The notes below the pieces were generated by a model, which saw nothing but the letters and a program-made list of their open reading frames with translations, was not told where the DNA came from and searched no databases. Of a DNA stretch of 64,000 nucleotides, positions 1-64,000 are shown in pieces. The position numbers were made by a program, and so were the translations under genes. The DNA is from Tepidanaerobacter acetatoxydans Re1 (GTDB lineage Bacteria; Bacillota; Thermosediminibacteria; Thermosediminibacterales; Tepidanaerobacteraceae): contig NC_019954.2 in NCBI RefSeq assembly GCF_000328765.2, positions 376,501-440,500 on the forward strand. Direction: 5' to 3'. The first letter of the stretch is position 1. Each line of letters begins with the position of its first letter.

Positions 1-814
1 CACCATCATGACATATGATGATGGTGGAACCGTGGACGATCTCATGGTTTATAAGCTGAGCCTAACTCGCTACTTGCTGGTAGTAAATGCGGCCAACAAG
101 GACAAGGATTTTGAACACATCAAAAGTTTGGCTCCTGCGGATGTTGTGGTGGAAGATGTGAGTGATGATTATGGTCTAATTGCCATTCAAGGCCCGGAAA
201 GTGCCGGATTTGTAAAAGAACTCTTTGGAGAGATACAACTCAAACCATTTAATTTTCGAACCATTGAATTTGATAGTGATTCACTGATTTTATCCCGTAC
301 CGGCTATACCGGCGGTGAGGGTTTTGAAGTGTACGGCTCTCCGGAGATGACGAGAAGGCTGTTTTGTAAAGCAGTTGACTTTGGAGTAATTCCCTGCGGG
401 CTTGGAGCAAGGGACACGTTGCGTTTTGAGGCAGGTCTGCCGTTATACGGCCATGAGCTAGGTCCGGATATTACGCCTGTTGAAGCGGGACTTAGCAGAT
501 TTATAGATTTAAGTAAGCCTTTCAAAGGGCGTGATGTGCTGCGCACTCAAAGCGAGCAAAGAGATAGAAGACGTCTTATCGGGCTTAAACTTCTTGATCG
601 TGGAGTGCCAAGACCTGATTATCCTGTGTATTATGACGGCAAACAGGTTGGAAAGGTGACATCCGGCGGTTTTGCGCCATACGTTAAGGAATATTTGGCT
701 ATGGCTCTGGTAAAAATACCTTTGGATGATGCTAATGATAAGTTATTTGAGATTGAAATTCGCGGAAAAAAACATCGAGCCGAAAAGGTATCTACGAACT
801 TTTTAAAAGGATAA
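1..814 (+). CDS. gcvT: aminomethyltransferase (glycine cleavage T protein), 5' end cut by window
   Basis: T protein of the glycine cleavage system: it takes the aminomethyl group from the lipoyl arm of GcvH, releases ammonia and passes the one-carbon unit to tetrahydrofolate. The frame is open from base 2, before the first ATG at 8, and begins inside the conserved region (GGTVDDLMVY), so about 95 N-terminal residues of a normal ~365-residue protein lie upstream. Family stretches seen are SRTGYTGGEGFE and the RFEAGLPLYGHEL segment, then the C-terminal barrel domain (TSGGFAP). It is the first visible gene of a gcvT-H-PA-PB operon; gcvH follows after 17 bases. Confidence 0.96.
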   Translation, partial: TIMTYDDGGTVDDLMVYKLSLTRYLLVVNAANKDKDFEHIKSLAPADVVVEDVSDDYGLIAIQGPESAGFVKELFGEIQLKPFNFRTIEFDSDSLILSRTGYTGGEGFEVYGSPEMTRRLFCKAVDFGVIPCGLGARDTLRFEAGLPLYGHELGPDITPVEAGLSRFIDLSKPFKGRDVLRTQSEQRDRRRLIGLKLLDRGVPRPDYPVYYDGKQVGKVTSGGFAPYVKEYLAMALVKIPLDDANDKLFEIEIRGKKHRAEKVSTNFLKG

Positions 815-831
815 AAGGAGGACGGATTATT

Positions 832-1218
832 ATGAGTAATATTCCAACAGATTTAAAGTATACGGAAGAACATGAGTGGATTTTTGTTGAGGACAGTCTT
901 GGAAAGATCGGCATTACCGACCATGCTCAGGAAGAGTTGGGTGACGTGGTGTATGTAGAATTGCCGGAAGTGGGCGATAAAATTGTCAAAGGTGAGCCTT
1001 TTGGCTCGGTAGAATCAGTAAAAGCTGCTTCAGATTTGTTTGCTCCGGTTTCCGGAACGGTAGTGGAAATAAATGAAGCCCTCATTGACAGACCGGAATT
1101 GGTAAATGAGAGACCTTATGATGACGGCTGGATGATAGTGGTGGAGGTGGAAGACGAAAGCGAGCTTGATGATTTGCTGACACCTGCGGAGTACAAAAAA
1201 TTAGTGGAAGGTGAGTAG
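832..1218 (+). CDS. gcvH: glycine cleavage system H protein
   Basis: Lipoyl carrier that shuttles the aminomethyl intermediate between the P, T and L proteins. At 128 residues it has the normal family length. The lipoylation site is the lysine in GSVESVKAASD (about residue 64), inside the conserved hammerhead fold. A strong AAAGGAGG lies about 10 bases before the ATG. The stop codon sits directly against the start of gcvPA, implying translational coupling. No lipoamide dehydrogenase (L protein) gene is seen in the window. Confidence 0.98.
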   Translation: MSNIPTDLKYTEEHEWIFVEDSLGKIGITDHAQEELGDVVYVELPEVGDKIVKGEPFGSVESVKAASDLFAPVSGTVVEINEALIDRPELVNERPYDDGWMIVVEVEDESELDDLLTPAEYKKLVEGE

Positions 1219-1220
1219 TG

Positions 1221-2552
1221 ATGAGATACATTGGTCATTCGCCTTCTCAAATCGATGAAATGCTTGAAACTTTGGGCATTTCCAGTATAGAAAGTCTCTT
1301 TAATGATATCCCCGATAATGTGAAACTTAATCGAGAAATGAATCTTCCCCGTCCGCTTGATGAAATAGAGCTTAAACGTGAATTACTTAATATCAGCAAA
1401 AAAAATAAGGCTGCTGATTATGTAAATTTCATCGGAGCCGGAGCTTATGACCATTATGTGCCTGCGGTGGTGAAGGCTTTAGTAAGCCGTTCTGAGTTTT
1501 ATACCTCATATACGCCGTATCAAGCTGAGCGCAGCCAGGGGACTTTAGCGGCTATTTTTGAATATCAGACGATGATGGCAAGACTAACCGGAATGGATGT
1601 AGTAAATGCATCAATTTATGATGGGGCATCGAGTTTAGGCGAGGCTATTCTAATGGCCTGTAATATCAAGAAAAAGAATAAGGTAGTGTTTTCCGGCGCT
1701 ATACATCCGGAATACTTGACTACTGCTAAAACTTATGGTTTTGGCAATGGAATAGATATTGCATCTTCAGTATATACTTCATCCTGTGAAACCGACTGGA
1801 AACAGCTCGAAAAGCTGGTTGACGACAACACCGCAGCTATTGTAATAAGTATGCCTAATTTTTTTGGGGTAGTTGAAGATGTTAAACAGGTCGAAAAAAT
1901 AGCTCAAGCAAAGGATGTTATGCTTATTGTATCGACAAATCCCATTACCTTAGGGCTTTTAAAACCTCCATCAGATTATGGGGCTGATATTGTGGTGGGA
2001 GAAGGGCAGCCTTTAGGCAATTCATTAAACTTTGGCGGTCCATATCTTGGATTTATGGGAACAAGAGCTAAGTATATGAGACGGATGCCCGGCAGGATTG
2101 TAGGGGAGACAGTAGATGCTGATGGCAAGAGAGCATTTGTGCTTACACTTCAAGCTAGAGAACAGCATATTCGACGGGAAAAGGCCACTTCCAATATTTG
2201 TTCAAATCAAGCTTTAAATGCCTTAGCTGCAACTATATACCTTGCATATCTTGGCAAAAACGGCTTTAGAGATGTGGCATATCACTCCCATGCAAATACT
2301 CAATATTTCATTAATGAAGCAAAAAAATCCGACCATATAAAAATCATCAACCCTAAAGTTTTCAATGAAGTGGTGGTAGAAGTAAACGACCTTGACAAGA
2401 AATATCAGACGGCCATAGAACATAAAATGCTACCAGGCCTGAAACTTAATAAATTCTATCCCGAACAAAAAAATAGACTTTTGATAGCTTTTACCGAAAA
2501 ACGCACCAAACAGGAAATCCAAGAGCTTTTAAAAGTGCTGGGGGTGAGTTAG
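1221..2552 (+). CDS. gcvPA: glycine dehydrogenase (decarboxylating) subunit 1
   Basis: First half of the split P protein, which decarboxylates glycine on PLP and loads the aminomethyl group onto GcvH. About 443 residues, the normal size for the two-subunit form found in Firmicutes and archaea. Recognisable segments are FIGAGAYDHYVP, YTPYQAERSQGTL and the C-terminal ATSNICSNQALNALAA. GTG at 1218, overlapping the gcvH stop, is an in-frame alternative start; ATG 1221 was preferred for its spacing from the GGAAGG-type site. gcvPB starts on the base after its stop. Confidence 0.97.
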   Translation: MRYIGHSPSQIDEMLETLGISSIESLFNDIPDNVKLNREMNLPRPLDEIELKRELLNISKKNKAADYVNFIGAGAYDHYVPAVVKALVSRSEFYTSYTPYQAERSQGTLAAIFEYQTMMARLTGMDVVNASIYDGASSLGEAILMACNIKKKNKVVFSGAIHPEYLTTAKTYGFGNGIDIASSVYTSSCETDWKQLEKLVDDNTAAIVISMPNFFGVVEDVKQVEKIAQAKDVMLIVSTNPITLGLLKPPSDYGADIVVGEGQPLGNSLNFGGPYLGFMGTRAKYMRRMPGRIVGETVDADGKRAFVLTLQAREQHIRREKATSNICSNQALNALAATIYLAYLGKNGFRDVAYHSHANTQYFINEAKKSDHIKIINPKVFNEVVVEVNDLDKKYQTAIEHKMLPGLKLNKFYPEQKNRLLIAFTEKRTKQEIQELLKVLGVS

Positions 2553-4001
2553 ATGGAAAATGTTTCTCTGATTTTCGAAAAGTCAAGGAAAGGGAAAGAG
2601 GGTTTTAAATTAAGTTCCCTCAAGGTGCCGGAGATTGAAGTATCTCAAACATTGGGTGAAGACCTATTAAGGGACGAATTGGATTTACCGGAAGTATCAG
2701 AAATTGATGTGGTAAGGCATTATACTGAACTTTCCAGAATGAATTTTGGAGTTGATAATGGGTTTTACCCTTTAGGCTCTTGCACCATGAAGTATAATCC
2801 TAAAATAAATGAAGAAATTGCGGCTATGTCCGGTTTTACCGAACTGCATCCCTATGCACCGGAAGAGCTTTCTCAGGGTACGCTTGAGATTATGTATGAC
2901 ACACAAAACCTGCTTGCAGAAATTACCGGTATGGATTATTTTACCCTACAGCCTGCCGCTGGTGCTCATGGCGAACTTACAGGGATATTGATTATTAAAA
3001 AATACCTTGAGAACAAGGGCGAAAAACGCACTAAAATTATCGTACCTGATTCGGCCCATGGCACTAATCCGGCTTCTGCAAATCAGGCAGGTTTTGATAT
3101 TGTCAATGTAAAATCCGACAGTGAAGGCCTGATAGACATCGAAGCATTAAAAACAGTGGTTGATGAAGATGTGGCGGCACTTATGCTTACAAATCCAAAT
3201 ACCTTAGGACTTTTTGAAAAGAATATACTGGAAATATCTAAAATCCTACATGATAAAGGTGCTTTATTGTATTATGACGGGGCAAATTTAAATGCGGTCA
3301 TGGGCATCGCACGGCCGGGAGATATGGGCTTTGATGTAGTTCATCTCAATCTTCACAAGACCTTTTCCACACCTCATGGCGGTGGCGGCCCCGGTTCTGG
3401 GGCGGTAGGTGTGAAGGCGTTTCTCCGAGACTTTTTACCCAAACCTTTAGCCGCTAAAAATGATGAAATGTATTTTTTGGACTATGATATACCTTACAGT
3501 ATCGGCAAAATACATGGTTTTTATGGAAACATCGGAGTGGTTCTTAAGGCCTATGCATATATAAGAAGCCTAGGAGCTAAAGGCTTAAAAGAAGCCAGTG
3601 AAATTGCTACATTAAATGCCAATTATCTATTGAAAAAGATTGAGAATATGTTTGATGCTCCTAAAGATGCTCTGTGCAAGCATGAATTTGTAGTAAGCTG
3701 TAAAAACTGGAAAGAAAAATACGGTGTAAGAGCTTTGGATGTAGCTAAACGTTTACTTGATTACGGCTTTCATCCGCCCACAATTTATTTTCCGCTGATA
3801 GTTGATGAGGCTTTGATGATTGAACCAACGGAAACCGAGAGTAAAGATACCTTGGACTCTTTTGCCGATGCACTGCGAAAAATATATGAAGAAGCCAAAC
3901 AAACACCGGATATATTAAAGTCAGCACCACATGCTACACCGGTCAGACGAGTTGATGAAGTAAAAGCTGCTCGAGAGATGAAATTAAAATATCAGGGCTA
4001 A
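2553..4001 (+). CDS. gcvPB: glycine dehydrogenase (decarboxylating) subunit 2
   Basis: PLP-binding subunit of the P protein. The Schiff-base lysine lies in [17 protein letters not shown] (about residue 270), followed by the glycine-rich loop. [11 protein letters not shown] near the N terminus and [11 protein letters not shown] in the middle are typical. At 482 residues it matches the family. It starts immediately after the gcvPA stop with a GGGGGTGAG ribosome site inside the end of gcvPA. It is the last gene of the operon. In an acetogen-like anaerobe this complex can run towards glycine synthesis or oxidation; the sequence does not decide which. Confidence 0.98.
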
Positions 4002-4159
4002 AGCCCGACAACGGATTTAATTATCCGGCAATATGAATAACTGCCAATCTTAACAATAACCGGCCGAAATATTGATTGTTCAAAAATGATAAACACTGTT
4101 TTCAGCAATGTATATGTATAAGAAGCAATTTAAAAATAGATGCTGAAAGAGTATTAAAC

Positions 4160-4198
4160 CGCATAAAAACAGGTGTCAGGTATATACCTGACACCTGT
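4160..4198 (-). terminator. rho-independent terminator of the SleB-like gene
   Basis: A perfect 30-base palindrome at 4169-4198 (arms ACAGGTGTCAGG) is followed on the minus strand by GTTTTTATG. It lies 15 bases beyond the stop of the minus-strand gene ending at 4214. The plus-strand side has no T-run, so gcvPB is probably not stopped efficiently here. Bases 4002-4160 hold no gene that I can see. Confidence 0.8.
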
Positions 4199-4213
4199 AA
4201 CTGTAATAAATAA

Positions 4214-5185
4214 CTACTCTGCAAATACATGATTACCGATTCTGTAAATTATGGGCTTCGAAAGCAGCCACTTATTCGATATTTTATATGGATTAAAGAA
4301 GAACAGAGCACCTCCTGTAGGATCTAATCCGCCCAGTGCTTCATCGGCTGCTTTATATGAATCGCTACTGACAACTACGGTAAAAAGTCTTCCGTCAAGC
4401 ACCGGCTCAAATTGATATGCACCCGTTTCATCCACATGGTATATTACATCTTTAATAGTATTTGGGAATTTATCGCTTAAGACCCGATTAACCACAACTG
4501 CTCCAACGGCTACCTTTCCAATATACGGCTCACCTTCGGCTTCTGCTTCAATAAGTCTTGCCAAAAGAGCTCTTTCTTCTAGAGTATGATATACGCCTGT
4601 ACCATATTTTATGTATTGTCCTCGACTAATACCTCCTCTGGAAGGCAAATCCGAAGTTTTTTGTGTAGAAGATGATGCTTTTGATGGAATTAAAAGTTTC
4701 ATCCCAACATAAATCTCGTTTCCCCAAAGCCCGTTAATGACTTTTAAATCATCTATTGACACGCCATAATTTTTAGAGATTAGATAAAGAGTATCTCCCT
4801 TTTTTACAGTTATCTGCTGATATAGACTTCTCTGAGGAATATATAAGGCTTGTCCCGGCCAAATAACTTCGGAATTCAGGTTATTTAAAGCTTTAAGCTC
4901 TGATACATCTATACCAAAGCTTTGACTGATGAGATAAAGGGTATCACCGGATTTTACCGTGTATCTTTCCGGAATGAGCAAAGCCTGTCCAGCTGTTACG
5001 GAATCCGAGTACAAATTATTGCACTGTTTTATCTTGTCTATTGGGACTCCTGTAATTTTGCTCAAGGAATATAGAGTATCCCCGGCTTGTACGGTAATAA
5101 CTTTAGCTTCAGCCCTTCCGGAGAGCAATATCAGAAAGGCAAATAAGAAAATTGCTATATTCAGTTTTCTGACAAAATACACCAA
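4214..5185 (-). CDS. secreted triple-LysM cell wall hydrolase, SleB/CwlJ type
   Basis: Predicted peptidoglycan or spore-cortex hydrolase of 323 residues. An N-terminal hydrophobic signal (about residues 8-27, ending GRAEA) precedes three LysM repeats, each with a GDTLYxLS core (about 29-72, 74-117 and 124-167), which bind glycan. After a Ser-rich linker comes a Hydrolase_2 (SleB-like) domain from about 195, with the acidic EAEAEGEP motif holding the expected catalytic glutamate, then AVGAVVVNRV and FFFNPYK. The likely start is TTG 5185 (or GTG 5182), 7-10 bases after AAAGGGG. It stands alone with its own terminator. A vegetative wall hydrolase is also possible. Confidence 0.88.
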   Translation of the reverse strand: MVYFVRKLNIAIFLFAFLILLSGRAEAKVITVQAGDTLYSLSKITGVPIDKIKQCNNLYSDSVTAGQALLIPERYTVKSGDTLYLISQSFGIDVSELKALNNLNSEVIWPGQALYIPQRSLYQQITVKKGDTLYLISKNYGVSIDDLKVINGLWGNEIYVGMKLLIPSKASSSTQKTSDLPSRGGISRGQYIKYGTGVYHTLEERALLARLIEAEAEGEPYIGKVAVGAVVVNRVLSDKFPNTIKDVIYHVDETGAYQFEPVLDGRLFTVVVSSDSYKAADEALGGLDPTGGALFFFNPYKISNKWLLSKPIIYRIGNHVFAE

Positions 5186-5264
5186 ATACCAACCCCTTTC
5201 CTTTGGATGATTATACTATAAGTCCGCTGTAGATTTCATCAAGTAAAATTCACCAAAGAAAAAT

Positions 5265-5310
5265 ATGGGAAAAATAAGCCGCCGGGCCCAGCTTTTCAAG
5301 CGACCCGGCG
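5265..5310 (-). terminator. terminator after the coiled-coil gene
   Basis: GC-rich hairpin with arms CGCCGGG (5280-5286) and CCCGGCG (5304-5310) plus inner pairing, followed on the minus strand by GCTTATTTTT. It lies 13 bases beyond the stop at 5324. Confidence 0.8.
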
Positions 5311-5323
5311 TAAGTGAGTGCCT

Positions 5324-6400
5324 TTACTTTTTGAAATTTATTATAAGCTTTCCGTCCCCGGTGTTTACGGATGTTATTTTTAAATCATAAGGCAGAGGCG
5401 GCGGTGTAAAAGTCATATCATAATCGGCCATCAGTTCTTCTATGACCTTGGCAGGCAGTATTACACCACTGAATTCCAACCTCTTAGGAATAAATTTTAT
5501 TTTCTGTTTTTCAGTAAGCTGTATACCGCATGTAATAGAATAGGTAGGGGCATCGCTATCGGGCTTTTTTTCGGCAACCGTAATTCCTTCTGAATTAAAT
5601 GAGAAATATACATCCTTTAAGTTTTCATCTTTAGACAACAGAATTCTTGTGACACTGGTATCAAAAAATTCAGCACGAGCTGTCATGGCAAAATAGTTAA
5701 TTTTTAAATTGTCAGGGCTTAAACTGGACCATGGAAGCGAAGACAAATTCGTTAGTAAATAGTCCAATGAAGGCAGAGACTTCTGCCAATCCTTGCTGAT
5801 TTCTTCTAAAAATTCAGTGTCTTTCAGGATAATCCTTGCACGCTGCAGCTCTTTTTGCTTTTCCGATATCGTCTGGGTTATTTTTTCAAGAGCCAACTCG
5901 GCCTGCTTTTCTAGAGACTGAATTTCCCGCTGCTTTTCCATAATATCATTTTCCTCCTGCCGGCATTGAGTGATGAGAGCTTTGGTTTCGAGAATTATAT
6001 TATTATAGTATTCCATGAAGAACATAACGTTGTCAAAACGCCGAAAAAAATCTCCTAAATCATCAGCTCCGATTAAAACTGCAAACAGGTTGCCCACACC
6101 ACCCTTGAAAGAAAATACTATCCAGCGGGATAACTCCTCCTGTCGCTTATTAAAGCTGCTGTTTAATGAAGAGAGTTCTTTTTGCTTTATCTCAAGTTCC
6201 TTCTTAAGCTCCTGATTCTGAACAGAAAGCTTTTCAACTTCTTTTTTAAGTGAAAGGACCCTGGCGTCTAAAGTCAAAATCTCCTCTATTAGTTGCTGCT
6301 CTGTCTCAGATATTTGCGCTCCCGGCACGATATCTACAAATATTAGATTTAAGAAAAAAATAATGACTATTAAAAAAATATGCCATTTAGAAATTTGCAT
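5324..6400 (-). CDS. membrane-anchored coiled-coil protein of unknown function
   Basis: About 358 residues. One N-terminal hydrophobic segment (about residues 7-24) suggests a signal anchor, followed by a long heptad-rich coiled coil (about 32-95 and again 135-190), with a short FKGGVGNLFAVL segment between them. The C-terminal half is a beta-rich domain without a motif I recognise. The arrangement recalls Clostridial coiled-coil proteins with N-terminal anchors, some of which act in wall or division processes, but no function can be assigned. ATG 6400 is chosen over ATG 6403 because it lies 6 bases after AGGAGG (6407-6412). Confidence 0.72.
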   Translation of the reverse strand: MQISKWHIFLIVIIFFLNLIFVDIVPGAQISETEQQLIEEILTLDARVLSLKKEVEKLSVQNQELKKELEIKQKELSSLNSSFNKRQEELSRWIVFSFKGGVGNLFAVLIGADDLGDFFRRFDNVMFFMEYYNNIILETKALITQCRQEENDIMEKQREIQSLEKQAELALEKITQTISEKQKELQRARIILKDTEFLEEISKDWQKSLPSLDYLLTNLSSLPWSSLSPDNLKINYFAMTARAEFFDTSVTRILLSKDENLKDVYFSFNSEGITVAEKKPDSDAPTYSITCGIQLTEKQKIKFIPKRLEFSGVILPAKVIEELMADYDMTFTPPPLPYDLKITSVNTGDGKLIINFKK

Positions 6401-6663
6401 CATATTCCTCCTGGCCTGAGCAAACACTATATTTTATAATATTTTATTCTACAAAAACCGCAAATATCCTCTACATTATCTAATTTTCCGGAAGACAGCA
6501 TGTCTAGTTGGAATGATACGACTATATGTGAAGTCAAGCTCAACTTTACTTTTAACAAAAAATAGGCTTAAATCGCTTTCGCTGTGGTTTACATAATTGG
6601 CTACATAGCACAAACCGATGTTTCCTGTATAATTTTGACTTATATAATCAAGTGTTCAACATG

Positions 6664-6740
6664 CAGCGTGTCTTATTGTAATAAGGAGCAGGATGCTGAT
6701 ATTCTTAGGTCAAAATTGACTTTTTACGGTGGAAACAAAT
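6664..6740 (+). repeat. diverged partial copy of the 12.6-kb inverted-repeat element
   Basis: Within the gene-free stretch 6401-6795, bases 6664-6740 align with the right half of the element at 12587-12711: both contain a GTC..T..TAAT block, then TAGGTCAAA(A/T)TTGA(C)TTTTTAC. No clear left arm is found here. The remaining gap bases show only AT-rich sequence and a short open frame at 6584-6778 without a good ribosome site, which I do not regard as a gene. Confidence 0.35.
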
Positions 6741-6795
6741 ATTTAATGAAGTATAATATATGCATATTAAAGTTTTAGAAGGGGAAATAGCATAA

Positions 6796-7476
6796 ATGTT
6801 CTATAAAAATATCAAACAAGCAAAATTTATAAATCGACCAAACAGATTTATTGCAAATATTGAGATTGAAGGTAGAAATGAAGTCTGTCACGTTAAAAAC
6901 ACAGGTCGATGTAAAGAGTTATTAATACCGAATGCAACCGTATTTGTCCAAGAACATGACAATAACACACGCAAGACAAAGTATGATTTAATATCGGTGT
7001 ATAAAGGTGACAGACTGATTAATATAGACAGCCAAGCACCGAACAAGATATTTCATCAGTGGATGATGGATTCTGATTTATTTAAAGATATATCATTTAT
7101 AAAGCCTGAAACAAGATATAAAAACTCTCGCTTTGACTTCTATGTAGAAACAGCCAATGCTAAAACATTTGTGGAGGTTAAAGGCGTTACTTTAGAGAAA
7201 AACGGCGTTGCGTTGTTTCCCGATGCACCTACAGAGCGGGGAGTGAAGCATATAAATGAGCTTATTGACAGTATAAGCGATGGTTATGACGCGTGGATTG
7301 CCTTTATAATTCAGATGAAAGATGTAACTTATTTTACACCAAACATAAACACACATAAAGCCTTTGGTGATGCACTCATAGACGCAAAAAGGCATAGTGT
7401 AAATATTGTTGCTCTTGACTGTGATGTAACAAAAAACTCTATAAAGGCAAGGGATTTTGTAGAAGTAAGATTATAA
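6796..7476 (+). CDS. sfsA: SfsA family DNA/RNA nuclease-like protein
   Basis: SfsA (sugar fermentation stimulation protein) homologue, 226 residues, the normal length. The N-terminal OB-like part contains RPNRFIANIEIEG and CHVKNTGRC; the C-terminal PD-(D/E)xK-like nuclease core contains SRFDFYVE..FVEVKGVTLE with the expected D, E and K. The ATG lies behind AGAAGGGGAAA. It is monocistronic. The physiological role of SfsA is poorly defined; the name reflects an E. coli multicopy phenotype. Confidence 0.93.
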   Translation: MFYKNIKQAKFINRPNRFIANIEIEGRNEVCHVKNTGRCKELLIPNATVFVQEHDNNTRKTKYDLISVYKGDRLINIDSQAPNKIFHQWMMDSDLFKDISFIKPETRYKNSRFDFYVETANAKTFVEVKGVTLEKNGVALFPDAPTERGVKHINELIDSISDGYDAWIAFIIQMKDVTYFTPNINTHKAFGDALIDAKRHSVNIVALDCDVTKNSIKARDFVEVRL

Positions 7477-7798
7477 AATTGCCAAGGTTATGATATACTG
7501 AAGCGTTTTTTAGTGCATGCACAGACTGCTGCTGATAATAAGCTCAAAGCAAATTCCTTGATTTACAATGGCTGCCTTCATTACATTATACTTGGACACG
7601 CCCATAATATAATATAAGTGTATTGTAATAAAAATCACTTAAATATCCTATGTGATATAAAGTATCGAAGGCGTAAAATTTTAAAAAAGGATTTTGCAGT
7701 ATTATGTAGAATATACTATATATATAATTAATGAAACAACATTCCGTAAAGTGGTACAATATTTGAGATTTATGTAAATTCCATGTAGAGGTGAAATT
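7477..7798. other. gene-free spacer carrying the IclR-gene promoter
   Basis: No gene is seen. An extended -10 element (TGGTACAAT, hexamer at 7755-7760) lies about 40 bases before the ATG of the IclR gene; no convincing -35 accompanies it. An AT-rich imperfect dyad around 7608-7650 could be an autoregulatory operator, but this is inference. There is no terminator hairpin of note after sfsA. Confidence 0.4.
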
Positions 7799-8566
7799 AT
7801 GGCTCAGGATAATACGGTACAATCAGTGGAAAGAGCGATTAAGATTCTGGAAGAGCTGGCTGCAGAAAAAGAAGGTCTAGGTGTTACGGAACTTTCCCAG
7901 CGAGTCAATTTGCATAAAAGCACTGTACATCGCATGCTTACGACACTCTTAAATCTGGGATATGTTGAACAAAATGCCTTGTCGGAAAAGTATCGTTTGG
8001 GAATGAAAATTTTATTTTTAGGCGGAAGCATTCTGGAGCGGATGGATATTCGCCATGAAGCCCATGACTTACTTGAAGAGCTTTCGGGAAAAGTGAATGA
8101 AGCTGTGCATTTGGTTATACCTGATGGTTTTAAAGCCGTTTATATTGATAAACTGGATAGCAATAAGACAATTCGCATGTGTTCACAGATAGGCCGTATA
8201 GCACCTTTGCATGCTTCGGCTGTGGGCAAGGCTATTTTAGCATTCTCGAGCCCGCGATTTGTAAATGAAGTAATTGAGCAGGGACTTGCAAGATATACTG
8301 CAAATACTATAACAGAGCCGCGAGAATTGATGCGGCATTTAGAAATAATAAAAGAGCGTGGTTTTGCAATTGATGATGAAGAGAATGAGAAAGGCATAAG
8401 GTGTATTGCGGCTCCGATATTTGATTACACCGGAAAAGTAATAGGAGCCATAAGCGTATCGGGTCCGACTGTTACTGTTACTAAAAAACAGGTAGAGAAA
8501 ATCAGTGAAGATGTAATGGAGTGTGCACGAAAAATATCCCAAAGAATGGGGTGGAAGGTGGATTAG
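7799..8566 (+). CDS. IclR family transcriptional regulator
   Basis: 255 residues. The N-terminal winged helix-turn-helix (about 6-65) has the family signature EKEGLGVTELSQRV..HKSTVHRML. The C-terminal effector domain (about 80-250) contains IGRIAPLHASAVGKAILAF and the ERGFAIDDEENEKGIRCIAAP block that characterises IclR proteins. The ATG sits 7 bases after GAGGTGAA. It is followed on the same strand by an iron alcohol dehydrogenase and an FAH-family enzyme and probably controls them in response to a small organic acid, which the sequence does not identify. Confidence 0.93.
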   Translation: MAQDNTVQSVERAIKILEELAAEKEGLGVTELSQRVNLHKSTVHRMLTTLLNLGYVEQNALSEKYRLGMKILFLGGSILERMDIRHEAHDLLEELSGKVNEAVHLVIPDGFKAVYIDKLDSNKTIRMCSQIGRIAPLHASAVGKAILAFSSPRFVNEVIEQGLARYTANTITEPRELMRHLEIIKERGFAIDDEENEKGIRCIAAPIFDYTGKVIGAISVSGPTVTVTKKQVEKISEDVMECARKISQRMGWKVD

Positions 8567-8653
8567 ATACACTTGGTATCTTAGCAAAGGCTTTAACGAA
8601 TGAACTACCTGCACAAGTCTTTGCCTTAAAATATAAGGAGGTGCTTTCTCTTA

Positions 8654-9805
8654 ATGGATTTTGAATTTTTTATGCCGGCACAGCTTATTTTCGGCCGGGG
8701 AAAAGCTAAATGTATAGGCTCATATGTTAAATCCATAGCTAATAGAGCCTTAATAGTTACTGGTAAATCTAGTGCTAAAAAAGCCGGGTATCTGGATTTG
8801 GTGACAAAAAGCTTGGAAAAGGAGGGAATAGACTGGGCCTTATTTGATGAAGTTGAACCAAACCCTCTCACTACAACCATAGATCGAGGAATAAGTTTAG
8901 CTCGAAAAAGCAAAGCAGAGGTTATTATCGGATTGGGCGGCGGTAGTGCTATGGATTCAGCTAAGTGCATTGCTTTTGGAGTAAAAAAAGAGGATTCTAT
9001 TGCTAACTACTTTGGTACTCAACCGGCCGGAGAAGTGCTGCCAATTGTACTTATTACTACCACTGCCGGAACGGGAAGTGAAGCTAACAATTATGCTGTA
9101 ATGACCAACCCAGAAACACATGTTAAAAAATCCCTATCGTCTCCCGATATGTTTGCCAAGATTTCAATTATTGATCCTGAACTTATGCTTACAGTTCCTA
9201 AAAAGGTTACGGCATCTACCGGAATAGATGTTTTTTTCCATTCAATGGAATCATATCTTAGCAAAAGGTGTCAGCCTATAAGTAGGCCATTATCTCTTGA
9301 AGCCATGCGTTTAGTAGTGGAAAATCTAAAAGGTGCATATGAGCATGGGGATAATATTGAGTATCGTGAACGTATGGCGTGGGCCAACACGATTGCAGGA
9401 ATAGCCATAAACCTTGCGGGTAATTGCGGAATACACGGTTTAGGACATCCATTAAGTGCCTATTATAACATTGCACACGGTGAAACCCTTGCGGCAGTTT
9501 CTCTTGCGTTTCTGCGGTTTTCCATTCCGGAGGCTTCTGATAAATTAGCAACGATAGCAGAAATTTTTGGAGTAGAAACTAAGGGACTTTCAAAAGATGA
9601 AGCCGCCGAAAAGGCTATTGAAGCGCTAGAAACCTTCATGGAAAGCTTAGCTCTGCCCACAAAAATATCTGTTTTTGGCGTTAAAGAAGAGGATATCGAC
9701 AAATTAGCACAAAATGCTTATGAAAATTCGATTGGCAATTTCAAAGCTAGTCCCCGCGAGATAACTTTAGATGATGCAAGGAAGATATATAGGGATTCCT
9801 TATAA
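8654..9805 (+). CDS. iron-containing alcohol dehydrogenase
   Basis: Group III (Fe-ADH) NAD(P)-dependent oxidoreductase, 383 residues. The nucleotide-binding GLGGGSAMDSAK motif and TTTAGTGSEANNYAV are present. Metal ligands are expected from D and H in TGIDVFFHSMES and from the two histidines of HGLGHPLSAYYNIAHGE. A strong AAGGAGGTG lies before the ATG. Substrate cannot be read from sequence; family members include butanol, 1,3-propanediol, lactaldehyde and 4-hydroxybutyrate dehydrogenases. Its placement between an IclR regulator and an FAH-fold gene suggests use in a small catabolic cassette. Confidence 0.92.
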   Translation: MDFEFFMPAQLIFGRGKAKCIGSYVKSIANRALIVTGKSSAKKAGYLDLVTKSLEKEGIDWALFDEVEPNPLTTTIDRGISLARKSKAEVIIGLGGGSAMDSAKCIAFGVKKEDSIANYFGTQPAGEVLPIVLITTTAGTGSEANNYAVMTNPETHVKKSLSSPDMFAKISIIDPELMLTVPKKVTASTGIDVFFHSMESYLSKRCQPISRPLSLEAMRLVVENLKGAYEHGDNIEYRERMAWANTIAGIAINLAGNCGIHGLGHPLSAYYNIAHGETLAAVSLAFLRFSIPEASDKLATIAEIFGVETKGLSKDEAAEKAIEALETFMESLALPTKISVFGVKEEDIDKLAQNAYENSIGNFKASPREITLDDARKIYRDSL

Positions 9806-9893
9806 GGTCATTAGTTTTCATGCACAAAAAACGCATAAGGTTTAGTTGCCCATATGTAAAATGTAATTTAATTATATTTTGGAGGCGGTAAAA

Positions 9894-10649
9894 TTGAATA
9901 AGTATGTGAGATTTGATAATGGTAAGAGTATCGAATATGGACTGCTTGAAGGTGAAAAAATAATTGCACTGGAAGGTTCTATCTTTGAGAAGTGGGAAAA
10001 AACTGACAGAATATATGATTTGAAAGACGTAAAATTGCTGGCCCCCTGCGAACCCAGCAAAGTTGTGGGCATAGGAATAAACTATAAAGAAGTAGTAAAT
10101 AAAAAAGGTGATGCGATGCCTGAAGAGCCGGTGATTTTCCTAAAACCAAGCACATCGGTTATAGGTCCGGATGAGGCGATAATTTCACCTAAAGGCGTAA
10201 AAGAATTAAACTATGAGGCTGAACTTGTTGTAGTAATAAAAAATAGGATTAAAAACGTGAGTGTAGAAGATGCCAAGAGCCATGTCTTAGGCTATACCTG
10301 CGGCAATGATATTACCGCCAAGGACTTCATGATAAAGGGTAAACCATGGACTAAGGCCAAATCCTATGATACTTTTATGCCCATAGGTCCTTGCATAGCG
10401 GAAGGACTTGATGGTGACAATCTGAACATTAAGATGTATCACAACGGAAAAATTACTCAAAACAGCAACACTTCGAATATGGTATTTAATGTTGCACAAA
10501 TCATATCTTTTGTTTCCAATATAATGACATTAAATCCGGGAGATGTTATCAGTACCGGTACACCTCCAGGAAAAGGAAATCTATTGTCCGGTGATGTAAT
10601 CGAAGCCGAGCTAGAAGGCATAGGCAGATTAAAAAATATAGTAAAATAA
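9894..10649 (+). CDS. fumarylacetoacetate hydrolase family protein
   Basis: 251 residues with the FAH fold: a short N-terminal domain, then VGIGINYKEVVNKKG, EPVIFLKPSTSVIG, the metal-binding YEAELVVVI (E-x-E type) and the C-terminal GDVISTGTPPGKG signature. The family includes 2-hydroxyhepta-2,4-diene-1,7-dioate isomerase, acylpyruvase and oxaloacetate decarboxylase activities. TTG 9894 is chosen because GGAGGCGG ends about 6 bases before it; the upstream TTG at 9879 would overlap that ribosome site. It is the last gene of the IclR-ADH-FAH group and ends at a strong hairpin. Confidence 0.9.
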   Translation: MNKYVRFDNGKSIEYGLLEGEKIIALEGSIFEKWEKTDRIYDLKDVKLLAPCEPSKVVGIGINYKEVVNKKGDAMPEEPVIFLKPSTSVIGPDEAIISPKGVKELNYEAELVVVIKNRIKNVSVEDAKSHVLGYTCGNDITAKDFMIKGKPWTKAKSYDTFMPIGPCIAEGLDGDNLNIKMYHNGKITQNSNTSNMVFNVAQIISFVSNIMTLNPGDVISTGTPPGKGNLLSGDVIEAELEGIGRLKNIVK

Positions 10650-10650
10650 A

Positions 10651-10699
10651 ATTAGAGGTGGTTGCCGGTAGTTTCGAATAATTGGCAACCACCTCTAAT
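10651..10699. terminator. bidirectional terminator between convergent genes
   Basis: A perfect 16-bp stem (10651-10666 with 10684-10699) and 17-base loop sits between the stops of the plus-strand FAH gene and the minus-strand flavoprotein gene. It is followed by TTTTATTTTAC on the minus strand and AATTTTCG on the plus strand, so it is likely stronger for the flavoprotein transcript. Confidence 0.8.
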
Positions 10700-10712
10700 A
10701 ATTTTCGTAGGA

Positions 10713-11921
10713 TTAGGACAGGACCTTCAAAAATTCTTCAAAACTGTTCTTTTGTATTATTTCATCAGGAATTTGTATACTTGATTTGATAGCTTTAGAA
10801 ATCTTCATAGCTGGTTTTGTATCACCGAAAAGAACTGCGCCGACAGGGATGTTGTTTCTTAAAAATACAACACTGTAAATATTATCTTCCTTATCAAATT
10901 TTTTTATAGTGCTACAAGAACTGTCATCTTTACACAAATCACCTACTGAATATATTTCTACTCCAAATACTTTTAAATAATTGGAAGGAATTACTTCATT
11001 GTATGGAATTTGTTTTCCAGCTAAGTTAAATCCGGCAGTTTTACCTTGCTCCCTTGCTACTGGCCATATTCCGTAAACCTGTCCCTTATATTCGGCAATA
11101 TCGCCGGCCGCAAATATATTTTCAACCGAGGTCTGCATATACTCGTTAACTTGTACACCTCTTGTGCTCTGTATTGAAGTATTTTTTACAATGTCGATGT
11201 TAGAGCGGACACCGGTAGAGAATACTACAAACTCTGTTGAGATAGTCTGATTATCATTTAATTGAACAGAGGTAACTGCCTTATCTCCTATAATCTGTGA
11301 AAGCCGACCTTGTGTAATGAAATTAATTCCGGCCTTTTTGCCCAAGGCCATTAAGAGTTCTGAGGCAGTTTGATCTACCTGCTTAGAAAGAATATGTGGA
11401 GAACCCTCTACGACACATACATTTTTACCTTTATTTGCTAAAGACCAGGCTACTTCTAAGCCAAGGAGTCCGCCACCAATAACAATACCCCGCGTTCTAT
11501 CATTTATAAATTTATTGAAATTATTCACATCATCCAATGACCGTATTGAAAACACCCCTGGAATATCTGTACCTGGAACAGGCGGAATAAACGCACTGCT
11601 GCCGTTTGCAAGAAGAAGTTTTGAGAAATTAACGGCTTTTCCGTTATCAAGGGTTACTGACTGTTTTTTGGTATCAATTTCGCTTGCCTTATGACCGAGC
11701 CATACATCTATATTAAGGTTGCGGTACCATTCCGGTTTATGAATATATAATTTGTCTAAATCAGGTGTTTTACCCAGCAAATCTGATAATCGCAAACGGT
11801 AATAGGCATAATACGGTTCGCCACTAATTATAATAACAGGTGTATTCTTGTCATGCTCGCGAAATACTTCGGCAGCAGAAACGGCAGCTATACCATTGCC
11901 GATAATAATAACGGGATTCAT
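10713..11921 (-). CDS. NAD(P)H:rubredoxin oxidoreductase-like FAD flavoprotein
   Basis: Pyridine nucleotide-disulphide oxidoreductase family class without redox-active cysteines, 402 residues. The FAD motif is IIIGNGIAAVSAAE at the N terminus, the NAD(P)H motif VIGGGLLGLEVAWSLA around residue 145, and the second FAD motif NIFAAGDIAEY around 270. The YYRLRLSDLLG segment is typical of NirB-like and NROR proteins. It follows a rubredoxin gene and a rubredoxin-domain gene, supporting electron transfer from NAD(P)H to rubredoxin for oxygen or peroxide removal. ATG 11921 is preferred to 11927 because the latter abuts GGGAGG directly. Confidence 0.85.
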   Translation of the reverse strand: MNPVIIIGNGIAAVSAAEVFREHDKNTPVIIISGEPYYAYYRLRLSDLLGKTPDLDKLYIHKPEWYRNLNIDVWLGHKASEIDTKKQSVTLDNGKAVNFSKLLLANGSSAFIPPVPGTDIPGVFSIRSLDDVNNFNKFINDRTRGIVIGGGLLGLEVAWSLANKGKNVCVVEGSPHILSKQVDQTASELLMALGKKAGINFITQGRLSQIIGDKAVTSVQLNDNQTISTEFVVFSTGVRSNIDIVKNTSIQSTRGVQVNEYMQTSVENIFAAGDIAEYKGQVYGIWPVAREQGKTAGFNLAGKQIPYNEVIPSNYLKVFGVEIYSVGDLCKDDSSCSTIKKFDKEDNIYSVVFLRNNIPVGAVLFGDTKPAMKISKAIKSSIQIPDEIIQKNSFEEFLKVLS

Positions 11922-11956
11922 ATTCATCCTCCCTAAATAGTTTATTTAGACACAAT

Positions 11957-11978
11957 AAGGCCCGCTCTATCGGGCCTT
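11957..11978 (-). terminator. hairpin between rubredoxin and flavoprotein genes
   Basis: Stem AAGGCCCG/CGGGCCTT (11957-11964 with 11971-11978), 6-base loop. Only a weak T-run follows on the minus strand (CCTTATTGTG), so it may act as a partial terminator or RNA-stabilising structure that makes rubredoxin more abundant than the downstream reductase. Confidence 0.5.
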
Positions 11979-11985
11979 AAAAAGT

Positions 11986-12144
11986 TTAAGCTTCCTCAAA
12001 CATATCTTTTCCAACACCACATTCGGGGCATACCCAATCATCGGGGATGTCTTCAAAGGCAGTGCCGGGAGCAATTCCGCCGTCCGCATCTCCGACTTCG
12101 GGATCATAAACATATCCGCAGATAGTGCAAACCCATTTTTTCAC
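11986..12144 (-). CDS. rubredoxin
   Basis: Short gene of 52 residues; I translated it directly from the minus strand. The protein starts [19 protein letters not shown] and has the two CxxCG knuckles (CTIC and CPEC) that bind one iron, plus the conserved [14 protein letters not shown] 12144 is chosen because it gives the classical MKKW start 9 bases after AGGGAGG; the ATG at 12153 (three codons longer) touches the ribosome site. It acts as a soluble one-electron carrier between the NROR-like flavoprotein and a terminal reductase. Confidence 0.95.
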
Positions 12145-12186
12145 GAGATTCATCCTCCCTGTTTCTTGTTTAATAATATTATGGTA

Positions 12187-12522
12187 TTAACCCCATTTGT
12201 TTTTACTAATATGTCCCTTGATTTCGGCTTTTATCCTCTGCTGAATATCAGTAGCAAAAGCTTTCGTTGCTTCAAATATTTGAACACAAGGCGGATCCAA
12301 TTCATCTTCAATGCCTTTCTCGCTAACTTCTTTTGCCTTTTCCAGCAAAGTTAGCAGTTCCATATGCAGGTTATTGGTATACCTGGATCTTTCCACTTTA
12401 GCGGCAGTATCATCATCTAATTTTTGAAATTTTTCTTTAGGTGCACCACATTTAGGACATTTTTCAGGAGCTTCATCTCCGTCGAATATGTAACCACAGA
12501 CACCACATTGCCATTTAGACAT
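12187..12522 (-). CDS. rubredoxin-domain protein with helical C-terminal part
   Basis: 111 residues. Residues 1-37 form a short rubrerythrin-type rubredoxin domain with CGVCGYIF and CPKCGAP cysteine pairs and the small spacing typical of rubrerythrin C-termini. Residues 40-111 are helical and acidic, without the E-x-x-H diiron ligands of rubrerythrin, so this is not a full rubrerythrin. AAGGAGG precedes the ATG. It heads the minus-strand redox set (this gene, rubredoxin, NROR-like flavoprotein) and probably takes part in oxidative-stress electron transfer, by inference. Confidence 0.85.
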   Translation of the reverse strand: MSKWQCGVCGYIFDGDEAPEKCPKCGAPKEKFQKLDDDTAAKVERSRYTNNLHMELLTLLEKAKEVSEKGIEDELDPPCVQIFEATKAFATDIQQRIKAEIKGHISKNKWG

Positions 12523-12586
12523 TAAAACGACCTCCTTATTATTAATTAATAATTTTAAAAATTACTACTACAACCTCATAATTAAA

Positions 12587-12711
12587 ACTTGATTCTACTG
12601 TAAAAACCTTCTTTCCTAAACTTATGGCAGCATATAGTATGTCGTGCTATAATCGGGAACAATGTGTGTTGGTATCTAAGGTCAAATTTGATTTTTACAG
12701 TACAATCAAAC
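12587..12711. mobile_element. MITE-like 125-bp inverted-repeat element
   Basis: In the gene-free stretch 12523-12892 two 22-base arms, 12587-12608 and the reverse complement of 12690-12711, match at 18 of 22 positions (shared core TACTGTAAAAA). No open frame lies between them. A diverged partial copy at 6664-6740 suggests a dispersed, non-autonomous element. No clear target-site duplication was seen. Confidence 0.5.
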
Positions 12712-12795
12712 TTAACAATAGAAACATTTATATTATTAATACTTTTGTAACTCCAATCATATTATAATAATAATTACTATTACATGTCAATACAT

Positions 12796-12826
12796 AAATT
12801 AAAAAAATGCCGATTTTCGGCATTTT
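12796..12826 (-). terminator. terminator of ddl
   Basis: Stem AAAATGCCGA/TCGGCATTTT (12804-12813 with 12817-12826), followed on the minus strand by TTTTTTTAATT, placed about 65 bases past the ddl stop. Confidence 0.85.
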
Positions 12827-12892
12827 GGACTTGGAACAAAATTCGAAACAATATAAGCTATTTTGCGGACAAATGTGAAACAAGCTCCATAC

Positions 12893-13984
12893 TTACGCTA
12901 AAGTCAATTCATTCTTCTGCCTGTGGCGTTCAAAAGCAAGATTAATTAGTTTATCTATAAGGTCTTTATACGAAAGGCCGGAAATCTCCCACATTTTAGG
13001 ATACATGCTTATTCTGGTAAATCCTGGAATAGTATTTAACTCATTTATATATATATTACCCGAAACCTTACTCATGAGAAAATCGACTCGAGCCATACCG
13101 CTGCAGTCTAAAGTCTTAAAGGCTTTAATGGCTAACTCTTGGATTCGTGTTATATCTTTTCGTGAAACAGGGGCGGGAAGCAGCAGCTTGGATTTATCAC
13201 CGTCCAGATACTTTGCGGTATAATCGTAAAAATCACGGCTGGGGATTATTTCTCCAGGCAATGAAGCATTAGGTTCGTCGTTGCCCAGAACCGCACACTC
13301 AATCTCACGGGCATCAATAAACCTTTCTACAAGTATTTTTGTATCATACTGTGTCGCCAATCTCATAGCCGACTCCAATTCGCTAGGGCCGCCAGCTTTA
13401 CTGATACCAACACTTGAGCCTAAATTGGCGGGCTTAACAAAGCAAGGATAACCTAAGAACTCCTCTACTTCTGAAATGATTTCAGGCATTCGAGCAAGTA
13501 ATTCTCTCTTATAGAACGCCTTATAGTCTACAATGGGCAGGCCGCTTTGTTCAAGGATTTTTTTGGAAAAAACTTTATCCATACAAATGGCGGAAGAAGT
13601 GACACCACAGCTTACATAAGGAATGTTCATCAACTCGAAAAGACTTTGAACTGTGCCGTCTTCGCCGCGAGGGCCGTGCAGAACAGGGAAAACCACATCA
13701 AGATAGTAGCGGCTTTCCATTCCATCCTTTAACGTAATAACACATTTGCAACTCGGATCAGGTGACAGTAAGGCTGGAATAGCTTCATCTTCCCAACTGC
13801 CGTTTTCAATTTTAGATATGTCACCTAAAAAAAGCTTCCAATTTCCCTTTTTCGTTATTCCTATAGGTATAATGTCGTATTTTGTTTTATCCATTACTTG
13901 AATAACCGAAACACAAGACATTAGCGATACCTCGTGTTCCCCGGATTGGCCTCCGAATATAATGCCGACCTTTATTTTTTGCAC
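12893..13984 (-). CDS. ddl: D-alanine--D-alanine ligase
   Basis: ATP-grasp enzyme making the D-Ala-D-Ala dipeptide for peptidoglycan in the cytoplasm, 363 residues. Motifs: IIFGGQSGEHEVSLMS at the N terminus, HGPRGEDGT, FVKPANLGSSVG for ATP, and the metal and substrate site NELNTIPGFT near the C terminus. GTG 13984 is chosen: AAAGGGG ends 8 bases before it, and it gives the canonical start close to KVGIIFGG; the in-frame TTG at 14002 lies upstream of the ribosome site. No vancomycin-resistance neighbours are seen. Confidence 0.95.
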   Translation of the reverse strand: MQKIKVGIIFGGQSGEHEVSLMSCVSVIQVMDKTKYDIIPIGITKKGNWKLFLGDISKIENGSWEDEAIPALLSPDPSCKCVITLKDGMESRYYLDVVFPVLHGPRGEDGTVQSLFELMNIPYVSCGVTSSAICMDKVFSKKILEQSGLPIVDYKAFYKRELLARMPEIISEVEEFLGYPCFVKPANLGSSVGISKAGGPSELESAMRLATQYDTKILVERFIDAREIECAVLGNDEPNASLPGEIIPSRDFYDYTAKYLDGDKSKLLLPAPVSRKDITRIQELAIKAFKTLDCSGMARVDFLMSKVSGNIYINELNTIPGFTRISMYPKMWEISGLSYKDLIDKLINLAFERHRQKNELTLA

Positions 13985-14237
13985 TGATAATACCCCTTTC
14001 AATTTAACATAAAAACGGAAGACTATCTATAATAACTTCGTATTTGCAATCTGTAATCATTAATATAGTATTCATTATAATATAAAAAAAGTCTTATAAC
14101 AAACCAAAAATACCTCACATAGCAAAAATTCTAAAAATGTCTTATAGACTATTGACTTTTTGATAATTTTGACATAATATATTATTATACAATCGATATT
14201 GAATTGCATTATCAGTGACACAGAAGGAGGATGTTCT

Positions 14238-14384
14238 ATGGCAAGAGATAAGATATCCATGCTCAAGTTAGAAAGAGAAAGCCTTTTAAACCAATGGACA
14301 AAAAATGAAGGCAGCAGGATAAACCTTTTGGTTCGTATTATGGAAATCGAAGAGCAGATAGATGAATTAAAAAAAGGTGCATAA
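14238..14384 (+). CDS. small charged helical protein, unknown
   Basis: 48 residues, ATG preceded by GAAGGAGGATGTTCT, an excellent ribosome site. The protein is almost entirely predicted helix with heptad-like Leu/Ile spacing and ends IEEQIDELKKGA. It resembles Spo0E-like regulators in size but lacks their SxxLD signature, so I give no function. It lies between ddl (divergent) and the insertion sequence and is likely monocistronic. Confidence 0.6.
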   Translation: MARDKISMLKLERESLLNQWTKNEGSRINLLVRIMEIEEQIDELKKGA

Positions 14385-14460
14385 TTTGATAATAATTAAC
14401 CTTTTAATCCAACTAAGCAGGCTTAAAAGGTCGATTGCCGTCATATAAAAACCGTGAAAA

Positions 14461-14504
14461 TTAGGTGTAGAGTAGTTGACAGCAGTTGAAATATTTGTTA
14501 TAAT
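14461..14504 (+). repeat. left copy of the 44-bp direct repeat flanking the IS (orphan promoter)
   Basis: Identical over 44 bases to 16613-16656. It contains TTGACA (14476-14481), a 17-base spacer and TATAAT (14499-14504), a perfect sigma-A consensus. In this position the promoter points into the IS, antisense to its transposase, and drives no gene; a hairpin at 14533-14571 lies just downstream. Interpreted as one half of a target-site duplication. Confidence 0.85.
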
Positions 14505-14532
14505 CCCGTTTTCGACACTTGCAAAAATGCAT

Positions 14533-14571
14533 AATTAATGGAATCCGCTATAATAGTGAATTCCATTAATT
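14533..14571. terminator. hairpin at the IS left end
   Basis: Arms AATTAATGGAAT and ATTCCATTAATT (14533-14544 with 14560-14571). It follows the transposase stop on the minus strand and also blocks plus-strand read-through from the orphan promoter copy (TTAGGTTTTTT follows on that side). Confidence 0.65.
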
Positions 14572-14602
14572 CTTAGGTTTTTTAAAATGTTGTATGGGAA
14601 TT

Positions 14603-16462
14603 TTACTTAGAGATTTTTTTAATGATTTTATTTAACTCCTTCGGCTTGTAGTATTTCTTATCAAGCCCCAAGACATATATGCCGTTTAAAGCGGTACACA
14701 CCTTACTTGCCGTGTATGTTGCCATATAGCACATATCATTCATGTTTGCAACATTCATGTTCTTTAACGTCTCTAGAATATTTTCCGTTGTAAAGTGTTT
14801 GCAGTATTGATCCAGTTTATACTCCAATAACCTGTAAATCAGGAGTGCGGTGTAGCAAATCATAAAGTGCGCTATTATCCTTTCCTTGTTTCTGTGGTAG
14901 ATTGGCCTTGCGCGAAAGTTGGTCTTTAGTACCCGAAAACAGTCTTCAATCTTATAGCGCCTTGAATTTATCTCAAGTATTGATTTTGCGCTATCTTCCA
15001 GATTTGTCGCAACTGCATAGTAGCCGTCATATTTTTCCTCTCTTTCAATTGCGGCTTTATCGAGTTCATAACAATCAGAGGCTTTTTCCCCACTTTTTCC
15101 GACGGATATCTTCCTTATGAAACGGGTCACATCATGCGGCCCTTTTTTTACATCCTCTACGGCATTATGCTTTATGATGTCCTTTGCTCTTTCAATCTGC
15201 CTATTCCTTATACTTCGCTGGTATTCCATCATTTTCCTTGAAAATGTGACGATGATGCGCTGCTTTAAAGCAGCCTTGGACTTTACATTCTTGCTAGTGC
15301 CATTCTTAAACGTCTTTTCCTCATACAGGCCGACATCTACCGCCTTTGACGCATCTATTACCTTATAGGCGACATCGTTGTACAAAGAAAGGTTTTCTTT
15401 ATTGAATCTGTCAAACTCCTTCATATGGAAAATCGTAACAGGAGAGTCATCTGAAAGAAGCCTGTAGCCGAAATCGTTAAACATTGCATCCTTTAGAGGT
15501 TTGGACAGTTTCTTTACTGATTGCGTTACAATGAAAGCCCTTCTCCCGAATGAATTGTACTGCCTTATATCAAGAGAGCCAAGGCCTGCATCTGCACAGT
15601 AGATGAACGGCTTTCCCTTAAACATCTTTGTGATTTTCTTTTCTAAAGGGATGGCGGATTTTTGCTCATTGTCAGAGCCGGGATTGATGCACATTGATAT
15701 AGGGATGCCGTTACCGTCCATGAAAAGCCCCATTTGCACAAGAGGGCTGGGCTGGTGCTGCTTTGAAGGGCCATACTTGCGAAACCCTTTAATTATCTCC
15801 CCTGTTACCTCATCTACAAAGTCCTCGTCCTCTTCTTCGGTTTCAAAGTAATAGTTTGTACAGTCAAAATAGCATACCGATGTATTCCTTACAGCGATAT
15901 TTTCACTGTTTAAATAAAGATGCTCTAAATACCTATCATAATTATCTTCCAATATATCCATAAAACGCAGTATATGCTGATACTCAAATGAGGGCTGCTC
16001 AAAATATGTATCCAGCTTATCAAATGTCCCCCATTTGGATTTAGGGTCAAGTATCCTTGCAAAGGTAAAAAATCTGTTTATGTCATTACAGCTAAATGTA
16101 ACCTTACTATCTGTCTGAATCTGTTTAAAAAAATCAGCGATCTTAAGATCATGATAGATTTTCTGTAGAATAAAGTAGCCGATATTTACGAGAGTTGACT
16201 TTGATGCAATGTAATTAGCAGCCGTCAGCTTCTCACTAAAATCAAGTTTTATGTCCATATCAGCTTTACCTTTTTTGTATTCCTCATTATACTTACGCAC
16301 CTGTTCCTTAGCATAAGCAAGGGGATCAGAAGATATTTTAAGAAGCTCGGAATGTTTGCCGATTCTCTTTACATTTTTAGTTGTTGTCTTTTTACCGTTG
16401 CGAAACCCCATCTGGATAAAATATGTAGGATCCTTAGACTTCTTATCATAATATAGTTTCAT
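14603..16462 (-). CDS. IS1634-family DDE transposase
   Basis: 619 residues from ATG 16462, which has an AGAGGATGG-type site; an in-frame ATG at 16522 would add 20 residues of unlikely sequence. DDE residues: first Asp in YFDCTNYYFE (about 225), second in CADAGLGSLD (about 305), and Glu in the IS4-type Y-(2)-R-(3)-E-(6)-K signature RRYKIEDCFRVLK (about 535). Length and the long insertion domain between the second Asp and Glu are typical of the IS1634 group. No frameshift is visible. Confidence 0.93.
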   Translation of the reverse strand: MKLYYDKKSKDPTYFIQMGFRNGKKTTTKNVKRIGKHSELLKISSDPLAYAKEQVRKYNEEYKKGKADMDIKLDFSEKLTAANYIASKSTLVNIGYFILQKIYHDLKIADFFKQIQTDSKVTFSCNDINRFFTFARILDPKSKWGTFDKLDTYFEQPSFEYQHILRFMDILEDNYDRYLEHLYLNSENIAVRNTSVCYFDCTNYYFETEEEDEDFVDEVTGEIIKGFRKYGPSKQHQPSPLVQMGLFMDGNGIPISMCINPGSDNEQKSAIPLEKKITKMFKGKPFIYCADAGLGSLDIRQYNSFGRRAFIVTQSVKKLSKPLKDAMFNDFGYRLLSDDSPVTIFHMKEFDRFNKENLSLYNDVAYKVIDASKAVDVGLYEEKTFKNGTSKNVKSKAALKQRIIVTFSRKMMEYQRSIRNRQIERAKDIIKHNAVEDVKKGPHDVTRFIRKISVGKSGEKASDCYELDKAAIEREEKYDGYYAVATNLEDSAKSILEINSRRYKIEDCFRVLKTNFRARPIYHRNKERIIAHFMICYTALLIYRLLEYKLDQYCKHFTTENILETLKNMNVANMNDMCYMATYTASKVCTALNGIYVLGLDKKYYKPKELNKIIKKISK

Positions 16463-16612
16463 ATATTCACCATCCTCTGCTAAGCTTACTATATCATGGA
16501 TAAGATTAATATACAACACCATACAACAAAATATATTAAAAATTTGACAACAAAAATGTTGTGATATCGGCCTTTGTAAGGTTTTTATTCATGCGCAACT
16601 GTCAAACTCCCG

Positions 16613-16656
16613 TTAGGTGTAGAGTAGTTGACAGCAGTTGAAATATTTGTTATAAT
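16613..16656 (+). repeat. right copy of the 44-bp direct repeat
   Basis: Identical to 14461-14504. This copy sits in the working position in front of the riboswitch leader, so the duplication restored a full promoter on the gene side of the insertion. Confidence 0.85.
16628..16656 (+). promoter_or_regulatory. perfect consensus sigma-A promoter of the riboswitch operon
   Basis: TTGACA at 16628-16633, 17-base spacer, TATAAT at 16651-16656. Transcription should start near 16663, giving a leader of about 285 bases that contains the ydaO-type aptamer and terminator. Confidence 0.88.
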
Positions 16657-16689
16657 TAACTGAAATCAATAAAATCTAAGCTCTCAATC

Positions 16690-16884
16690 TGAGCGCTTAA
16701 TTCTTTCAGTTAGAAAGAAGCGGGGGAACCAATATTTTGGGGTGAATCCCCTTCGATTAAAGAATAATGATTCGTTCTTAATCAAAGGGGTAGGGTTAGA
16801 CTCTTCAATCCGAACCCGACAGCTAACCTCGCAAGCGTGGCAAGAGGAGGTTGATAGTATTGAGTGCTATTAAAAGTAACTCAG
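16690..16884 (+). promoter_or_regulatory. c-di-AMP riboswitch (ydaO/yuaA type)
   Basis: The hallmark conserved blocks occur in order: AGCGGGGGAACC, TTGGGGTGAATCC, GTAGGG and CCGAACCCGACAGCTAACC (16811-16829), followed by CGCAAGCG and AAGAGG. P1 pairs GCGCTT (16693-16698) with AAGCGT (16833-16838). An extra hairpin occupies the variable arm (about 16758-16787). A terminator follows at 16885. Riboswitches of this class usually switch genes off when c-di-AMP is high and control potassium or osmolyte transport and wall hydrolases; here the controlled genes are an opine-dehydrogenase-like and a B12-mutase-like gene. Confidence 0.93.
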
Positions 16885-16912
16885 AAGCTATGGATCTCCA
16901 TAGCTTTAATTT
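16885..16912 (+). terminator. riboswitch expression-platform terminator
   Basis: Perfect 10-bp stem AAGCTATGGA/TCCATAGCTT (16885-16894 with 16897-16906) followed by TAATTTTG. It lies between the aptamer and the ribosome site at 16934, so read-through would decide expression of the operon. Confidence 0.8.
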
Positions 16913-16947
16913 TGTCCAAAAATATATTAAAAAGGAGGGGTATTGTG

Positions 16948-18081
16948 ATGATGAGCCCTATGGATGTAAGCTATGCAGTTGTAGGTGCAGGTAATGGCGG
17001 ATTGGCCATGGCAGGTTACTTGGCCTATAAAGGTTTTTCAGTTAGTCTTTACAACAGAACTCAGTCGAAAATTCAAAACTTAATAGATAATCCTCGTATT
17101 GACTTAAGCGGTTCCATAGAAGGTACAGGAGTACTCAATTTAGTCACAAGCGATCTTAGAGAGGCTATACAGGGAAAGGATATCATAATGGTGACCACAC
17201 CTGCTACAGGTCATTATGACTTAGCTCGGCTAATGGCACCCTACTTGGAAGATGGTCAGATTATAGTATTAAATCCAGGCCGCACCGGTGGGGCACTAGA
17301 GGTGTATGAAACCTTGAGAAATTTTGGATGCCAAAAAGAAGTAGTGGTTGCAGAAGCTCAAACGTTTATCTATGCCTGCAGAGCAACAGGACCTCAAAGC
17401 GCTAAGATATTCAGCGTAAAAAACGAGGTAGCCCTAGCGACAATTCCGGCTATACACACAGAAGAAGTCATAAGACTTTTATCCGGGGCTTATCCTCAGT
17501 TTACTCCTGCTGATAATGTAATGGAAACCAGTCTCAACAATTTTGGTGCAATATTTCATCCTGCACCGACATTGCTAAACAGTGGTCATATTGAGCGAGG
17601 ACAGACTTTTGAGTATTACATTGAAGGTATAACTCCATCAATAGGTCAAATGCTTGAAAAGCTCGATTCCGAAAGAATGAAGGTGGCTACGCTGCTGGGC
17701 GTAAAAGCCGTTTCAGCCAGACAGTGGTTAGAGGAATCATATGGAGCAAAGGGCGATACCATTTATGAAGCAATTCAGAACAACCCGGCTTATAAGGGGC
17801 TTACAGCACCTAAAGGCCTAGATACGCGATATATATATGAAGATGTGCCATGCAGTCTGGTTCCTATTGCATCTATTGCTAAAGAACTCGGTGTTGAAAC
17901 TCCTGCCATAGACACCATTATTAGATTGGCCAATATTATAACGGGAAAAAACTTCCTAGACGAAGGCAGGACAGTCGAAAAACTTGGCCTAAAGGGTATG
18001 ACTGCATCACAAATTCTTGAGCTTGTTCACTCAGGAGAAGTGATTACTACTTCAAGTGAAGATGAGGAGGTGGTAGCATGA
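16948..18081 (+). CDS. NAD/NADP octopine/nopaline (opine) dehydrogenase family protein
   Basis: About 377 residues. N-terminal Rossmann domain with VVGAGNGGLAMAGYLA (about residues 8-23) and a C-terminal octopine-dehydrogenase domain with NNFGAIFHPAPTLLN and the helix EKLDSERMKVATLLG. Such enzymes join an amino acid to a 2-oxo acid reductively, or the reverse. AAGGAGGGG lies 9 bases before ATG 16948 (GTG 16945 and ATG 16951 are alternatives); longer upstream starts run into the terminator. It overlaps the next gene by 4 bases, so the two are co-expressed under the c-di-AMP riboswitch. The substrate is unknown. Confidence 0.85.
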   Translation: MMSPMDVSYAVVGAGNGGLAMAGYLAYKGFSVSLYNRTQSKIQNLIDNPRIDLSGSIEGTGVLNLVTSDLREAIQGKDIIMVTTPATGHYDLARLMAPYLEDGQIIVLNPGRTGGALEVYETLRNFGCQKEVVVAEAQTFIYACRATGPQSAKIFSVKNEVALATIPAIHTEEVIRLLSGAYPQFTPADNVMETSLNNFGAIFHPAPTLLNSGHIERGQTFEYYIEGITPSIGQMLEKLDSERMKVATLLGVKAVSARQWLEESYGAKGDTIYEAIQNNPAYKGLTAPKGLDTRYIYEDVPCSLVPIASIAKELGVETPAIDTIIRLANIITGKNFLDEGRTVEKLGLKGMTASQILELVHSGEVITTSSEDEEVVA

Positions 18082-19730
18082 TGAAAAAAGTAATTGCTGC
18101 CTCAATAGGCAATTGTGTCCATGTTGCAGGTATAATGAATTTTTTATCTCTGGCAGAAAGGGAAGGATATAGTACCCACTTCTTGGGAGCTGCGATTTCC
18201 ATTGATGAACTTATCAAAGCTGTGAAAGAGGAAAAACCTGATTATGTCGGAGTAAGCTATAGACTTACACCTGAACCGCTGGAAAAAATCTTAGCAGAAC
18301 TAAAGGAAAAAATATCTCTTGAACACTTAGAGGATGTAAAGTGGATTTTCGGTGGGACCGAACCTACGGCTAAAGTTGCTGAAGAAAGCGGGATATTTAA
18401 CTTTATCTTTAATGGAACAGAAGACCCCGATGAAGTGATTGGATTCTTAAAAGGTGTTACATTTACAAAGAGCGATGACTATCCACAAGACCTTGTTTCA
18501 AGGATTTTGTCAAAATATCCGTATCCGATATTGCGCCATCATATTGGTTTACCTTCACTGGAGGAAACCATTGATGCCATTAAGAAAATAGCTGAATCCA
18601 AAGTTTTAGACGTTATATCAATAGCACCGGACCAAAATGCACAAGAGCACTTTTTTGAACAAGAGAAGATGGATCATAGATTGGACGGTGCGGGCGGTGT
18701 GCCACTGCGTTCCAGAGAGGATTTTGAAGCAATCTATGAGGCATCCCGCCGTGGAAATTATCCAATCCTTCGTTGCTATAGTGGAACTAAAGACCTTATT
18801 CCATTCGCAGAGATGCTAAATGAAACCATAAAAAATGCATGGTGTGCGGTTCCACTTTACTGGTACAGTGTTTTAGACCGTAGAGGTCCCCGCACGGTTG
18901 AAGAAGCCATTAGAGAAAATCAGCAGGTTATGAAATGGCACGGCGAGCGGTCAATCCCGGTTGAAGTTAATGAGTCCCACCATTGGAGCCTGCGAGATGC
19001 TCATGACACGATAGGTGTGGTCACTGCATATTTGGCGGCATATAATGCCAAGAAAATGGGAGTTAAGGATTATGTTGCACAGTATATGTTCAACGTTCCC
19101 CCTTCCATCTCACCGGCAATGGATCTTGCAAAAATGCTAGCAAAAATTGAAATGATAGAGGGATTGCAAGATGAAAACTTTACCGTATACCGTCAGGCTC
19201 GGGCAGGTATTGCCAGCTTGCCTGCGGATCTTGCTCAGGCTAAAGGACAGCTTGCAGCATCTGCTTATCTTGCTATGGCCATAAAGCCGCATATTTATCA
19301 TGTTGTAGGTTACTGTGAAGCTCACCACGCGGCAACTGCCGACGATGTCATCGAAAGCTGCAAAATAGTGCGGGGCATTATCAGAAACACGATGTTGGGG
19401 GCTGTGGATATTACTAAAGACTCCAAGATACAGGAACGAAAGAATGAGCTGATCGAAGAAGCGAGTATTACCTTACAAGCTATAAGGGCATTAAGTCCTG
19501 ATGTAAAGGACCCATTGACAGATCCGGCCACTCTTACTAAAGCTGTGGAAATCGGAATACTTGATGCGCCACATCTTAGAGGAAATCCTGCTGCTAAGGG
19601 AGATTTAGTAACACAGTTGGTTGATGGGGCTTTATATGCATACGATCCGCAGGAAAAACGCATCATTAGCGAAAAAGAACGTATTGACAGGATATTAAAT
19701 AAAAATAAAGTAAGCTGTGTGGCAGTATAA
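18078..19730 (+). CDS. cobalamin-binding mutase-like protein
   Basis: 550 residues. Residues 1-130 look like a B12-binding flavodoxin-like domain: NCVHVAG corresponds to DxHxxG with the Asp replaced by Cys and the cobalt-ligand His kept; GVSYRLT and FGGTEP match the S-x-L and GG positions. Residues 170-500 resemble the TIM-barrel catalytic part of glutamate-mutase-type enzymes (RQARAGIASLPADLAQAKGQ, then PHIYHVVGYCEAHHAA). It could therefore be a single-chain carbon-skeleton mutase or a B12-binding protein of another role. Starts at ATG 18078 (or 18081) overlapping the upstream stop, behind GAGGAGG. Substrate unknown. Confidence 0.7.
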   Translation: MMKKVIAASIGNCVHVAGIMNFLSLAEREGYSTHFLGAAISIDELIKAVKEEKPDYVGVSYRLTPEPLEKILAELKEKISLEHLEDVKWIFGGTEPTAKVAEESGIFNFIFNGTEDPDEVIGFLKGVTFTKSDDYPQDLVSRILSKYPYPILRHHIGLPSLEETIDAIKKIAESKVLDVISIAPDQNAQEHFFEQEKMDHRLDGAGGVPLRSREDFEAIYEASRRGNYPILRCYSGTKDLIPFAEMLNETIKNAWCAVPLYWYSVLDRRGPRTVEEAIRENQQVMKWHGERSIPVEVNESHHWSLRDAHDTIGVVTAYLAAYNAKKMGVKDYVAQYMFNVPPSISPAMDLAKMLAKIEMIEGLQDENFTVYRQARAGIASLPADLAQAKGQLAASAYLAMAIKPHIYHVVGYCEAHHAATADDVIESCKIVRGIIRNTMLGAVDITKDSKIQERKNELIEEASITLQAIRALSPDVKDPLTDPATLTKAVEIGILDAPHLRGNPAAKGDLVTQLVDGALYAYDPQEKRIISEKERIDRILNKNKVSCVAV

Positions 19731-19758
19731 ACCGGCAAAAGCCGGTTTATAATTTTTC
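19727..19758 (+). terminator. terminator of the riboswitch operon
   Basis: 10-bp stem ATAAACCGGC/GCCGGTTTAT with AAAA loop, followed by AATTTTTCC; it overlaps the stop codon of the mutase-like gene. Confidence 0.9.
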
Positions 19759-19827
19759 CTTTATTCTCCTTAGCAAAAATTGGCTTTATGTGAGCTGCTT
19801 TCTGCGCTGAAATTAAAATTTATTAAT

Positions 19828-19858
19828 AAAAAATCAAAGTTTATGCTTTGATTTTTTT
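19828..19858 (+). terminator. second hairpin terminator
   Basis: Arms AAATCAAAG and CTTTGATTT followed by TTTTAT, about 100 bases after the first terminator. No gene lies between the two; it may be a backup terminator. Confidence 0.65.
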
Positions 19859-20030
19859 ATATCTGTAGAATCAGTGTTCTCATTTTTGTGCTGCTCTTGT
19901 TTTTATAGCGGTATTCTGCTAATATTATAAAACAAGATTACTTTTAAAGTAGAAACATATTTACTCAAGCATGTCAAGATACTATATAAAAATACAGAAA
20001 AACAATTGCTTTTTAAAACGGAGGTTGTCT

Positions 20031-20450
20031 ATGACCACAAACAATGGAGTAACAATTGATTTTTTGAAAAATATAAATTCCCCTTTTGACAAGAAATTAG
20101 GATTAAGAGTGGTTGAGGTGGAAAGGGGCAAGGCAGTTATAGAGCTGAATATAAAGCAAGAATTTTTGAACAGCAACGGTATAATTCATGGTGGGTTAAC
20201 GGCCAGTTTATGTGACACAGCCATGGGTGCTTCGGCAATGACACTGGGTGTTAATCCCTTAACTGTGGAGATGAAAGTAAATTACCTATCTCCAGGCGGC
20301 ACTGATGGCAAATTTATCGCTGTGGGCAGAGTTATTAAAGAGGGTCGCACGTTGATATTTGCCGAAAGTGAAATATATTATAACGATAAACTTATAGCTA
20401 AAAGCATTGGAACATATATTGTAAAACAACCAAGGGAAATTGTAGGCTGA
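20031..20450 (+). CDS. PaaI-family hotdog-fold thioesterase
   Basis: 139 residues, single hotdog domain. The family signature NGIIHGGLTASLCDTAMGAS holds the catalytic Asp and the HGG loop. Members hydrolyse acyl-CoA or aromatic acyl-CoA thioesters in the cytoplasm. ATG 20031 follows CGGAGGTTGTCT; the 20 additional codons upstream lack a ribosome site. It stands alone between the riboswitch operon and lgt. Confidence 0.9.
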   Translation: MTTNNGVTIDFLKNINSPFDKKLGLRVVEVERGKAVIELNIKQEFLNSNGIIHGGLTASLCDTAMGASAMTLGVNPLTVEMKVNYLSPGGTDGKFIAVGRVIKEGRTLIFAESEIYYNDKLIAKSIGTYIVKQPREIVG

Positions 20451-20556
20451 CTAGTGTATTTACACGCTATTTTACTGATAAAACCTTAAATATAAGAGAG
20501 CCTAAAGGTGGGTTATCCATTACCTGGATATTTTTATTTTACAAGGAGGTTTATTT

Positions 20557-21324
20557 ATGCTGCTTGATTTAAGTCCCTATGCTTTTAAGATAGGGCCTAT
20601 CGCTGTGCATTGGTACGGAATATTCATGGCAATTTCATTTTTGGTGGGTTCGTATCACTTATTAAAGATGGGCAAAAAGAAGGGTTTTGATGAAGATTTT
20701 TTACTAAACCTTGCTATGACGGTAATCATTGCAGGGATAATAGGGGCAAGACTGATGTTTGTACTGTGCAATTACCCGCAATGGTTTATTTCGGCGCCTT
20801 TGAATGTGATAAAAATATGGGAAGGCGGCTTGGCTTGGCATGGCGGACTTCTTGGCGGCCTTTTAGCCGGCTGGTCTTATTGTAAGAAAAACGGAGTAAA
20901 CCCTTATGTTTTGGCTGATTGGACAGTGGTTGGCTTATCTTTCGGGTATTTCCTTGTAAGAATAGCCAATATTTTTAATCAAGAAGTTTTAGGCAGGATG
21001 ACTCAATTTTCATTTGGCCGTTGGCCGGCTCAGCTTATAGGTTCTTCCATCGGCTTGATACTGCTGATACGATATATTTATCTCCAAAAAAAGGAGGTTC
21101 CTCCGGGATATCAGTTCTGTTCATTTATTTGGTATCACCAACTGCTTAGAGCTGTTATAGAAGAGACAGTGAGGGAAAACCCGGTGTATTTAATAAAATA
21201 TGTAAATCCACGCTGGGGCTTGGGAGTGGTAACGCTGACACAGTGGTTTACACCACTTGTAATGGGCATTGCATATTATATGTATAAAAGCTCCAATAAA
21301 GGCAATGTAAAAAGCGATAGTTAA
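20557..21324 (+). CDS. lgt: prolipoprotein diacylglyceryl transferase
   Basis: Integral membrane enzyme transferring diacylglyceryl from phosphatidylglycerol to the lipobox cysteine of prolipoproteins. 255 residues with about seven hydrophobic segments. Motifs: IGPIAVHWYG near the N terminus, EGGLAWHGGLLGG and VRIANIFNQEVLG (the Arg/Asn/Glu signature, divergent from GRxGNFxNxE). The C-terminal part is less conserved than usual. Lipoprotein substrates in this window are the LivJ-type binding protein and the YhcN-like protein. ACAAGGAGGT precedes the ATG. Confidence 0.9.
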   Translation: MLLDLSPYAFKIGPIAVHWYGIFMAISFLVGSYHLLKMGKKKGFDEDFLLNLAMTVIIAGIIGARLMFVLCNYPQWFISAPLNVIKIWEGGLAWHGGLLGGLLAGWSYCKKNGVNPYVLADWTVVGLSFGYFLVRIANIFNQEVLGRMTQFSFGRWPAQLIGSSIGLILLIRYIYLQKKEVPPGYQFCSFIWYHQLLRAVIEETVRENPVYLIKYVNPRWGLGVVTLTQWFTPLVMGIAYYMYKSSNKGNVKSDS

Positions 21325-21328
21325 ATCA

Positions 21329-21357
21329 TTGACTTGCAATGAGAATTGAGGTATCAT
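21329..21357 (+). promoter_or_regulatory. promoter of the tRNA-Arg gene
   Basis: TTGACT (21329-21334), 17-base spacer, TATCAT (21352-21357), 24 bases before the mature tRNA 5' end. Confidence 0.75.
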
Positions 21358-21380
21358 TTTATATGTAGCATAAGCGCTAT

Positions 21381-21458
21381 GCGCCTGTAGCTCAGCGGAT
21401 AGAGCACCGGCCTCCGGAGCCGGGTTTTGCGGGGGTTCAAGTCCCTCCAGGCGCACCA
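21381..21458 (+). tRNA. tRNA-Arg (anticodon CCG)
   Basis: 78 bases including an encoded CCA. The acceptor stem GCGCCTG/CAGGCGC is a perfect 7-bp helix; the anticodon stem CCGGC/GCCGG holds loop CTCCGGA, giving anticodon CCG for codon CGG. The T-loop TTCAAGT is canonical. It has its own promoter and two downstream terminators. Confidence 0.96.
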
Positions 21459-21514
21459 GAAGATTAGGTCAAAATTGATGCAGGGCTGAAAAGTCCGGTA
21501 TCTATGCGGCTTTG

Positions 21515-21552
21515 CGAGGGTTTTGAATGGAGAATTCAAGGCCCTCGTTTTT
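21515..21552 (+). terminator. tRNA terminator 1
   Basis: Stem CGAGGG...CCCTCG with additional TTGAAT/ATTCAA pairing, followed by TTTTTC. Confidence 0.75.
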
Positions 21553-21555
21553 CAT

Positions 21556-21602
21556 AGAAACACCTCGCTTTTTAACAAAAAAGTGAGGTGTTTCTCGTTT
21601 TA
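21556..21602 (+). terminator. tRNA terminator 2
   Basis: Long stem AGAAACACCTC/GAGGTGTTTCT with further CTTTTTT/AAAAAAG pairing, followed by CGTTTTA. Bases 21603-21820 contain no gene; a short frame near 21723-21780 reads like a protein scrap but is too small to assign. Confidence 0.75.
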
Positions 21603-21822
21603 GGCCGGAATCAGTCTGTCAAAGCATTGCATAAAGCCAATGCCCTATAGGACAACTTTGAAGCGATTATAGATTAAAGGCTACATGTACCATAAAAATG
21701 AAACGAAGATTTTATCCTGTATGAGCGGACAAATGTCGAATGGATAGAGGAAAGATCAATTCCGCCCAAAACAAAACAATAAGATTAATAGCTGACGAAA
21801 ATTTAATAATTAAATAAAAGTA

Positions 21823-21853
21823 TTGACTTTCACGTAACGTGATAGTGTATTCT
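21823..21853 (+). promoter_or_regulatory. MerR-type promoter/operator
   Basis: TTGACT (21823-21828) and TATTCT (21848-21853) are separated by 19 bases, too long for unaided sigma-A. The spacer carries the dyad TCACGTAACGTGA (21830-21842). A 19-20 bp spacer filled by a dyad is the hallmark of promoters untwisted by MerR-family activators. No MerR gene lies in the window. Confidence 0.65.
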
Positions 21854-21898
21854 ATAGACAGAGATGAGATTATTACAAAAATACGAGGAGGAGCTAAA

Positions 21899-22561
21899 AT
21901 GTTAAAGAAAATGTTAACCATCTTACTTAGCGTAATCATGACAATGTCTATGGGAAGCGCTGCTTTTGCGGCTGAACAGCTTAACAATATTAATAACGTT
22001 AGTAAACCTGTTACAATGAGCATGGATGAATTGATTAATTATCTAAATTCTATTGATTTCGGATCAGATATCACCTTTGCACCATTAATGCAAACAAAGT
22101 CAAGCAATCAAGATTTGATTACGTTTGATTCTTTGTATGAAGTTGAAATCTATTTCAAAGAACTTCTTGTGAAACGAGCCGAAACCACACAATTTGGACA
22201 AAGTAAACCCCAATCTGAAAATCACACCACCAGAGCCAACACAGCAAACACAGGATGGTATACAAATACTTGTTGGTGGTGGGGGGGCGGCAACACTAGC
22301 CTGCTTTCACGCACTAATGCAGAAGTTCGTTTTTATTATAACAATGGTGTAGCTTCAAATATATCTGTAACTGATTCTTATATGACAGGTATTGTCGGGG
22401 CCACCTGGACACACAGAAGCGGTTCTGCAACCTCGAAAGGTGGAATAAATGCAGTAATTAAAGTGACCGAAACTTGGCTCATTGGTCTGGACATATGGGG
22501 ATTTCCTGTAGGTGCGTCTTTTAATGAAACGCTAACAAGCCCCACCCTATCAGTGCGGTAA
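21899..22561 (+). CDS. secreted protein of unknown function, Trp/Thr-rich
   Basis: 220 residues. A clear signal peptide (about 1-23, cleaved after AAFA) precedes an acidic N-terminal third and a C-terminal part with TGWYTNTCWWWGGGNTSLL and several beta-prone stretches. No family recognised. ATG 21899 follows AGGAGGAGCTAAA; the 20 extra upstream codons of the open frame would overlap the promoter. Transcription from a MerR-type promoter suggests induction by a small hydrophobic compound or metal, by inference. A strong hairpin follows. Confidence 0.75.
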   Translation: MLKKMLTILLSVIMTMSMGSAAFAAEQLNNINNVSKPVTMSMDELINYLNSIDFGSDITFAPLMQTKSSNQDLITFDSLYEVEIYFKELLVKRAETTQFGQSKPQSENHTTRANTANTGWYTNTCWWWGGGNTSLLSRTNAEVRFYYNNGVASNISVTDSYMTGIVGATWTHRSGSATSKGGINAVIKVTETWLIGLDIWGFPVGASFNETLTSPTLSVR

Positions 22562-22652
22562 ATAATATTGTCATGAGATTTACTTAGTATCAACACTACA
22601 ATCTAAGTCGCTGTAAATGTCTTGGCCCTAGTAGAATTGGCAGAACAGAAAT

Positions 22653-22706
22653 TGAGGGTGGGTACATACCTAGGATGCATCTAGGAATTGTATCCACCCT
22701 CATTAT
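22653..22706 (+). terminator. terminator after the secreted-protein gene
   Basis: Outer stem TGAGGGTGG/CCACCCTCA with an inner CCTAG/CTAGG hairpin, followed by TTATTATGG. Confidence 0.7.
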
Positions 22707-22755
22707 TATGGTATACTAATTATATATAACCATATTATAATTTTCGAGGTGAAAA

Positions 22756-23064
22756 ATGAAAAATTCTTCAAGACACTACATTGGGAAACTATTCATCCTC
22801 GCAATGGTAATCTCCATTATTTTAGGGGCATTCACAGTAACAAGAAGTGATTTAGAAAATGTTTACTATTTCGGATTTCCTGACACATTTATTACTCTAA
22901 ACAAGCAGAATTCCGAATTTCTTTTTGGTATTTTAATTAATCCTATACAATTCATAGGAAATATAATTGCAATCTGGTTAATTTTATTTTGTATGTCAAA
23001 AGTATTTCGCAAGTTAATCTTAACGATACGTAAAATTAAGTACAGGATACATAAAACTGATTGA
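22756..23064 (+). CDS. small two-helix membrane protein, unknown
   Basis: 102 residues with two predicted membrane segments (about residues 10-28 and 60-82) and a basic C-terminal tail (RKLILTIRKIKYRIHK), suggesting cytoplasmic ends and one extracellular loop. CGAGGTGAAAA precedes the ATG. No family is recognised. It borders degraded mobile DNA and may itself be accessory. Confidence 0.55.
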   Translation: MKNSSRHYIGKLFILAMVISIILGAFTVTRSDLENVYYFGFPDTFITLNKQNSEFLFGILINPIQFIGNIIAIWLILFCMSKVFRKLILTIRKIKYRIHKTD

Positions 23065-23149
23065 GCGCGGTGTCACACCCATGGACAATTGTATGTACCC
23101 AGTGCAGAGTCTGAAAACGAAGCAAAGGTATTATATGCAATCCGGCTGG

Positions 23150-23309
23150 TGCTATCAGACTCCATAAAAGTCTGTGCCGACTTGCTAGGGTTCTCTGAAA
23201 GGTAGTCCTCCAGTGTGATTTCTACAATGCGGTCGGCAAAGCAATATTATGCAGTGCCTTCGCTGAATTTGTTCAGGTCAAAGTCGCTGCCTTTATAATT
23301 CTTTATGTT
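23150..23309 (-). pseudogene. fragment of a sigma-factor-like gene from an integrative element
   Basis: Reading the minus strand from 23309 gives a peptide containing NYKGSDFDLNKFSEGTA, an in-frame stop, then FADRIVEITLEDYLSENPSK. This resembles a conserved N-terminal block of sigma-70-like regulators of Firmicute integrative elements, from memory of the family. The internal stop and abrupt ends show it is broken. Confidence 0.45.
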
Positions 23310-23429
23310 GCTTTTCACCACGCTTGTTTATAGAACGACCGCAATATTCTCTGATTTTGGAAATTCTGATTGCTGTCATCATCAAAAATCTTCCTTACAC
23401 CGGGGCATACGCCTCGGCGATATATGTTC

Positions 23430-24210
23430 GTCCGGCATGTTTACCAAGCCGATGGGTTGAAAGAAACCCTATCGCCTAACCAGCAGAAAGATAACCCGTA
23501 AGCAAGGGCATCACTGGCTAACGGTGGTGTCTGAAGGAAGTTGAAGGGGGAATTTGGACGGATGGATTCAAATTCAGGCAGGCAAACTTAACCGGAGAAG
23601 CCCGGCATCATCCTGCATAAAGGTAAGTCCAAACGAGTGGAGACACAAGGGCGGGAAGAAGTGGTGTGGGGTGACCGTGGAAGCAAACGCCCGCTTGGAA
23701 TACCCACCGAAAAGATCGGGTAGTCCAACAAGCCCTTCTTAACATTCTGCAACCAATCTTTGATCCCGACTTTCATCCATCAAGCTATGGGTACAGGCCG
23801 GGACGCTCCTGCCATCAGGCGGTAGCCAAAGCAGAAATGTTCATGAACAAATACGGTCTAAGGCACGTGGTAGGCATGAATCTATCCAAATGCTTTGATC
23901 GACTGGACCATGAGCTAATCCTCAAAAGAGTTAACCGAAGGATCAGTGATGGCAGCATCCTAAAACTAATGAAGAAATTTCTCACCGAAGGGGTTATAGG
24001 GGCTCGTTTGAGAAAATATCCATGACTACATGGAGAAACTCAGCTAGTCCACTAATAAGCATGGCCTTACCGAATGCGTGATTTGATGAACTTAGACTAA
24101 TAAATCTGGAGAAATATAAAGTCGGCATTTTGCATAACTACAGAGAGTAGTTACTGAGATTTATCAGGAGCCGTATACGAGGCCCGTACGTACGGTTCTG
24201 TGAGAAGGAT
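23430..24210 (+). mobile_element. degenerate group II intron
   Basis: Three marks support a group II intron: the domain I-like block around 23455-23560 (GGGCATCACTGGCTAACGGTGGTGTCTGAAGG region), a broken LtrA-type reverse transcriptase, and domain V at 24168-24208 (GAGCCGTATACG...CGTACGGTTCTGTGAG). The distance from RT fragment to domain V is far too short, so about two thirds of the maturase gene is deleted. Boundaries are approximate. The 23310-23430 flank holds no gene. Confidence 0.8.
23679..24025 (+). pseudogene. group II intron reverse transcriptase/maturase fragment
   Basis: Frame 1 reads KRPLGIPT then runs into a stop; a frameshift near 23712 restores DRVVQQALLNILQPIFDP, SSYGYRPGRSCHQAVAKAE and LSKCFDRLDHELIL, all LtrA-family RT blocks. 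The catalytic Asp position of the D-x-D-like block now reads GMNLSKCFD. The frame ends at 24025 before the YADD box, so the protein is truncated, frameshifted and inactive. Confidence 0.85.
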
Positions 24211-24240
24211 AAAGCCGAAGCAAATTACTTCGGCTTTACC
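24209..24240 (+). terminator. hairpin terminator after the intron remnant
   Basis: Stem ATAAAGCCGAAG/CTTCGGCTTTA (24209-24220 with 24228-24238), followed by CCTTACTC; the T-run is weak. Bases 24241-24416 hold no gene apart from a -10-like CATATAAT near 24376. Confidence 0.55.
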
Positions 24241-24416
24241 TTACTCGATAAATGGGCAACCGCATCTTGCAGTGCCGATTCATATGTTATAACACAATTT
24301 ATATAAAAGTAAATACTCGAAGCGTCCTTGACGTAATCAATGGCTGGATTCATTTGTAATTTTATGGGGAAATATCATATAATGAAACTGAAAATTAGTG
24401 GAGGAGGTAATATCGA

Positions 24417-24992
24417 GTGGATATGTTGGCCGAAGTCGAGAAAGCCAAGGAATTAGTAGATATGGCATTAAGTTTTAACGGTATTGTCGAGGCAAAGCTA
24501 ATACATTCAAGAGATATTGTAGTGGATGAAAGAGTAAGATTTCAGTGCAGCTATTCAGGTTGTAGGGATTATGGAGGAAAGCTTATGTGCCCTCCGCATA
24601 CTCCCGGCGTGGATGAATTTAAAAAGATTTTATCAAACTACTATATGGCTGTTTTAGTACAATTAGAAGGAGCCATAGTAAATAAAGATAATTGGGAGCC
24701 TGAAACGGATCGGTGGGCATTGCAGCTTCATGATATTATTTATAAATTAGAAAAAAAGGCTTTTTCACTTGGATTTCCTTTTGCAGCAGGATTAATTGGA
24801 GGTTCATGTAAACTATGCAAGGATTGTCCGGGAGAAAACGATACTAATGCTAAGTGCCTGCATCGGGAAAAGGCAAGACCTTCAATGGAAGCCATGGGCA
24901 TCGATGTGTTATCGACTTGTAAGAACACAGGAATAAAAGTGGAGTTTTCGCCGACAAAGGTCATATGGACGGGAATGGTGTTGCTCGCTTAA
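24417..24992 (+). CDS. DUF2284 metal-binding protein
   Basis: 191 residues, cysteine-rich. Cysteine clusters: CSYSGCRDYGGKLMCPP (about 40-57) and CKLCKDCPGE ... CLHREKARPSMEAMGIDV (about 138-170), the signature of DUF2284 predicted metal-binding proteins. These proteins are common in anaerobes; a role in Fe-S or corrinoid chemistry has been suggested but is not established. GTG 24417 lies 8 bases after AGGAGGT; ATG 24423 is possible. Monocistronic. Confidence 0.85.
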   Translation: MDMLAEVEKAKELVDMALSFNGIVEAKLIHSRDIVVDERVRFQCSYSGCRDYGGKLMCPPHTPGVDEFKKILSNYYMAVLVQLEGAIVNKDNWEPETDRWALQLHDIIYKLEKKAFSLGFPFAAGLIGGSCKLCKDCPGENDTNAKCLHREKARPSMEAMGIDVLSTCKNTGIKVEFSPTKVIWTGMVLLA

Positions 24993-25241
24993 TAAGATAA
25001 ATACCGATAAAATATTACAAAAACATTACAGTTATGTTTAATTAGCCACTTTCCATAAAAGAGGTGTTATAATTAAATAGTGCTGCATATTTTCACGTTC
25101 GGAGTACATAAAAACAAGGAGGATGTATAATATTCAAAAAATTATGCACGTATAAGCGGCATGTAACAAGTCCTTATCGACAAGTATATGCCGCAGTTTT
25201 TCTTACTTAAAAGATTTGTATTATCTGAAAGGAAGATAAAT

Positions 25242-26669
25242 ATGACTAGCAGTCGAAGTTGGAGAAAGTTTATTACATGTATTCTTATTACCCTACTTAT
25301 TTCGGCAATTTTTGTACCGATAAAAACTTGCTTGGCTGCAGCCCAGGTTAAGGTATTATTAAACGGAGAGAATTTGGACTTTGATGTGCCGCCGATTATA
25401 GAAAATGATCGCACATTAGTGCCTTTTAGGAAAATTGGCGAAGCACTTGGCGCTCAAGTCGAATGGGATCAGGAGACCAAAACTGTTACGGCTTATAAGG
25501 AAGATAAAACAGTAATCCTGCGTATTGGAGACTATACAGCCTATGTAAATCAAACTCCTGTAGAATTGGACATGCCTCCTGTACTCAAAGACAATAGAAC
25601 CTTGATACCTATAAGGTTTTTTAGCGAAGCTTTTGGAGCTACGGTTATGTGGGATAATGCCATTCGAACGGTTGTGATAAATACGGGCGAAAAGCCTTCA
25701 AAATACATAATGGGCTATTACTACTCCCAATCTTATGAAGACTTTTTAAAAAACCTTGATAAAATGTCGGCTATAGCAGTTAAATGGTACACTTTAGACG
25801 ATAGCGGCGGCTTAACTAATAAAGATAATTTGCGCCATATAAATGTTCCTGAGGGTTATGACAGCGTGACTAAACTCTCTAAAGAAAATGGCATAGAGAT
25901 TCACATGCTTGTATTTGAAAGCGATAAAACCAGGCTTCAAACTGCATTGGCAACTCCTGAATCTCAAGCAGGCTTGATAAACCAGATAATTGCAACAGTT
26001 GAAAGCGAAGGTTTCGATGGAGTTAATATTGATTTCGAGGCTGTAACGAGTGAAGAAAAGGAGCAGTTCAATGAATTTATAAAGAGCCTTTACGAAAACT
26101 TAAAAGCCCGAGGCAAATCGTTAAACCTTTCACTGCCAGTTAAGACTGAAAAAGTTGATTGGAGACCGGGATATGATTATGTAACACTTGGCAAGTATTG
26201 TGATTTTGCAGTTTTAATGGCCTACGACAAGAATCCGGGTACACCCGGTCCCCAATCGGGAATCGATTGGGTGGAGGAAGTTGTAGATTATGCCATAGCC
26301 CGCATTCCGGCAGAAAAAATAGTATTAGGTATAGGCTGTTACGGATATGATTGGGCTAATGGGGGAAGAAGCACTGTTATTTTAGAAAACAACGGTGCAA
26401 CCTACTTAAAATTCGCCGATGAACTTTTGAAAAAATATGGTTTAAACCTCAATCTTGATCAAAATTCAGGACTTCTTAACGGAAAATACACCGATGAGAA
26501 TGGACAGATACACGAAGTTTGGATGGAAAGCGATTATTCGATAGATGCGAAGGCTAAAATGGTTTTGCAAAAGGGCTTAAAAGGTATTGCCATATGGAGA
26601 TTAGGCTATACTACTCCATCGTTTTGGGATACTTTAGAAAATAATTTTGAACCTGTGAAAATGAATTAA
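25242..26669 (+). CDS. exported glycosyl hydrolase family 18 protein with stalk domain (SleL/YaaH-like)
   Basis: 475 residues. Signal peptide (about 1-33, ...TCLAAA), a copper-amine-oxidase-N type stalk domain (about 35-145, with repeated NDRTLVPFR and DNRTLIPIRFF), then a GH18 barrel (about 155-470). The catalytic motif is FDGVNIDFEAV with the acid/base glutamate, the variant found in SleL/YaaH spore N-acetylglucosaminidases. Likely acts on cortex or cell-wall glycan. ATG 25242 follows GAAAGGAAGATAA; the 18 extra codons upstream have no ribosome site. It ends at a clear terminator. Confidence 0.9.
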   Translation: MTSSRSWRKFITCILITLLISAIFVPIKTCLAAAQVKVLLNGENLDFDVPPIIENDRTLVPFRKIGEALGAQVEWDQETKTVTAYKEDKTVILRIGDYTAYVNQTPVELDMPPVLKDNRTLIPIRFFSEAFGATVMWDNAIRTVVINTGEKPSKYIMGYYYSQSYEDFLKNLDKMSAIAVKWYTLDDSGGLTNKDNLRHINVPEGYDSVTKLSKENGIEIHMLVFESDKTRLQTALATPESQAGLINQIIATVESEGFDGVNIDFEAVTSEEKEQFNEFIKSLYENLKARGKSLNLSLPVKTEKVDWRPGYDYVTLGKYCDFAVLMAYDKNPGTPGPQSGIDWVEEVVDYAIARIPAEKIVLGIGCYGYDWANGGRSTVILENNGATYLKFADELLKKYGLNLNLDQNSGLLNGKYTDENGQIHEVWMESDYSIDAKAKMVLQKGLKGIAIWRLGYTTPSFWDTLENNFEPVKMN

Positions 26670-26703
26670 CATACATCTGTTTTTATCTGTATATTGTATA
26701 GCA

Positions 26704-26738
26704 AATTAAGACCCTTATGTCATTAGGGTCTTAATTTA
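26704..26738 (+). terminator. terminator of the GH18 gene
   Basis: Stem AATTAAGACCCTTA/TTAGGGTCTTAATT with 5-base loop, followed by TATAT. Confidence 0.8.
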
Positions 26739-26875
26739 TATCTTAGCTGATATGCTTTTAATTAATCAATGAAATTCAATTTAAAAGTTTATATGGCAAG
26801 ATAACAGTTATCATGTATACAAATATCTTTAAAAAGATGATATAATAAATGAGATACATATTTGGAGGCACAATC

Positions 26876-27712
26876 ATGCGAACTTTAGCTCTCATAGGAA
26901 AGAGCGGTACAGGCAAAAGCCATAAAGCTCAAATAGTCGCAAAAAGAAATGGAATAAATTTTATAATAGATGACGGTCTTCTTATACATGGCAGCAGGGT
27001 GCTTGCCGGCTATTCGGCTAAAAGGGAAACTACACGGGTAGGAGCGATTCGTCGAGCTATCTTTCAAGATCCGGCACATGCAGATGAAGTAAAAAGCAAG
27101 ATTTCAGAGATGAAGGTAGACAGCCTTCTTATTCTTGGCACGTCATATTCCATGATTGAAGTAATATGTAAAACTCTTGATATACCAATGCCGGAGCAGA
27201 TTATCAAAATAGAAGATGTTTCTTCACCGAGGGAAATTAACACTGCTATCAGGATACGCGAAACAACCGGGAAACATATAATCCCCGTCCCTACTCTGGA
27301 AATAAAAAAAGACTTTTCCGGATTTCTTTTAGACCCTTTACGAATATTTAGAAAGGGAAAGAGCAAATATCCGGAAATGTTGGAGGAAAAATCCGTTGTA
27401 AGACCCACTTACAGCTATATGGGCAGGTATACCATAAACGATACTACTGTAAATCAGATTGCTCTATATACTGCTCGACAGGTGCCGGGAATCGGTCCTG
27501 GAGGGAGAGTTTTTATTGAAAACAATGCAAATGGAGTTATATTAAAACTTGAGCTATCTGTTGAGTATGGTATACAAATGCAGCCAGTCCTTACTAAGGT
27601 AAAAAAGAAAGTAACCGATATGATTGAACATATGACAGGATTAAATGTTTTAAGTGTTGAAGTAATTGCAAAAAATCTTTATTTTAAGTCTGAGCCGAAA
27701 AATAAAAACTAA
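26876..27712 (+). CDS. P-loop ATPase fused to an Asp23/Gls24-like domain
   Basis: 278 residues from ATG 26876, which follows TTGGAGGC; the ATG at 26849 overlaps the promoter (TATAAT near 26840). Residues 1-15 carry the Walker A motif LIGKSGTGKSHKA, then IIDDGLLI as a Walker-B-like strand. Residues 175-275 resemble an Asp23/Gls24 envelope-stress domain (YTARQVPGIGPGGRVF, then LELSVEYG). The fusion is found in Clostridia; its role is unknown. It is just upstream of nfnA with a 33-base gap, so it may be co-transcribed. Confidence 0.75.
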   Translation: MRTLALIGKSGTGKSHKAQIVAKRNGINFIIDDGLLIHGSRVLAGYSAKRETTRVGAIRRAIFQDPAHADEVKSKISEMKVDSLLILGTSYSMIEVICKTLDIPMPEQIIKIEDVSSPREINTAIRIRETTGKHIIPVPTLEIKKDFSGFLLDPLRIFRKGKSKYPEMLEEKSVVRPTYSYMGRYTINDTTVNQIALYTARQVPGIGPGGRVFIENNANGVILKLELSVEYGIQMQPVLTKVKKKVTDMIEHMTGLNVLSVEVIAKNLYFKSEPKNKN

Positions 27713-27745
27713 TATAAAATATATTAAAATTTAAGGAGGTTTACC

Positions 27746-28594
27746 ATGTTTCAGATAATAGACAAAAAAGACCTAGCACCATCTATCAAACAGTTTGTTG
27801 TAGATGCGCCGCTAGTAGCTCAAAAAGCCCGGCCCGGGCAGTTTATAATCCTGCGGATAAAAGAAGGTGGAGAAAGAATCCCCCTTACGATAGCTGACTA
27901 TGACACACAAAAGGGCACTATAACAATAGTATTTCAAGAAGTGGGCAAAACAACCAAAGAACTAGGAACACTTAAAGCTGGGGATTACTTGGCAGACTTT
28001 GTAGGTCCATTAGGCAAGGCAGTAGAATTTTCAAACCACAAAAAAGTCCTCGGAATTGGCGGAGGACTTGGAGTAGCCCCACTATATCCAAAACTCAAGA
28101 TGCTGCATGAAAATGGAGCTGAGGTAATCAGCATCATTGGTGCAAAAACAGCTGATATGCTTATAATGGAAGAAGAAATAAAGGCGGTCAGTGATAAAAC
28201 ATATGTGTGCACAGATGACGGTTCAAAAGGGCGTCATGGCTTTGTCACTGTAGTTCTTAAGGAGCTGCTTGAGCAGGGAGAAAAATTTGATGAAATCATT
28301 ATCATAGGCCCGCCAATACTGATGAAAATTGGGACAGAAATTGCTAAACCATATAATATACCTATAATGGTCAGCTTAAATCCAATTATGATAGACGGTA
28401 CAGGCATGTGCGGAGGCTGCAGGGTGACAGTGGGTGGAGAAACTAAGTTTGTGTGTGTAGATGGTCCTGCATTTGATGGAAGTAAGGTAGATTTCGATGA
28501 ACTTATGAAACGGCTCCAAACATATACAAGCGAAGAAAAATTAGCATTAGATAAATATCATAGCGAAAGGGGTGCCTGCAAATGCCATCAATAA
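27746..28594 (+). CDS. nfnA: NADH-dependent reduced ferredoxin:NADP+ oxidoreductase subunit A
   Basis: 282 residues. N-terminal FAD-binding beta-barrel (RPGQFIILRI, IPLTIADYD), NAD(P)-binding part with GIGGGLGVAPLYPKL, and a C-terminal [2Fe-2S] site DGTGMCGGC...FVCVDGP; the Asp plus three Cys matches the unusual ligation known for NfnA. With NfnB it couples NADH and reduced ferredoxin oxidation to NADP+ reduction by electron bifurcation or the reverse. AAGGAGGT precedes the ATG. It overlaps nfnB by 13 bases. A sulphide dehydrogenase name is used for some homologues. Confidence 0.93.
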   Translation: MFQIIDKKDLAPSIKQFVVDAPLVAQKARPGQFIILRIKEGGERIPLTIADYDTQKGTITIVFQEVGKTTKELGTLKAGDYLADFVGPLGKAVEFSNHKKVLGIGGGLGVAPLYPKLKMLHENGAEVISIIGAKTADMLIMEEEIKAVSDKTYVCTDDGSKGRHGFVTVVLKELLEQGEKFDEIIIIGPPILMKIGTEIAKPYNIPIMVSLNPIMIDGTGMCGGCRVTVGGETKFVCVDGPAFDGSKVDFDELMKRLQTYTSEEKLALDKYHSERGACKCHQ

Positions 28595-29976
28595 ACAGAA
28601 GCAAAACAAAAACCCCCATGCCTTCACAAGATGCAAAATTGCGCAGCAAAAACTTTAATGAAGTTGCCCTAGGCTATACAGAAGAAGATGCAATAAATGA
28701 GGCCCAGAGATGTCTAAACTGCAAGAAACCTTCATGCATGGAAGGTTGTCCGGTACAGGTTCAAATACCTCGTTTTATTAAACATATAGCAGAAAAAAAC
28801 TTTGAAAGCGCCATAAGCGTTATAAAAGAAACCAATAGTCTTCCGGCAGTATGCGGAAGAGTTTGCCCTCAAGAAGAACAGTGTGAGCAAAAATGCGTAC
28901 TGGCAAAAAGAGGAGACCCGGTAGGCATTGGGAGACTTGAAAGATTTGCGGCTGATTGGGAGCGGCAGCAGGGGGTAAAAATTCCTGATAGAGCTAATCC
29001 CATAGGTAAAAAGGTGGCAATAATAGGTTCCGGTCCTGCAGGTCTTACTTGCGCCGGAGATTTAGCCAAGCTAGGCTATGATGTTACAGTATTTGAGGCT
29101 TTTCATGAACCTGGCGGAGTCTTGATTTATGGTATACCTGAGTTCCGATTACCGAAAGAAATAGTAAAGCAAGAAGTAGATTTCTTAAAAAAACTTGGTG
29201 TAAATGTACAAACAGATATGGTTATGGGTAAGGTATTGACAGTAGATGATATTTTCGAGAAGGGATATGAGGCTGTATTTATAGGAACAGGTGCAGGCCT
29301 GCCCAAGTTTATGAAAATTCCCGGGGAGAACTATCTAGGTGTATATTCGGCTAATGAATTTTTAACGAGGATAAATCTCATGAAGGCCTACAAATTTCCT
29401 GAAACCGATACACCGGTGAAGGTTGGCAAGAAAGTAGCAGTTGTAGGTGGAGGCAACGTAGCTATGGACTCGGCAAGATCTGCTCTTAGAATGGGAGCTG
29501 AAGAGGTATACATAGTTTACAGACGATCGGAATCAGAAATGCCTGCAAGAAAAGAAGAGTTTGAACATGCTAAGGAAGAGGGAATTATTTTTAAATTCCT
29601 GACAAATCCAACCCGCATAATCGGCGATGAAAAGGGATGGGTAAAAGGCTTGGAATGTATTCAAATGGAACTTGGCGAGCCTGATGCCTCGGGCAGACGC
29701 AGGCCGGTTCCCATAAAAGGTTCGGAATTCACCCTGGATATGGATACGGTAGTGATTGCCATAGGGACCGGTCCAAACCCTCTACTAATTGAGGCTACGG
29801 AAGGTCTTAAGCTCAACAAGTATGGGTATATTGAAACCGATGAAGATGGCAGGACTTCAAAAGAAGGAGTCTGGGCAGGCGGAGATATAGTTACTGGTTC
29901 GGCTACGGTTATCTTAGCAATGGGTGCCGGCAAGAAAGCTGCTCAATCGATACATGAGTATCTGCAAGGTAAATAA
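28582..29976 (+). CDS. nfnB: NADH-dependent reduced ferredoxin:NADP+ oxidoreductase subunit B
   Basis: 464 residues, GltD/dihydropyrimidine-dehydrogenase-like. The N-terminal helical domain binds two [4Fe-4S] clusters (CLNCKKPSCMEGCPV and CGRVCPQEEQCEQKC). The FAD fold starts at IIGSGPAGLTCAG (about 150), the NADPH fold at VVGGGNVAMDSARSAL (about 295), and the final GGDIVTGSATVILAMGAGK closes the FAD site. In NfnAB this FAD is the bifurcating flavin. Homologues are often misnamed glutamate synthase small subunit; absence of a glutamate synthase large subunit and pairing with nfnA favour NfnB. Confidence 0.93.
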   Translation: MPSINRSKTKTPMPSQDAKLRSKNFNEVALGYTEEDAINEAQRCLNCKKPSCMEGCPVQVQIPRFIKHIAEKNFESAISVIKETNSLPAVCGRVCPQEEQCEQKCVLAKRGDPVGIGRLERFAADWERQQGVKIPDRANPIGKKVAIIGSGPAGLTCAGDLAKLGYDVTVFEAFHEPGGVLIYGIPEFRLPKEIVKQEVDFLKKLGVNVQTDMVMGKVLTVDDIFEKGYEAVFIGTGAGLPKFMKIPGENYLGVYSANEFLTRINLMKAYKFPETDTPVKVGKKVAVVGGGNVAMDSARSALRMGAEEVYIVYRRSESEMPARKEEFEHAKEEGIIFKFLTNPTRIIGDEKGWVKGLECIQMELGEPDASGRRRPVPIKGSEFTLDMDTVVIAIGTGPNPLLIEATEGLKLNKYGYIETDEDGRTSKEGVWAGGDIVTGSATVILAMGAGKKAAQSIHEYLQGK

Positions 29977-30012
29977 GCAGCGCAAAGCGATAAAATATAA
30001 AAGATAATGCAT

Positions 30013-30063
30013 AAAGGGCGGAACCGTTTGATAATTAGTGTAGTTACTTTTTCCGCCCTTTTA
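30013..30063 (+). terminator. terminator of nfnAB
   Basis: Stem AAAGGGCGGAA/TTCCGCCCTTT around a 28-base loop, followed by TATG; T-rich tail is short. Confidence 0.65.
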
Positions 30064-30137
30064 TGAATCTGATGAAGGAATTATTAAATCCTCGTTGAAA
30101 TATATTTAATAAGGCGTAATTTAGAGGAGAGATAAGG

Positions 30138-31097
30138 ATGAAGATAGGTATTCCTAGAGCACTGGCTTATTATGCCTACTACCCGTTTCTGGAAACATTT
30201 TTTGAGAAGCTGGGTTTTGACGTGGTGGTATCTGACGAAACAACTAAAGAAATTATGGATTTGGGTATTGAAGATGCTATCACTGATGCCTGTGTTCCTA
30301 TTAAATTATTTCACGGTCATGTGCGGAATCTCAAGGATAGAGTTGATTACGTGCTAGTTCCACGGCTAGTGAAGATAAAACATGATGCTACCTTTTGCCC
30401 TAAATTTTTAGGATTGCCGGACATGCTCTCTTGTTCCATACCGCAGTTTAAAAATATGTTAGAAGTAAGGGTGGATTTAAAAAGAGGCAGACTTGACTTA
30501 TTTATGCTCTGCATGAAATTTGCCAAGAAGTTTAAGAAAAGTTTTTTTAAAGCATATAATGCATATTTAAAAGCATTACTCAGTTTTAAAAATTACACTC
30601 ATCAATTTCTGCAAGGAGGTATCCCGCCTCTGGGAATTGTTGGGCAGAAAAAAAATAGTCCCATATGTCTTGCGGTTTTGGGCTATCCATATATGCTCTA
30701 TGATTCATACTTAAGTTTGGATCTTATAAAAAAACTGATAAATATGGGTGTATATGTGGTTACTCCTGAGATGCTTAGGGAAAAGGATAAACAAAAACAA
30801 GCAGGTAAACTTAAAAAAACGCTTTTCTGGACATTTAGCAATGAAGTTATAAGGTCGGCATACTGTCTTTTTGAAAATCAAAATGTTGATGGAATAATAC
30901 ACGTTACAGCCTTCGGATGTGGCCCTGACTTTATTGTTGATAAACTTATGGAAATTGATGCTAAGAAGTACGAAATGCCATATCTGACTATAACACTTGA
31001 TGAGCAAACTGGTCAGGAAGGTTTAAATACAAGGCTTGAAGCTTTTGTTGATATGCTGAAAATAAAAAAAGCAAAGAAAGAGGCGGCAATGGCATGA
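30138..31097 (+). CDS. acyl-CoA dehydratase activase-related protein (DUF2229 type)
   Basis: 319 residues. Opens with KIGIPRALAYYAYYPF, the family start, with the Cys of DACVPIKLFHGH and the C-terminal TLDEQTGQEGLNTRLEAF block. This is the HgdB/DUF2229-like module that in large activases is fused to a BcrA/BadF ATPase domain. Here it is a separate gene, overlapping the next by 4 bases. Together with the following two genes it probably forms an ATP-driven low-potential electron donor or [Fe-S] enzyme; substrate unknown. GAGGAGAGA precedes the ATG. Confidence 0.8.
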   Translation: MKIGIPRALAYYAYYPFLETFFEKLGFDVVVSDETTKEIMDLGIEDAITDACVPIKLFHGHVRNLKDRVDYVLVPRLVKIKHDATFCPKFLGLPDMLSCSIPQFKNMLEVRVDLKRGRLDLFMLCMKFAKKFKKSFFKAYNAYLKALLSFKNYTHQFLQGGIPPLGIVGQKKNSPICLAVLGYPYMLYDSYLSLDLIKKLINMGVYVVTPEMLREKDKQKQAGKLKKTLFWTFSNEVIRSAYCLFENQNVDGIIHVTAFGCGPDFIVDKLMEIDAKKYEMPYLTITLDEQTGQEGLNTRLEAFVDMLKIKKAKKEAAMA

Positions 31098-32221
31098 GAA
31101 AGGTTTCCTTTCCTTATATGGGAACATCTTATATCCCGTTTGAAAGATTGTTAACAGCATTTGGGAATGAAGTGGTAGTTCCTCCAAGACCTACTGAAGA
31201 AACAATCAGCTATGGGACTAAATATGCTCCCGAATTTGCCTGCTATCCTTTCAAGATTGTCTTAGGAACATATATCCAAGTGCTTGAAGTAGGAGCCGAT
31301 ACTTTGGTTTCTTCCGGTGGTGTCGGACCTTGTAGAGCAGGCCTGTATACGACTCTACAGGAAAAAATATTAAAAGATTTAGGATACGAATTTGAAATGA
31401 TTACATTAGAGCCGCCAGGAAGACATCTCAGGGATTTGATAGATAATATAAAAAAACTGATAAACGACAGGCTTAGTTTAAAGGATTATATATCTATAGG
31501 CCGATTTGCATGGAAACAATTAGTTCTTTTGGACAAGGTGGAGAGGTTGTCACACAAGATGAGACCCTTGGAGGTCAAAAGAGGTGACACCACTCAAACA
31601 TATAAAAAATGTGTAGAATTAATTGCAGGAGCAAAAAAATATAGTGATTTAAGGGAAATAGAACGTGAAGTGGAGCTTTTATATGATGCGATAGAAAAAA
31701 AAGATTACGATCCGATAAAAATTGGAATTGTAGGAGAAATCTATGTTCTACTGGAGCCCTCTTCAAATTTGGAAATCGAAGAAATGCTGGGAGAATTGGG
31801 AGTTTATGTTGAGCGTTCCATGTTTCTATCAGAATATACCATATCTAATGCAGTAATGGATTTATTCCATATTGCAGGCGATAGAGATGCTAAGAAAATG
31901 GCTGCTCCTTATTTTAAGGAAATGTGCGGAGGTCATGGCAGGGAATCGGTAGGAAACTCGGTGCTCTTTGCAAAAAGAGGCTTTGATGGGATAATTCAGC
32001 TTTCACCTTTCACCTGCATACCTGAAATCGTAGCAAAGAGTATTCTTCCAAAGGTATGTAAAGAGCATGGGCTAGGTTTTTTAACCATAAGTCTTGATGA
32101 ACAGACAGGGAAAGAAGGCTTACGAACCCGGCTGGAGGCTTTTGTAGATTTACTTATGGCTAAACGAAAAAAAGCCGAGTCTTTTAGGGTTAAATCACAG
32201 TATGTAAAGGAGATGGCTTAA
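31094..32221 (+). CDS. acyl-CoA dehydratase-related protein (HgdB/DUF2229 type)
   Basis: 375 residues, paralogous to the preceding gene in its C-terminal half (ISLDEQTGKEGLRTRLEAF). Cysteines likely to bind an Fe-S cluster: FACYPFKIVLG, GGVGPCRAG, MCGGHGRESV and SPFTCIPEIVA. The fold is that of 2-hydroxyacyl-CoA dehydratase subunits and double-cubane-cluster proteins. Starts within the upstream stop (ATGA), and its own stop abuts the TTG of the ATPase gene, so the three are translationally coupled. No substrate-specific CoA transferase is beside it. Confidence 0.78.
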   Translation: MRKVSFPYMGTSYIPFERLLTAFGNEVVVPPRPTEETISYGTKYAPEFACYPFKIVLGTYIQVLEVGADTLVSSGGVGPCRAGLYTTLQEKILKDLGYEFEMITLEPPGRHLRDLIDNIKKLINDRLSLKDYISIGRFAWKQLVLLDKVERLSHKMRPLEVKRGDTTQTYKKCVELIAGAKKYSDLREIEREVELLYDAIEKKDYDPIKIGIVGEIYVLLEPSSNLEIEEMLGELGVYVERSMFLSEYTISNAVMDLFHIAGDRDAKKMAAPYFKEMCGGHGRESVGNSVLFAKRGFDGIIQLSPFTCIPEIVAKSILPKVCKEHGLGFLTISLDEQTGKEGLRTRLEAFVDLLMAKRKKAESFRVKSQYVKEMA

Positions 32222-33184
32222 TTGTCCCATTATCTAGGTGTTGATGTGGGTTCGGTTAGCACGAACCTTGTTTTAATAGATGAGGACGGCTTTTTAGAAG
32301 AGGCAATATATATCAGGACACAGGGCAATCCCATAAAAGCTGTTCAAGAAGGGATGGAACAGCTTTCATTTCGGAATAAGGGTAAATGGAATGTAAAGGG
32401 AGTTGGGGCTACCGGAAGCGGCCGCCAATTGGCAGGTGTAATCGTTGGTGCGGATGTAATAAAAAACGAGATTACCGCACATGCGGTAGCGGCTCTGCGA
32501 GAAGTTCCGGATGTCCAGACGGTTCTTGAAATAGGCGGTCAGGACTCTAAAATTATTATTCTTAGAGATGGAGTTGTGACTGATTTTGCCATGAATACGG
32601 TATGCGCCGCAGGGACAGGTTCATTTCTTGACCAACAAGCCAATCGGTTGAATATTCCTATAGAGGAGTTTGGCGATTATGCTTTAAAGTCTGAAAGTCC
32701 TGTGCGCATTGCCGGCAGATGTGCTGTTTTTGCCGAGTCGGATATGGTTCATAAACAGCAGTTAGGATATAAAACCCAGGATATCATTCGTGGCTTGTGT
32801 GAAGCTCTAGTAAGAAACTATTTAAATAATATTGCAAAAGGTAAAGAAATTCGTCCCCGCATAGTTTTTCAAGGTGGGGTAGCAGCAAATACTGGTATGA
32901 AAGCAGCCTTTGAAGATGCTCTTGAAGAAGAAATATACATTCCAAAGCACTATGATGTTATGGGTGCAATAGGTGCCGCATTGTTGGCAAAGGATGCGGA
33001 GATATCCAAAACCCGATTTAAGGGATTTGGATTATCAAACATAGAATTTACTGCCGACAGTTTCGAATGTAGCGGTTGCCCAAACCATTGTGAGGTTGTT
33101 AATATAAAGATGGAGGGCAAGGTCATAGCTCGATGGGGAGATAGATGCAATAAGTGGAAAATCGTAGATAACGGAGTAGCATAA
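32222..33184 (+). CDS. BadF/BadG/BcrA/BcrD-type ATPase (acyl-CoA dehydratase activase)
   Basis: 320 residues, ASKHA fold. LGVDVGSVSTNLVLID is the phosphate-1 motif; GGQDSKIIIL, the cluster-binding TVCAAGTGSFLDQQA and GRCAVFAESD follow. In characterised activases a homodimer shares one [4Fe-4S] cluster and uses ATP to push an electron into the dehydratase. An extra C-terminal cysteine motif ECSGCPNHCEV (about 285-295) could hold another cluster. TTG 32222 follows the upstream stop directly, with GGAGATGG as ribosome site. Confidence 0.88.
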   Translation: MSHYLGVDVGSVSTNLVLIDEDGFLEEAIYIRTQGNPIKAVQEGMEQLSFRNKGKWNVKGVGATGSGRQLAGVIVGADVIKNEITAHAVAALREVPDVQTVLEIGGQDSKIIILRDGVVTDFAMNTVCAAGTGSFLDQQANRLNIPIEEFGDYALKSESPVRIAGRCAVFAESDMVHKQQLGYKTQDIIRGLCEALVRNYLNNIAKGKEIRPRIVFQGGVAANTGMKAAFEDALEEEIYIPKHYDVMGAIGAALLAKDAEISKTRFKGFGLSNIEFTADSFECSGCPNHCEVVNIKMEGKVIARWGDRCNKWKIVDNGVA

Positions 33185-33221
33185 TAATATACTTTGAAAA
33201 GTAAAGAAAGAGTGAAAATGA

Positions 33222-33251
33222 TAAGGGGTGCCATTTGAGCGGCACCCCTTA
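33222..33251. terminator. hairpin between convergent transcripts
   Basis: Stem TAAGGGGTGCC/GGCACCCCTTA with 8-base loop. Minus-strand follow-up is TCATTTTCAC; plus strand AATGC. It lies between the activase gene and purE. Confidence 0.65.
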
Positions 33252-33329
33252 AATGCTGGGTATAACAGTAATACCTTTCATACAGCTTAGCGGTTGCATT
33301 GCCACATGTGTAAGTACTCTTTTCGAGAA

Positions 33330-33851
33330 TTACTCATCGCCTAAATAGTCATTATATCCTATTGTTTCAAGCCTTTCGGCCTTAGCCGTTACTTCGGACT
33401 TCATATTTTCCTTATATTTTTTTATGTGGTCTCTAATGGCAGTATATTTAATTCCCAAGATTTGTGCCGCAAGCAAGCCGGCATTTATTGCATTATTTAT
33501 TGCTACAGTAGCAACAGGAACGCCGCCGGGCATTTGAACTATTGAAAACAGTGAGTCAAGACCATTTAAAGTGGAGGTTTTGATGGGCACGCCGATGACC
33601 GGTAATGTAGTAATAGCTGCTACCATTCCGGGAAGGTGAGCAGCCCCCCCTGCACCTGCTATAATTACCTCGATGCCTCTTGATTCCGCATATCGAGCGT
33701 AGTCAAACATCCGCTGAGGGGTTCGATGAGCAGATACTATGGTAATCTCATAATTTATGTTGAATTTCTCTAATACTTTAGCAGCTTCCTTCATTACGGG
33801 AAGGTCTGAGTCGCTACCCATGATTATACCTACCAAAACCTTATCATCCAT
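33330..33851 (-). CDS. purE: N5-carboxyaminoimidazole ribonucleotide mutase
   Basis: Class I PurE, 173 residues. [13 protein letters not shown] at the N terminus, [14 protein letters not shown] with the catalytic His, and the [14 protein letters not shown] loop identify it. It converts N5-CAIR from PurK to CAIR in purine synthesis. It follows purK by 3 bases on the minus strand. GGAGGG lies before the ATG. Confidence 0.97.
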
Positions 33852-33854
33852 TTT

Positions 33855-34997
33855 CTATCCCTCCGAAATGACTTTTATAGTTTTTCTTACCATATCAGCC
33901 TTTTTTAAAGCACTATCCAGATTTTTGTCAACAATGGTGACATGCCCCATTTTTCTAAAAGGCTTTGTTTCCTTTTTTCCGTAAATATGAAGGTTTACGC
34001 CTGGTATGCTCAGTATATCTTCCACACCCTCAAAACAAGGTTTGCCTTTGTAGCCTTCAGCACCAAGAAGATTAACCATCACTGCCGGTATTATTAATTC
34101 AGTAGAACCGAGAGGTAAACCTGTTATTGCTCTTAAATGCTGCTCAAATTGTGATGTAATACAGGCCTCAATGGTATAATGCCCGGAATTATGAGGCCTA
34201 GGAGCTATTTCATTTACAAGAACCTTTTTATCCGGTGTCAGAAACATTTCTATACCAAAAATACCGACACCATCCAAAGCCTCGACACATCTCATAGCCA
34301 AATCCAAAGCTTGTTTTTTGATAGATTCTTCAATGCGGGCCGGAGCTACTGTATTATCACATATATTGGCCCTTTGGTCAAAGGTCATTTCTACGACAGG
34401 GTAACATTTTATTTCCTTATTTGTGTTTCGCGCAACCATTACTGCTAATTCTTTTTCAATAGGAATAAGTTCCTCTAAAAATGAGTCGCATTTTAAGGCA
34501 TTTGAAATATCTTCAGGTTTTTCAATTACATAAACACCTCGGCCATCGTAACCGCCCTTACATGCCTTTTGAACTGCGGGAAGCCCGAAATTCTCAATAG
34601 CATCGGACAAATCATCATTTACCATGACCCAGCGGGCGGTAGGTATTCCGTTTTTGTCCAGCATCTGTTTTTGTTTAGATTTATCCTGTATAATTTCAAG
34701 AACATGAGGAGAAGGGAATATTTTATGTCCTTTTGCGCTGAGTTCGTTAAGTATACGAGTATTTATATGTTCTATCTCAAAAGTAGTAATGTCGCTATTT
34801 ACGACAAGTTCACGAATTTTATCCTCATCATAAAATCCTGCTACGATTTGGCGGTCTACTAATGAATAGGCTGGACACTCAGGCGTAGGATCGAGAACAG
34901 TTACGGTAAAATTAAGTTTTTTTGCTTCCTGTGCCAGCATTTTCCCCAGTTGACCGCCTCCGATAATGCCAATTTTAAAATCCATTGGGTGAGCCAT
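33855..34997 (-). CDS. purK: 5-(carboxyamino)imidazole ribonucleotide synthase
   Basis: ATP-grasp enzyme, 380 residues. IGIIGGGQLGKMLAQEA at the N terminus, CKGGYDGRGVYV for ATP and VNEIAPRPHNSGHYTIEA near the C terminus are diagnostic. It carboxylates AIR using ATP and bicarbonate. ATG 34997 is preferred because AGGAGA lies about 10 bases upstream; the ATG at 35009 overlaps the ribosome site. purKE stand apart from other purine genes here. Confidence 0.96.
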   Translation of the reverse strand: MAHPMDFKIGIIGGGQLGKMLAQEAKKLNFTVTVLDPTPECPAYSLVDRQIVAGFYDEDKIRELVVNSDITTFEIEHINTRILNELSAKGHKIFPSPHVLEIIQDKSKQKQMLDKNGIPTARWVMVNDDLSDAIENFGLPAVQKACKGGYDGRGVYVIEKPEDISNALKCDSFLEELIPIEKELAVMVARNTNKEIKCYPVVEMTFDQRANICDNTVAPARIEESIKKQALDLAMRCVEALDGVGIFGIEMFLTPDKKVLVNEIAPRPHNSGHYTIEACITSQFEQHLRAITGLPLGSTELIIPAVMVNLLGAEGYKGKPCFEGVEDILSIPGVNLHIYGKKETKPFRKMGHVTIVDKNLDSALKKADMVRKTIKVISEG

Positions 34998-35080
34998 AAA
35001 GTAGTTCATCTCCTAAAATAATTACTTTGTTTGAAAAGTATTATATCATAAACTTGGACAATTTTATACAAACACAAGAA

Positions 35081-35142
35081 ACCTGTTAATGACTAACTAT
35101 CGATACCATTAGGTAAAAGTACCTCGCTAGTCATTAACAGGT
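35081..35142 (-). promoter_or_regulatory. leader hairpin upstream of purK
   Basis: Perfect 15-bp arms (35081-35095 and 35128-35142) enclose a 32-base loop with a small inner GGTA/TACC stem; TTCTTGTGTTT follows on the minus strand. It lies about 85 bases before the purK start and may be a terminator or attenuator in the purK leader. The conserved bases of the known purine, PRPP or T-box leaders are not seen. Confidence 0.45.
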
Positions 35143-35324
35143 AATATTATATTTCCCAAAAAAAATAGAGTTATAACGATAATTTGATGGATATTTTACC
35201 AAATGCTATAATAATAGATGAGCGGCCCATAATCATTTTAGCAGACTGTAAAAGCTGCCGGACAATATTATGTATATTCAAAATTGACATAATAAAACTA
35301 AATTAACTCGGAGGTAGTAAATTG

Positions 35325-36467
35325 ATGGAATTACCAATCGGTCCAACATATTTGGAAATAAATTTGGATACGATAGCAAGTAATACGAACAATATAAAGA
35401 GATTAATTGGAAATAAAGAACTGATGGCTGTTGTAAAAGGCAATGCCTACACACATGATATGATTGAAGTTTCCAAAACTGTTCTAAAGAATGGTGCATC
35501 AAGGTTGGGTGTTGGAAGACTTGAAGAAGGAATTTACTTGCGGAAGGCAGGTATAACCGCGCCAATCTTAAATATGTGTTTGAATATGGAAGGTCAAGAA
35601 AGAGAAATCGTTAAGTATGATATTGCACAGACGGTCTGCGATTTGGATACCGTACACAGGCTTTCCTGTGAAGCGGCAAAAATGAATAAAAGTGCAAAAA
35701 TCCATGTTAAGATTGATACGGGTATGGGCAGAATAGGTATTTTCCCGGAGGATGCATTGAATTTCATCAGTGAAGTTAGCGCAATGCAGAACATAGAGAT
35801 AGAGGGTGTATATACCCATTTTGCCACTCCTCATGATAAAGAATTTATGAGTTATCAGTTAAAACTGTTTTCAAGTGTTTTGAAACGGCTTAATCAAGAA
35901 GGGTATTCAATACCGCTTAAACACTGTGCATCGAGCGAAGCATTTGTTGCCATGCCAGATACATGGGAAAAGTTTGATATGGTTAGAATCGGTGATCTTA
36001 TATATGGTGTTTATAACTCAGAAGAAGAAAAAGATAAAATCAAAGTTAATTTTGCTCAGACCTTTAAAACAACCATAGTATTCCTAAAAAAACTGGGCCC
36101 AAACACCAGTATAGGCTATGATAGAACATACATAACCGATAAAGATACAATTATTGCAACACTGCCTGCAGGATATAATGACGGATATACTAAGCTATAC
36201 TCAAATAATGGTATTGTGCTCGTAAGAGGCAAAAAAGCTCCTGTGGTGGGAAGAGTATGTGCAGATCAGATGATGATAGATGTTACAAATATTCAGGATG
36301 CTAAGGTCGGCGATGAGGTTGTTTTGTGGGGAAGACAAGGCAATGAAACGGTGCTGCCTGTATATGATTATATTTTTATGGGTGACAAGCAGAGAGTTCC
36401 AAAAGTGTTTATAAAAAATAATAAACCGTGGAAAGTCAAGAGCATATTTGGGGAAAAGGTATTTTAA
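35325..36467 (+). CDS. alanine racemase family PLP enzyme, divergent
   Basis: 380 residues. Fold-type III racemase: TYLEINLDTIASN at the N terminus, the PLP lysine in AVVKGNAYTHD (canonical AVVKADAYGHG), KIDTGMGRIGI, HCASSEA, and GYDRTYIT with the expected catalytic Tyr, then GRVCADQMMIDVT. Divergence at the PLP-lysine loop and C terminus leaves substrate uncertain: alanine racemase or another amino-acid racemase. ATG 35325 lies 9 bases after CGGAGGT; TTG 35322 is an alternative. Divergent from purK. Confidence 0.82.
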   Translation: MELPIGPTYLEINLDTIASNTNNIKRLIGNKELMAVVKGNAYTHDMIEVSKTVLKNGASRLGVGRLEEGIYLRKAGITAPILNMCLNMEGQEREIVKYDIAQTVCDLDTVHRLSCEAAKMNKSAKIHVKIDTGMGRIGIFPEDALNFISEVSAMQNIEIEGVYTHFATPHDKEFMSYQLKLFSSVLKRLNQEGYSIPLKHCASSEAFVAMPDTWEKFDMVRIGDLIYGVYNSEEEKDKIKVNFAQTFKTTIVFLKKLGPNTSIGYDRTYITDKDTIIATLPAGYNDGYTKLYSNNGIVLVRGKKAPVVGRVCADQMMIDVTNIQDAKVGDEVVLWGRQGNETVLPVYDYIFMGDKQRVPKVFIKNNKPWKVKSIFGEKVF

Positions 36468-36515
36468 ACGCATTAAAAATAATTTACTAATACCAAGATC
36501 AACGGAGGTGATTGT

Positions 36516-37583
36516 TTGACCAAAATTTTAGTTATAGGCGGTGGGCCGGCAGGGCTTACAGCAGCCATTGAAGCTGCTAAGCAAGGATTTGATGTAACAC
36601 TCTTTGAAAAAGCTAAAATCGGTGAAAATATAAAATGTGCCGAAGGCTTTTTCGATACCATGAAATTGTTGGGAAAACCATGTGCAGGTGTATTGTTTAA
36701 AGTGGAACAAATTATAGTAAAAGCTAAATCAACGTATAGCTTTGATGCCAGTTATTTAAATTTATGGATGATTGATAGGGCAGTTTGGCAAAAAGCATTG
36801 GCAAAGCAAGCAGAAAATAATAAGGTTATAATTAAACAAGATTTTCCTGTTCAGCATAGAGAGTTAGAACAACTAAGAACAGCATATGATTATATTATAG
36901 ATGCAAGCGGTGCCCCCTCTGTTACATCAAGGTTATATGGTTTTTCAAGTTTTCATAAAGAAAATTCCGCAAGGACAGTTCAGTACACTTTAAAAGGGGA
37001 TTTTTCTCATATCGGTAATTGCCTTAAAGTTGGTCTGATGCCGGATTTTTGGGGATATTATTGGATTTTTCCGAAAGGCAAGGATGTTGCAAACGTCGGT
37101 GTCGGAGATTTCTATCCGGTGCAAAGTGAAAGCCTGTGGGCACGCCTTGATAAGATAATTGAACAAGAAGGTTTAAGCGAGTATGAAATATTAAAAAAAA
37201 TCGGCGGTATATGCCCGACGGCAATACCTGAAAGTTTAAAGTATGATAATATATTATTGGTAGGCGATGCGGCGGGTCTTACATCTCCTTTGCATGGTGG
37301 CGGACTTGATATGGCTGTTATAAGTGCCATGGAAGCCGTAAAAGCCATAGCTTCTAATGCTCAATCCTATGATAAGAATTTGAGAGCAGTTTTTGCTGCA
37401 AAACTGAAGTTTGAAAGGTTTTTAGCTAAACTATGGTGTCAAAGGAATCTCGATGAAATGGATGAGTTAATTAAGAATTTAGAAAAAAATAGAATATATG
37501 GTTTTATGCTAAATCCTCATCTGATAAATGATACCACGATAACTTTATTAGAAAAGTTTTTTTGCAAAACAGCAGTCTGTTGA
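36516..37583 (+). CDS. FAD-dependent oxidoreductase, geranylgeranyl reductase-like
   Basis: 355 residues. Dinucleotide-binding VIGGGPAGLTAAIEAAKQG at the N terminus, CAEGFFD shortly after, and the C-terminal FAD motif LLVGDAAGLTSPLHGGGLDMA identify the geranylgeranyl-reductase/FixC-like flavoprotein family. Such enzymes reduce isoprenoid double bonds or act as quinone oxidoreductases; the substrate is unknown. TTG 36516 follows GGAGGTGAT. It is 48 bases after the racemase and likely co-transcribed. It ends at a shared terminator. Confidence 0.82.
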   Translation: MTKILVIGGGPAGLTAAIEAAKQGFDVTLFEKAKIGENIKCAEGFFDTMKLLGKPCAGVLFKVEQIIVKAKSTYSFDASYLNLWMIDRAVWQKALAKQAENNKVIIKQDFPVQHRELEQLRTAYDYIIDASGAPSVTSRLYGFSSFHKENSARTVQYTLKGDFSHIGNCLKVGLMPDFWGYYWIFPKGKDVANVGVGDFYPVQSESLWARLDKIIEQEGLSEYEILKKIGGICPTAIPESLKYDNILLVGDAAGLTSPLHGGGLDMAVISAMEAVKAIASNAQSYDKNLRAVFAAKLKFERFLAKLWCQRNLDEMDELIKNLEKNRIYGFMLNPHLINDTTITLLEKFFCKTAVC

Positions 37584-37670
37584 ATGCTAAAAATATTATT
37601 ATAAAGTAAATATATCATAGAAAACGAAAATTTTTGTGTTAATAAAAAATATTTTTTAATTTTTCTCAAA

Positions 37671-37725
37671 AAAAAAGGAAGTATCGCAAGTTACTTAAAA
37701 GCAACCATACGACGCTTCCTTTTTA
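37671..37725. terminator. bidirectional terminator
   Basis: Stem AAAAAGGAAG/CTTCCTTTTT with inner pairing, between convergent genes ending at 37583 and 37729; T-rich on both strands. Confidence 0.8.
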
Positions 37726-37728
37726 GAT

Positions 37729-38220
37729 TTACTTTGTTTTGGTTTTTGGAGTTATTCTACGAGTAATTTCAGCTATTTCGTCAGCAAAGCTAGAGATCGG
37801 CTTTCCTTCCTTTATACCTTGGGCTACTTTTTTTAAACGAGTGATTAGGTTCGGATCTGTTGTGATACTGACTGTTTTAATACTAGTATCGGCTCTTTTG
37901 ATTTCATCGGCTACTTTAGTCTTAATTTCTTCGGTTTTTTTAGCTTCAATATTCGGATTTGTTTCCAAACCAACCATGGCTGTAGAATCAGTTATAACAA
38001 CAGTAGCCGATTTAACACCTTCGACCTTCTCCGCTGCCTTAGCTAACTTAGTAGCTCTTGTATGAGCTGAAGTTGCCGGCTTTTTAGCAGGCGACGGCGT
38101 AGGCGTTATTTTGGCAGGAGGAGCCGGCTTTGGAGCTGGTTTTTTAGTTGTGCTACAACCACCAAGGGCCAATGAAAGACTTAAAGACAGTATTAAGCTT
38201 AATACCAATATTTTTTTCAT
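37729..38220 (-). CDS. YhcN/YlaJ family sporulation lipoprotein
   Basis: 163 residues. Lipoprotein signal with lipobox LALGGC (Cys about 22), a Pro/Lys/Thr-rich linker (about 25-48), then the YhcN/YlaJ domain with AKAAEKVEGVKSATVVITDSTA and a C-terminal basic tail. Family members are made in the forespore and affect spore outgrowth. ATG 38220 follows TAGGAGGG by 8 bases; the ten extra upstream codons lie before the ribosome site. Matures through Lgt (gene at 20557). Confidence 0.88.
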   Translation of the reverse strand: MKKILVLSLILSLSLSLALGGCSTTKKPAPKPAPPAKITPTPSPAKKPATSAHTRATKLAKAAEKVEGVKSATVVITDSTAMVGLETNPNIEAKKTEEIKTKVADEIKRADTSIKTVSITTDPNLITRLKKVAQGIKEGKPISSFADEIAEITRRITPKTKTK

Positions 38221-38351
38221 GGCTTTTTCCCTCCTATCTAGTTTTATCATAAGAAATTTGAAGGTATTTTATACTGTAAGTTTAAGGGTAAAATTATCAG
38301 CCAGAGTTTACCATGTGTGATTTGTGGTATAATATACTTGAGGTGGTTTTA

Positions 38352-38789
38352 GTGTTTGAACTGCTGTCACGAGTTTCAAAATATATTTTTATTGCTCTCA
38401 TATATTATTTTTTGTTCAATTTCCTAAAAATAATGATGGCAGATTTAAGAAGAGAAAAAAACTATCCAAAGGAAACTGGATTTATCTTAGTAGAAGAAAA
38501 TGGCAAAAAACACATGCTGTTTGACATAAATACGATAGGCAGAGCTGATGATGCGGATATAATTATTGACGACCCTTTTATTTCCAGCAAACATGCGTTA
38601 ATTGCAAAAAGAGGTTCAAAGTTAGTAATTCAAGACTTAAACAGTACAAATGGCACCTTTTTAAATGGCAAAAAAATTAAAAAGCCGGTTAGGTTAAAGG
38701 AAAATGATGAAATCCGTTTGGGCACAAAAAAATTTACATTTTTAAGAGGTGAAACCATTGGAACCGGGGACCGAAGCTACTTACAATAA
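38352..38789 (+). CDS. FHA-domain membrane protein
   Basis: 145 residues. One N-terminal membrane segment (about 8-30), then a forkhead-associated domain: TIGRADDADIIIDDPFISSKHA and LNSTNGTFLNG carry the phosphothreonine-binding Arg, Ser and Asn. Likely recruits phosphorylated partners to the wall-synthesis machinery. GTG 38352 follows GAGGTGG; TATAAT at 38328-38333 supports a promoter just upstream. It overlaps the next gene by about 30 bases. No Ser/Thr kinase gene is present in the window. Confidence 0.88.
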   Translation: MFELLSRVSKYIFIALIYYFLFNFLKIMMADLRREKNYPKETGFILVEENGKKHMLFDINTIGRADDADIIIDDPFISSKHALIAKRGSKLVIQDLNSTNGTFLNGKKIKKPVRLKENDEIRLGTKKFTFLRGETIGTGDRSYLQ

Positions 38790-39981
38790 AAATATAGCAA
38801 TAACTGCATTAATAGGACTTATAGCATCTCTGCTGCTCTCAGTGCGTGAAGGTTCTTTTTCCCCTGTGCCTATTTATGGTGATATAATTTTTATGGTGAT
38901 TATGTTTTTTGGATATTTTTTAAGTAATATTTTATTTCCCGAACAAGATCCAGCATTACTTATTCTTGTAAGTTTTATAGCTCAATTAGGATTGATAATG
39001 CTCTACAGAATAAACCCCGAATCGGCTGTCAAGCAACTAGCTTGGTTTGGGATAGGTTTATTTTTATTTTTTGCAAGTACATTTATATCTAAAGCTTGGG
39101 TTGAAGTTAGGATTGGTTCATTTTACCTTTTTGTGATAACTGCATTATTATTGGCATCACCACTAGTTTTTGGAGTGGAACGATGGGGTTCTAAAAGCTG
39201 GATATCATTTCAAAATTTCTCGTTTCAGCCTTCAGAGTTGGCAAAAATAACATTCAGCCTTTTTTTGGCTGACAGCTTAAAAAATAAAAAGATAGAGAAT
39301 CCATTGCGTTTTTTTGGGCAAATTTTTATAATCCTGGCTCTTTTGGCAGCAGCCAAAGATTTAGGTGGAGCAATGCTTTTTTATTGTACGGCTCTTGCAA
39401 TTATTTTCGTAGCTACATCTCGCATAGATTTTACAATAATCGGCATTGTCATTGCATGTATTGCAGGCCTTTTAGGCTATGAATTTTTTGGACATGTACA
39501 AGTTAGGGTAAAGGCGTGGTTAAATCCTTGGGAAGATGTCCCAGGTAAGGGTTATCAAATCGTACAATCACTTTTTGCTATAGCTGAAGGCGGATTTTTT
39601 GGTACCGGGTTAGGTCTCGGGCGTCCTGACTATATACCGGCTGTTACCACGGACTTCATTTTTTCGGCATTTTTTGAAGAATTTGGTTTTTTAGGCGCAT
39701 CGGCATTAATTGTGGTATATTTTTTATTGGTATATAGAGGGATAAGGATATCATTATCCATAAAAAACAGCTTTCTAAGTTTGTCGGCTTTAGGTATTAC
39801 GTCTTTTTTCGGAATACAAATTTTTACTATAATAGGTGGAGTGATAAAACTCATTCCAATGACGGGAGTTACATTACCTTTTATGAGTTATGGCGGCAGC
39901 TCCATGGTTATGAGCTTCATTTCCTTGGGGATATTGAACGGCATAAAGATAAGGGCTTCAGGCGGTGAAAAGGATGGATAA
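38758..39981 (+). CDS. FtsW/RodA/SpoVE family peptidoglycan glycosyltransferase
   Basis: 407 residues with about ten membrane segments (SEDS family). Conserved patches: RWGSKSWISFQNFSFQPSELAK (quoted in part: SWISFQNFSFQPSE), AAAKDLGGAMLFY, KGYQIVQSLFAIAEGG and LPFMSYGGSSM near the C terminus. SEDS proteins polymerise lipid II together with a class B PBP, which is the next gene. TTG 38758 is chosen (AGAGGTG 6 bases upstream); GTG 38749 is an alternative. Overlaps both neighbours. Confidence 0.93.
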   Translation: MEPGTEATYNKNIAITALIGLIASLLLSVREGSFSPVPIYGDIIFMVIMFFGYFLSNILFPEQDPALLILVSFIAQLGLIMLYRINPESAVKQLAWFGIGLFLFFASTFISKAWVEVRIGSFYLFVITALLLASPLVFGVERWGSKSWISFQNFSFQPSELAKITFSLFLADSLKNKKIENPLRFFGQIFIILALLAAAKDLGGAMLFYCTALAIIFVATSRIDFTIIGIVIACIAGLLGYEFFGHVQVRVKAWLNPWEDVPGKGYQIVQSLFAIAEGGFFGTGLGLGRPDYIPAVTTDFIFSAFFEEFGFLGASALIVVYFLLVYRGIRISLSIKNSFLSLSALGITSFFGIQIFTIIGGVIKLIPMTGVTLPFMSYGGSSMVMSFISLGILNGIKIRASGGEKDG

Positions 39982-41386
39982 GCTTGAAAGAAATATAAAA
40001 CTCCTATTTACTGTTTTTTGTTTCCTTTTTATTTCGCTTATAATATATTTAACATATTTTACTACTGTCGAGCGGGAAAGGCTTATCAAAAGCTCATATA
40101 ATCGTAGACTATGGGAGCAGGAAGAAAAAGTAATGAGGGGGACCATTTATGATAGGAAAGGCAGACCTTTAGCCGAGTCAGGCATAGAGGGTGGAAATAA
40201 AAAAAGGATATATAATGGCGGAAAAGCTATAGGACCGCTTGTAGGATATTCGGACCGAATTCTAGGCAGAGCAGGGCTTGAAAGTATTTTTAACGGTGAA
40301 TTGCTGGGAATATCTGAGCAGGATCCGGTTGCACTTCTGCGCCAAAAGATATTAGGAGTAAATGAACGCGGAAGTAATTTATATCTTACCATAGATTTAG
40401 ATTTGCAAAAAAAGGCTTATAATTTGTTTCAAGGTCGTAAAGGAGCATTGGTAGCACTAGAACCGAAAACCGGCCAAATTTTAGCATTAGTGAGCTCTCC
40501 GGGCTATGACCCGTCAATGATTAAGCAAGATTGGGAAACCATTTCCAATAATGAGGACAAACCTCTAATGAATCGAGCCACACAGGGTCTTTACCCTCCG
40601 GGTTCAATTTTTAAAATCATAACATTAGCAGCAGCGTTAACACATAATCCTGAAATAGAGACTGAAACCTTTTATACTCCTGGATATATAAAAGTTAATG
40701 GAAACATTATAAGAGATTCAGAACATTTATGGCCTGGTGAGTATGATTTGTCCACAGCTTTTCGATATTCGAGCAATACTGTTTTTATTCAAATAGGGCA
40801 GAGGGTGCAAAGGGAAAAAATGATATCGATGGCTGAAAGTTTTGGCTTTAATAGCTCCAATAAATGTGATATTCCCGTAGCCAAAAGCACTTTTCCCAGA
40901 CCTTCTATGGTTGGAGGTGATGTTGAAATGGCCGAGGCTTTTATAGGCCAAGGGAAGATTTTGGCTACACCAATGGAGATGGCTCAGGTAGCTGCGATTA
41001 TTGCAAATGAAGGCAGAGTAGTAACCCCATATATTATGGAAAAAATTATTTCTCCGCTGGGGGATGTAAAAACTGTAAAATCTAGCACAAGCACGACTCA
41101 AATAGTGAGCAAGCAAGTAGCCGATAAGATAAAAGCCCTTATGGTAGAAGTCATAAGAAACGGTACCGGAACCGCTGCAGCAATAAATGGAATTGAAGTT
41201 GCCGGTAAAACAGGAAGTGCTGAAAATCCGCATGGTAGGGCACACGCTTGGTTTATCGGCTTTGCTCCGGCACAAAACCCCGAGATTGCATTAGCGGTTA
41301 TAGTGGAAAATGCAGGTTCAGGAGGTGCGGTGGCCGGCCCTATTGCGCGAGATGTAATCTTACAGTATTTAAACAGCTTAAAATAG
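39974..41386 (+). CDS. class B penicillin-binding protein (PbpA/PBP2-like transpeptidase)
   Basis: 470 residues. One N-terminal membrane anchor (about 10-30), a short dimerisation domain, and the transpeptidase domain with PPGSIFKI (SxxK, catalytic Ser), YSSNTVF (SxN) and AGKTGSAE (KTG). Resembles PbpA of the actinobacterial fhaB-rodA-pbpA locus and Clostridial homologues. Cross-links peptidoglycan outside the membrane with its SEDS partner. ATG 39974 preferred, GTG 39965 possible; both overlap the upstream gene. Confidence 0.93.
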   Translation: MDKLERNIKLLFTVFCFLFISLIIYLTYFTTVERERLIKSSYNRRLWEQEEKVMRGTIYDRKGRPLAESGIEGGNKKRIYNGGKAIGPLVGYSDRILGRAGLESIFNGELLGISEQDPVALLRQKILGVNERGSNLYLTIDLDLQKKAYNLFQGRKGALVALEPKTGQILALVSSPGYDPSMIKQDWETISNNEDKPLMNRATQGLYPPGSIFKIITLAAALTHNPEIETETFYTPGYIKVNGNIIRDSEHLWPGEYDLSTAFRYSSNTVFIQIGQRVQREKMISMAESFGFNSSNKCDIPVAKSTFPRPSMVGGDVEMAEAFIGQGKILATPMEMAQVAAIIANEGRVVTPYIMEKIISPLGDVKTVKSSTSTTQIVSKQVADKIKALMVEVIRNGTGTAAAINGIEVAGKTGSAENPHGRAHAWFIGFAPAQNPEIALAVIVENAGSGGAVAGPIARDVILQYLNSLK

Positions 41387-41472
41387 TTAGCTCTATATAG
41401 CTGAATTTACTTGCACTTGTAAAACCTAATATAAATGACTAAATTTTATTGTAGAAGTTAGAGGTGAACAAT

Positions 41473-42372
41473 TTGAAAAAAAGTACGATTGCAGACATAG
41501 CATTATTTTTCGTGGCTCTTGGCTGGGGGCTGAATTTTGTTGTAGAAAAGAAATCTTTAACAATGATTACTCCACTCATGTACCTGGGCTTAAGGTTCAT
41601 TCTAAGTGCATTGCTTATGGCCGTAATATTTCATAAACAATTAAAAAATATAACTAAGGAAGATATTAAGGGTGGCCTAATCATTGGACTGTTTGTGCTG
41701 TTGGGTTTTGTAACTCAGACCGTTGGTCTTGTTTATACAACCCCGTCAAAGTCCGGATTTATTACTGGCAGTAATGTGGTTATGGTTCCATTTTTGGCTT
41801 ACTTTATAACAAAAGAATTTCCCCAACTAAACCAAATAGTCGGAGCAATAATAACATTTGTGGGTTTAGGATTTGTTTCTATCGATGAAAACTTAGTTAT
41901 TGGCTGGGGGGATATACTCACATTATTGTGTGCATTATGTTTTGCATTGCAGATTACCTTTACCGAATACTATGTAAAAAAATCCAATCCGATAAATATA
42001 GCATTTATACAAATAGCACTGACAGGCATAATAACTATGGGTATTGCAATAATCCAAGAACCTGCCATATCTTTAAGCTATGACCTAGAAATATGGGGTT
42101 CAATTTTATTTGGCGCGGTATTCTGCACTGCTGGAGCTTTTGCTGTTCAAAATGTTGCTCAAAAATATACCAATTCTACACATGCTGCTGTGATACTGTG
42201 CACTGAGTCAATTTTTGCAGGCATCTTTTCTTACCTGTTCTGGGGAGAACCCCTGGCTTTAAAGACAGTAGTTGGTTTTGTTTTAGTTCTAGCAGGAGTT
42301 TTAATTACAGAAATAGTTCCCGCCAGAGCAACCGAATGCATTAAAGAATCGGCAGAAACAACAACACTGTAA
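41473..42372 (+). CDS. EamA/DMT family transporter
   Basis: 299 residues with ten predicted membrane helices in two EamA repeats (about 5-135 and 148-285). ALGWGLNFVVEKKSL, TPSKSGFITGSNVVMVPF and the second-half LCTESIFAGIFSYLFWGEPL are typical. Exporter or importer of small metabolites, substrate not predictable. TTG 41473 follows TAGAGGTG by 6 bases. It may be read through from the PBP operon, 86 bases upstream, or have its own promoter. Confidence 0.9.
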   Translation: MKKSTIADIALFFVALGWGLNFVVEKKSLTMITPLMYLGLRFILSALLMAVIFHKQLKNITKEDIKGGLIIGLFVLLGFVTQTVGLVYTTPSKSGFITGSNVVMVPFLAYFITKEFPQLNQIVGAIITFVGLGFVSIDENLVIGWGDILTLLCALCFALQITFTEYYVKKSNPINIAFIQIALTGIITMGIAIIQEPAISLSYDLEIWGSILFGAVFCTAGAFAVQNVAQKYTNSTHAAVILCTESIFAGIFSYLFWGEPLALKTVVGFVLVLAGVLITEIVPARATECIKESAETTTL

Positions 42373-42391
42373 GAGGTATTTAATTTATATT

Positions 42392-42446
42392 AAAAAGTGA
42401 GCGTCTCAAAACTATTTAAAAAATAGTTTTGAGACGCTCACTTTTT
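42392..42446. terminator. bidirectional terminator, EamA and liv operon
   Basis: A perfect 26-bp stem (42392-42417 with 42421-42446), flanked by A/T runs on both sides so that it serves both the plus-strand transporter gene and the minus-strand liv operon. The distal end touches the livF stop. Confidence 0.93.
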
Positions 42447-43150
42447 TATTCTCCAAGATAGGCTTTTTTTACTTCTTCATTTTTTAAAAGATTTTCTGCA
42501 GTATCTTGTAGTACTATTTTACCTGTTTCTATGACGAAACCTTTATTAGCTATGGATAAAGCCATTCTGGCATTTTGTTCTACTAATAGGATAGTGGTTC
42601 CTTCTTTGTTTATTTCTGTTATTATATCGAATATATTTGCTACGATTTTAGGTGCAAGTCCCATGGAAGGTTCATCCAAAAGCAGCAATTTTGGTTTGGC
42701 CATTAATGCACGGCCTATGGCCAGCATCTGCTGCTCACCGCCGGAAAGTGTGCCGGCAATTTGCTTTTTACGATTTTTAAGAATAGGAAAAAGCGTAAAA
42801 ACTTCTTCAAGATAATTTTTTACTTCCTGTCGGTTTTTATTAAGGTAAGCACCTAACTGAAGATTTTCCAGTACGGTCATCCTGGGGAAAACTCTACGCC
42901 CTTCGGGAACCATGGCTATACCTGCTTCTACTATATCCGAAGTTGCTTTGCCCGTTATATCCTTATTTTGAAAATAAACCTTACCTGAAGTAGGAGATAT
43001 AAGGCCACAGATGGTTTTTAATGTAGTCGTCTTACCGGCTCCATTAGCCCCTATGATTGTAACGATTTCTCCTTGCTTTACCTCGATAGATATTCCTTTT
43101 AATGCTTGAATGTTACCATAATGTGTTACAATATCATCTAGCTTTAGCAT
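42446..43150 (-). CDS. livF: branched-chain amino acid ABC transporter ATP-binding protein LivF
   Basis: 234 residues. Walker A GANGAGKTTTLK, signature LSGGEQQMLAIGRAL, Walker B LLLLDEPSMGLAP, and the LivF-type MVPEGRRVFPRMTVLENL. One of two ATPases driving import. Overlaps livG by 7 bases. Last gene of the operon. Confidence 0.95.
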   Translation of the reverse strand: MLKLDDIVTHYGNIQALKGISIEVKQGEIVTIIGANGAGKTTTLKTICGLISPTSGKVYFQNKDITGKATSDIVEAGIAMVPEGRRVFPRMTVLENLQLGAYLNKNRQEVKNYLEEVFTLFPILKNRKKQIAGTLSGGEQQMLAIGRALMAKPKLLLLDEPSMGLAPKIVANIFDIITEINKEGTTILLVEQNARMALSIANKGFVIETGKIVLQDTAENLLKNEEVKKAYLGE

Positions 43151-43926
43151 GCACGGCCCTCCTTGAGGGAACTTTCCCCAAGATAAGCTTTTATAACCTT
43201 TTCATCATTTTTTATCTCGTCAGGAGGTCCATCGGCTATTTTCTTACCATAGTCAAGCACCATAATTCGCTTAGAAATACCCATGACCAATTTCATATCG
43301 TGCTCTATTAAAAGCACTGTTTTACCCTTGTCATTAAGTTTTTCAATAAGCTCTATGAGTTCGTTGGTTTCCTGAGGATTCATACCTGCAGCCGGCTCGT
43401 CAAGTAAAATAAGTTCCGGGTCTGTAGCTAAAGCCCTTGCCATTTCCAGACGTCTTTGCTTGCCGTATGGAAGGTTTTTGGCCTTTTCATTGTGCAGTGC
43501 TTCAAGACCGACAAACTTGAGAACATCCATAGCCTTTTCCTTAACGAGTGCCTCTTCTTTCTTGGCTGACGGGGTTTTAAATATAGCGCCAAAAACGCCT
43601 GTCTTAGTGCGGCAGTGCTGTCCTATTATAACATTATCGAGGACACTCATTTCACCGAACAACCTTATGTTTTGAAAGGTTCGAGCAATGCCCATTTTTG
43701 TAATTTCATAAGGCTTAAGATTTTTAATCTCTTTTTTTCTAAAGTATATTTTACCTTCTGTAGGTGAGTATACTCCGGTTAAGAGATTAAAGAGAGTAGT
43801 TTTGCCGGCACCATTGGGACCGATAACACTTAAAACCTCTCCCGTATTTATTTTAATGTCAACTGAGTTTAATGCTGAAAGACCTCCGAAAACCATAGTA
43901 AGATTATTACCCTCTAATAGTTCCAT
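43144..43926 (-). CDS. livG: branched-chain amino acid ABC transporter ATP-binding protein LivG
   Basis: 260 residues. Walker A GPNGAGKTTLFNLL, the LivG hallmark GIARTFQNIRLFGEMSVLDN, signature LPYGKQRRLEMARAL and Walker B LILLDEPAAGMNPQE. The ATG lies behind AAAGGAGGTC; 3 bases separate it from livM. Confidence 0.95.
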   Translation of the reverse strand: MELLEGNNLTMVFGGLSALNSVDIKINTGEVLSVIGPNGAGKTTLFNLLTGVYSPTEGKIYFRKKEIKNLKPYEITKMGIARTFQNIRLFGEMSVLDNVIIGQHCRTKTGVFGAIFKTPSAKKEEALVKEKAMDVLKFVGLEALHNEKAKNLPYGKQRRLEMARALATDPELILLDEPAAGMNPQETNELIELIEKLNDKGKTVLLIEHDMKLVMGISKRIMVLDYGKKIADGPPDEIKNDEKVIKAYLGESSLKEGRAC

Positions 43927-43929
43927 TGA

Positions 43930-44793
43930 TTATTGACCTCCTTTCTCGAGCGAGTTTTTGTATTCTTTTTTATTTGAAGATGGTGCACTTATTATCCCTT
44001 CAGGTTTTACAATCATCATTATAATAAGCAGCAAACCATAAAAGACCATACGATATTGAGCGATTACCGGTGATATTGATCGTAAAAGCTCAGGCAGCAC
44101 AGTTATTATACATGCGCCTAAAACAGCACCATAGGTATTACCCATTCCGCCCAAAACTACCATACACAGTATTTCAATCGACTTCATAAATCCGAAGTCT
44201 TTCGGATTTATGTACCGGAATAAGAAAGCGTATAGCCCTCCTGCCAATCCGGCATAAAATGCACCTATAATAAATGCGAGAATTTTAAACTGAGTAGTAT
44301 TTATTCCCATTGCTTCGGCCGCCAATTCATCTTCGCGGATTGCAATAAAAGATTTCCCTACACGAGAATTCATTATTCGATTTAGAGAAAAAATGACCAA
44401 AAACAGTGCTACTGCTGCTATATATATATTTGTAACCTTTGGGATACCTCGAAGACCCATGGGACCGCCTGTAATTTTAAGGTTTAAGAGAATATTTTTC
44501 ATAATTTCGCCAAAGCCGAGAGTGGCGATAGCAAGATAATCGCCTTTTAATCTTAATGTAGGCACTCCAATGATGAATCCAAAAAAAGCTGCTACAGAAG
44601 CACCTAAAACGATGGAGATTAAAAAAGGTAAATGCAGCTTTAACGTAAACAAGGTTGCAGCATATGCTCCTATGCCCATAAATGTTGCATGACCAAGAGA
44701 AAGCTGACCGGTATATCCCGTTATTAAATTAAGGCTTACAGCTAGTATAGAATTTATCATAATAACTGTCAATATTTGAAGATAGTAATTCAA
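43930..44793 (-). CDS. livM: branched-chain amino acid ABC transporter permease LivM
   Basis: 287 residues, eight or nine membrane segments. LITGYTGQLSLGHATFMGIGAYAA (core GQLSLGHATFMGIG), DYLAIATLGFGEI and GGMGNTYGAVLGA are LivM signatures. TTG 44793 is the start, behind AGGTGAAGC. Pairs with LivH. Confidence 0.94.
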   Translation of the reverse strand: MNYYLQILTVIMINSILAVSLNLITGYTGQLSLGHATFMGIGAYAATLFTLKLHLPFLISIVLGASVAAFFGFIIGVPTLRLKGDYLAIATLGFGEIMKNILLNLKITGGPMGLRGIPKVTNIYIAAVALFLVIFSLNRIMNSRVGKSFIAIREDELAAEAMGINTTQFKILAFIIGAFYAGLAGGLYAFLFRYINPKDFGFMKSIEILCMVVLGGMGNTYGAVLGACIITVLPELLRSISPVIAQYRMVFYGLLLIIMMIVKPEGIISAPSSNKKEYKNSLEKGGQ

Positions 44794-44804
44794 CCTTGCT
44801 TCAC

Positions 44805-45674
44805 CTACACTTTCTCTTGTACACTACGGCCCAAAAGCCCGGTAGGTTTAAGTAATAGAATGAATATCAAAACTGCAAAAGCAATAGCATCTTTATATCG
44901 TGACATATAAACCGCTCCAACCATTTCGACAAGTCCGAGAATTAAACCACCAAGCATTGCACCCGGAATACTGCCAATTCCCCCTAGTACAGCTGCTACA
45001 AATCCCTTTAAACCGGGGAAGAATCCCATCATTGGATCAACTGAATCAAAATAAACTCCGACAAGTACTCCTGCGGCCCCACCTAATGCCGAACCTATGG
45101 CAAAAGTAAAGGTAATAACATGATCGATCTTTATTCCCATTAACTGAGCAGCTTCTTTGTCTTGAGCAGTAGCCCTCATAGCCTGACCAAGTTTAGTTTT
45201 TTGTATCAAAAAGTGCAATCCTACCATAAGAATAATAGATACAAACAAAATTAAAAGCTGTAATGTTGAAATACGAAATCCTCCGATATTCAAAGTTGTT
45301 ATATTAAGACCGGAAGGAAATGCCCTGGCTTGTGGGCCTGCTATCATCAAGACGGCATTTTGCAAAAAGATAGAAACTCCTATTGCACTAATCAGCGGAG
45401 CTATTCGATTAGCTTTCCTTAACGGTTTATATGCGGCTTTTTCAATAATAATGCCTAATATACATGATCCTATCATACTAATAAGAAGTGCTACAAAAAA
45501 AGGCAGCTTATAAACCGAAACCATTGTAAGGCCTATAAAGGCTCCAATCATATATATTTCGCTGTGTGCGAAGTTAATAAGTTCCAAAATTCCATATACC
45601 ATTGTATAACCGAGAGCTATTAATGAATATGTGCTGCCAAGTGTTAGACCATTTATTATTTGTTCGAAAAACAT
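44805..45674 (-). CDS. livH: branched-chain amino acid ABC transporter permease LivH
   Basis: 289 residues, about eight membrane segments. FEQIINGLTLGSTYSLIALG at the N terminus, MVYGILELINFAHSEIYMIG and GLKGFVAAVLGGIGSIPGA are the typical LivH patches. Start ATG 45674 behind AAAGGAATTG. Lies 87 bases after livJ. Confidence 0.94.
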   Translation of the reverse strand: MFFEQIINGLTLGSTYSLIALGYTMVYGILELINFAHSEIYMIGAFIGLTMVSVYKLPFFVALLISMIGSCILGIIIEKAAYKPLRKANRIAPLISAIGVSIFLQNAVLMIAGPQARAFPSGLNITTLNIGGFRISTLQLLILFVSIILMVGLHFLIQKTKLGQAMRATAQDKEAAQLMGIKIDHVITFTFAIGSALGGAAGVLVGVYFDSVDPMMGFFPGLKGFVAAVLGGIGSIPGAMLGGLILGLVEMVGAVYMSRYKDAIAFAVLIFILLLKPTGLLGRSVQEKV

Positions 45675-45761
45675 TTCTAAATCAATTCCTTTCTAAAGGG
45701 CAAAGTCAATGGATGGACTAGTCCATCCATTGACAAATTTATCTAACATCAACTGTTATTG

Positions 45762-46931
45762 TTAACGAAGCTTGGTAAATTTCCCATCTTCTACTTTTAA
45801 TATAATTATATCTTTTATTGCATCTCCAACATCTGTAAAAGATGTATTTCCAGTGATACCTGGGAAATCCTTAGTTTTTGCCATTTCCTGTTGAAGGGCT
45901 TCTCCGCCTTTGCCATCAGTGTTTTTAATAGCAGTTAGCAGTATCATTGTTGCGTCATATGCTTGGGCCGCAAACATATCAGGTTCACTGTTGAATTTCT
46001 CTTTATATACCTTAACAAAATTCTGTGTGTTTTCAGAAGGATCATCAGTAAAGAATCCGGCTGTAAAAACTGCACCTTCCACGGCATCACCGCCTAATTC
46101 AAGTAATACCGGGGAATAAAAACCGTCTGCGCCGAGAATTTGAACATTAAGACCCTGGTCTTTTGCCTGTTGGGCTATCTTGGCAGCTTCGGTATAATAA
46201 CCTGCGATGTATAAAGCATCAGGATTTGTTCCTTTAATCTTAGTGAGCTGAGCCCTGAAGTCTTTCTCGCCATCATTATAGGTTTCTATGGCTGTTATTC
46301 CTGCAAGTTCTTTAGCTTTTGCCTCAAAAGCTTCCTTGAGGGAAAGACCATAATCATTGTTTGTAAACATTATGGCAAATTTCTTAAGTCCCAATTCTTT
46401 AACGGCGTATTCAGCTAATTGTATAGCTTGAACTTCATCTGACAGGCAGTTTCTGAAAATATAATCACCAATTTCCGGAACTCCGGCTGCTGTTGATGAA
46501 GATGAAATCATAACAACTTTAGCATCATTGGCTATCGGACCGGCAGTGAGCGTTTCCGAGCTTATTACGCCTCCGACAATGGCTACTACCTTATCCTGCT
46601 CTATGAGTTTTGAAGCAGCATTAGCAGCTTCGGTTTGTTCGCCGCGTGTGTCTTCCGATATTAGCTTTATAGGCTTACCGTTGATTCCACCGTTTTGGTT
46701 AAACTCTTCCACAGCTATCTCTACACCGTTTTTAGTACTTAGACCATAAGTAGCAATATTTCCGGTAAGAGGACCTATAGTACCAATTTTAATTGTTTCA
46801 TCAGCTTTTGCTGGTTGTGATGTATCAGGACTTTTTTCCGACTGATTTTGGCTACAGCCGGATAAAAGTGCTGCTGTCAACATAATTATAAAAAGTATGG
46901 TTAGAAACCTTGAGTGTTTAGACATAAGCAT
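45762..46931 (-). CDS. livJ: branched-chain amino acid ABC transporter substrate-binding lipoprotein
   Basis: 389 residues. Lipoprotein signal with lipobox LLSGC (Cys about 26), then a type I periplasmic-binding fold: IKIGTIGPLTGNIATYG, GGINGKPIKLISEDTRGE and VVAIVGGVISSETLTAGP. ATG 46931 follows GCAGGAGGT by 6 bases; nine extra upstream codons would swallow the ribosome site. First gene of the operon; its 5' leader holds a ykkC-family riboswitch. Homologues also bind other amino acids, amides or urea, so branched-chain specificity is an inference. Confidence 0.92.
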   Translation of the reverse strand: MLMSKHSRFLTILFIIMLTAALLSGCSQNQSEKSPDTSQPAKADETIKIGTIGPLTGNIATYGLSTKNGVEIAVEEFNQNGGINGKPIKLISEDTRGEQTEAANAASKLIEQDKVVAIVGGVISSETLTAGPIANDAKVVMISSSSTAAGVPEIGDYIFRNCLSDEVQAIQLAEYAVKELGLKKFAIMFTNNDYGLSLKEAFEAKAKELAGITAIETYNDGEKDFRAQLTKIKGTNPDALYIAGYYTEAAKIAQQAKDQGLNVQILGADGFYSPVLLELGGDAVEGAVFTAGFFTDDPSENTQNFVKVYKEKFNSEPDMFAAQAYDATMILLTAIKNTDGKGGEALQQEMAKTKDFPGITGNTSFTDVGDAIKDIIILKVEDGKFTKLR

Positions 46932-47082
46932 AAAATAACCTCCTGCGAGTATTTTCAAAATGATATTAATGATATTAATAAAAATAAGCTTTCTTCAGAC
47001 AAGTAACTCAATTCGTAAATATTTAAACTACTTTAGACTTCAACCCTACTATATTATACACCACCCCCAAAGTTCCAAGTAT

Positions 47083-47218
47083 AAAAAAATAGCAGATTAC
47101 TCATGACAAAGCCATAAGTGGAACCTGCCGCTAGAGTCTTTTATACTCACGGTGTACTAGAAAAAACTAGCTGTACCGCTTGGACCAGACGCAATATAGC
47201 CGGAACCCTAGGTACACT
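47083..47218 (-). promoter_or_regulatory. ykkC-family riboswitch (ppGpp/PRPP-like subtype 2) with terminator
   Basis: On the minus strand, GTGTACCTAGGGTTCCGGC (from 47217), then CTGGTCCAAGCGGTAC, a CTAG/CTAG hairpin, TACACCG, GAGTATAAAAGACTC and AGCGGCAGGTT (ending 47122) follow the ykkC consensus in order. CTGGTCCAAG and the 3' GGCAGG extension match subtype 2 (ppGpp or PRPP) rather than the guanidine subtype (CCGAGAG). The 3' strand overlaps a terminator: GCAGGTTCCACTTATGG pairs with GTCATGAGTAATCTGC, then seven U residues (47089-47083). Upstream on the same strand TATAAAAT near 47248 could be the -10. Controls the liv operon. Confidence 0.82.
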
Positions 47219-47458
47219 CCCACATCCTATATATAATAAAACATTAGATTTTATATCATATTATAATCTAAATCAATCAAAATGTCACTAACAAAAATGA
47301 TAATTTATAAATATATTCGCATAAAACATGCATATTTTTCTTCTATAAGTGGAAAAATACAAAAGTGGATTTTATTTAAATAACGCGAAAAATAAAGAAA
47401 AAAGCAGCATAATCGGCAAAAATACAATTTATTCAACTAACAGCGAGAATAAGAGAAA

Positions 47459-47487
47459 TTGATTTTAATGGAAGCTTTGTATATCAT
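47459..47487 (+). promoter_or_regulatory. groES promoter
   Basis: TTGATT (47459-47464), 17-base spacer, TATCAT (47482-47487); transcription would start just at the CIRCE element. Confidence 0.7.
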
Positions 47488-47498
47488 ATTAAATGAAG

Positions 47499-47525
47499 TT
47501 AGCACTCATCACGATGGAGTGCTAA
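47499..47525 (+). promoter_or_regulatory. CIRCE operator (HrcA site)
   Basis: TTAGCACTC-N9-GAGTGCTAA, a perfect match to CIRCE consensus, 104 bases before groES and directly after the -10. HrcA repressor binding there gives heat-shock control; hrcA is not in the window. Confidence 0.97.
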
Positions 47526-47628
47526 CAACTTGCTTAATAGAATTTAACAGCAGTGTCCTTCATGCTTTGTTAAAAGCTTTTGCTTTAAACAAGATTGATA
47601 AATAAAATCATAAAAGGAGGGTTATACA

Positions 47629-47913
47629 ATGAATATTAAACCACTAGGTGATCGAATTGTCATCAAAGTTTTGGAGGAAGAAGAGAGGACTAAGGGAGGC
47701 ATAGTATTGCCAGATACTGCGAAGGAAAAACCTCAGAAAGGTGAAGTAGTCGCAGTTGGGTCCGGTGAAATCATTGATGGGAAAAAGGTTCCATTAGAAG
47801 TAAAAGTAGGAGATAAAATTATTTTCTCCAAGTATGCAGGGACAGAAGTTAAACTAGATAGTGAAGAGTATTTGATATTAAGACAAAGTGATGTTCTAGC
47901 TATATTGGAATAA
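47629..47913 (+). CDS. groES: co-chaperonin GroES
   Basis: 94 residues, heptameric lid of the GroEL cage. [18 protein letters not shown] at the N terminus, the mobile loop [16 protein letters not shown] and the C-terminal [15 protein letters not shown] are canonical. AAAGGAGGG precedes the ATG; 22 bases to groEL. Confidence 0.98.
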
Positions 47914-47935
47914 AAATGCGAGGAGGGATTTTTAA

Positions 47936-49552
<1,617 letters not shown>

Positions 49553-49564
49553 TAAAACGTAAAT

Positions 49565-49599
49565 AAAAAGACTCGCAAAGTGATTTGCGGGTCTTTTTG
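49565..49599 (+). terminator. groESL terminator
   Basis: Stem AAAAAGACTCGCAAA/TTTGCGGGTCTTTTT with 4-base loop and run of T within the 3' arm. Confidence 0.9.
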
Positions 49600-49706
49600 C
49601 TTATTGCTGGCAGATATTTAAGAAGGAAAAATCATGAGAATTATCGAAATGTAATTCAAGAAACAGTTTGCTTTAAGTTTACGATTACACAGGGAGGTTA
49701 TTTCAA

Positions 49707-50753
49707 ATGACTTCGATTCAAAGTTTAGAATTTAAGGACGGAAAACTTTACTTGATTGATCAGAGAAAATTGCCGGAAAAACTTTCTATGTTTGAATGTA
49801 AAGAATATAAAGATGTGGAGTTTGCCATAAAGGACATGATAGTACGTGGAGCCCCGGCCATAGGAGTTGCCGGAGCTTATGGCATAGTCCTTGCCGCTAA
49901 AAAATTTTTAGATTTGCCGAAAGAAAAGTTTTTAGAAAAAATAAAAGAAAGTGCTGCAATTGTAGGAAATGCAAGACCTACAGCGGTAAATTTGATGTGG
50001 GCTGTTCGGAGGATGATGAATGTTTTAGAAGTAAATAGAGATAGAGCAAATAGTGAAATCTACGAGATTTTATTAGATGAGGCGAAAAATATAGAGAAAG
50101 AAGACTTAGAAACAAATAAAGCCATAGCCAGGTATGGAAATGAAATTGTTCCGGAGGGAGCTACCATACTGACTCATTGCAATGCCGGTGCCCTTGCTAC
50201 CACAGGATATGGCACAGCACTAGGCGTTATAAGGGAAGCTCACTACATGGGTAAGAACATACGGGTTTTTGCCGACGAAACAAGGCCGCGGCTTCAAGGT
50301 GCCAAGCTTACGGCATGGGAGCTGGTGCAGGAGAAGATTCCAGCTAAGCTCATCCCCGACAGTGTAGCTGCCGTGCTAATTAGAGATGGAAAAATTGATG
50401 TAATTATTGTGGGAGCTGACAGGATTGCGTTAAATGGCGATACAGCCAATAAAATAGGCACATTTATGCTGTCACAAATGGCAAAAGATTTTAAGGTTCC
50501 TTTCTATATTGCAGCGCCTATTTCAACTATTGACTTTGATATAAAAAGCGGCAAAGAGATAGTAATCGAAGAAAGGGCTGCAACTGAGGTTACTCATATA
50601 AACGGCGTAAGAATTGCTCCGGAAGGCATAGATGTTTATAATCCCGCCTTTGATGTGACACCTAATGAGAATATAACAGGAATAATAACAGAGAAGGGTA
50701 TTATGAGGCCGCCATATTTAGAAAATTTAAGTAAACTTAAAGAACGGCATTAA
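49707..50753 (+). CDS. mtnA: S-methyl-5-thioribose-1-phosphate isomerase
   Basis: 348 residues. Converts methylthioribose-1-phosphate to methylthioribulose-1-phosphate in methionine salvage. RGAPAIGVAGAYG, the catalytic Cys in LTHCNAGALATTGYGTALG and the Asp in GADRIALNGDTANKIGT are present; RPTAVNLMWAV near residue 95 is typical. GGGAGGTT precedes the ATG. Other salvage genes (mtnK, mtnB and so on) are not adjacent; an amidohydrolase follows after 32 bases. Confidence 0.95.
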   Translation: MTSIQSLEFKDGKLYLIDQRKLPEKLSMFECKEYKDVEFAIKDMIVRGAPAIGVAGAYGIVLAAKKFLDLPKEKFLEKIKESAAIVGNARPTAVNLMWAVRRMMNVLEVNRDRANSEIYEILLDEAKNIEKEDLETNKAIARYGNEIVPEGATILTHCNAGALATTGYGTALGVIREAHYMGKNIRVFADETRPRLQGAKLTAWELVQEKIPAKLIPDSVAAVLIRDGKIDVIIVGADRIALNGDTANKIGTFMLSQMAKDFKVPFYIAAPISTIDFDIKSGKEIVIEERAATEVTHINGVRIAPEGIDVYNPAFDVTPNENITGIITEKGIMRPPYLENLSKLKERH

Positions 50754-50785
50754 TAGCAATTAAATAAAAAAGGAGATTGTTAAAC

Positions 50786-51622
50786 TTGAAGATAGATTTT
50801 CATGTACATGTAACACCGCCGGATATTATAAAAGACTGGAAGAAAATAGCTGAAAAAGAGGACTACTTTAAGCTTCTAAGTGAAAGTCCTGTAAATAAGT
50901 TTGCTACGGCTGATGATGTTGTAAGAGAACTTGAAGGCTCAGGGGTTGATAAGGCAGTCATCTTTGGGTTTGCCTTTAAAGATATGGGTCTTTGCCGTTA
51001 TGTCAACGACTATACGGCTGAAGCCGTAAAGAAATATCCCGAAAAACTAATAGGATATATGGTAGCTATGCCTACAGCGACGGAACTGGAAAAGGAAATT
51101 GACAGATGCCGAGCTGCCGGACTTAAGGGCGTTGGAGAACTTTTTCCTCAAGGGCAGGGATTTGATATAGCAGATTCTAAAGAGATGTCAAACCTAGCTA
51201 ATTTATGTATAGAGCGAGAACTTCCCCTGATAATCCATACAAATGAGCCTGTAGGCCATTACTATGCCGGAAAGACTAACACCACTCCAGAAAAAGCCGG
51301 TGCCTTTGCTCAAAATTTTCCCGACATTAAAGTTATATTTGCCCATTGGGGCGGTGGGCTTATGTTTTATGAATTGATGCCTGAGATAAAAAAACAAAAT
51401 CAAAACGTATATTATGATACGGCTGCATCTCCTTTGCTTTATAATAAAAATATATATAAAGCAGCCGGTAATATCGAAGTTTTACATAAAGTGCTATTTG
51501 GAAGTGATTTTCCCTTGCTGCCTATGAAAAGGTACCTTAAGGAAATATCAGAATCCGGCCTAAGCCAAGAAGAACAAGAGCTAGTAAGCGGACAAAACGC
51601 CTGTCGCCTCCTAGGCCTTTGA
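50786..51622 (+). CDS. amidohydrolase-family TIM-barrel hydrolase
   Basis: 278 residues. N-terminal metal motif KIDFHVHVTPPD, the second-metal region LIIHTNEP, FAHWGGG, and the catalytic Asp in LFGSDFPLLP mark the amidohydrolase-2 (ACMSD-like) superfamily. Decarboxylase or hydrolase activity; substrate unknown. TTG 50786 follows AAAGGAGA by 9 bases. Coupled to mtnA and convergent with the DUF218 gene 8 bases away. Confidence 0.85.
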   Translation: MKIDFHVHVTPPDIIKDWKKIAEKEDYFKLLSESPVNKFATADDVVRELEGSGVDKAVIFGFAFKDMGLCRYVNDYTAEAVKKYPEKLIGYMVAMPTATELEKEIDRCRAAGLKGVGELFPQGQGFDIADSKEMSNLANLCIERELPLIIHTNEPVGHYYAGKTNTTPEKAGAFAQNFPDIKVIFAHWGGGLMFYELMPEIKKQNQNVYYDTAASPLLYNKNIYKAAGNIEVLHKVLFGSDFPLLPMKRYLKEISESGLSQEEQELVSGQNACRLLGL

Positions 51623-51630
51623 GCATGAAG

Positions 51631-52212
51631 CTAATCAAATAAAAAGGATTTAATCACAGCAAAATATTCCCGTATGTAATATAGAGGCTTTAAATATCTG
51701 GGATATGCCGGAGTGGGCGCACATATCCCGTATGGGATAAATCCGTATCGCCTTGCTAAAAACTTGGAACGGAACATATGATATTCACTGGTTACAATCA
51801 TGACCTTCGGTCTTTCTGCCTTACCTGTATATTTAATTACTTCTCTTGCAAAAAGTAAATTTTCACCGGTATTTGTTGAGCAATCTTCTTTTATTATTCT
51901 TTCTTCTTTGATTCCGTGTTTCACCAAAAAGCGCTGCATTGCTTCAGCTTCACTTATCCATTCATTGGAACCTTGGCCGCCGGATACTACTATGGGCACT
52001 TGAGGGTATTTATTTGCGTATTCTAAAGCTTGCTGCAGCCGATACCTCAGAGACGGTGACGGTTCATCGCCATATAATCCTGCACCCAAAATTATCATAT
52101 AATCAACGGGCATATCATCATTAGAAAATGAGTTGACTATAATCAAGCTTTCAATTATCAGAAAAGAGAACAGCAAAACAAAAACTATTATAAACAAGAG
52201 CCGTTTGAGCAT
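51631..52212 (-). CDS. YdcF/SanA-like DUF218 membrane-associated protein
   Basis: 193 residues. One N-terminal membrane segment (about 4-26), then a DUF218 Rossmann-like domain: DYMIILGAGLYGDEPSPSLR, VVSGGQGSNEWISEAEAM, STNTGENLLFA and TSEYHMFRSKFLARRYG. Proteins of this family influence envelope permeability or wall synthesis; biochemical function is undefined. The ATG is followed by a hydrophobic signal anchor and the domain is likely extracytoplasmic. A weak ribosome site (AAATATCTG region) makes the start less certain. Confidence 0.83.
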   Translation of the reverse strand: MLKRLLFIIVFVLLFSFLIIESLIIVNSFSNDDMPVDYMIILGAGLYGDEPSPSLRYRLQQALEYANKYPQVPIVVSGGQGSNEWISEAEAMQRFLVKHGIKEERIIKEDCSTNTGENLLFAREVIKYTGKAERPKVMIVTSEYHMFRSKFLARRYGFIPYGICAPTPAYPRYLKPLYYIREYFAVIKSFLFD

Positions 52213-52525
52213 TAAATCAGATATTTCCCTGACCCCTTTACTTTTTTATTTTTCCCTGCAATTTTCTATTCTTTAACTATGCCGGCATCAAATTACGAAG
52301 TTACCGTCTTTAGTTTATCATTGTCGTAAATTTTATCAACCTTAAAGTTATGTGTTCTATGGATAAATGAATTTATCGAAGCTTTTCCGATCTATTATTA
52401 CAATGATGTAATTTATGCTATAATTAAGTTCAGAAAACTTTACCGAGCAAAATGCATTGTTCAAATCTTGCTGCTGACGCGCTTAAGGAAGCGATAAATG
52501 ATTATAAAAAAAGTAGGGGTTAATA
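52213..52525. other. divergent intergenic region, mnmA promoter
   Basis: No gene. TATAAT at 52419-52424 is the probable -10 of mnmA, with no strong -35. AT-rich inverted stretches around 52395-52415 (TTATTACAATGATGTAAT) could be an operator dyad. Nothing else is recognised. Confidence 0.4.
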
Positions 52526-53626
52526 TTGAACAAAAATAAAGTTGCAGTAGCGATGAGCGGAGGGGTAGACAGTTCTGTCTGTGCATATCTGTTAAAAGAG
52601 CAGGGATATGAAGTAATCGGAATAACTATGCAAATATTCGATGATGCGCCACGCAAAGTCGAAGCTAAAGAAGGCGGCTGCTCTAGCGAAGCTGTGCAGG
52701 ACGCCCGGCTTGTAGCAGAAAAACTAGGCATACCGCATTATGTGGTAAATTTAAAACACTGCTTTAATGAAAAAGTCATAAAATATTTTGCAAACGAGTA
52801 TTTGTCCGGCAAGACGCCAAACCCTTGCATTGTTTGCAATAAATATTTAAAATTTACCGAACTTCTAAAAGCGGCTTTTGAACTTGGCGCTTTTTATCTT
52901 GCAACCGGTCATTATGCCAGGGTAGAATATGATGATACTCTAAGCCGATATATTTTAAAAAAATCTGTCGACAGCGACAAGGACCAATCTTATGTTTTAT
53001 ATGGTTTGACTCAGCGCCAACTTGAGCATGTCCTTTTTCCGCTGGGCAATTATACAAAAAAGGAAATTCGCCAAATAGCTCAAAAAATAGGTCTATCTGT
53101 TTCGGACAAACCTGACAGCCAAGAGATTTGCTTTATCGATACCAATTACCGTGATTTTCTATATAAGAAAGTCCCGGACAAAATCAAAGAAGGGCCATTT
53201 ATAGATATAAACGGCAAGGTAATTGGAAGGCATAAAGGCATTTCGTTTTATACAATAGGCCAAAGGAAAGGCCTTGGCATCTCTGCCGGTAAGCCTCTTT
53301 ATGTAGTAGATATAGATGCTCGGAATAATGCCGTAATTTTAGGGGACGAAAAAGACCTTTATATAAAGGAGTTTACAGCCCATCAAATTAACTGGGTATC
53401 AATAGATGCACCTTACGAAAAGTTTAGTGCAAATGTAAAAATAAGGTACAATTTTGCTGAAAAGCCGGCCGAAATCATCCCACTTGATATCGATACGGTA
53501 AAAGTAATTTTTGAAAATCCTCAAAAAGCCGTTACCCCCGGCCAATCAGTGGTATTTTATAACGGTGATAAAGTATTAGGCGGCGGCGTTATAAAACGGC
53601 GCTGTCTTTCTGAAAAATCTTTTTAG
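52526..53626 (+). CDS. mnmA: tRNA-specific 2-thiouridylase
   Basis: 366 residues. PP-loop VAMSGGVDSSVCAYLL for ATP, nucleophile Cys in NPCIVCNKYLKF (about 102), second catalytic Cys in KPDSQEICFI (about 200), and a C-terminal barrel (FYTIGQRKGLGI). It places sulphur on U34 of tRNA for Glu, Gln and Lys. TTG 52526 is the start, behind GTAGGGG. No IscS partner adjacent. Confidence 0.95.
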   Translation: MNKNKVAVAMSGGVDSSVCAYLLKEQGYEVIGITMQIFDDAPRKVEAKEGGCSSEAVQDARLVAEKLGIPHYVVNLKHCFNEKVIKYFANEYLSGKTPNPCIVCNKYLKFTELLKAAFELGAFYLATGHYARVEYDDTLSRYILKKSVDSDKDQSYVLYGLTQRQLEHVLFPLGNYTKKEIRQIAQKIGLSVSDKPDSQEICFIDTNYRDFLYKKVPDKIKEGPFIDINGKVIGRHKGISFYTIGQRKGLGISAGKPLYVVDIDARNNAVILGDEKDLYIKEFTAHQINWVSIDAPYEKFSANVKIRYNFAEKPAEIIPLDIDTVKVIFENPQKAVTPGQSVVFYNGDKVLGGGVIKRRCLSEKSF

Positions 53627-53713
53627 AAAGACCTTACATTAAACAATTTCTTGGTTTATCGTTATATTGCAATTACCGACTAAATATGTGATAAGCTATA
53701 TTTGAGGTAAAAA

Positions 53714-53766
53714 AATCGGGTAGGAGGTAGATAAAATAATTGTCTATCTACTACCCGATTATTGTT
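53714..53766 (+). terminator. mnmA terminator
   Basis: Stem AATCGGGTAG/CTACCCGATT with a further GGTAGATA/TCTATCT helix, followed by ATTGTTTT. Confidence 0.75.
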
Positions 53767-53835
53767 TTAAAGAAGGGTTTTAAAACAAGTTTGTCGAATT
53801 ACTAAATAATTCAGTCATAATTAACAGGATCAACA

Positions 53836-53877
53836 GGGGGTATACTTAAGGGGGTATACTTAAGGGGGCATACTTAA
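53836..53877 (+). repeat. three tandem 14-bp repeats over the ribosome site
   Basis: GGGGGTATACTTAA at 53836-53849, the same at 53850-53863, and GGGGGCATACTTAA at 53864-53877. The last unit supplies the ribosome site (GGGGG) and the A of the start ATG at 53877. Copy-number change by slippage would move the upstream units but keep the final one. Confidence 0.9.
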
Positions 53878-55445
53878 TGAACGCAAATTTACAGGAAATC
53901 TTGATAGACTGTTTGGAAGTCTTAGCTAGAATAACCGGAGGTTATGCCACTGTAACTGATAGAGATGGAGTAAGATTAAAAACCGTTGACTCATCTGGTA
54001 ATGAAATAGAATCTTTAAAGGGTGTAGTATTTGGGCTTGCAAAAAAGGCAGCTCAAACAGGCAAAGCTATTAGTGGCATGTCTCAACTGGAAGATGGAGC
54101 GGAATCGTGGTGCCTGCCCATAAGTGAGTATGTCTTAGCTTGCAGCAACATAGAAAGGGTTAAACGAAATAATGATTTGAAATTATCCCTTATAGAGTCT
54201 CTGCCCTTTATAGCCCGTGTAGCAGGGGGAGAAGCGGTAGTATTTGACAGTCAAGGTAAAAGAATAGCAACTGTTGATTCCAAAGGCAATACAGACCATA
54301 AAAATTTGGGGTTAGTAAGCAAGGGCGCCAGAGAATCAATGATAAAGCAAAAACCTGTTATCGGAGAATCTTCGTCTGTCAGCGGCGCCATGGCTGTGCG
54401 AATACCAATAACCAAAGAATTTGGCTTCGGATTTAATAACGAAGAAATGGTCAGGCGCAGCAATAAACTTGTAAGTGAAGTAAGAAAACATCAAACTGCG
54501 AAGTACAACTTTTCAGATATTATAGGGGAAAGTCCGGCAATGAGAAAATTAAAAGAGACTGCAAAACTAGCGGCAAAATCCAATTCAAATGTCCTAATTT
54601 ACGGTGAAACAGGGACGGGCAAAGAGTTATTTGCCCACTCGATTCATAATGCCAGCGAGCGGCATAATAAACCCTTTGTGGCTATAAACTGTGCTGCTCT
54701 ACCGCCTACTTTAATAGAAAGTGAGCTTTTTGGATACGAAAGTGGTGCTTTTACCGGTGCAAAAAAAGGTGGTCACCCGGGAGTATTTGAACAAGCTAAT
54801 GGGGGTACATTATTTTTAGATGAGATCAGCGAGATGGACATTGATTTACAGGCAAAACTTCTAAGAGTTCTTCAGGAGCGGGAAGTAACACGTTTAGGCG
54901 GAAGAAAGGCTATACCACTTGATGTTCGAGTAATAGCTTCCACTAATAAGCCCTTAGATAAAATGGTAAAAGATGGTAAATTCAGACAGGATTTATTTTT
55001 CCGATTAAATGTATTTGACATTAAATTGGTACCCTTGCGGCAGATAAGGGAGGATATACCTCTCATAGCTAGTGAGATAGTAAAAAAAATGAACGTGATC
55101 TTTGGAAAATATGTAGAGAAAATTGATGATGAGGCTACAAGGCTGCTTATGCAATATGATTGGCCAGGAAATGTCAGAGAACTTGTAAATTGTCTTGAAA
55201 AGGCCTTTAATATCTTAGGAAATGATAAATACATTACTAAAGATCACCTAAGCTTTAAATTCAATATGGATGATATAGGGGATGCAAGTCAAGGATTGTC
55301 GGCTATGTTGGCCGATTATGAAAAAAAAGTAATAGAAAAAGTGCTAAAAGAAACAAAAGGGGTAAAAGTACAAGCTGCAAAGATCCTTGGAATAAGCACT
55401 ACTACTCTGTGGAGAAAAATCAAAGAATTAAATATTGAAGTCTGA
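53877..55445 (+). CDS. sigma-54-dependent transcriptional activator with duplicated sensor domain
   Basis: 522 residues. Residues 1-95 and 100-190 look like two copies of one sensor domain (compare ITGGYATVTDRDGVRLKTVD with VAGGEAVVFDSQGKRIATVD). The AAA+ domain (about 205-445) has Walker A GETGTGKELFA, the GAFTGA loop in YESGAFTGAKKG, and LFLDEISEM. A Fis-type helix-turn-helix ends the protein (AAKILGISTTTLWRKI). It activates RNA polymerase-sigma-54 by ATP hydrolysis. The -24/-12 promoter just downstream makes the following operon its likely target; the ligand is unknown. Confidence 0.93.
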   Translation: MNANLQEILIDCLEVLARITGGYATVTDRDGVRLKTVDSSGNEIESLKGVVFGLAKKAAQTGKAISGMSQLEDGAESWCLPISEYVLACSNIERVKRNNDLKLSLIESLPFIARVAGGEAVVFDSQGKRIATVDSKGNTDHKNLGLVSKGARESMIKQKPVIGESSSVSGAMAVRIPITKEFGFGFNNEEMVRRSNKLVSEVRKHQTAKYNFSDIIGESPAMRKLKETAKLAAKSNSNVLIYGETGTGKELFAHSIHNASERHNKPFVAINCAALPPTLIESELFGYESGAFTGAKKGGHPGVFEQANGGTLFLDEISEMDIDLQAKLLRVLQEREVTRLGGRKAIPLDVRVIASTNKPLDKMVKDGKFRQDLFFRLNVFDIKLVPLRQIREDIPLIASEIVKKMNVIFGKYVEKIDDEATRLLMQYDWPGNVRELVNCLEKAFNILGNDKYITKDHLSFKFNMDDIGDASQGLSAMLADYEKKVIEKVLKETKGVKVQAAKILGISTTTLWRKIKELNIEV

Positions 55446-55517
55446 AAACATTTCATTTTTGAAATTACATAACAAAAACGAAATGATGCAATCTTCAATT
55501 ATACTGTGTATTCTGAT

Positions 55518-55565
55518 AAAAGCCCAGGAAGCATTTCATATTTGCAATACTTTCTGGGCTTTTTG
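55518..55565 (+). terminator. terminator of the activator gene
   Basis: Stem AAAAGCCCAG/CTGGGCTTTTT with AA/TT extension and ~20-base loop, followed by TGTTG. It insulates the downstream operon from the regulator gene. Confidence 0.8.
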
Positions 55566-55598
55566 TTGAATATGTGGCCTTTTTTAAGGCTGTTTTAA

Positions 55599-55614
55599 CG
55601 GCATAAAACTTGCA
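55599..55614 (+). promoter_or_regulatory. sigma-54 (-24/-12) promoter
   Basis: CGGCATAAAACTTGC: GG at 55600-55601 and GC at 55612-55613 are exactly 10 bases apart as in TGGCAC-N5-TTGC. Transcription would start near 55625, 60 bases before the first operon gene. Upstream dyads ATTTCATTTTTGAAAT (55448-55463) and GAAATGATGC (55481-55490) lie at activator-site distance. Confidence 0.78.
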
Positions 55615-55684
55615 AGTATATATTATTGACTGTTTAAAGCATAAAGCCTGTTATGTTAATTAAAAACAATATTGGAGGTCAAAA

Positions 55685-56578
55685 ATGAAGATAGGTTTTA
55701 TCGGTTTAGGTGTAATGGGAAGTCGCATGGCAAAGCGCATACATAATGCAGGGTATAATCTAAAAGTTTTCGACGTAATGGAAGATGCGGTTATGGAATT
55801 TGAAAAGCTGGGAGTCGAAGTCGGAAGCTCCCCCGGCGATGTAGCTATTGACACTGATGTAATATTAATGTCCTTACCCAATTCACAAATCGTAACCAAT
55901 GTAATACTAGGAGAAGACGGCATTCTTTCTAAGGCAAAACCCGGCACTATATTAGTAGACTTAAGCAGTATCACTCCTAAAGCTATCCGTGATATTTACA
56001 AAAAAACAAGCCAAAAAGGGGTAGAAATTCTAGATGCACCTGTCAGTGGAGGTTCTGCCGGGGCGGAATCTGGAAACTTGACTATAATGGTGGGAGGAAA
56101 AAAAGAAATATTACACGAAGTAATGCCAATTCTTGAAACTATGGGTAAAACTATCTATCACGTTGGCGATGTAGGAGCAGGAGATACTGTAAAACTCGTG
56201 AACAATCTTTTGCTAGGAGCTAATATGGTTGCTGTGGCGGAAGCTCTAACACTGGGTGTAAAAGCAGGTCTGGATCCTGAAGTAATGTTTGAAGTTATCA
56301 CAAACAGTTCAGGCAACTCTTATGCACTCAAAGCCAAGTATCCGAAATTTATATCACAGGGTAACTTTGAACCGGGTTTTATGATTGATTTACAATATAA
56401 AGATCTGCAATTGGCAGTTGATACAGCAAAAGACCTAAACTTACCTCTTGTCATGGGAAATATGGCTCAGCAAATTTATGAAATGGCTAAGGCTGAAGGC
56501 TTGGGACAAAAGGATATTTCCTCAGTTGTAAAACTTTATGAAAAATGGTCTGGCATTACGGTAAGGAAGGAGGAATGA
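55685..56578 (+). CDS. hgd: 2-(hydroxymethyl)glutarate dehydrogenase-like enzyme
   Basis: 297 residues, 3-hydroxyisobutyrate dehydrogenase family. NAD-binding IGFIGLGVMGSRMAKRI at the N terminus, APVSGGSAGAESGNLTIMVGG and the catalytic Lys in DTVKLVNNLLLGANM (about 171). By sequence alone it could be a 3-hydroxyisobutyrate or tartronate-semialdehyde reductase; the neighbours (dehydratase, methyleneglutarate mutase, isomerase, hydratase) favour the reduction of 2-formylglutarate to 2-(hydroxymethyl)glutarate, as Hgd does in E. barkeri nicotinate fermentation. GGAGGTC precedes the ATG. Confidence 0.8.
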   Translation: MKIGFIGLGVMGSRMAKRIHNAGYNLKVFDVMEDAVMEFEKLGVEVGSSPGDVAIDTDVILMSLPNSQIVTNVILGEDGILSKAKPGTILVDLSSITPKAIRDIYKKTSQKGVEILDAPVSGGSAGAESGNLTIMVGGKKEILHEVMPILETMGKTIYHVGDVGAGDTVKLVNNLLLGANMVAVAEALTLGVKAGLDPEVMFEVITNSSGNSYALKAKYPKFISQGNFEPGFMIDLQYKDLQLAVDTAKDLNLPLVMGNMAQQIYEMAKAEGLGQKDISSVVKLYEKWSGITVRKEE

Positions 56579-56579
56579 A

Positions 56580-57995
56580 GTGGCTACTGCTAAACTTAAG
56601 AGTCTAATTGAACAAAAAATGCCTTTAACTTTGGGAGAAGTAATAGAGATCGCTAATGAGACCAAATCAAGTCCAGCAGTTGTGGTCATTGAAGAGGCGC
56701 AAAATCAGACGGGTAAAAACAGAGGAGAAGTCTTAGACCTTGTCCTAAAACAGTTTGAGCATAATCTTAAAGCTGTAGAAATTGGTATGACTACAGGAGA
56801 AAGCCTGCTGTTTGGTAAAGTGGGTGCTGAACTTGCAGCTATTGATGGGTCTAAAATCTTTGAAGATGAATTTATCGATAAGGCATTAATGTATACCTTA
56901 GCAGCCCAAGTGGGAAATCATACTATAGGCCTTAGGCCATGTGCGGGTACAGGAGATCCTTGCCCCTATACGGGCTTCATAAAAGCCATGATGGATAGCG
57001 GTTATGATCAAGATCGAATTGCTCAGTTGGCCAGCCTTATTTTGAAGGTAGGATCCGTATTCAGAGTGGGCAAAATTGGCACCGGCTGTAATATGGAAGG
57101 CTTCGGTGCAGGAGCTTGTGCCATGGCTGCAGCTTTTGTAGAACTTAAAGGAGGCAGCCCCCAGGCAATGGAAAGAGCTATGGTTTTAGCCTTGTCTCCT
57201 ACAATTGCAGTTCCGTGCACTCCTAGGGTTATGGTGCCGGGTTTATGCGCCACCCATATCGGTGGAGCCATATTAATAGGGGCAATGGCTGCAAGTCTAG
57301 CAATAAATACTAACATCGAGGTGAATGTTCCGATAGATGTTATGGTATCTATGGCTGCAGAGATTCATCCTATTTCAGCCAAAGAGATTGTTCCTACTGT
57401 GATAAAGTTCATGGAGCCTTTTTTCAAAACAAAGCCCATGGTGGAAGAACTGATAGACGACACAGTTAAATCAAAAGAAAAAACAAGAATTGAAGAAACC
57501 ATAAAGGAAGCCAAGGAAATTTCAAAAAGGCTTGTCACCGGTGCAAGACCTATTACGGAAACCTTAGGTGAAGCTGTTGTAGGCGGTAGCAGTCAAGCAG
57601 TGGGTTCTCCTACTAATGCAGCACGAATTGCCCACTTTTTATGTAAGGGAAATATTAAAAAAGTAAAGATAGAGCTTTATCCTGAACTTTTTGCCCGGCG
57701 AGGGATAAATATCCCTGGCATACTGATGGCTGCTGTGTTCGGATCCTCTACTGCTGATTATGAGATGTACGGTAAAGTTATGGATAAAGTCAAGGAAAAA
57801 GGAATAGAAGTGGAGATTTTAGAAACCCAGGAATATCAGGTGCAGAGAATTACCATAGTGGCAGAAGAAGTGACTTCTATGGTAGATACTTTAAATAGAG
57901 GCGGGGGACGATTAGTTCTAAGAGATGCAAGCCCTTCTAAAGATGAGGCTTTAAAGATAGCAAAAGAACTGGGTATAGTAGTTATAAATCCTTAA
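56580..57995 (+). CDS. fused [4Fe-4S] dehydratase, L-serine-dehydratase-like (2-(hydroxymethyl)glutarate dehydratase candidate)
   Basis: 471 residues. The first ~290 resemble the alpha chain of Fe-S L-serine dehydratases: CAGTGDPCPYTG, GTGCNMEGFGAGACA and AVPCTPRVMVPGLCA supply the cluster cysteines. Residues ~310-471 resemble the beta chain (GEAVVGGSSQAVGSPTNAARIA). The order is alpha-beta, the reverse of one-chain SdaA (beta-alpha). E. barkeri uses two separate chains (HmdA, HmdB) for dehydrating 2-(hydroxymethyl)glutarate. GTG 56580 follows AAGGAGGA. Activity on serine itself cannot be excluded but the operon speaks against it. Confidence 0.78.
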   Translation: MATAKLKSLIEQKMPLTLGEVIEIANETKSSPAVVVIEEAQNQTGKNRGEVLDLVLKQFEHNLKAVEIGMTTGESLLFGKVGAELAAIDGSKIFEDEFIDKALMYTLAAQVGNHTIGLRPCAGTGDPCPYTGFIKAMMDSGYDQDRIAQLASLILKVGSVFRVGKIGTGCNMEGFGAGACAMAAAFVELKGGSPQAMERAMVLALSPTIAVPCTPRVMVPGLCATHIGGAILIGAMAASLAINTNIEVNVPIDVMVSMAAEIHPISAKEIVPTVIKFMEPFFKTKPMVEELIDDTVKSKEKTRIEETIKEAKEISKRLVTGARPITETLGEAVVGGSSQAVGSPTNAARIAHFLCKGNIKKVKIELYPELFARRGINIPGILMAAVFGSSTADYEMYGKVMDKVKEKGIEVEILETQEYQVQRITIVAEEVTSMVDTLNRGGGRLVLRDASPSKDEALKIAKELGIVVINP

Positions 57996-58012
57996 GGGGC
58001 GGTGAACTAAGC

Positions 58013-59230
58013 TTGAATATCATTGAACGGATTATAGCGCAAAAGACCGGAAAAGAAACAGTGAAAGCGGGAGATGAATTGTGTGTGCCTGTAGATCTGG
58101 CAATAGCCCATGATGTTACCGGTCCGATGGCCATAGAACAATTTAGAAAAATCGGTGCCGAGAAAGTTTTTGACAAGGACAAAGTAGTATTTGTCATAGA
58201 TCACAACATACCTTCTTCTTCTGTTGATTCACGATTGCAACATAATAGTTTAAAAAGCTTTTACAAAGATATGGGAATTAAATTGTACCACCAGGGAGAT
58301 GGAGTCATTCATCAATTGGCGGCTGAGAAAGCCCTATACAAAGAGGGAGATATTGTGGTAGGCGCCGATTCTCATACATGCACAGCCGGTGCCTTCGGTG
58401 CCGTAGCTATTCCCGTAGGAGCAACAGAACTGGCAGCGGTAATGGCTTTAGGAACTATAGATATAGAAGTGCCCCAAACTTATCTAATTGAGGTTGAAGG
58501 GCATTTAAATCCCGGCGTATATGCCAAAGACGTCATTCTTTATTTAATAGGCAAATTTGGCACCCACGGTTTTACGGACAAAGCGGTGATTTTTGGCGGT
58601 AATACTATCACAAACATGTCCTTTGATGAAAAGATGACTATATCCAATATGGCCATAGAGATGGGGGCCATGATAGGGTATGTGAACCAAGGTGAGCCCA
58701 TAGGAGAAGTTGAGGCAACTTACAGGATACAAGCATCGGACATACAGCCACAAGTAGCCTGCCCTTATTCTCCGGGCAATGTCAAACCGGTGAAAGATGT
58801 AGAGGGGACACCAATAACTCAAGTTGTTATAGGAAGTTGCACTAATGGTCGTGTTCAAGATATGGAGATTGCTGCCGAGGTTTTAAAAGGAAAAAAAATA
58901 TCCGATATGGTGACCATGATAGTAGTTCCTGCATCCAAGAAAGTTATCGAACAAATGGACCACAAAGGTATAACCAAAATATTTCGCGATGCTGGTGCTA
59001 TTGTGGTAAATCCGGGATGTGGGCCGTGCTTCGGTGCCCATCAAGGTTTACTCAGTGAAGACGATATTGCCGTTTCCACTACAAACAGGAACTTTCCCGG
59101 TCGCATGGGCCACAATAAAGCAAAGGTTTACTTGGCTTCTCCCAGAACGGCTGCGGAAAGTGCCATAGCCGGATACATTGTAAGTCCGGGAAGCGTTTTG
59201 CCATGGAGGGATGATTGTGAAAAAAGTTAA
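58013..59230 (+). CDS. dmdA: aconitase-family hydratase large subunit (2,3-dimethylmaleate hydratase candidate)
   Basis: 405 residues, LeuC/aconitase superfamily. ADSHTCTAGAFGAVAIPVG, GSCTNGRVQDMEIAAEVL and NPGCGPCFGAHQG hold the three cluster cysteines. The fold is shared by isopropylmalate and homoaconitate enzymes, but no leucine or lysine genes are present; the context suggests DmdA, adding water to dimethylmaleate. TTG 58013 behind AGGGGCGGTG. Overlaps dmdB by 14 bases. Confidence 0.82.
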   Translation: MNIIERIIAQKTGKETVKAGDELCVPVDLAIAHDVTGPMAIEQFRKIGAEKVFDKDKVVFVIDHNIPSSSVDSRLQHNSLKSFYKDMGIKLYHQGDGVIHQLAAEKALYKEGDIVVGADSHTCTAGAFGAVAIPVGATELAAVMALGTIDIEVPQTYLIEVEGHLNPGVYAKDVILYLIGKFGTHGFTDKAVIFGGNTITNMSFDEKMTISNMAIEMGAMIGYVNQGEPIGEVEATYRIQASDIQPQVACPYSPGNVKPVKDVEGTPITQVVIGSCTNGRVQDMEIAAEVLKGKKISDMVTMIVVPASKKVIEQMDHKGITKIFRDAGAIVVNPGCGPCFGAHQGLLSEDDIAVSTTNRNFPGRMGHNKAKVYLASPRTAAESAIAGYIVSPGSVLPWRDDCEKS

Positions 59231-59753
59231 AGGTCGAGTATTTTTTCTGGGAGATAACATAGATACAGATCAGATTTTACCCGGCTATGCCATGTCGGTT
59301 CCAGCTTGTCAACTAAAAAATTATGCATTAAAGGGAAGCTCAATTCCGGATTTTGTCGAAAAAGTAAGACCTGGGGATGTGATCATAGGAGGCAAAAATT
59401 TCGGGTGCGGTTCAAGCCGGGAACAGGCACCTGTGGCCTTAAAGGACGCTGGAGTTGGTGCCGTTATAGCCGCTTCTTTTGCTATGATATTCAGAAAAAA
59501 CTCTATAAATATCGGGTTGCCGGTAATCACATCTGAGTGCATAGACCTAATGAAAAGAGAAATTCAAGAAGGCGATCAAGTAGAAGTTGATATTGAATCG
59601 GGAATTTTACTGCATATTGATTCAGGTAGGGTCTATGAGTTAAAAAAACTTTCCGAACCGGCTTTGGCTACACTGAGAGCCGGCGGTCTTATAAATCGTG
59701 TAAGGGATATACTGTGTGAGAGAGGTGAGCTAATTGACTGTAAAAAGGCCTAA
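59217..59753 (+). CDS. dmdB: aconitase-family hydratase small subunit (2,3-dimethylmaleate hydratase candidate)
   Basis: 178 residues, LeuD-type swivel domain. [19 protein letters not shown] at the N terminus and [19 protein letters not shown] (substrate-binding loop) are diagnostic. GTG 59217 is 6 bases after GGAGGG; the ATG at 59211 touches that site. Overlaps the upstream gene and, by 20 bases, the mutase gene, so all three are translationally coupled. Confidence 0.83.
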
Positions 59754-61581
59754 TACTGAAAGAATTATCAAAGAAGATATGGAGCGAATAAAAGCCTATG
59801 AAAAGGCATTTGATGTTAAAATGCCATATATCGATGAAAAAGGAATTATTCAAGGGCTTCCAGAGCCTTATCCCCGGGAAGTTAACGGAGTGATGAGAAG
59901 CGGGTACCGGTTGACGGAATTAGGAAGAAAGGCCAAAAAAGACAGCATTCCTATAATGAATCCTATACTGGGCAGAAATACCGCGGAGGAAACTTACAGA
60001 GAATCAAAACATATGTACGATATGGCGGAAAAACTAGGTACTACTCTTTTTCACTTCGTACACTCGGAAGCGACTCGCCATATAGATCCTTTAGACGGCA
60101 TCGAACTGATAGAACAGTCCCGAGGTAAAGGTGGGATTACACCTCTTGGTGAGCGAGAGTTTGTGAAACTGGGTGGGGGTTCAAAACACCCAATGCGGAT
60201 TAATGCCACCGGCGATACTCCACACTTATCCATATTAAACTCTTTTATAGCTGGTTTCGATGGTACTGATATAGGGCCGGTTATCCACGTGCATTTTGGA
60301 GGTCGAGGTATTCATGATTATAAAACCAAGGTGTTAAACGGTTTTAAAGCTATTCAGATTTGTGCGGAAAACAATATTTTCGTCCAACTTGATTCTCACA
60401 AACATATAAACAATATTGAAGGTACCGATGGAATGGCTCTAGCAATGTGCTTATTAGCTGAAGGATTAGCAGTTTTGGGGGGTCTTGACCGGGCTTTGAG
60501 TTGTATTCAAATGAATGTAGCCGGTATAAACCTTATGGCAGATCTAGCACTGATGAAAGCCTTCAGAGAGATGATATGGAGTGAGTTCATTGTTGTAGTT
60601 CCCGAAACCTTCCAGAATCCTCCTGCTGATTTAACAGTGGAACAAGCCCACTTTGCTAGAATGGCTATAAGTGCAAAATTGGGCGGTGCCAATTTCTATA
60701 GACCAAAAGCTGCCGAATCTGTGGGAATACCTACAGGGGAATCTATGGCAAAAGCCATTTGGGCCACTATGAATGTATTTGAAAACACTTATAAAATTGA
60801 TATCCATGATGAATATATCACGCAGCGCAAAAACGAAATAAAACAGGAGGCCTTGGCAGTATTAACAGCTGCTTTAGGTGAATCAACCATGCTTAAGCCA
60901 GAGCAGATCACTGAGGATTTCTGGAAGCGGTACAATCCCGAGGAGCTTATAGAGCTAATAGTAAAAGCCGGTAAAAGCGGTATATTAGATACTCCCCGAG
61001 CCGGAGGGTGGGACTTGAAGCGATTTGTAAAAACCCATCGGGATCCTGATGGAATCAGACGATATGTACCAGGCTATACTCCACTGGGAGTGGACAAAAA
61101 ATATATGCCTGTTACTAAAGAGAAAGTTCAAGTTCCTAAACAGGTTCCAATTACTAAAAAACATAAAGTAGTACTTGCCACAGTTGGAGCCGATGCTCAC
61201 GTAGTTGGGATAAACCAAGTTCGAGAAGCCATCCAACAGGCAGGTTACGAGGTTATATTCTTAAGGGGCATGAACCTACCGGAAACTGTAGCAGAAGTGG
61301 CTGCAGAGACTAAAGCCAGTGTAGTGGGAGTCAGTAACCTTTTGGGTCTTGGAATTACCTTATTTCCACGGGTGAACCAGCGTTTACAGGAACTGGGCAT
61401 AAGAGACGATGTTGTGCTAATGGCTGGGGGCAGGATTGCAGAAAAGGAAGAAGACCACAAAGAATACGAGGATAAAATTAAAAATGAAGGCCCCGGTTTT
61501 CTTGGAGTTGACGGATTTTTTGGTCCTGGTTCCAAGTTGGATGATATTGTGGCATGGATTGATGAAAAGACTCAAAAATAA
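59734..61581 (+). CDS. mgm: coenzyme B12-dependent 2-methyleneglutarate mutase
   Basis: 615 residues, close to the 614 of the E. barkeri enzyme as I recall it. Residues 1-440 form a catalytic barrel of the glutamate-mutase type ([34 protein letters not shown]). Residues 480-615 are a B12 domain with an intact DAHVVG (DxHxxG, His for cobalt), GVSNLLG and the final GPGSKLDDI. It rearranges 2-methyleneglutarate to (R)-3-methylitaconate through an adenosyl radical. TTG 59734 follows GAGAGGTGAG. The MutL/GlmL-type ATPase two genes on probably reactivates it. Confidence 0.87.
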
Positions 61582-61614
61582 TGTTTTCTAAAATACTTAC
61601 AGGAGGAGAACTCT

Positions 61615-62769
61615 ATGGAACAGGAAAAAATAAGGGCTGTAATAATGAGGGCGGGAACCAGCAAAGGTATATTCTTAAGAGATGAAGATTTGCCCAAGGA
61701 TAAGGATAAGAGGGATGAGACAATTTTGAAGATATTCGGAAGTCCGGATGTAAGACAGATTGACGGCCTTGGGGGCGCAGACCCATTAACAAGCAAAGTA
61801 GCCATTATTGGTCCTCCTTCAAGATCTGATGCCGATATCGATTATACATTTGGGCAAGTGTCTTATGTAGCGCCTACCATTGATTATTCAGGCAACTGTG
61901 GCAACATTTCATCAGGAGTGGGTCCGTTTGCTATAGATGAAGGACTAGTAAAGGTTGAAGAGCCATATACGATAGTAAGAGTTCACAATACAAACACTAA
62001 CTCTATTCTAATAGAGCAGGTCCAAGTGGTAAACGGAAAAGCAAAAGTGCTCGGAGACTATAAAATAGATGGAGTACCTGGAACAGGAGCAGAAATTTCC
62101 ATTGATTTTTCTCAAACTGCCGGTGCCAAGACCGGTAAACTATTACCAACGGGAAATGTGAAAGATAAAATCCAAATAACTAATTTAGGAGAATTGGAAG
62201 TTTCCATAGTGGATGCAGCCAATCCCATGGTTTTTGTTAGGGCTGTAGACTTAGGACTAACAGGCACTGAGACACCTGAAGAAATCGACGGCAATCAAAA
62301 GATACTGGATATACTCGAGGAAATCCGATCGAAAACTGCACAAACCATTGGAATGGTTAAGGATTGGAGAGAAGCTAAGACGAAATCTCCAGCCTTTCCT
62401 ATGGTGGCCTTTGTATCTCCGGCTTCAGATTATAAAGATTTTACCACAGGACAGCAGATCAGGGAAGAAGATATAGATTTTGTATCCAGATTGATGTTTA
62501 TGCAAATAATGCACAAAACTTATGCCGGAACGGGGACTATTTGTACAGGTGCTGCTGCAAGAATTGATGGAACTGTAGTAAATGAAGTGATGAAAGAAAA
62601 ACATCGGGGCAAAGATCCAATTCTAAGAATAGGGCATCCTGCAGGAATAATTACTATTGATGTATGTGCAAATCATGAAGAGGGAAAGTGGAATCTTAAA
62701 AAGGCTGCCATAAGTAGAACTGCAAGAAGAATCATGGAGGGATACTGCTATATACCTAAAGAAAGGTGA
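61615..62769 (+). CDS. mii: PrpF-family isomerase, 3-methylitaconate delta-isomerase
   Basis: 384 residues, PrpF/Mii family. AVIMRAGTSKGIF at the N terminus, GLGGADPLTSKVAII with the proposed catalytic Lys, and SGNCGNISSGVGPFA with the conserved Cys, then GTICTGAAARI near the C terminus. Mii moves the double bond of 3-methylitaconate to 2,3-dimethylmaleate; PrpF isomerises methylaconitate in other bacteria. Context next to Mgm and DmdAB chooses Mii. ACAGGAGGAG precedes the ATG. Confidence 0.87.
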   Translation: MEQEKIRAVIMRAGTSKGIFLRDEDLPKDKDKRDETILKIFGSPDVRQIDGLGGADPLTSKVAIIGPPSRSDADIDYTFGQVSYVAPTIDYSGNCGNISSGVGPFAIDEGLVKVEEPYTIVRVHNTNTNSILIEQVQVVNGKAKVLGDYKIDGVPGTGAEISIDFSQTAGAKTGKLLPTGNVKDKIQITNLGELEVSIVDAANPMVFVRAVDLGLTGTETPEEIDGNQKILDILEEIRSKTAQTIGMVKDWREAKTKSPAFPMVAFVSPASDYKDFTTGQQIREEDIDFVSRLMFMQIMHKTYAGTGTICTGAAARIDGTVVNEVMKEKHRGKDPILRIGHPAGIITIDVCANHEEGKWNLKKAAISRTARRIMEGYCYIPKER

Positions 62770-62774
62770 TATTC

Positions 62775-64000
62775 GTGGCCAAATACGATTATTTTGTTAT
62801 CGATATAGGCAGCACCTATACAAAACTAAGATTGTTTAAAGATTGTCGATTGGTAGCTACAGCTCAGGCACCTACTACTATTGAAAATGTATACAAGGGA
62901 ATAACTCTGGGAAAGACAAAAATATGTGCAGCTACCGGAGATACATCTATCGATGCTTGTCATGTGCTTGCTACCAGCAGTGCCGCCGGCGGCCTTAGAA
63001 TGGTAGCTATGGGTTATATGGCCAGAGTTACAGCAAAAGCTGCTAAAGAAGTAGCTATGAATGCGGGAGCCCGAGTATTGGAAATAGTATCACAAGAAGA
63101 TCCCCCAGAATACCGAGTAGAAATTTTAAAAGAGATAAATCCAGATATAATTTTGTTGGCTGGGGGAACTGACGGCGGTGACGAATCTTCCATCATTGAA
63201 AATGCAAAATTGATACTGGAAAGCGGGATAAAGGCTGTTGTAATAATAGCAGGAAACATCAACTCTCAATCAGAAGTAGCTGGGATCTTACATGATGGCG
63301 GAGTTGCCTACGAAAGAGTACCAAATATAATGCCTACAATTCATGAACTTAGAGTTAGGGAAGCTCGGGAAGCCATTCATCAGGAGTTCATACGACAGAT
63401 AACAAAGGCTCCAGGCCTTGCTCCCCTGAAACAAGAGATAACCACTGACAAGATAATACCTACCCCTGGAGCGGTACTTATGGGAGCCGAACTTCTCGCA
63501 AAGGGCGTATATGATGAAAAAGGCTTGGGCGACTTAGTGCTGGTTGATTTAGGAGGTGCAACTACAGATGTACACTCGGTGCTTCCTAGCTTAGAAAAAC
63601 TAGCTGATGAAGAGAAAGGATTAATAGTGGCCAATGAAAAGCAGGTCGCCTATAGAACCGTAGAAGGAAATTTAGGTATGCGTGTCAGTGCTCAAGGTAT
63701 TCTCGATGTGGTGGGGAGTAAAGGTTTATTAAAGAAAAGAAATATTGATGATAAATCCGTTGAAAGGGAAGTTACTCAATATGTACGCTTTTTAGAAAAG
63801 AATCCGGGGCATCTGCCTAAGAATGAAAGAGAAAAACTATTCGATGAACTTTTGGCAGAAACCGCTATAGAAGTTGCCTTAAAACGTCATGCGGGATTCA
63901 TAACCCAAGAGTTTGATCCAATTATGGGTACAGTACCTGGGATGCCTATTGGCAGAGACCTTAGAAAGGTAAAGTACATAATAGGGGTAGGCGGATTTTT
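62775..64000 (+). CDS. GlmL/MutL-family ATPase, 3' end cut by window
   Basis: Translated here from GTG 62775 (behind GAAAGGTGA) to the window edge, 408 residues open, no stop. ASKHA fold: FVIDIGSTYTKLRLFK at the N terminus, LLAGGTDGGDESSI, LVDLGGATTDVHSV for nucleotide and GVGGF just before the edge. GlmL/MutL proteins accompany B12-dependent mutases (glutamate, ornithine, methyleneglutarate type) and likely reactivate them, by analogy with glycerol dehydratase reactivases. Family length is about 460, so some 50 residues are missing. Confidence 0.9.
   Translation, partial: MAKYDYFVIDIGSTYTKLRLFKDCRLVATAQAPTTIENVYKGITLGKTKICAATGDTSIDACHVLATSSAAGGLRMVAMGYMARVTAKAAKEVAMNAGARVLEIVSQEDPPEYRVEILKEINPDIILLAGGTDGGDESSIIENAKLILESGIKAVVIIAGNINSQSEVAGILHDGGVAYERVPNIMPTIHELRVREAREAIHQEFIRQITKAPGLAPLKQEITTDKIIPTPGAVLMGAELLAKGVYDEKGLGDLVLVDLGGATTDVHSVLPSLEKLADEEKGLIVANEKQVAYRTVEGNLGMRVSAQGILDVVGSKGLLKKRNIDDKSVEREVTQYVRFLEKNPGHLPKNEREKLFDELLAETAIEVALKRHAGFITQEFDPIMGTVPGMPIGRDLRKVKYIIGVGGF

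Follow-up and report, generated by a model that had tools for sequence, protein, structure and literature searches.

The livKHMGF operon of Tepidanaerobacter acetatoxydans Re1 is directly preceded by a ykkC-family aptamer on the minus strand, at approximately 47116-47230 of the window (the whole stretch of 64,000 nt analysed, to which all coordinates refer). We infer that this element is a ppGpp-sensing riboswitch (ykkC subtype 2a) that switches the operon on by transcription antitermination; both the ligand and the direction of switching are deduced, and the reading is very probably correct. The motif, the signature bases of the subtype, the helices, an overlapping terminator, the operon, a RelA/SpoT gene and conservation across the family are all found.

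The leader lies between groES/groEL on the plus strand and a minus-strand operon of five genes, which domain matches identify as the liv operon claimed in the preliminary description:

45762-46931, minus strand: livK, branched-chain amino acid binding protein (Peripla_BP_6, E = 1.6e-72)
44805-45674, minus strand: livH permease (BPD_transp_2, E = 1.4e-47)
43930-44793, minus strand: livM permease (BPD_transp_2, E = 7e-51)
43144-43926, minus strand: livG ATPase (ABC_tran and BCA_ABC_TP_C)
42446-43150, minus strand: livF ATPase (ABC_tran, E = 2.5e-36)

The start of livK is the ATG at 46931, located behind AGGAGG; the TTG called by the tool (46958) lies upstream of it. The genome encodes a RelA/SpoT protein (867 bits). 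It also encodes CodY, which may provide the operon with a second input. A CodY site in the leader was considered, but the best candidate picked out by eye departs from the consensus at about five positions. Within the interval between the terminator and livK a stretch AUAUUUACGAAUUGAGUU..UUGUCUGAA (about 46990-47025, minus strand) is conserved in around half of the family leaders, and is vaguely CodY-box-like. Upstream of groES/groEL, and divergent from the liv leader, lies a CIRCE-type inverted repeat TTAGCACTC-N9-GAGTGCTAA (47499-47525, plus strand).

Using the curated Rfam thresholds no riboswitch is reported at the liv leader. A relaxed scan (cmscan with an E-value threshold) returns RF00442 (guanidine-I) alone at this position, and no ppGpp or PRPP family. 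The match (47127-47222, minus strand) spans positions 1-107 of the model with a score of 46 bits (E = 4e-7), and does not reach the gathering score of 63. It is the sole RF00442 match in the whole genome; the liv operon has the only ykkC aptamer, while there are 18 matches to T-box leaders. Elsewhere in the window are matches to the c-di-AMP (ydaO/yuaA) riboswitch (16684-16851, plus strand, 100.6 bits) and to Group II intron domain V/VI (24166-24249, plus strand, 44.5 bits).

The leader has the P1-P2-P3 fold of the ykkC superfamily with its CUAGGG, GGNCC(A/G)AG, ACACC and AUAAAAG blocks, and the conserved blocks CCUAGGGUUCC, GGUCCAAGCGG, UACACCGUG, AUAAAAG and GGCAGG are all present. An additional helix, P0, is formed between the 5′ and 3′ tails, as in ppGpp and PRPP aptamers. 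Together the aptamer and terminator occupy 47083-47230 on the minus strand. The element had previously been placed at 47083-47218; the motif and the minus-strand leader are real, but that span misses the 5′ strand of P0 (47218-47223). The components of the aptamer, in which R1 and R2 are the ppGpp and PRPP models described below, are:

47116-47230, minus strand: aptamer of ykkC subtype 2a (ppGpp-type) as assigned from model scores (RF00442 46 bits; R1 106.4 bits, R2 81.3 bits)
47218-47223, minus strand: 5′ strand of P0, GUGGGA, pairing with UUCCAC at 47118-47123 (six pairs in every liv leader)
47211-47215, minus strand: 5′ strand of P1, GUACC, with its partner GGUAC at 47173-47177 (pairing in liv leaders)
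47178, minus strand: C, equivalent to position 49 (from the sequence and RF00442 alignment; rule from PMC6031431)
47157-47170, minus strand: P2 hairpin, CUAG...CUAG (two pairs changed on both sides in relatives)
47154, minus strand: C, equivalent to position 75, putative partner of the ppGpp guanine (placed from ACACC; role from PMC6031431)
47134-47148, minus strand: P3 hairpin GAGUAUAAAAGACUC, the loop being the conserved AUAAAAG (A-U changed to G-C on both sides in 4/12 relatives)
47132, minus strand: A, equivalent to position 96

The numbering of positions was carried over by alignment and not taken from the T. mathranii sequence; it fits the published neighbours C75-A76-C77 and A103-G104-G105.

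The helices are well conserved. Over 12 liv leaders 99.1% of cells in P0, P1, P2 and P3 are paired, and two-sided changes in the aptamer helices occur in 11 cells, compared with 3.8 in shuffles and above the value in any of 500 shuffles. P0 is near-invariant among the liv leaders. In the wider ppGpp set G-C, C-G and A-U alternate at one site of this helix, and true partners form 4.9 pairs compared with a mean of 3.5 and a maximum of 4.13 in 300 shuffles. The minimum-energy fold of the leader is no more stable than those of shuffled sequences (z = -0.89), and stability was therefore left out of the evidence.

Since Rfam provided no ppGpp or PRPP family, subtype models were made from aptamers grouped by downstream gene. 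The aptamers were collected with a shared-core pattern (119 stretches), and with RF00442 within the window's own family. The purine group comprises aptamers preceding purL, purB, purC and others plus ten purine permeases, and the amino-acid group those preceding gltB, ilvB, ilvD, ilvE, ilvN, paaK and an ABC ATPase, with gene labels taken from cluster representatives and not from gene-by-gene scans. Covariance models R1 (ppGpp, with the liv members left out) and R2 (PRPP) were based upon 28 sequences each; both sets are defined by gene context, and the label 'ppGpp' is taken from what has been published on such contexts.

For the aptamer of the window the score is 106.4 bits under R1 and 81.3 bits under R2. 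In the comparison of covariance models proposed in the preliminary description, ppGpp is placed above PRPP, and the one guanidine-I model used (RF00442, 46 bits) does not score best. R1 outscores R2 in all 12 liv leaders of the family, with a margin of about 20 to 30 bits; in the held-out purine-linked aptamers R2 is always ahead, with a margin of about 13 to 40 bits. Most of the held-out amino-acid-linked aptamers score better with R1. The exceptions are L016 (-7 bits) and L050 (-1 bit), which precede branched-chain amino acid genes yet score slightly higher with the PRPP model, so the contrast between the models is imperfect. The two models give about equal scores for a further set of subtype 2 relatives (L069, L075, L093 and L006, Atribacteria) that are followed by genes for a GAF-domain-like protein, a glutamate-dehydrogenase-like protein and a BrnQ-type transporter.

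The two kinds of aptamer are also distinguished by individual bases. According to a crystallographic study, G96 of the PRPP aptamer is paired with C75; ppGpp aptamers have another base or none in place of G96, and the ligand's own guanine fills the site. The single substitution G96A converts PRPP recognition to ppGpp recognition, with a shift in specificity of about 40,000-fold (PMC6031431). At the equivalent of position 96, G is found in 64/64 of the purine-linked aptamers, whereas the liv-linked ones, including that of the window (A at 47132), have A in 14/14; within the set examined, one base position thus separates the two in every case. The segment on the 3′ side of P3 reads CCC-N-G-N-CGG-NN-AGG, with small variations, in the purine-linked aptamers, and C(C/U)C-(C/U)-A-G-CGG-(C/U)-AGG in the 14 liv-linked ones. 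In the window the segment joining P3 to P0 is one base shorter than in the purine-linked aptamers. At the junction of P2 and P3, the C at 47154 within UACACC occupies the place expected for a ppGpp riboswitch.

Position 49 is A in guanidine-I aptamers and a pyrimidine in subtype 2 (PMC6031431), and the C at 47178 within CCAAGCGG conforms to the latter. CCAAG and the 3′ GGCAGG had been put forward as subtype 2 features. Both are present, but CCAAG is not decisive and was dropped as a marker of the subtype, as CCGAG is found in relatives linked to liv, gltB (glutamate synthase) and T-box leaders; the diagnostic base is the C that follows AAG or GAG. In eight loci with ppGpp-type aptamers (L132, L135, L138, L139, L140, L142, L187 and L188) CCAAG is replaced by GACCGAG, and a T-box-like leader follows. 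Taken together, the contrast between R1 and R2, A at position 96, C at position 49 and the gene context support the assignment of the liv leader as a ppGpp-type (subtype 2a) aptamer, in agreement with the type originally suggested from sequence.

Downstream, the aptamer runs into an intrinsic terminator, and a promoter-like sequence is found 30 bases upstream:

47260-47288, minus strand: candidate sigma-70-type promoter GTGACA-17-TATAAT (11/12 in a consensus scan; with a threshold of 9/12, chance alone would give 2.7 such sites)
47091-47129, minus strand: terminator hairpin GGCAGGUU..AAUCUGCU, including the P0 3′ strand UUCCAC at 47118-47123 (-18.4 kcal/mol alone)
47083-47089, minus strand: terminator U-tract of seven U (from the sequence)

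The GGCAGG and UUCCAC (47123-47118) sequences are common to the aptamer and the terminator hairpin, bearing out the overlap that had been described. Since both GGCAGG and the 3′ strand of P0 are shared, closure of the aptamer and formation of the terminator are mutually exclusive. The minus-strand terminator was missed by a simple terminator scan, probably owing to the internal loop of the hairpin. The hairpin is retained in relatives, and across 12 leaders 90% of its cells are paired; its covariation is weak, slightly above that of shuffles.

Competition of the terminator with P0 is the arrangement expected for the expression platform of a 2a riboswitch, and suggests how the switch would operate. 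Transcription would start near 47253. In the absence of ppGpp the P0 3′ strand and GGCAGG would be taken into the terminator, and with the seven U the polymerase would halt before livK. On shortage of amino acids, uncharged tRNA would activate RelA/SpoT and the level of ppGpp would rise. The guanine of ppGpp would then pair with C 47154, in the place filled by G96 in PRPP aptamers. The bound ligand would hold P0 so that the terminator could not form, and livKHMGF would be transcribed (an ON switch). Ligand binding should permit read-through, because the 3′ strand of P0 is part of the terminator. For a different ppGpp riboswitch, cotranscriptional probing has tracked the same mechanism (PMC10687018).

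The aptamer is located upstream of the livK orthologue in 12 of the 13 genomes of the family, and all of these relatives are also below the RF00442 cut-off. The exception is a genome of the same genus (G012), where the region upstream of livK (L201) has no conserved aptamer block left. This genome retains livK (87% identity), preceded by the same promoter hexamers and spacing. It also retains a hairpin GCGACAGAUU..AAUCUGUCGC (-19.8 kcal/mol) with compensating changes, while its terminator U-tract is broken, and reads AUUUCUAU. Loss of the aptamer together with the broken U-tract is what antitermination predicts, because a working terminator lacking its sensor would silence the operon. G012 represents a natural loss of the switch, and the family provides a natural test of the mechanism, with 12 genomes having aptamer and terminator and one lacking both the aptamer and U-tract. 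Neither the conservation at livK across the family nor the loss in G012 was found in the literature searched. In some relatives a further ppGpp-type aptamer precedes glutamate synthase, and in some a ppGpp-type aptamer is in tandem with a putative T-box leader, according to our own reading of GAGAGCCGGG..GGUGAAAGCCGGU.

Just 3′ of the terminator all 13 genomes have a G-rich block resembling a Shine-Dalgarno sequence, GGGGGUGG in the window (47060-47068, minus strand) and GGAGGUGRUG in others. A short reading frame with a high content of Ile, Leu and Val comes after the block in several genomes. The block could be an mRNA-stabilising site, belong to a leader peptide, or neither. A leader peptide sensing branched-chain amino acids was considered and is kept only as a lead, as neither start codons nor frames are conserved over the 13 genomes. 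A leader of two layers, in which this block and (in several genomes) the reading frame would add control of translation or mRNA stability after ppGpp-dependent read-through, is unlikely.

The alternative that the leader has a decayed ppGpp-like aptamer that no longer switches, leaving the terminator as a constant attenuator, is extremely improbable. The lineage does lose the aptamer, as one genome of the genus has lost it entirely; against this, the conserved blocks of the window are all intact, its score is among the best of the liv leaders, and its relatives keep the helices with two-sided changes. There is next to no likelihood of a guanidine-I riboswitch. RF00442 is the sole matching Rfam family and serves as the model for this contrast, and it has in common with the leader P1, P2 and P3 as well as the CUAGGGUUCCG, UGGUCC and AUAAAAG blocks. 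However, the score lies under the curated cut-off in the window and its relatives alike, the base after AAG is C and not A, P0 is present where guanidine-I aptamers have none, and the downstream genes include no guanidine carboxylase or exporter.

A PRPP riboswitch (subtype 2b) controlling a transporter is very unlikely, although it shares the fold, P0 and the C at position 49, and its model matches the entire aptamer. Nor does the presence of a transporter argue against it as had been supposed, since ten purine-type aptamers precede one permease cluster (representative Xan_ur_permease). It is disfavoured by a score 25 bits below that of the ppGpp model, by A in place of the G found at position 96 in every purine-linked aptamer, by the joint between P3 and P0 that is one base shorter than in purine-linked aptamers, and by downstream genes of amino-acid transport, with no purine genes. 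A nucleoside-diphosphate riboswitch (subtype 2c) has the same extra conserved 5′ and 3′ segments as 2a and 2b (PMC5912903), and is likewise highly improbable here. Such riboswitches precede NUDIX or HAD hydrolases (PMC7266159) and not liv genes, and the window retains the guanine-pairing C, the base whose change to U makes ppGpp aptamers prefer ligands with adenine (PMC6031431).

The ppGpp riboswitch (2a) is thus the known system most probably represented here. Like other members, the liv leader matches over the whole aptamer a model derived from ilv, glt, paaK and natA-type contexts, has no G at position 96, forms P0, and precedes branched-chain amino acid transport genes, a context in which ppGpp riboswitches have already been described (PMC6031431). 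Its terminator overlaps the aptamer as in the example from Clostridiales bacterium oral taxon 876, in which the U-tract is able to pair with purines that precede the stem. No defining feature is different. The aptamer of the window is single, unlike the tandem with a T-box found in several relatives of the same order (L132, L135, L139, L140, L187 and L188). The liv leader adds a well-supported member to a class already known, in a gene context also known, and comparison with the subtypes provides a firm call for a riboswitch that Rfam gives as a sub-threshold match to guanidine-I.
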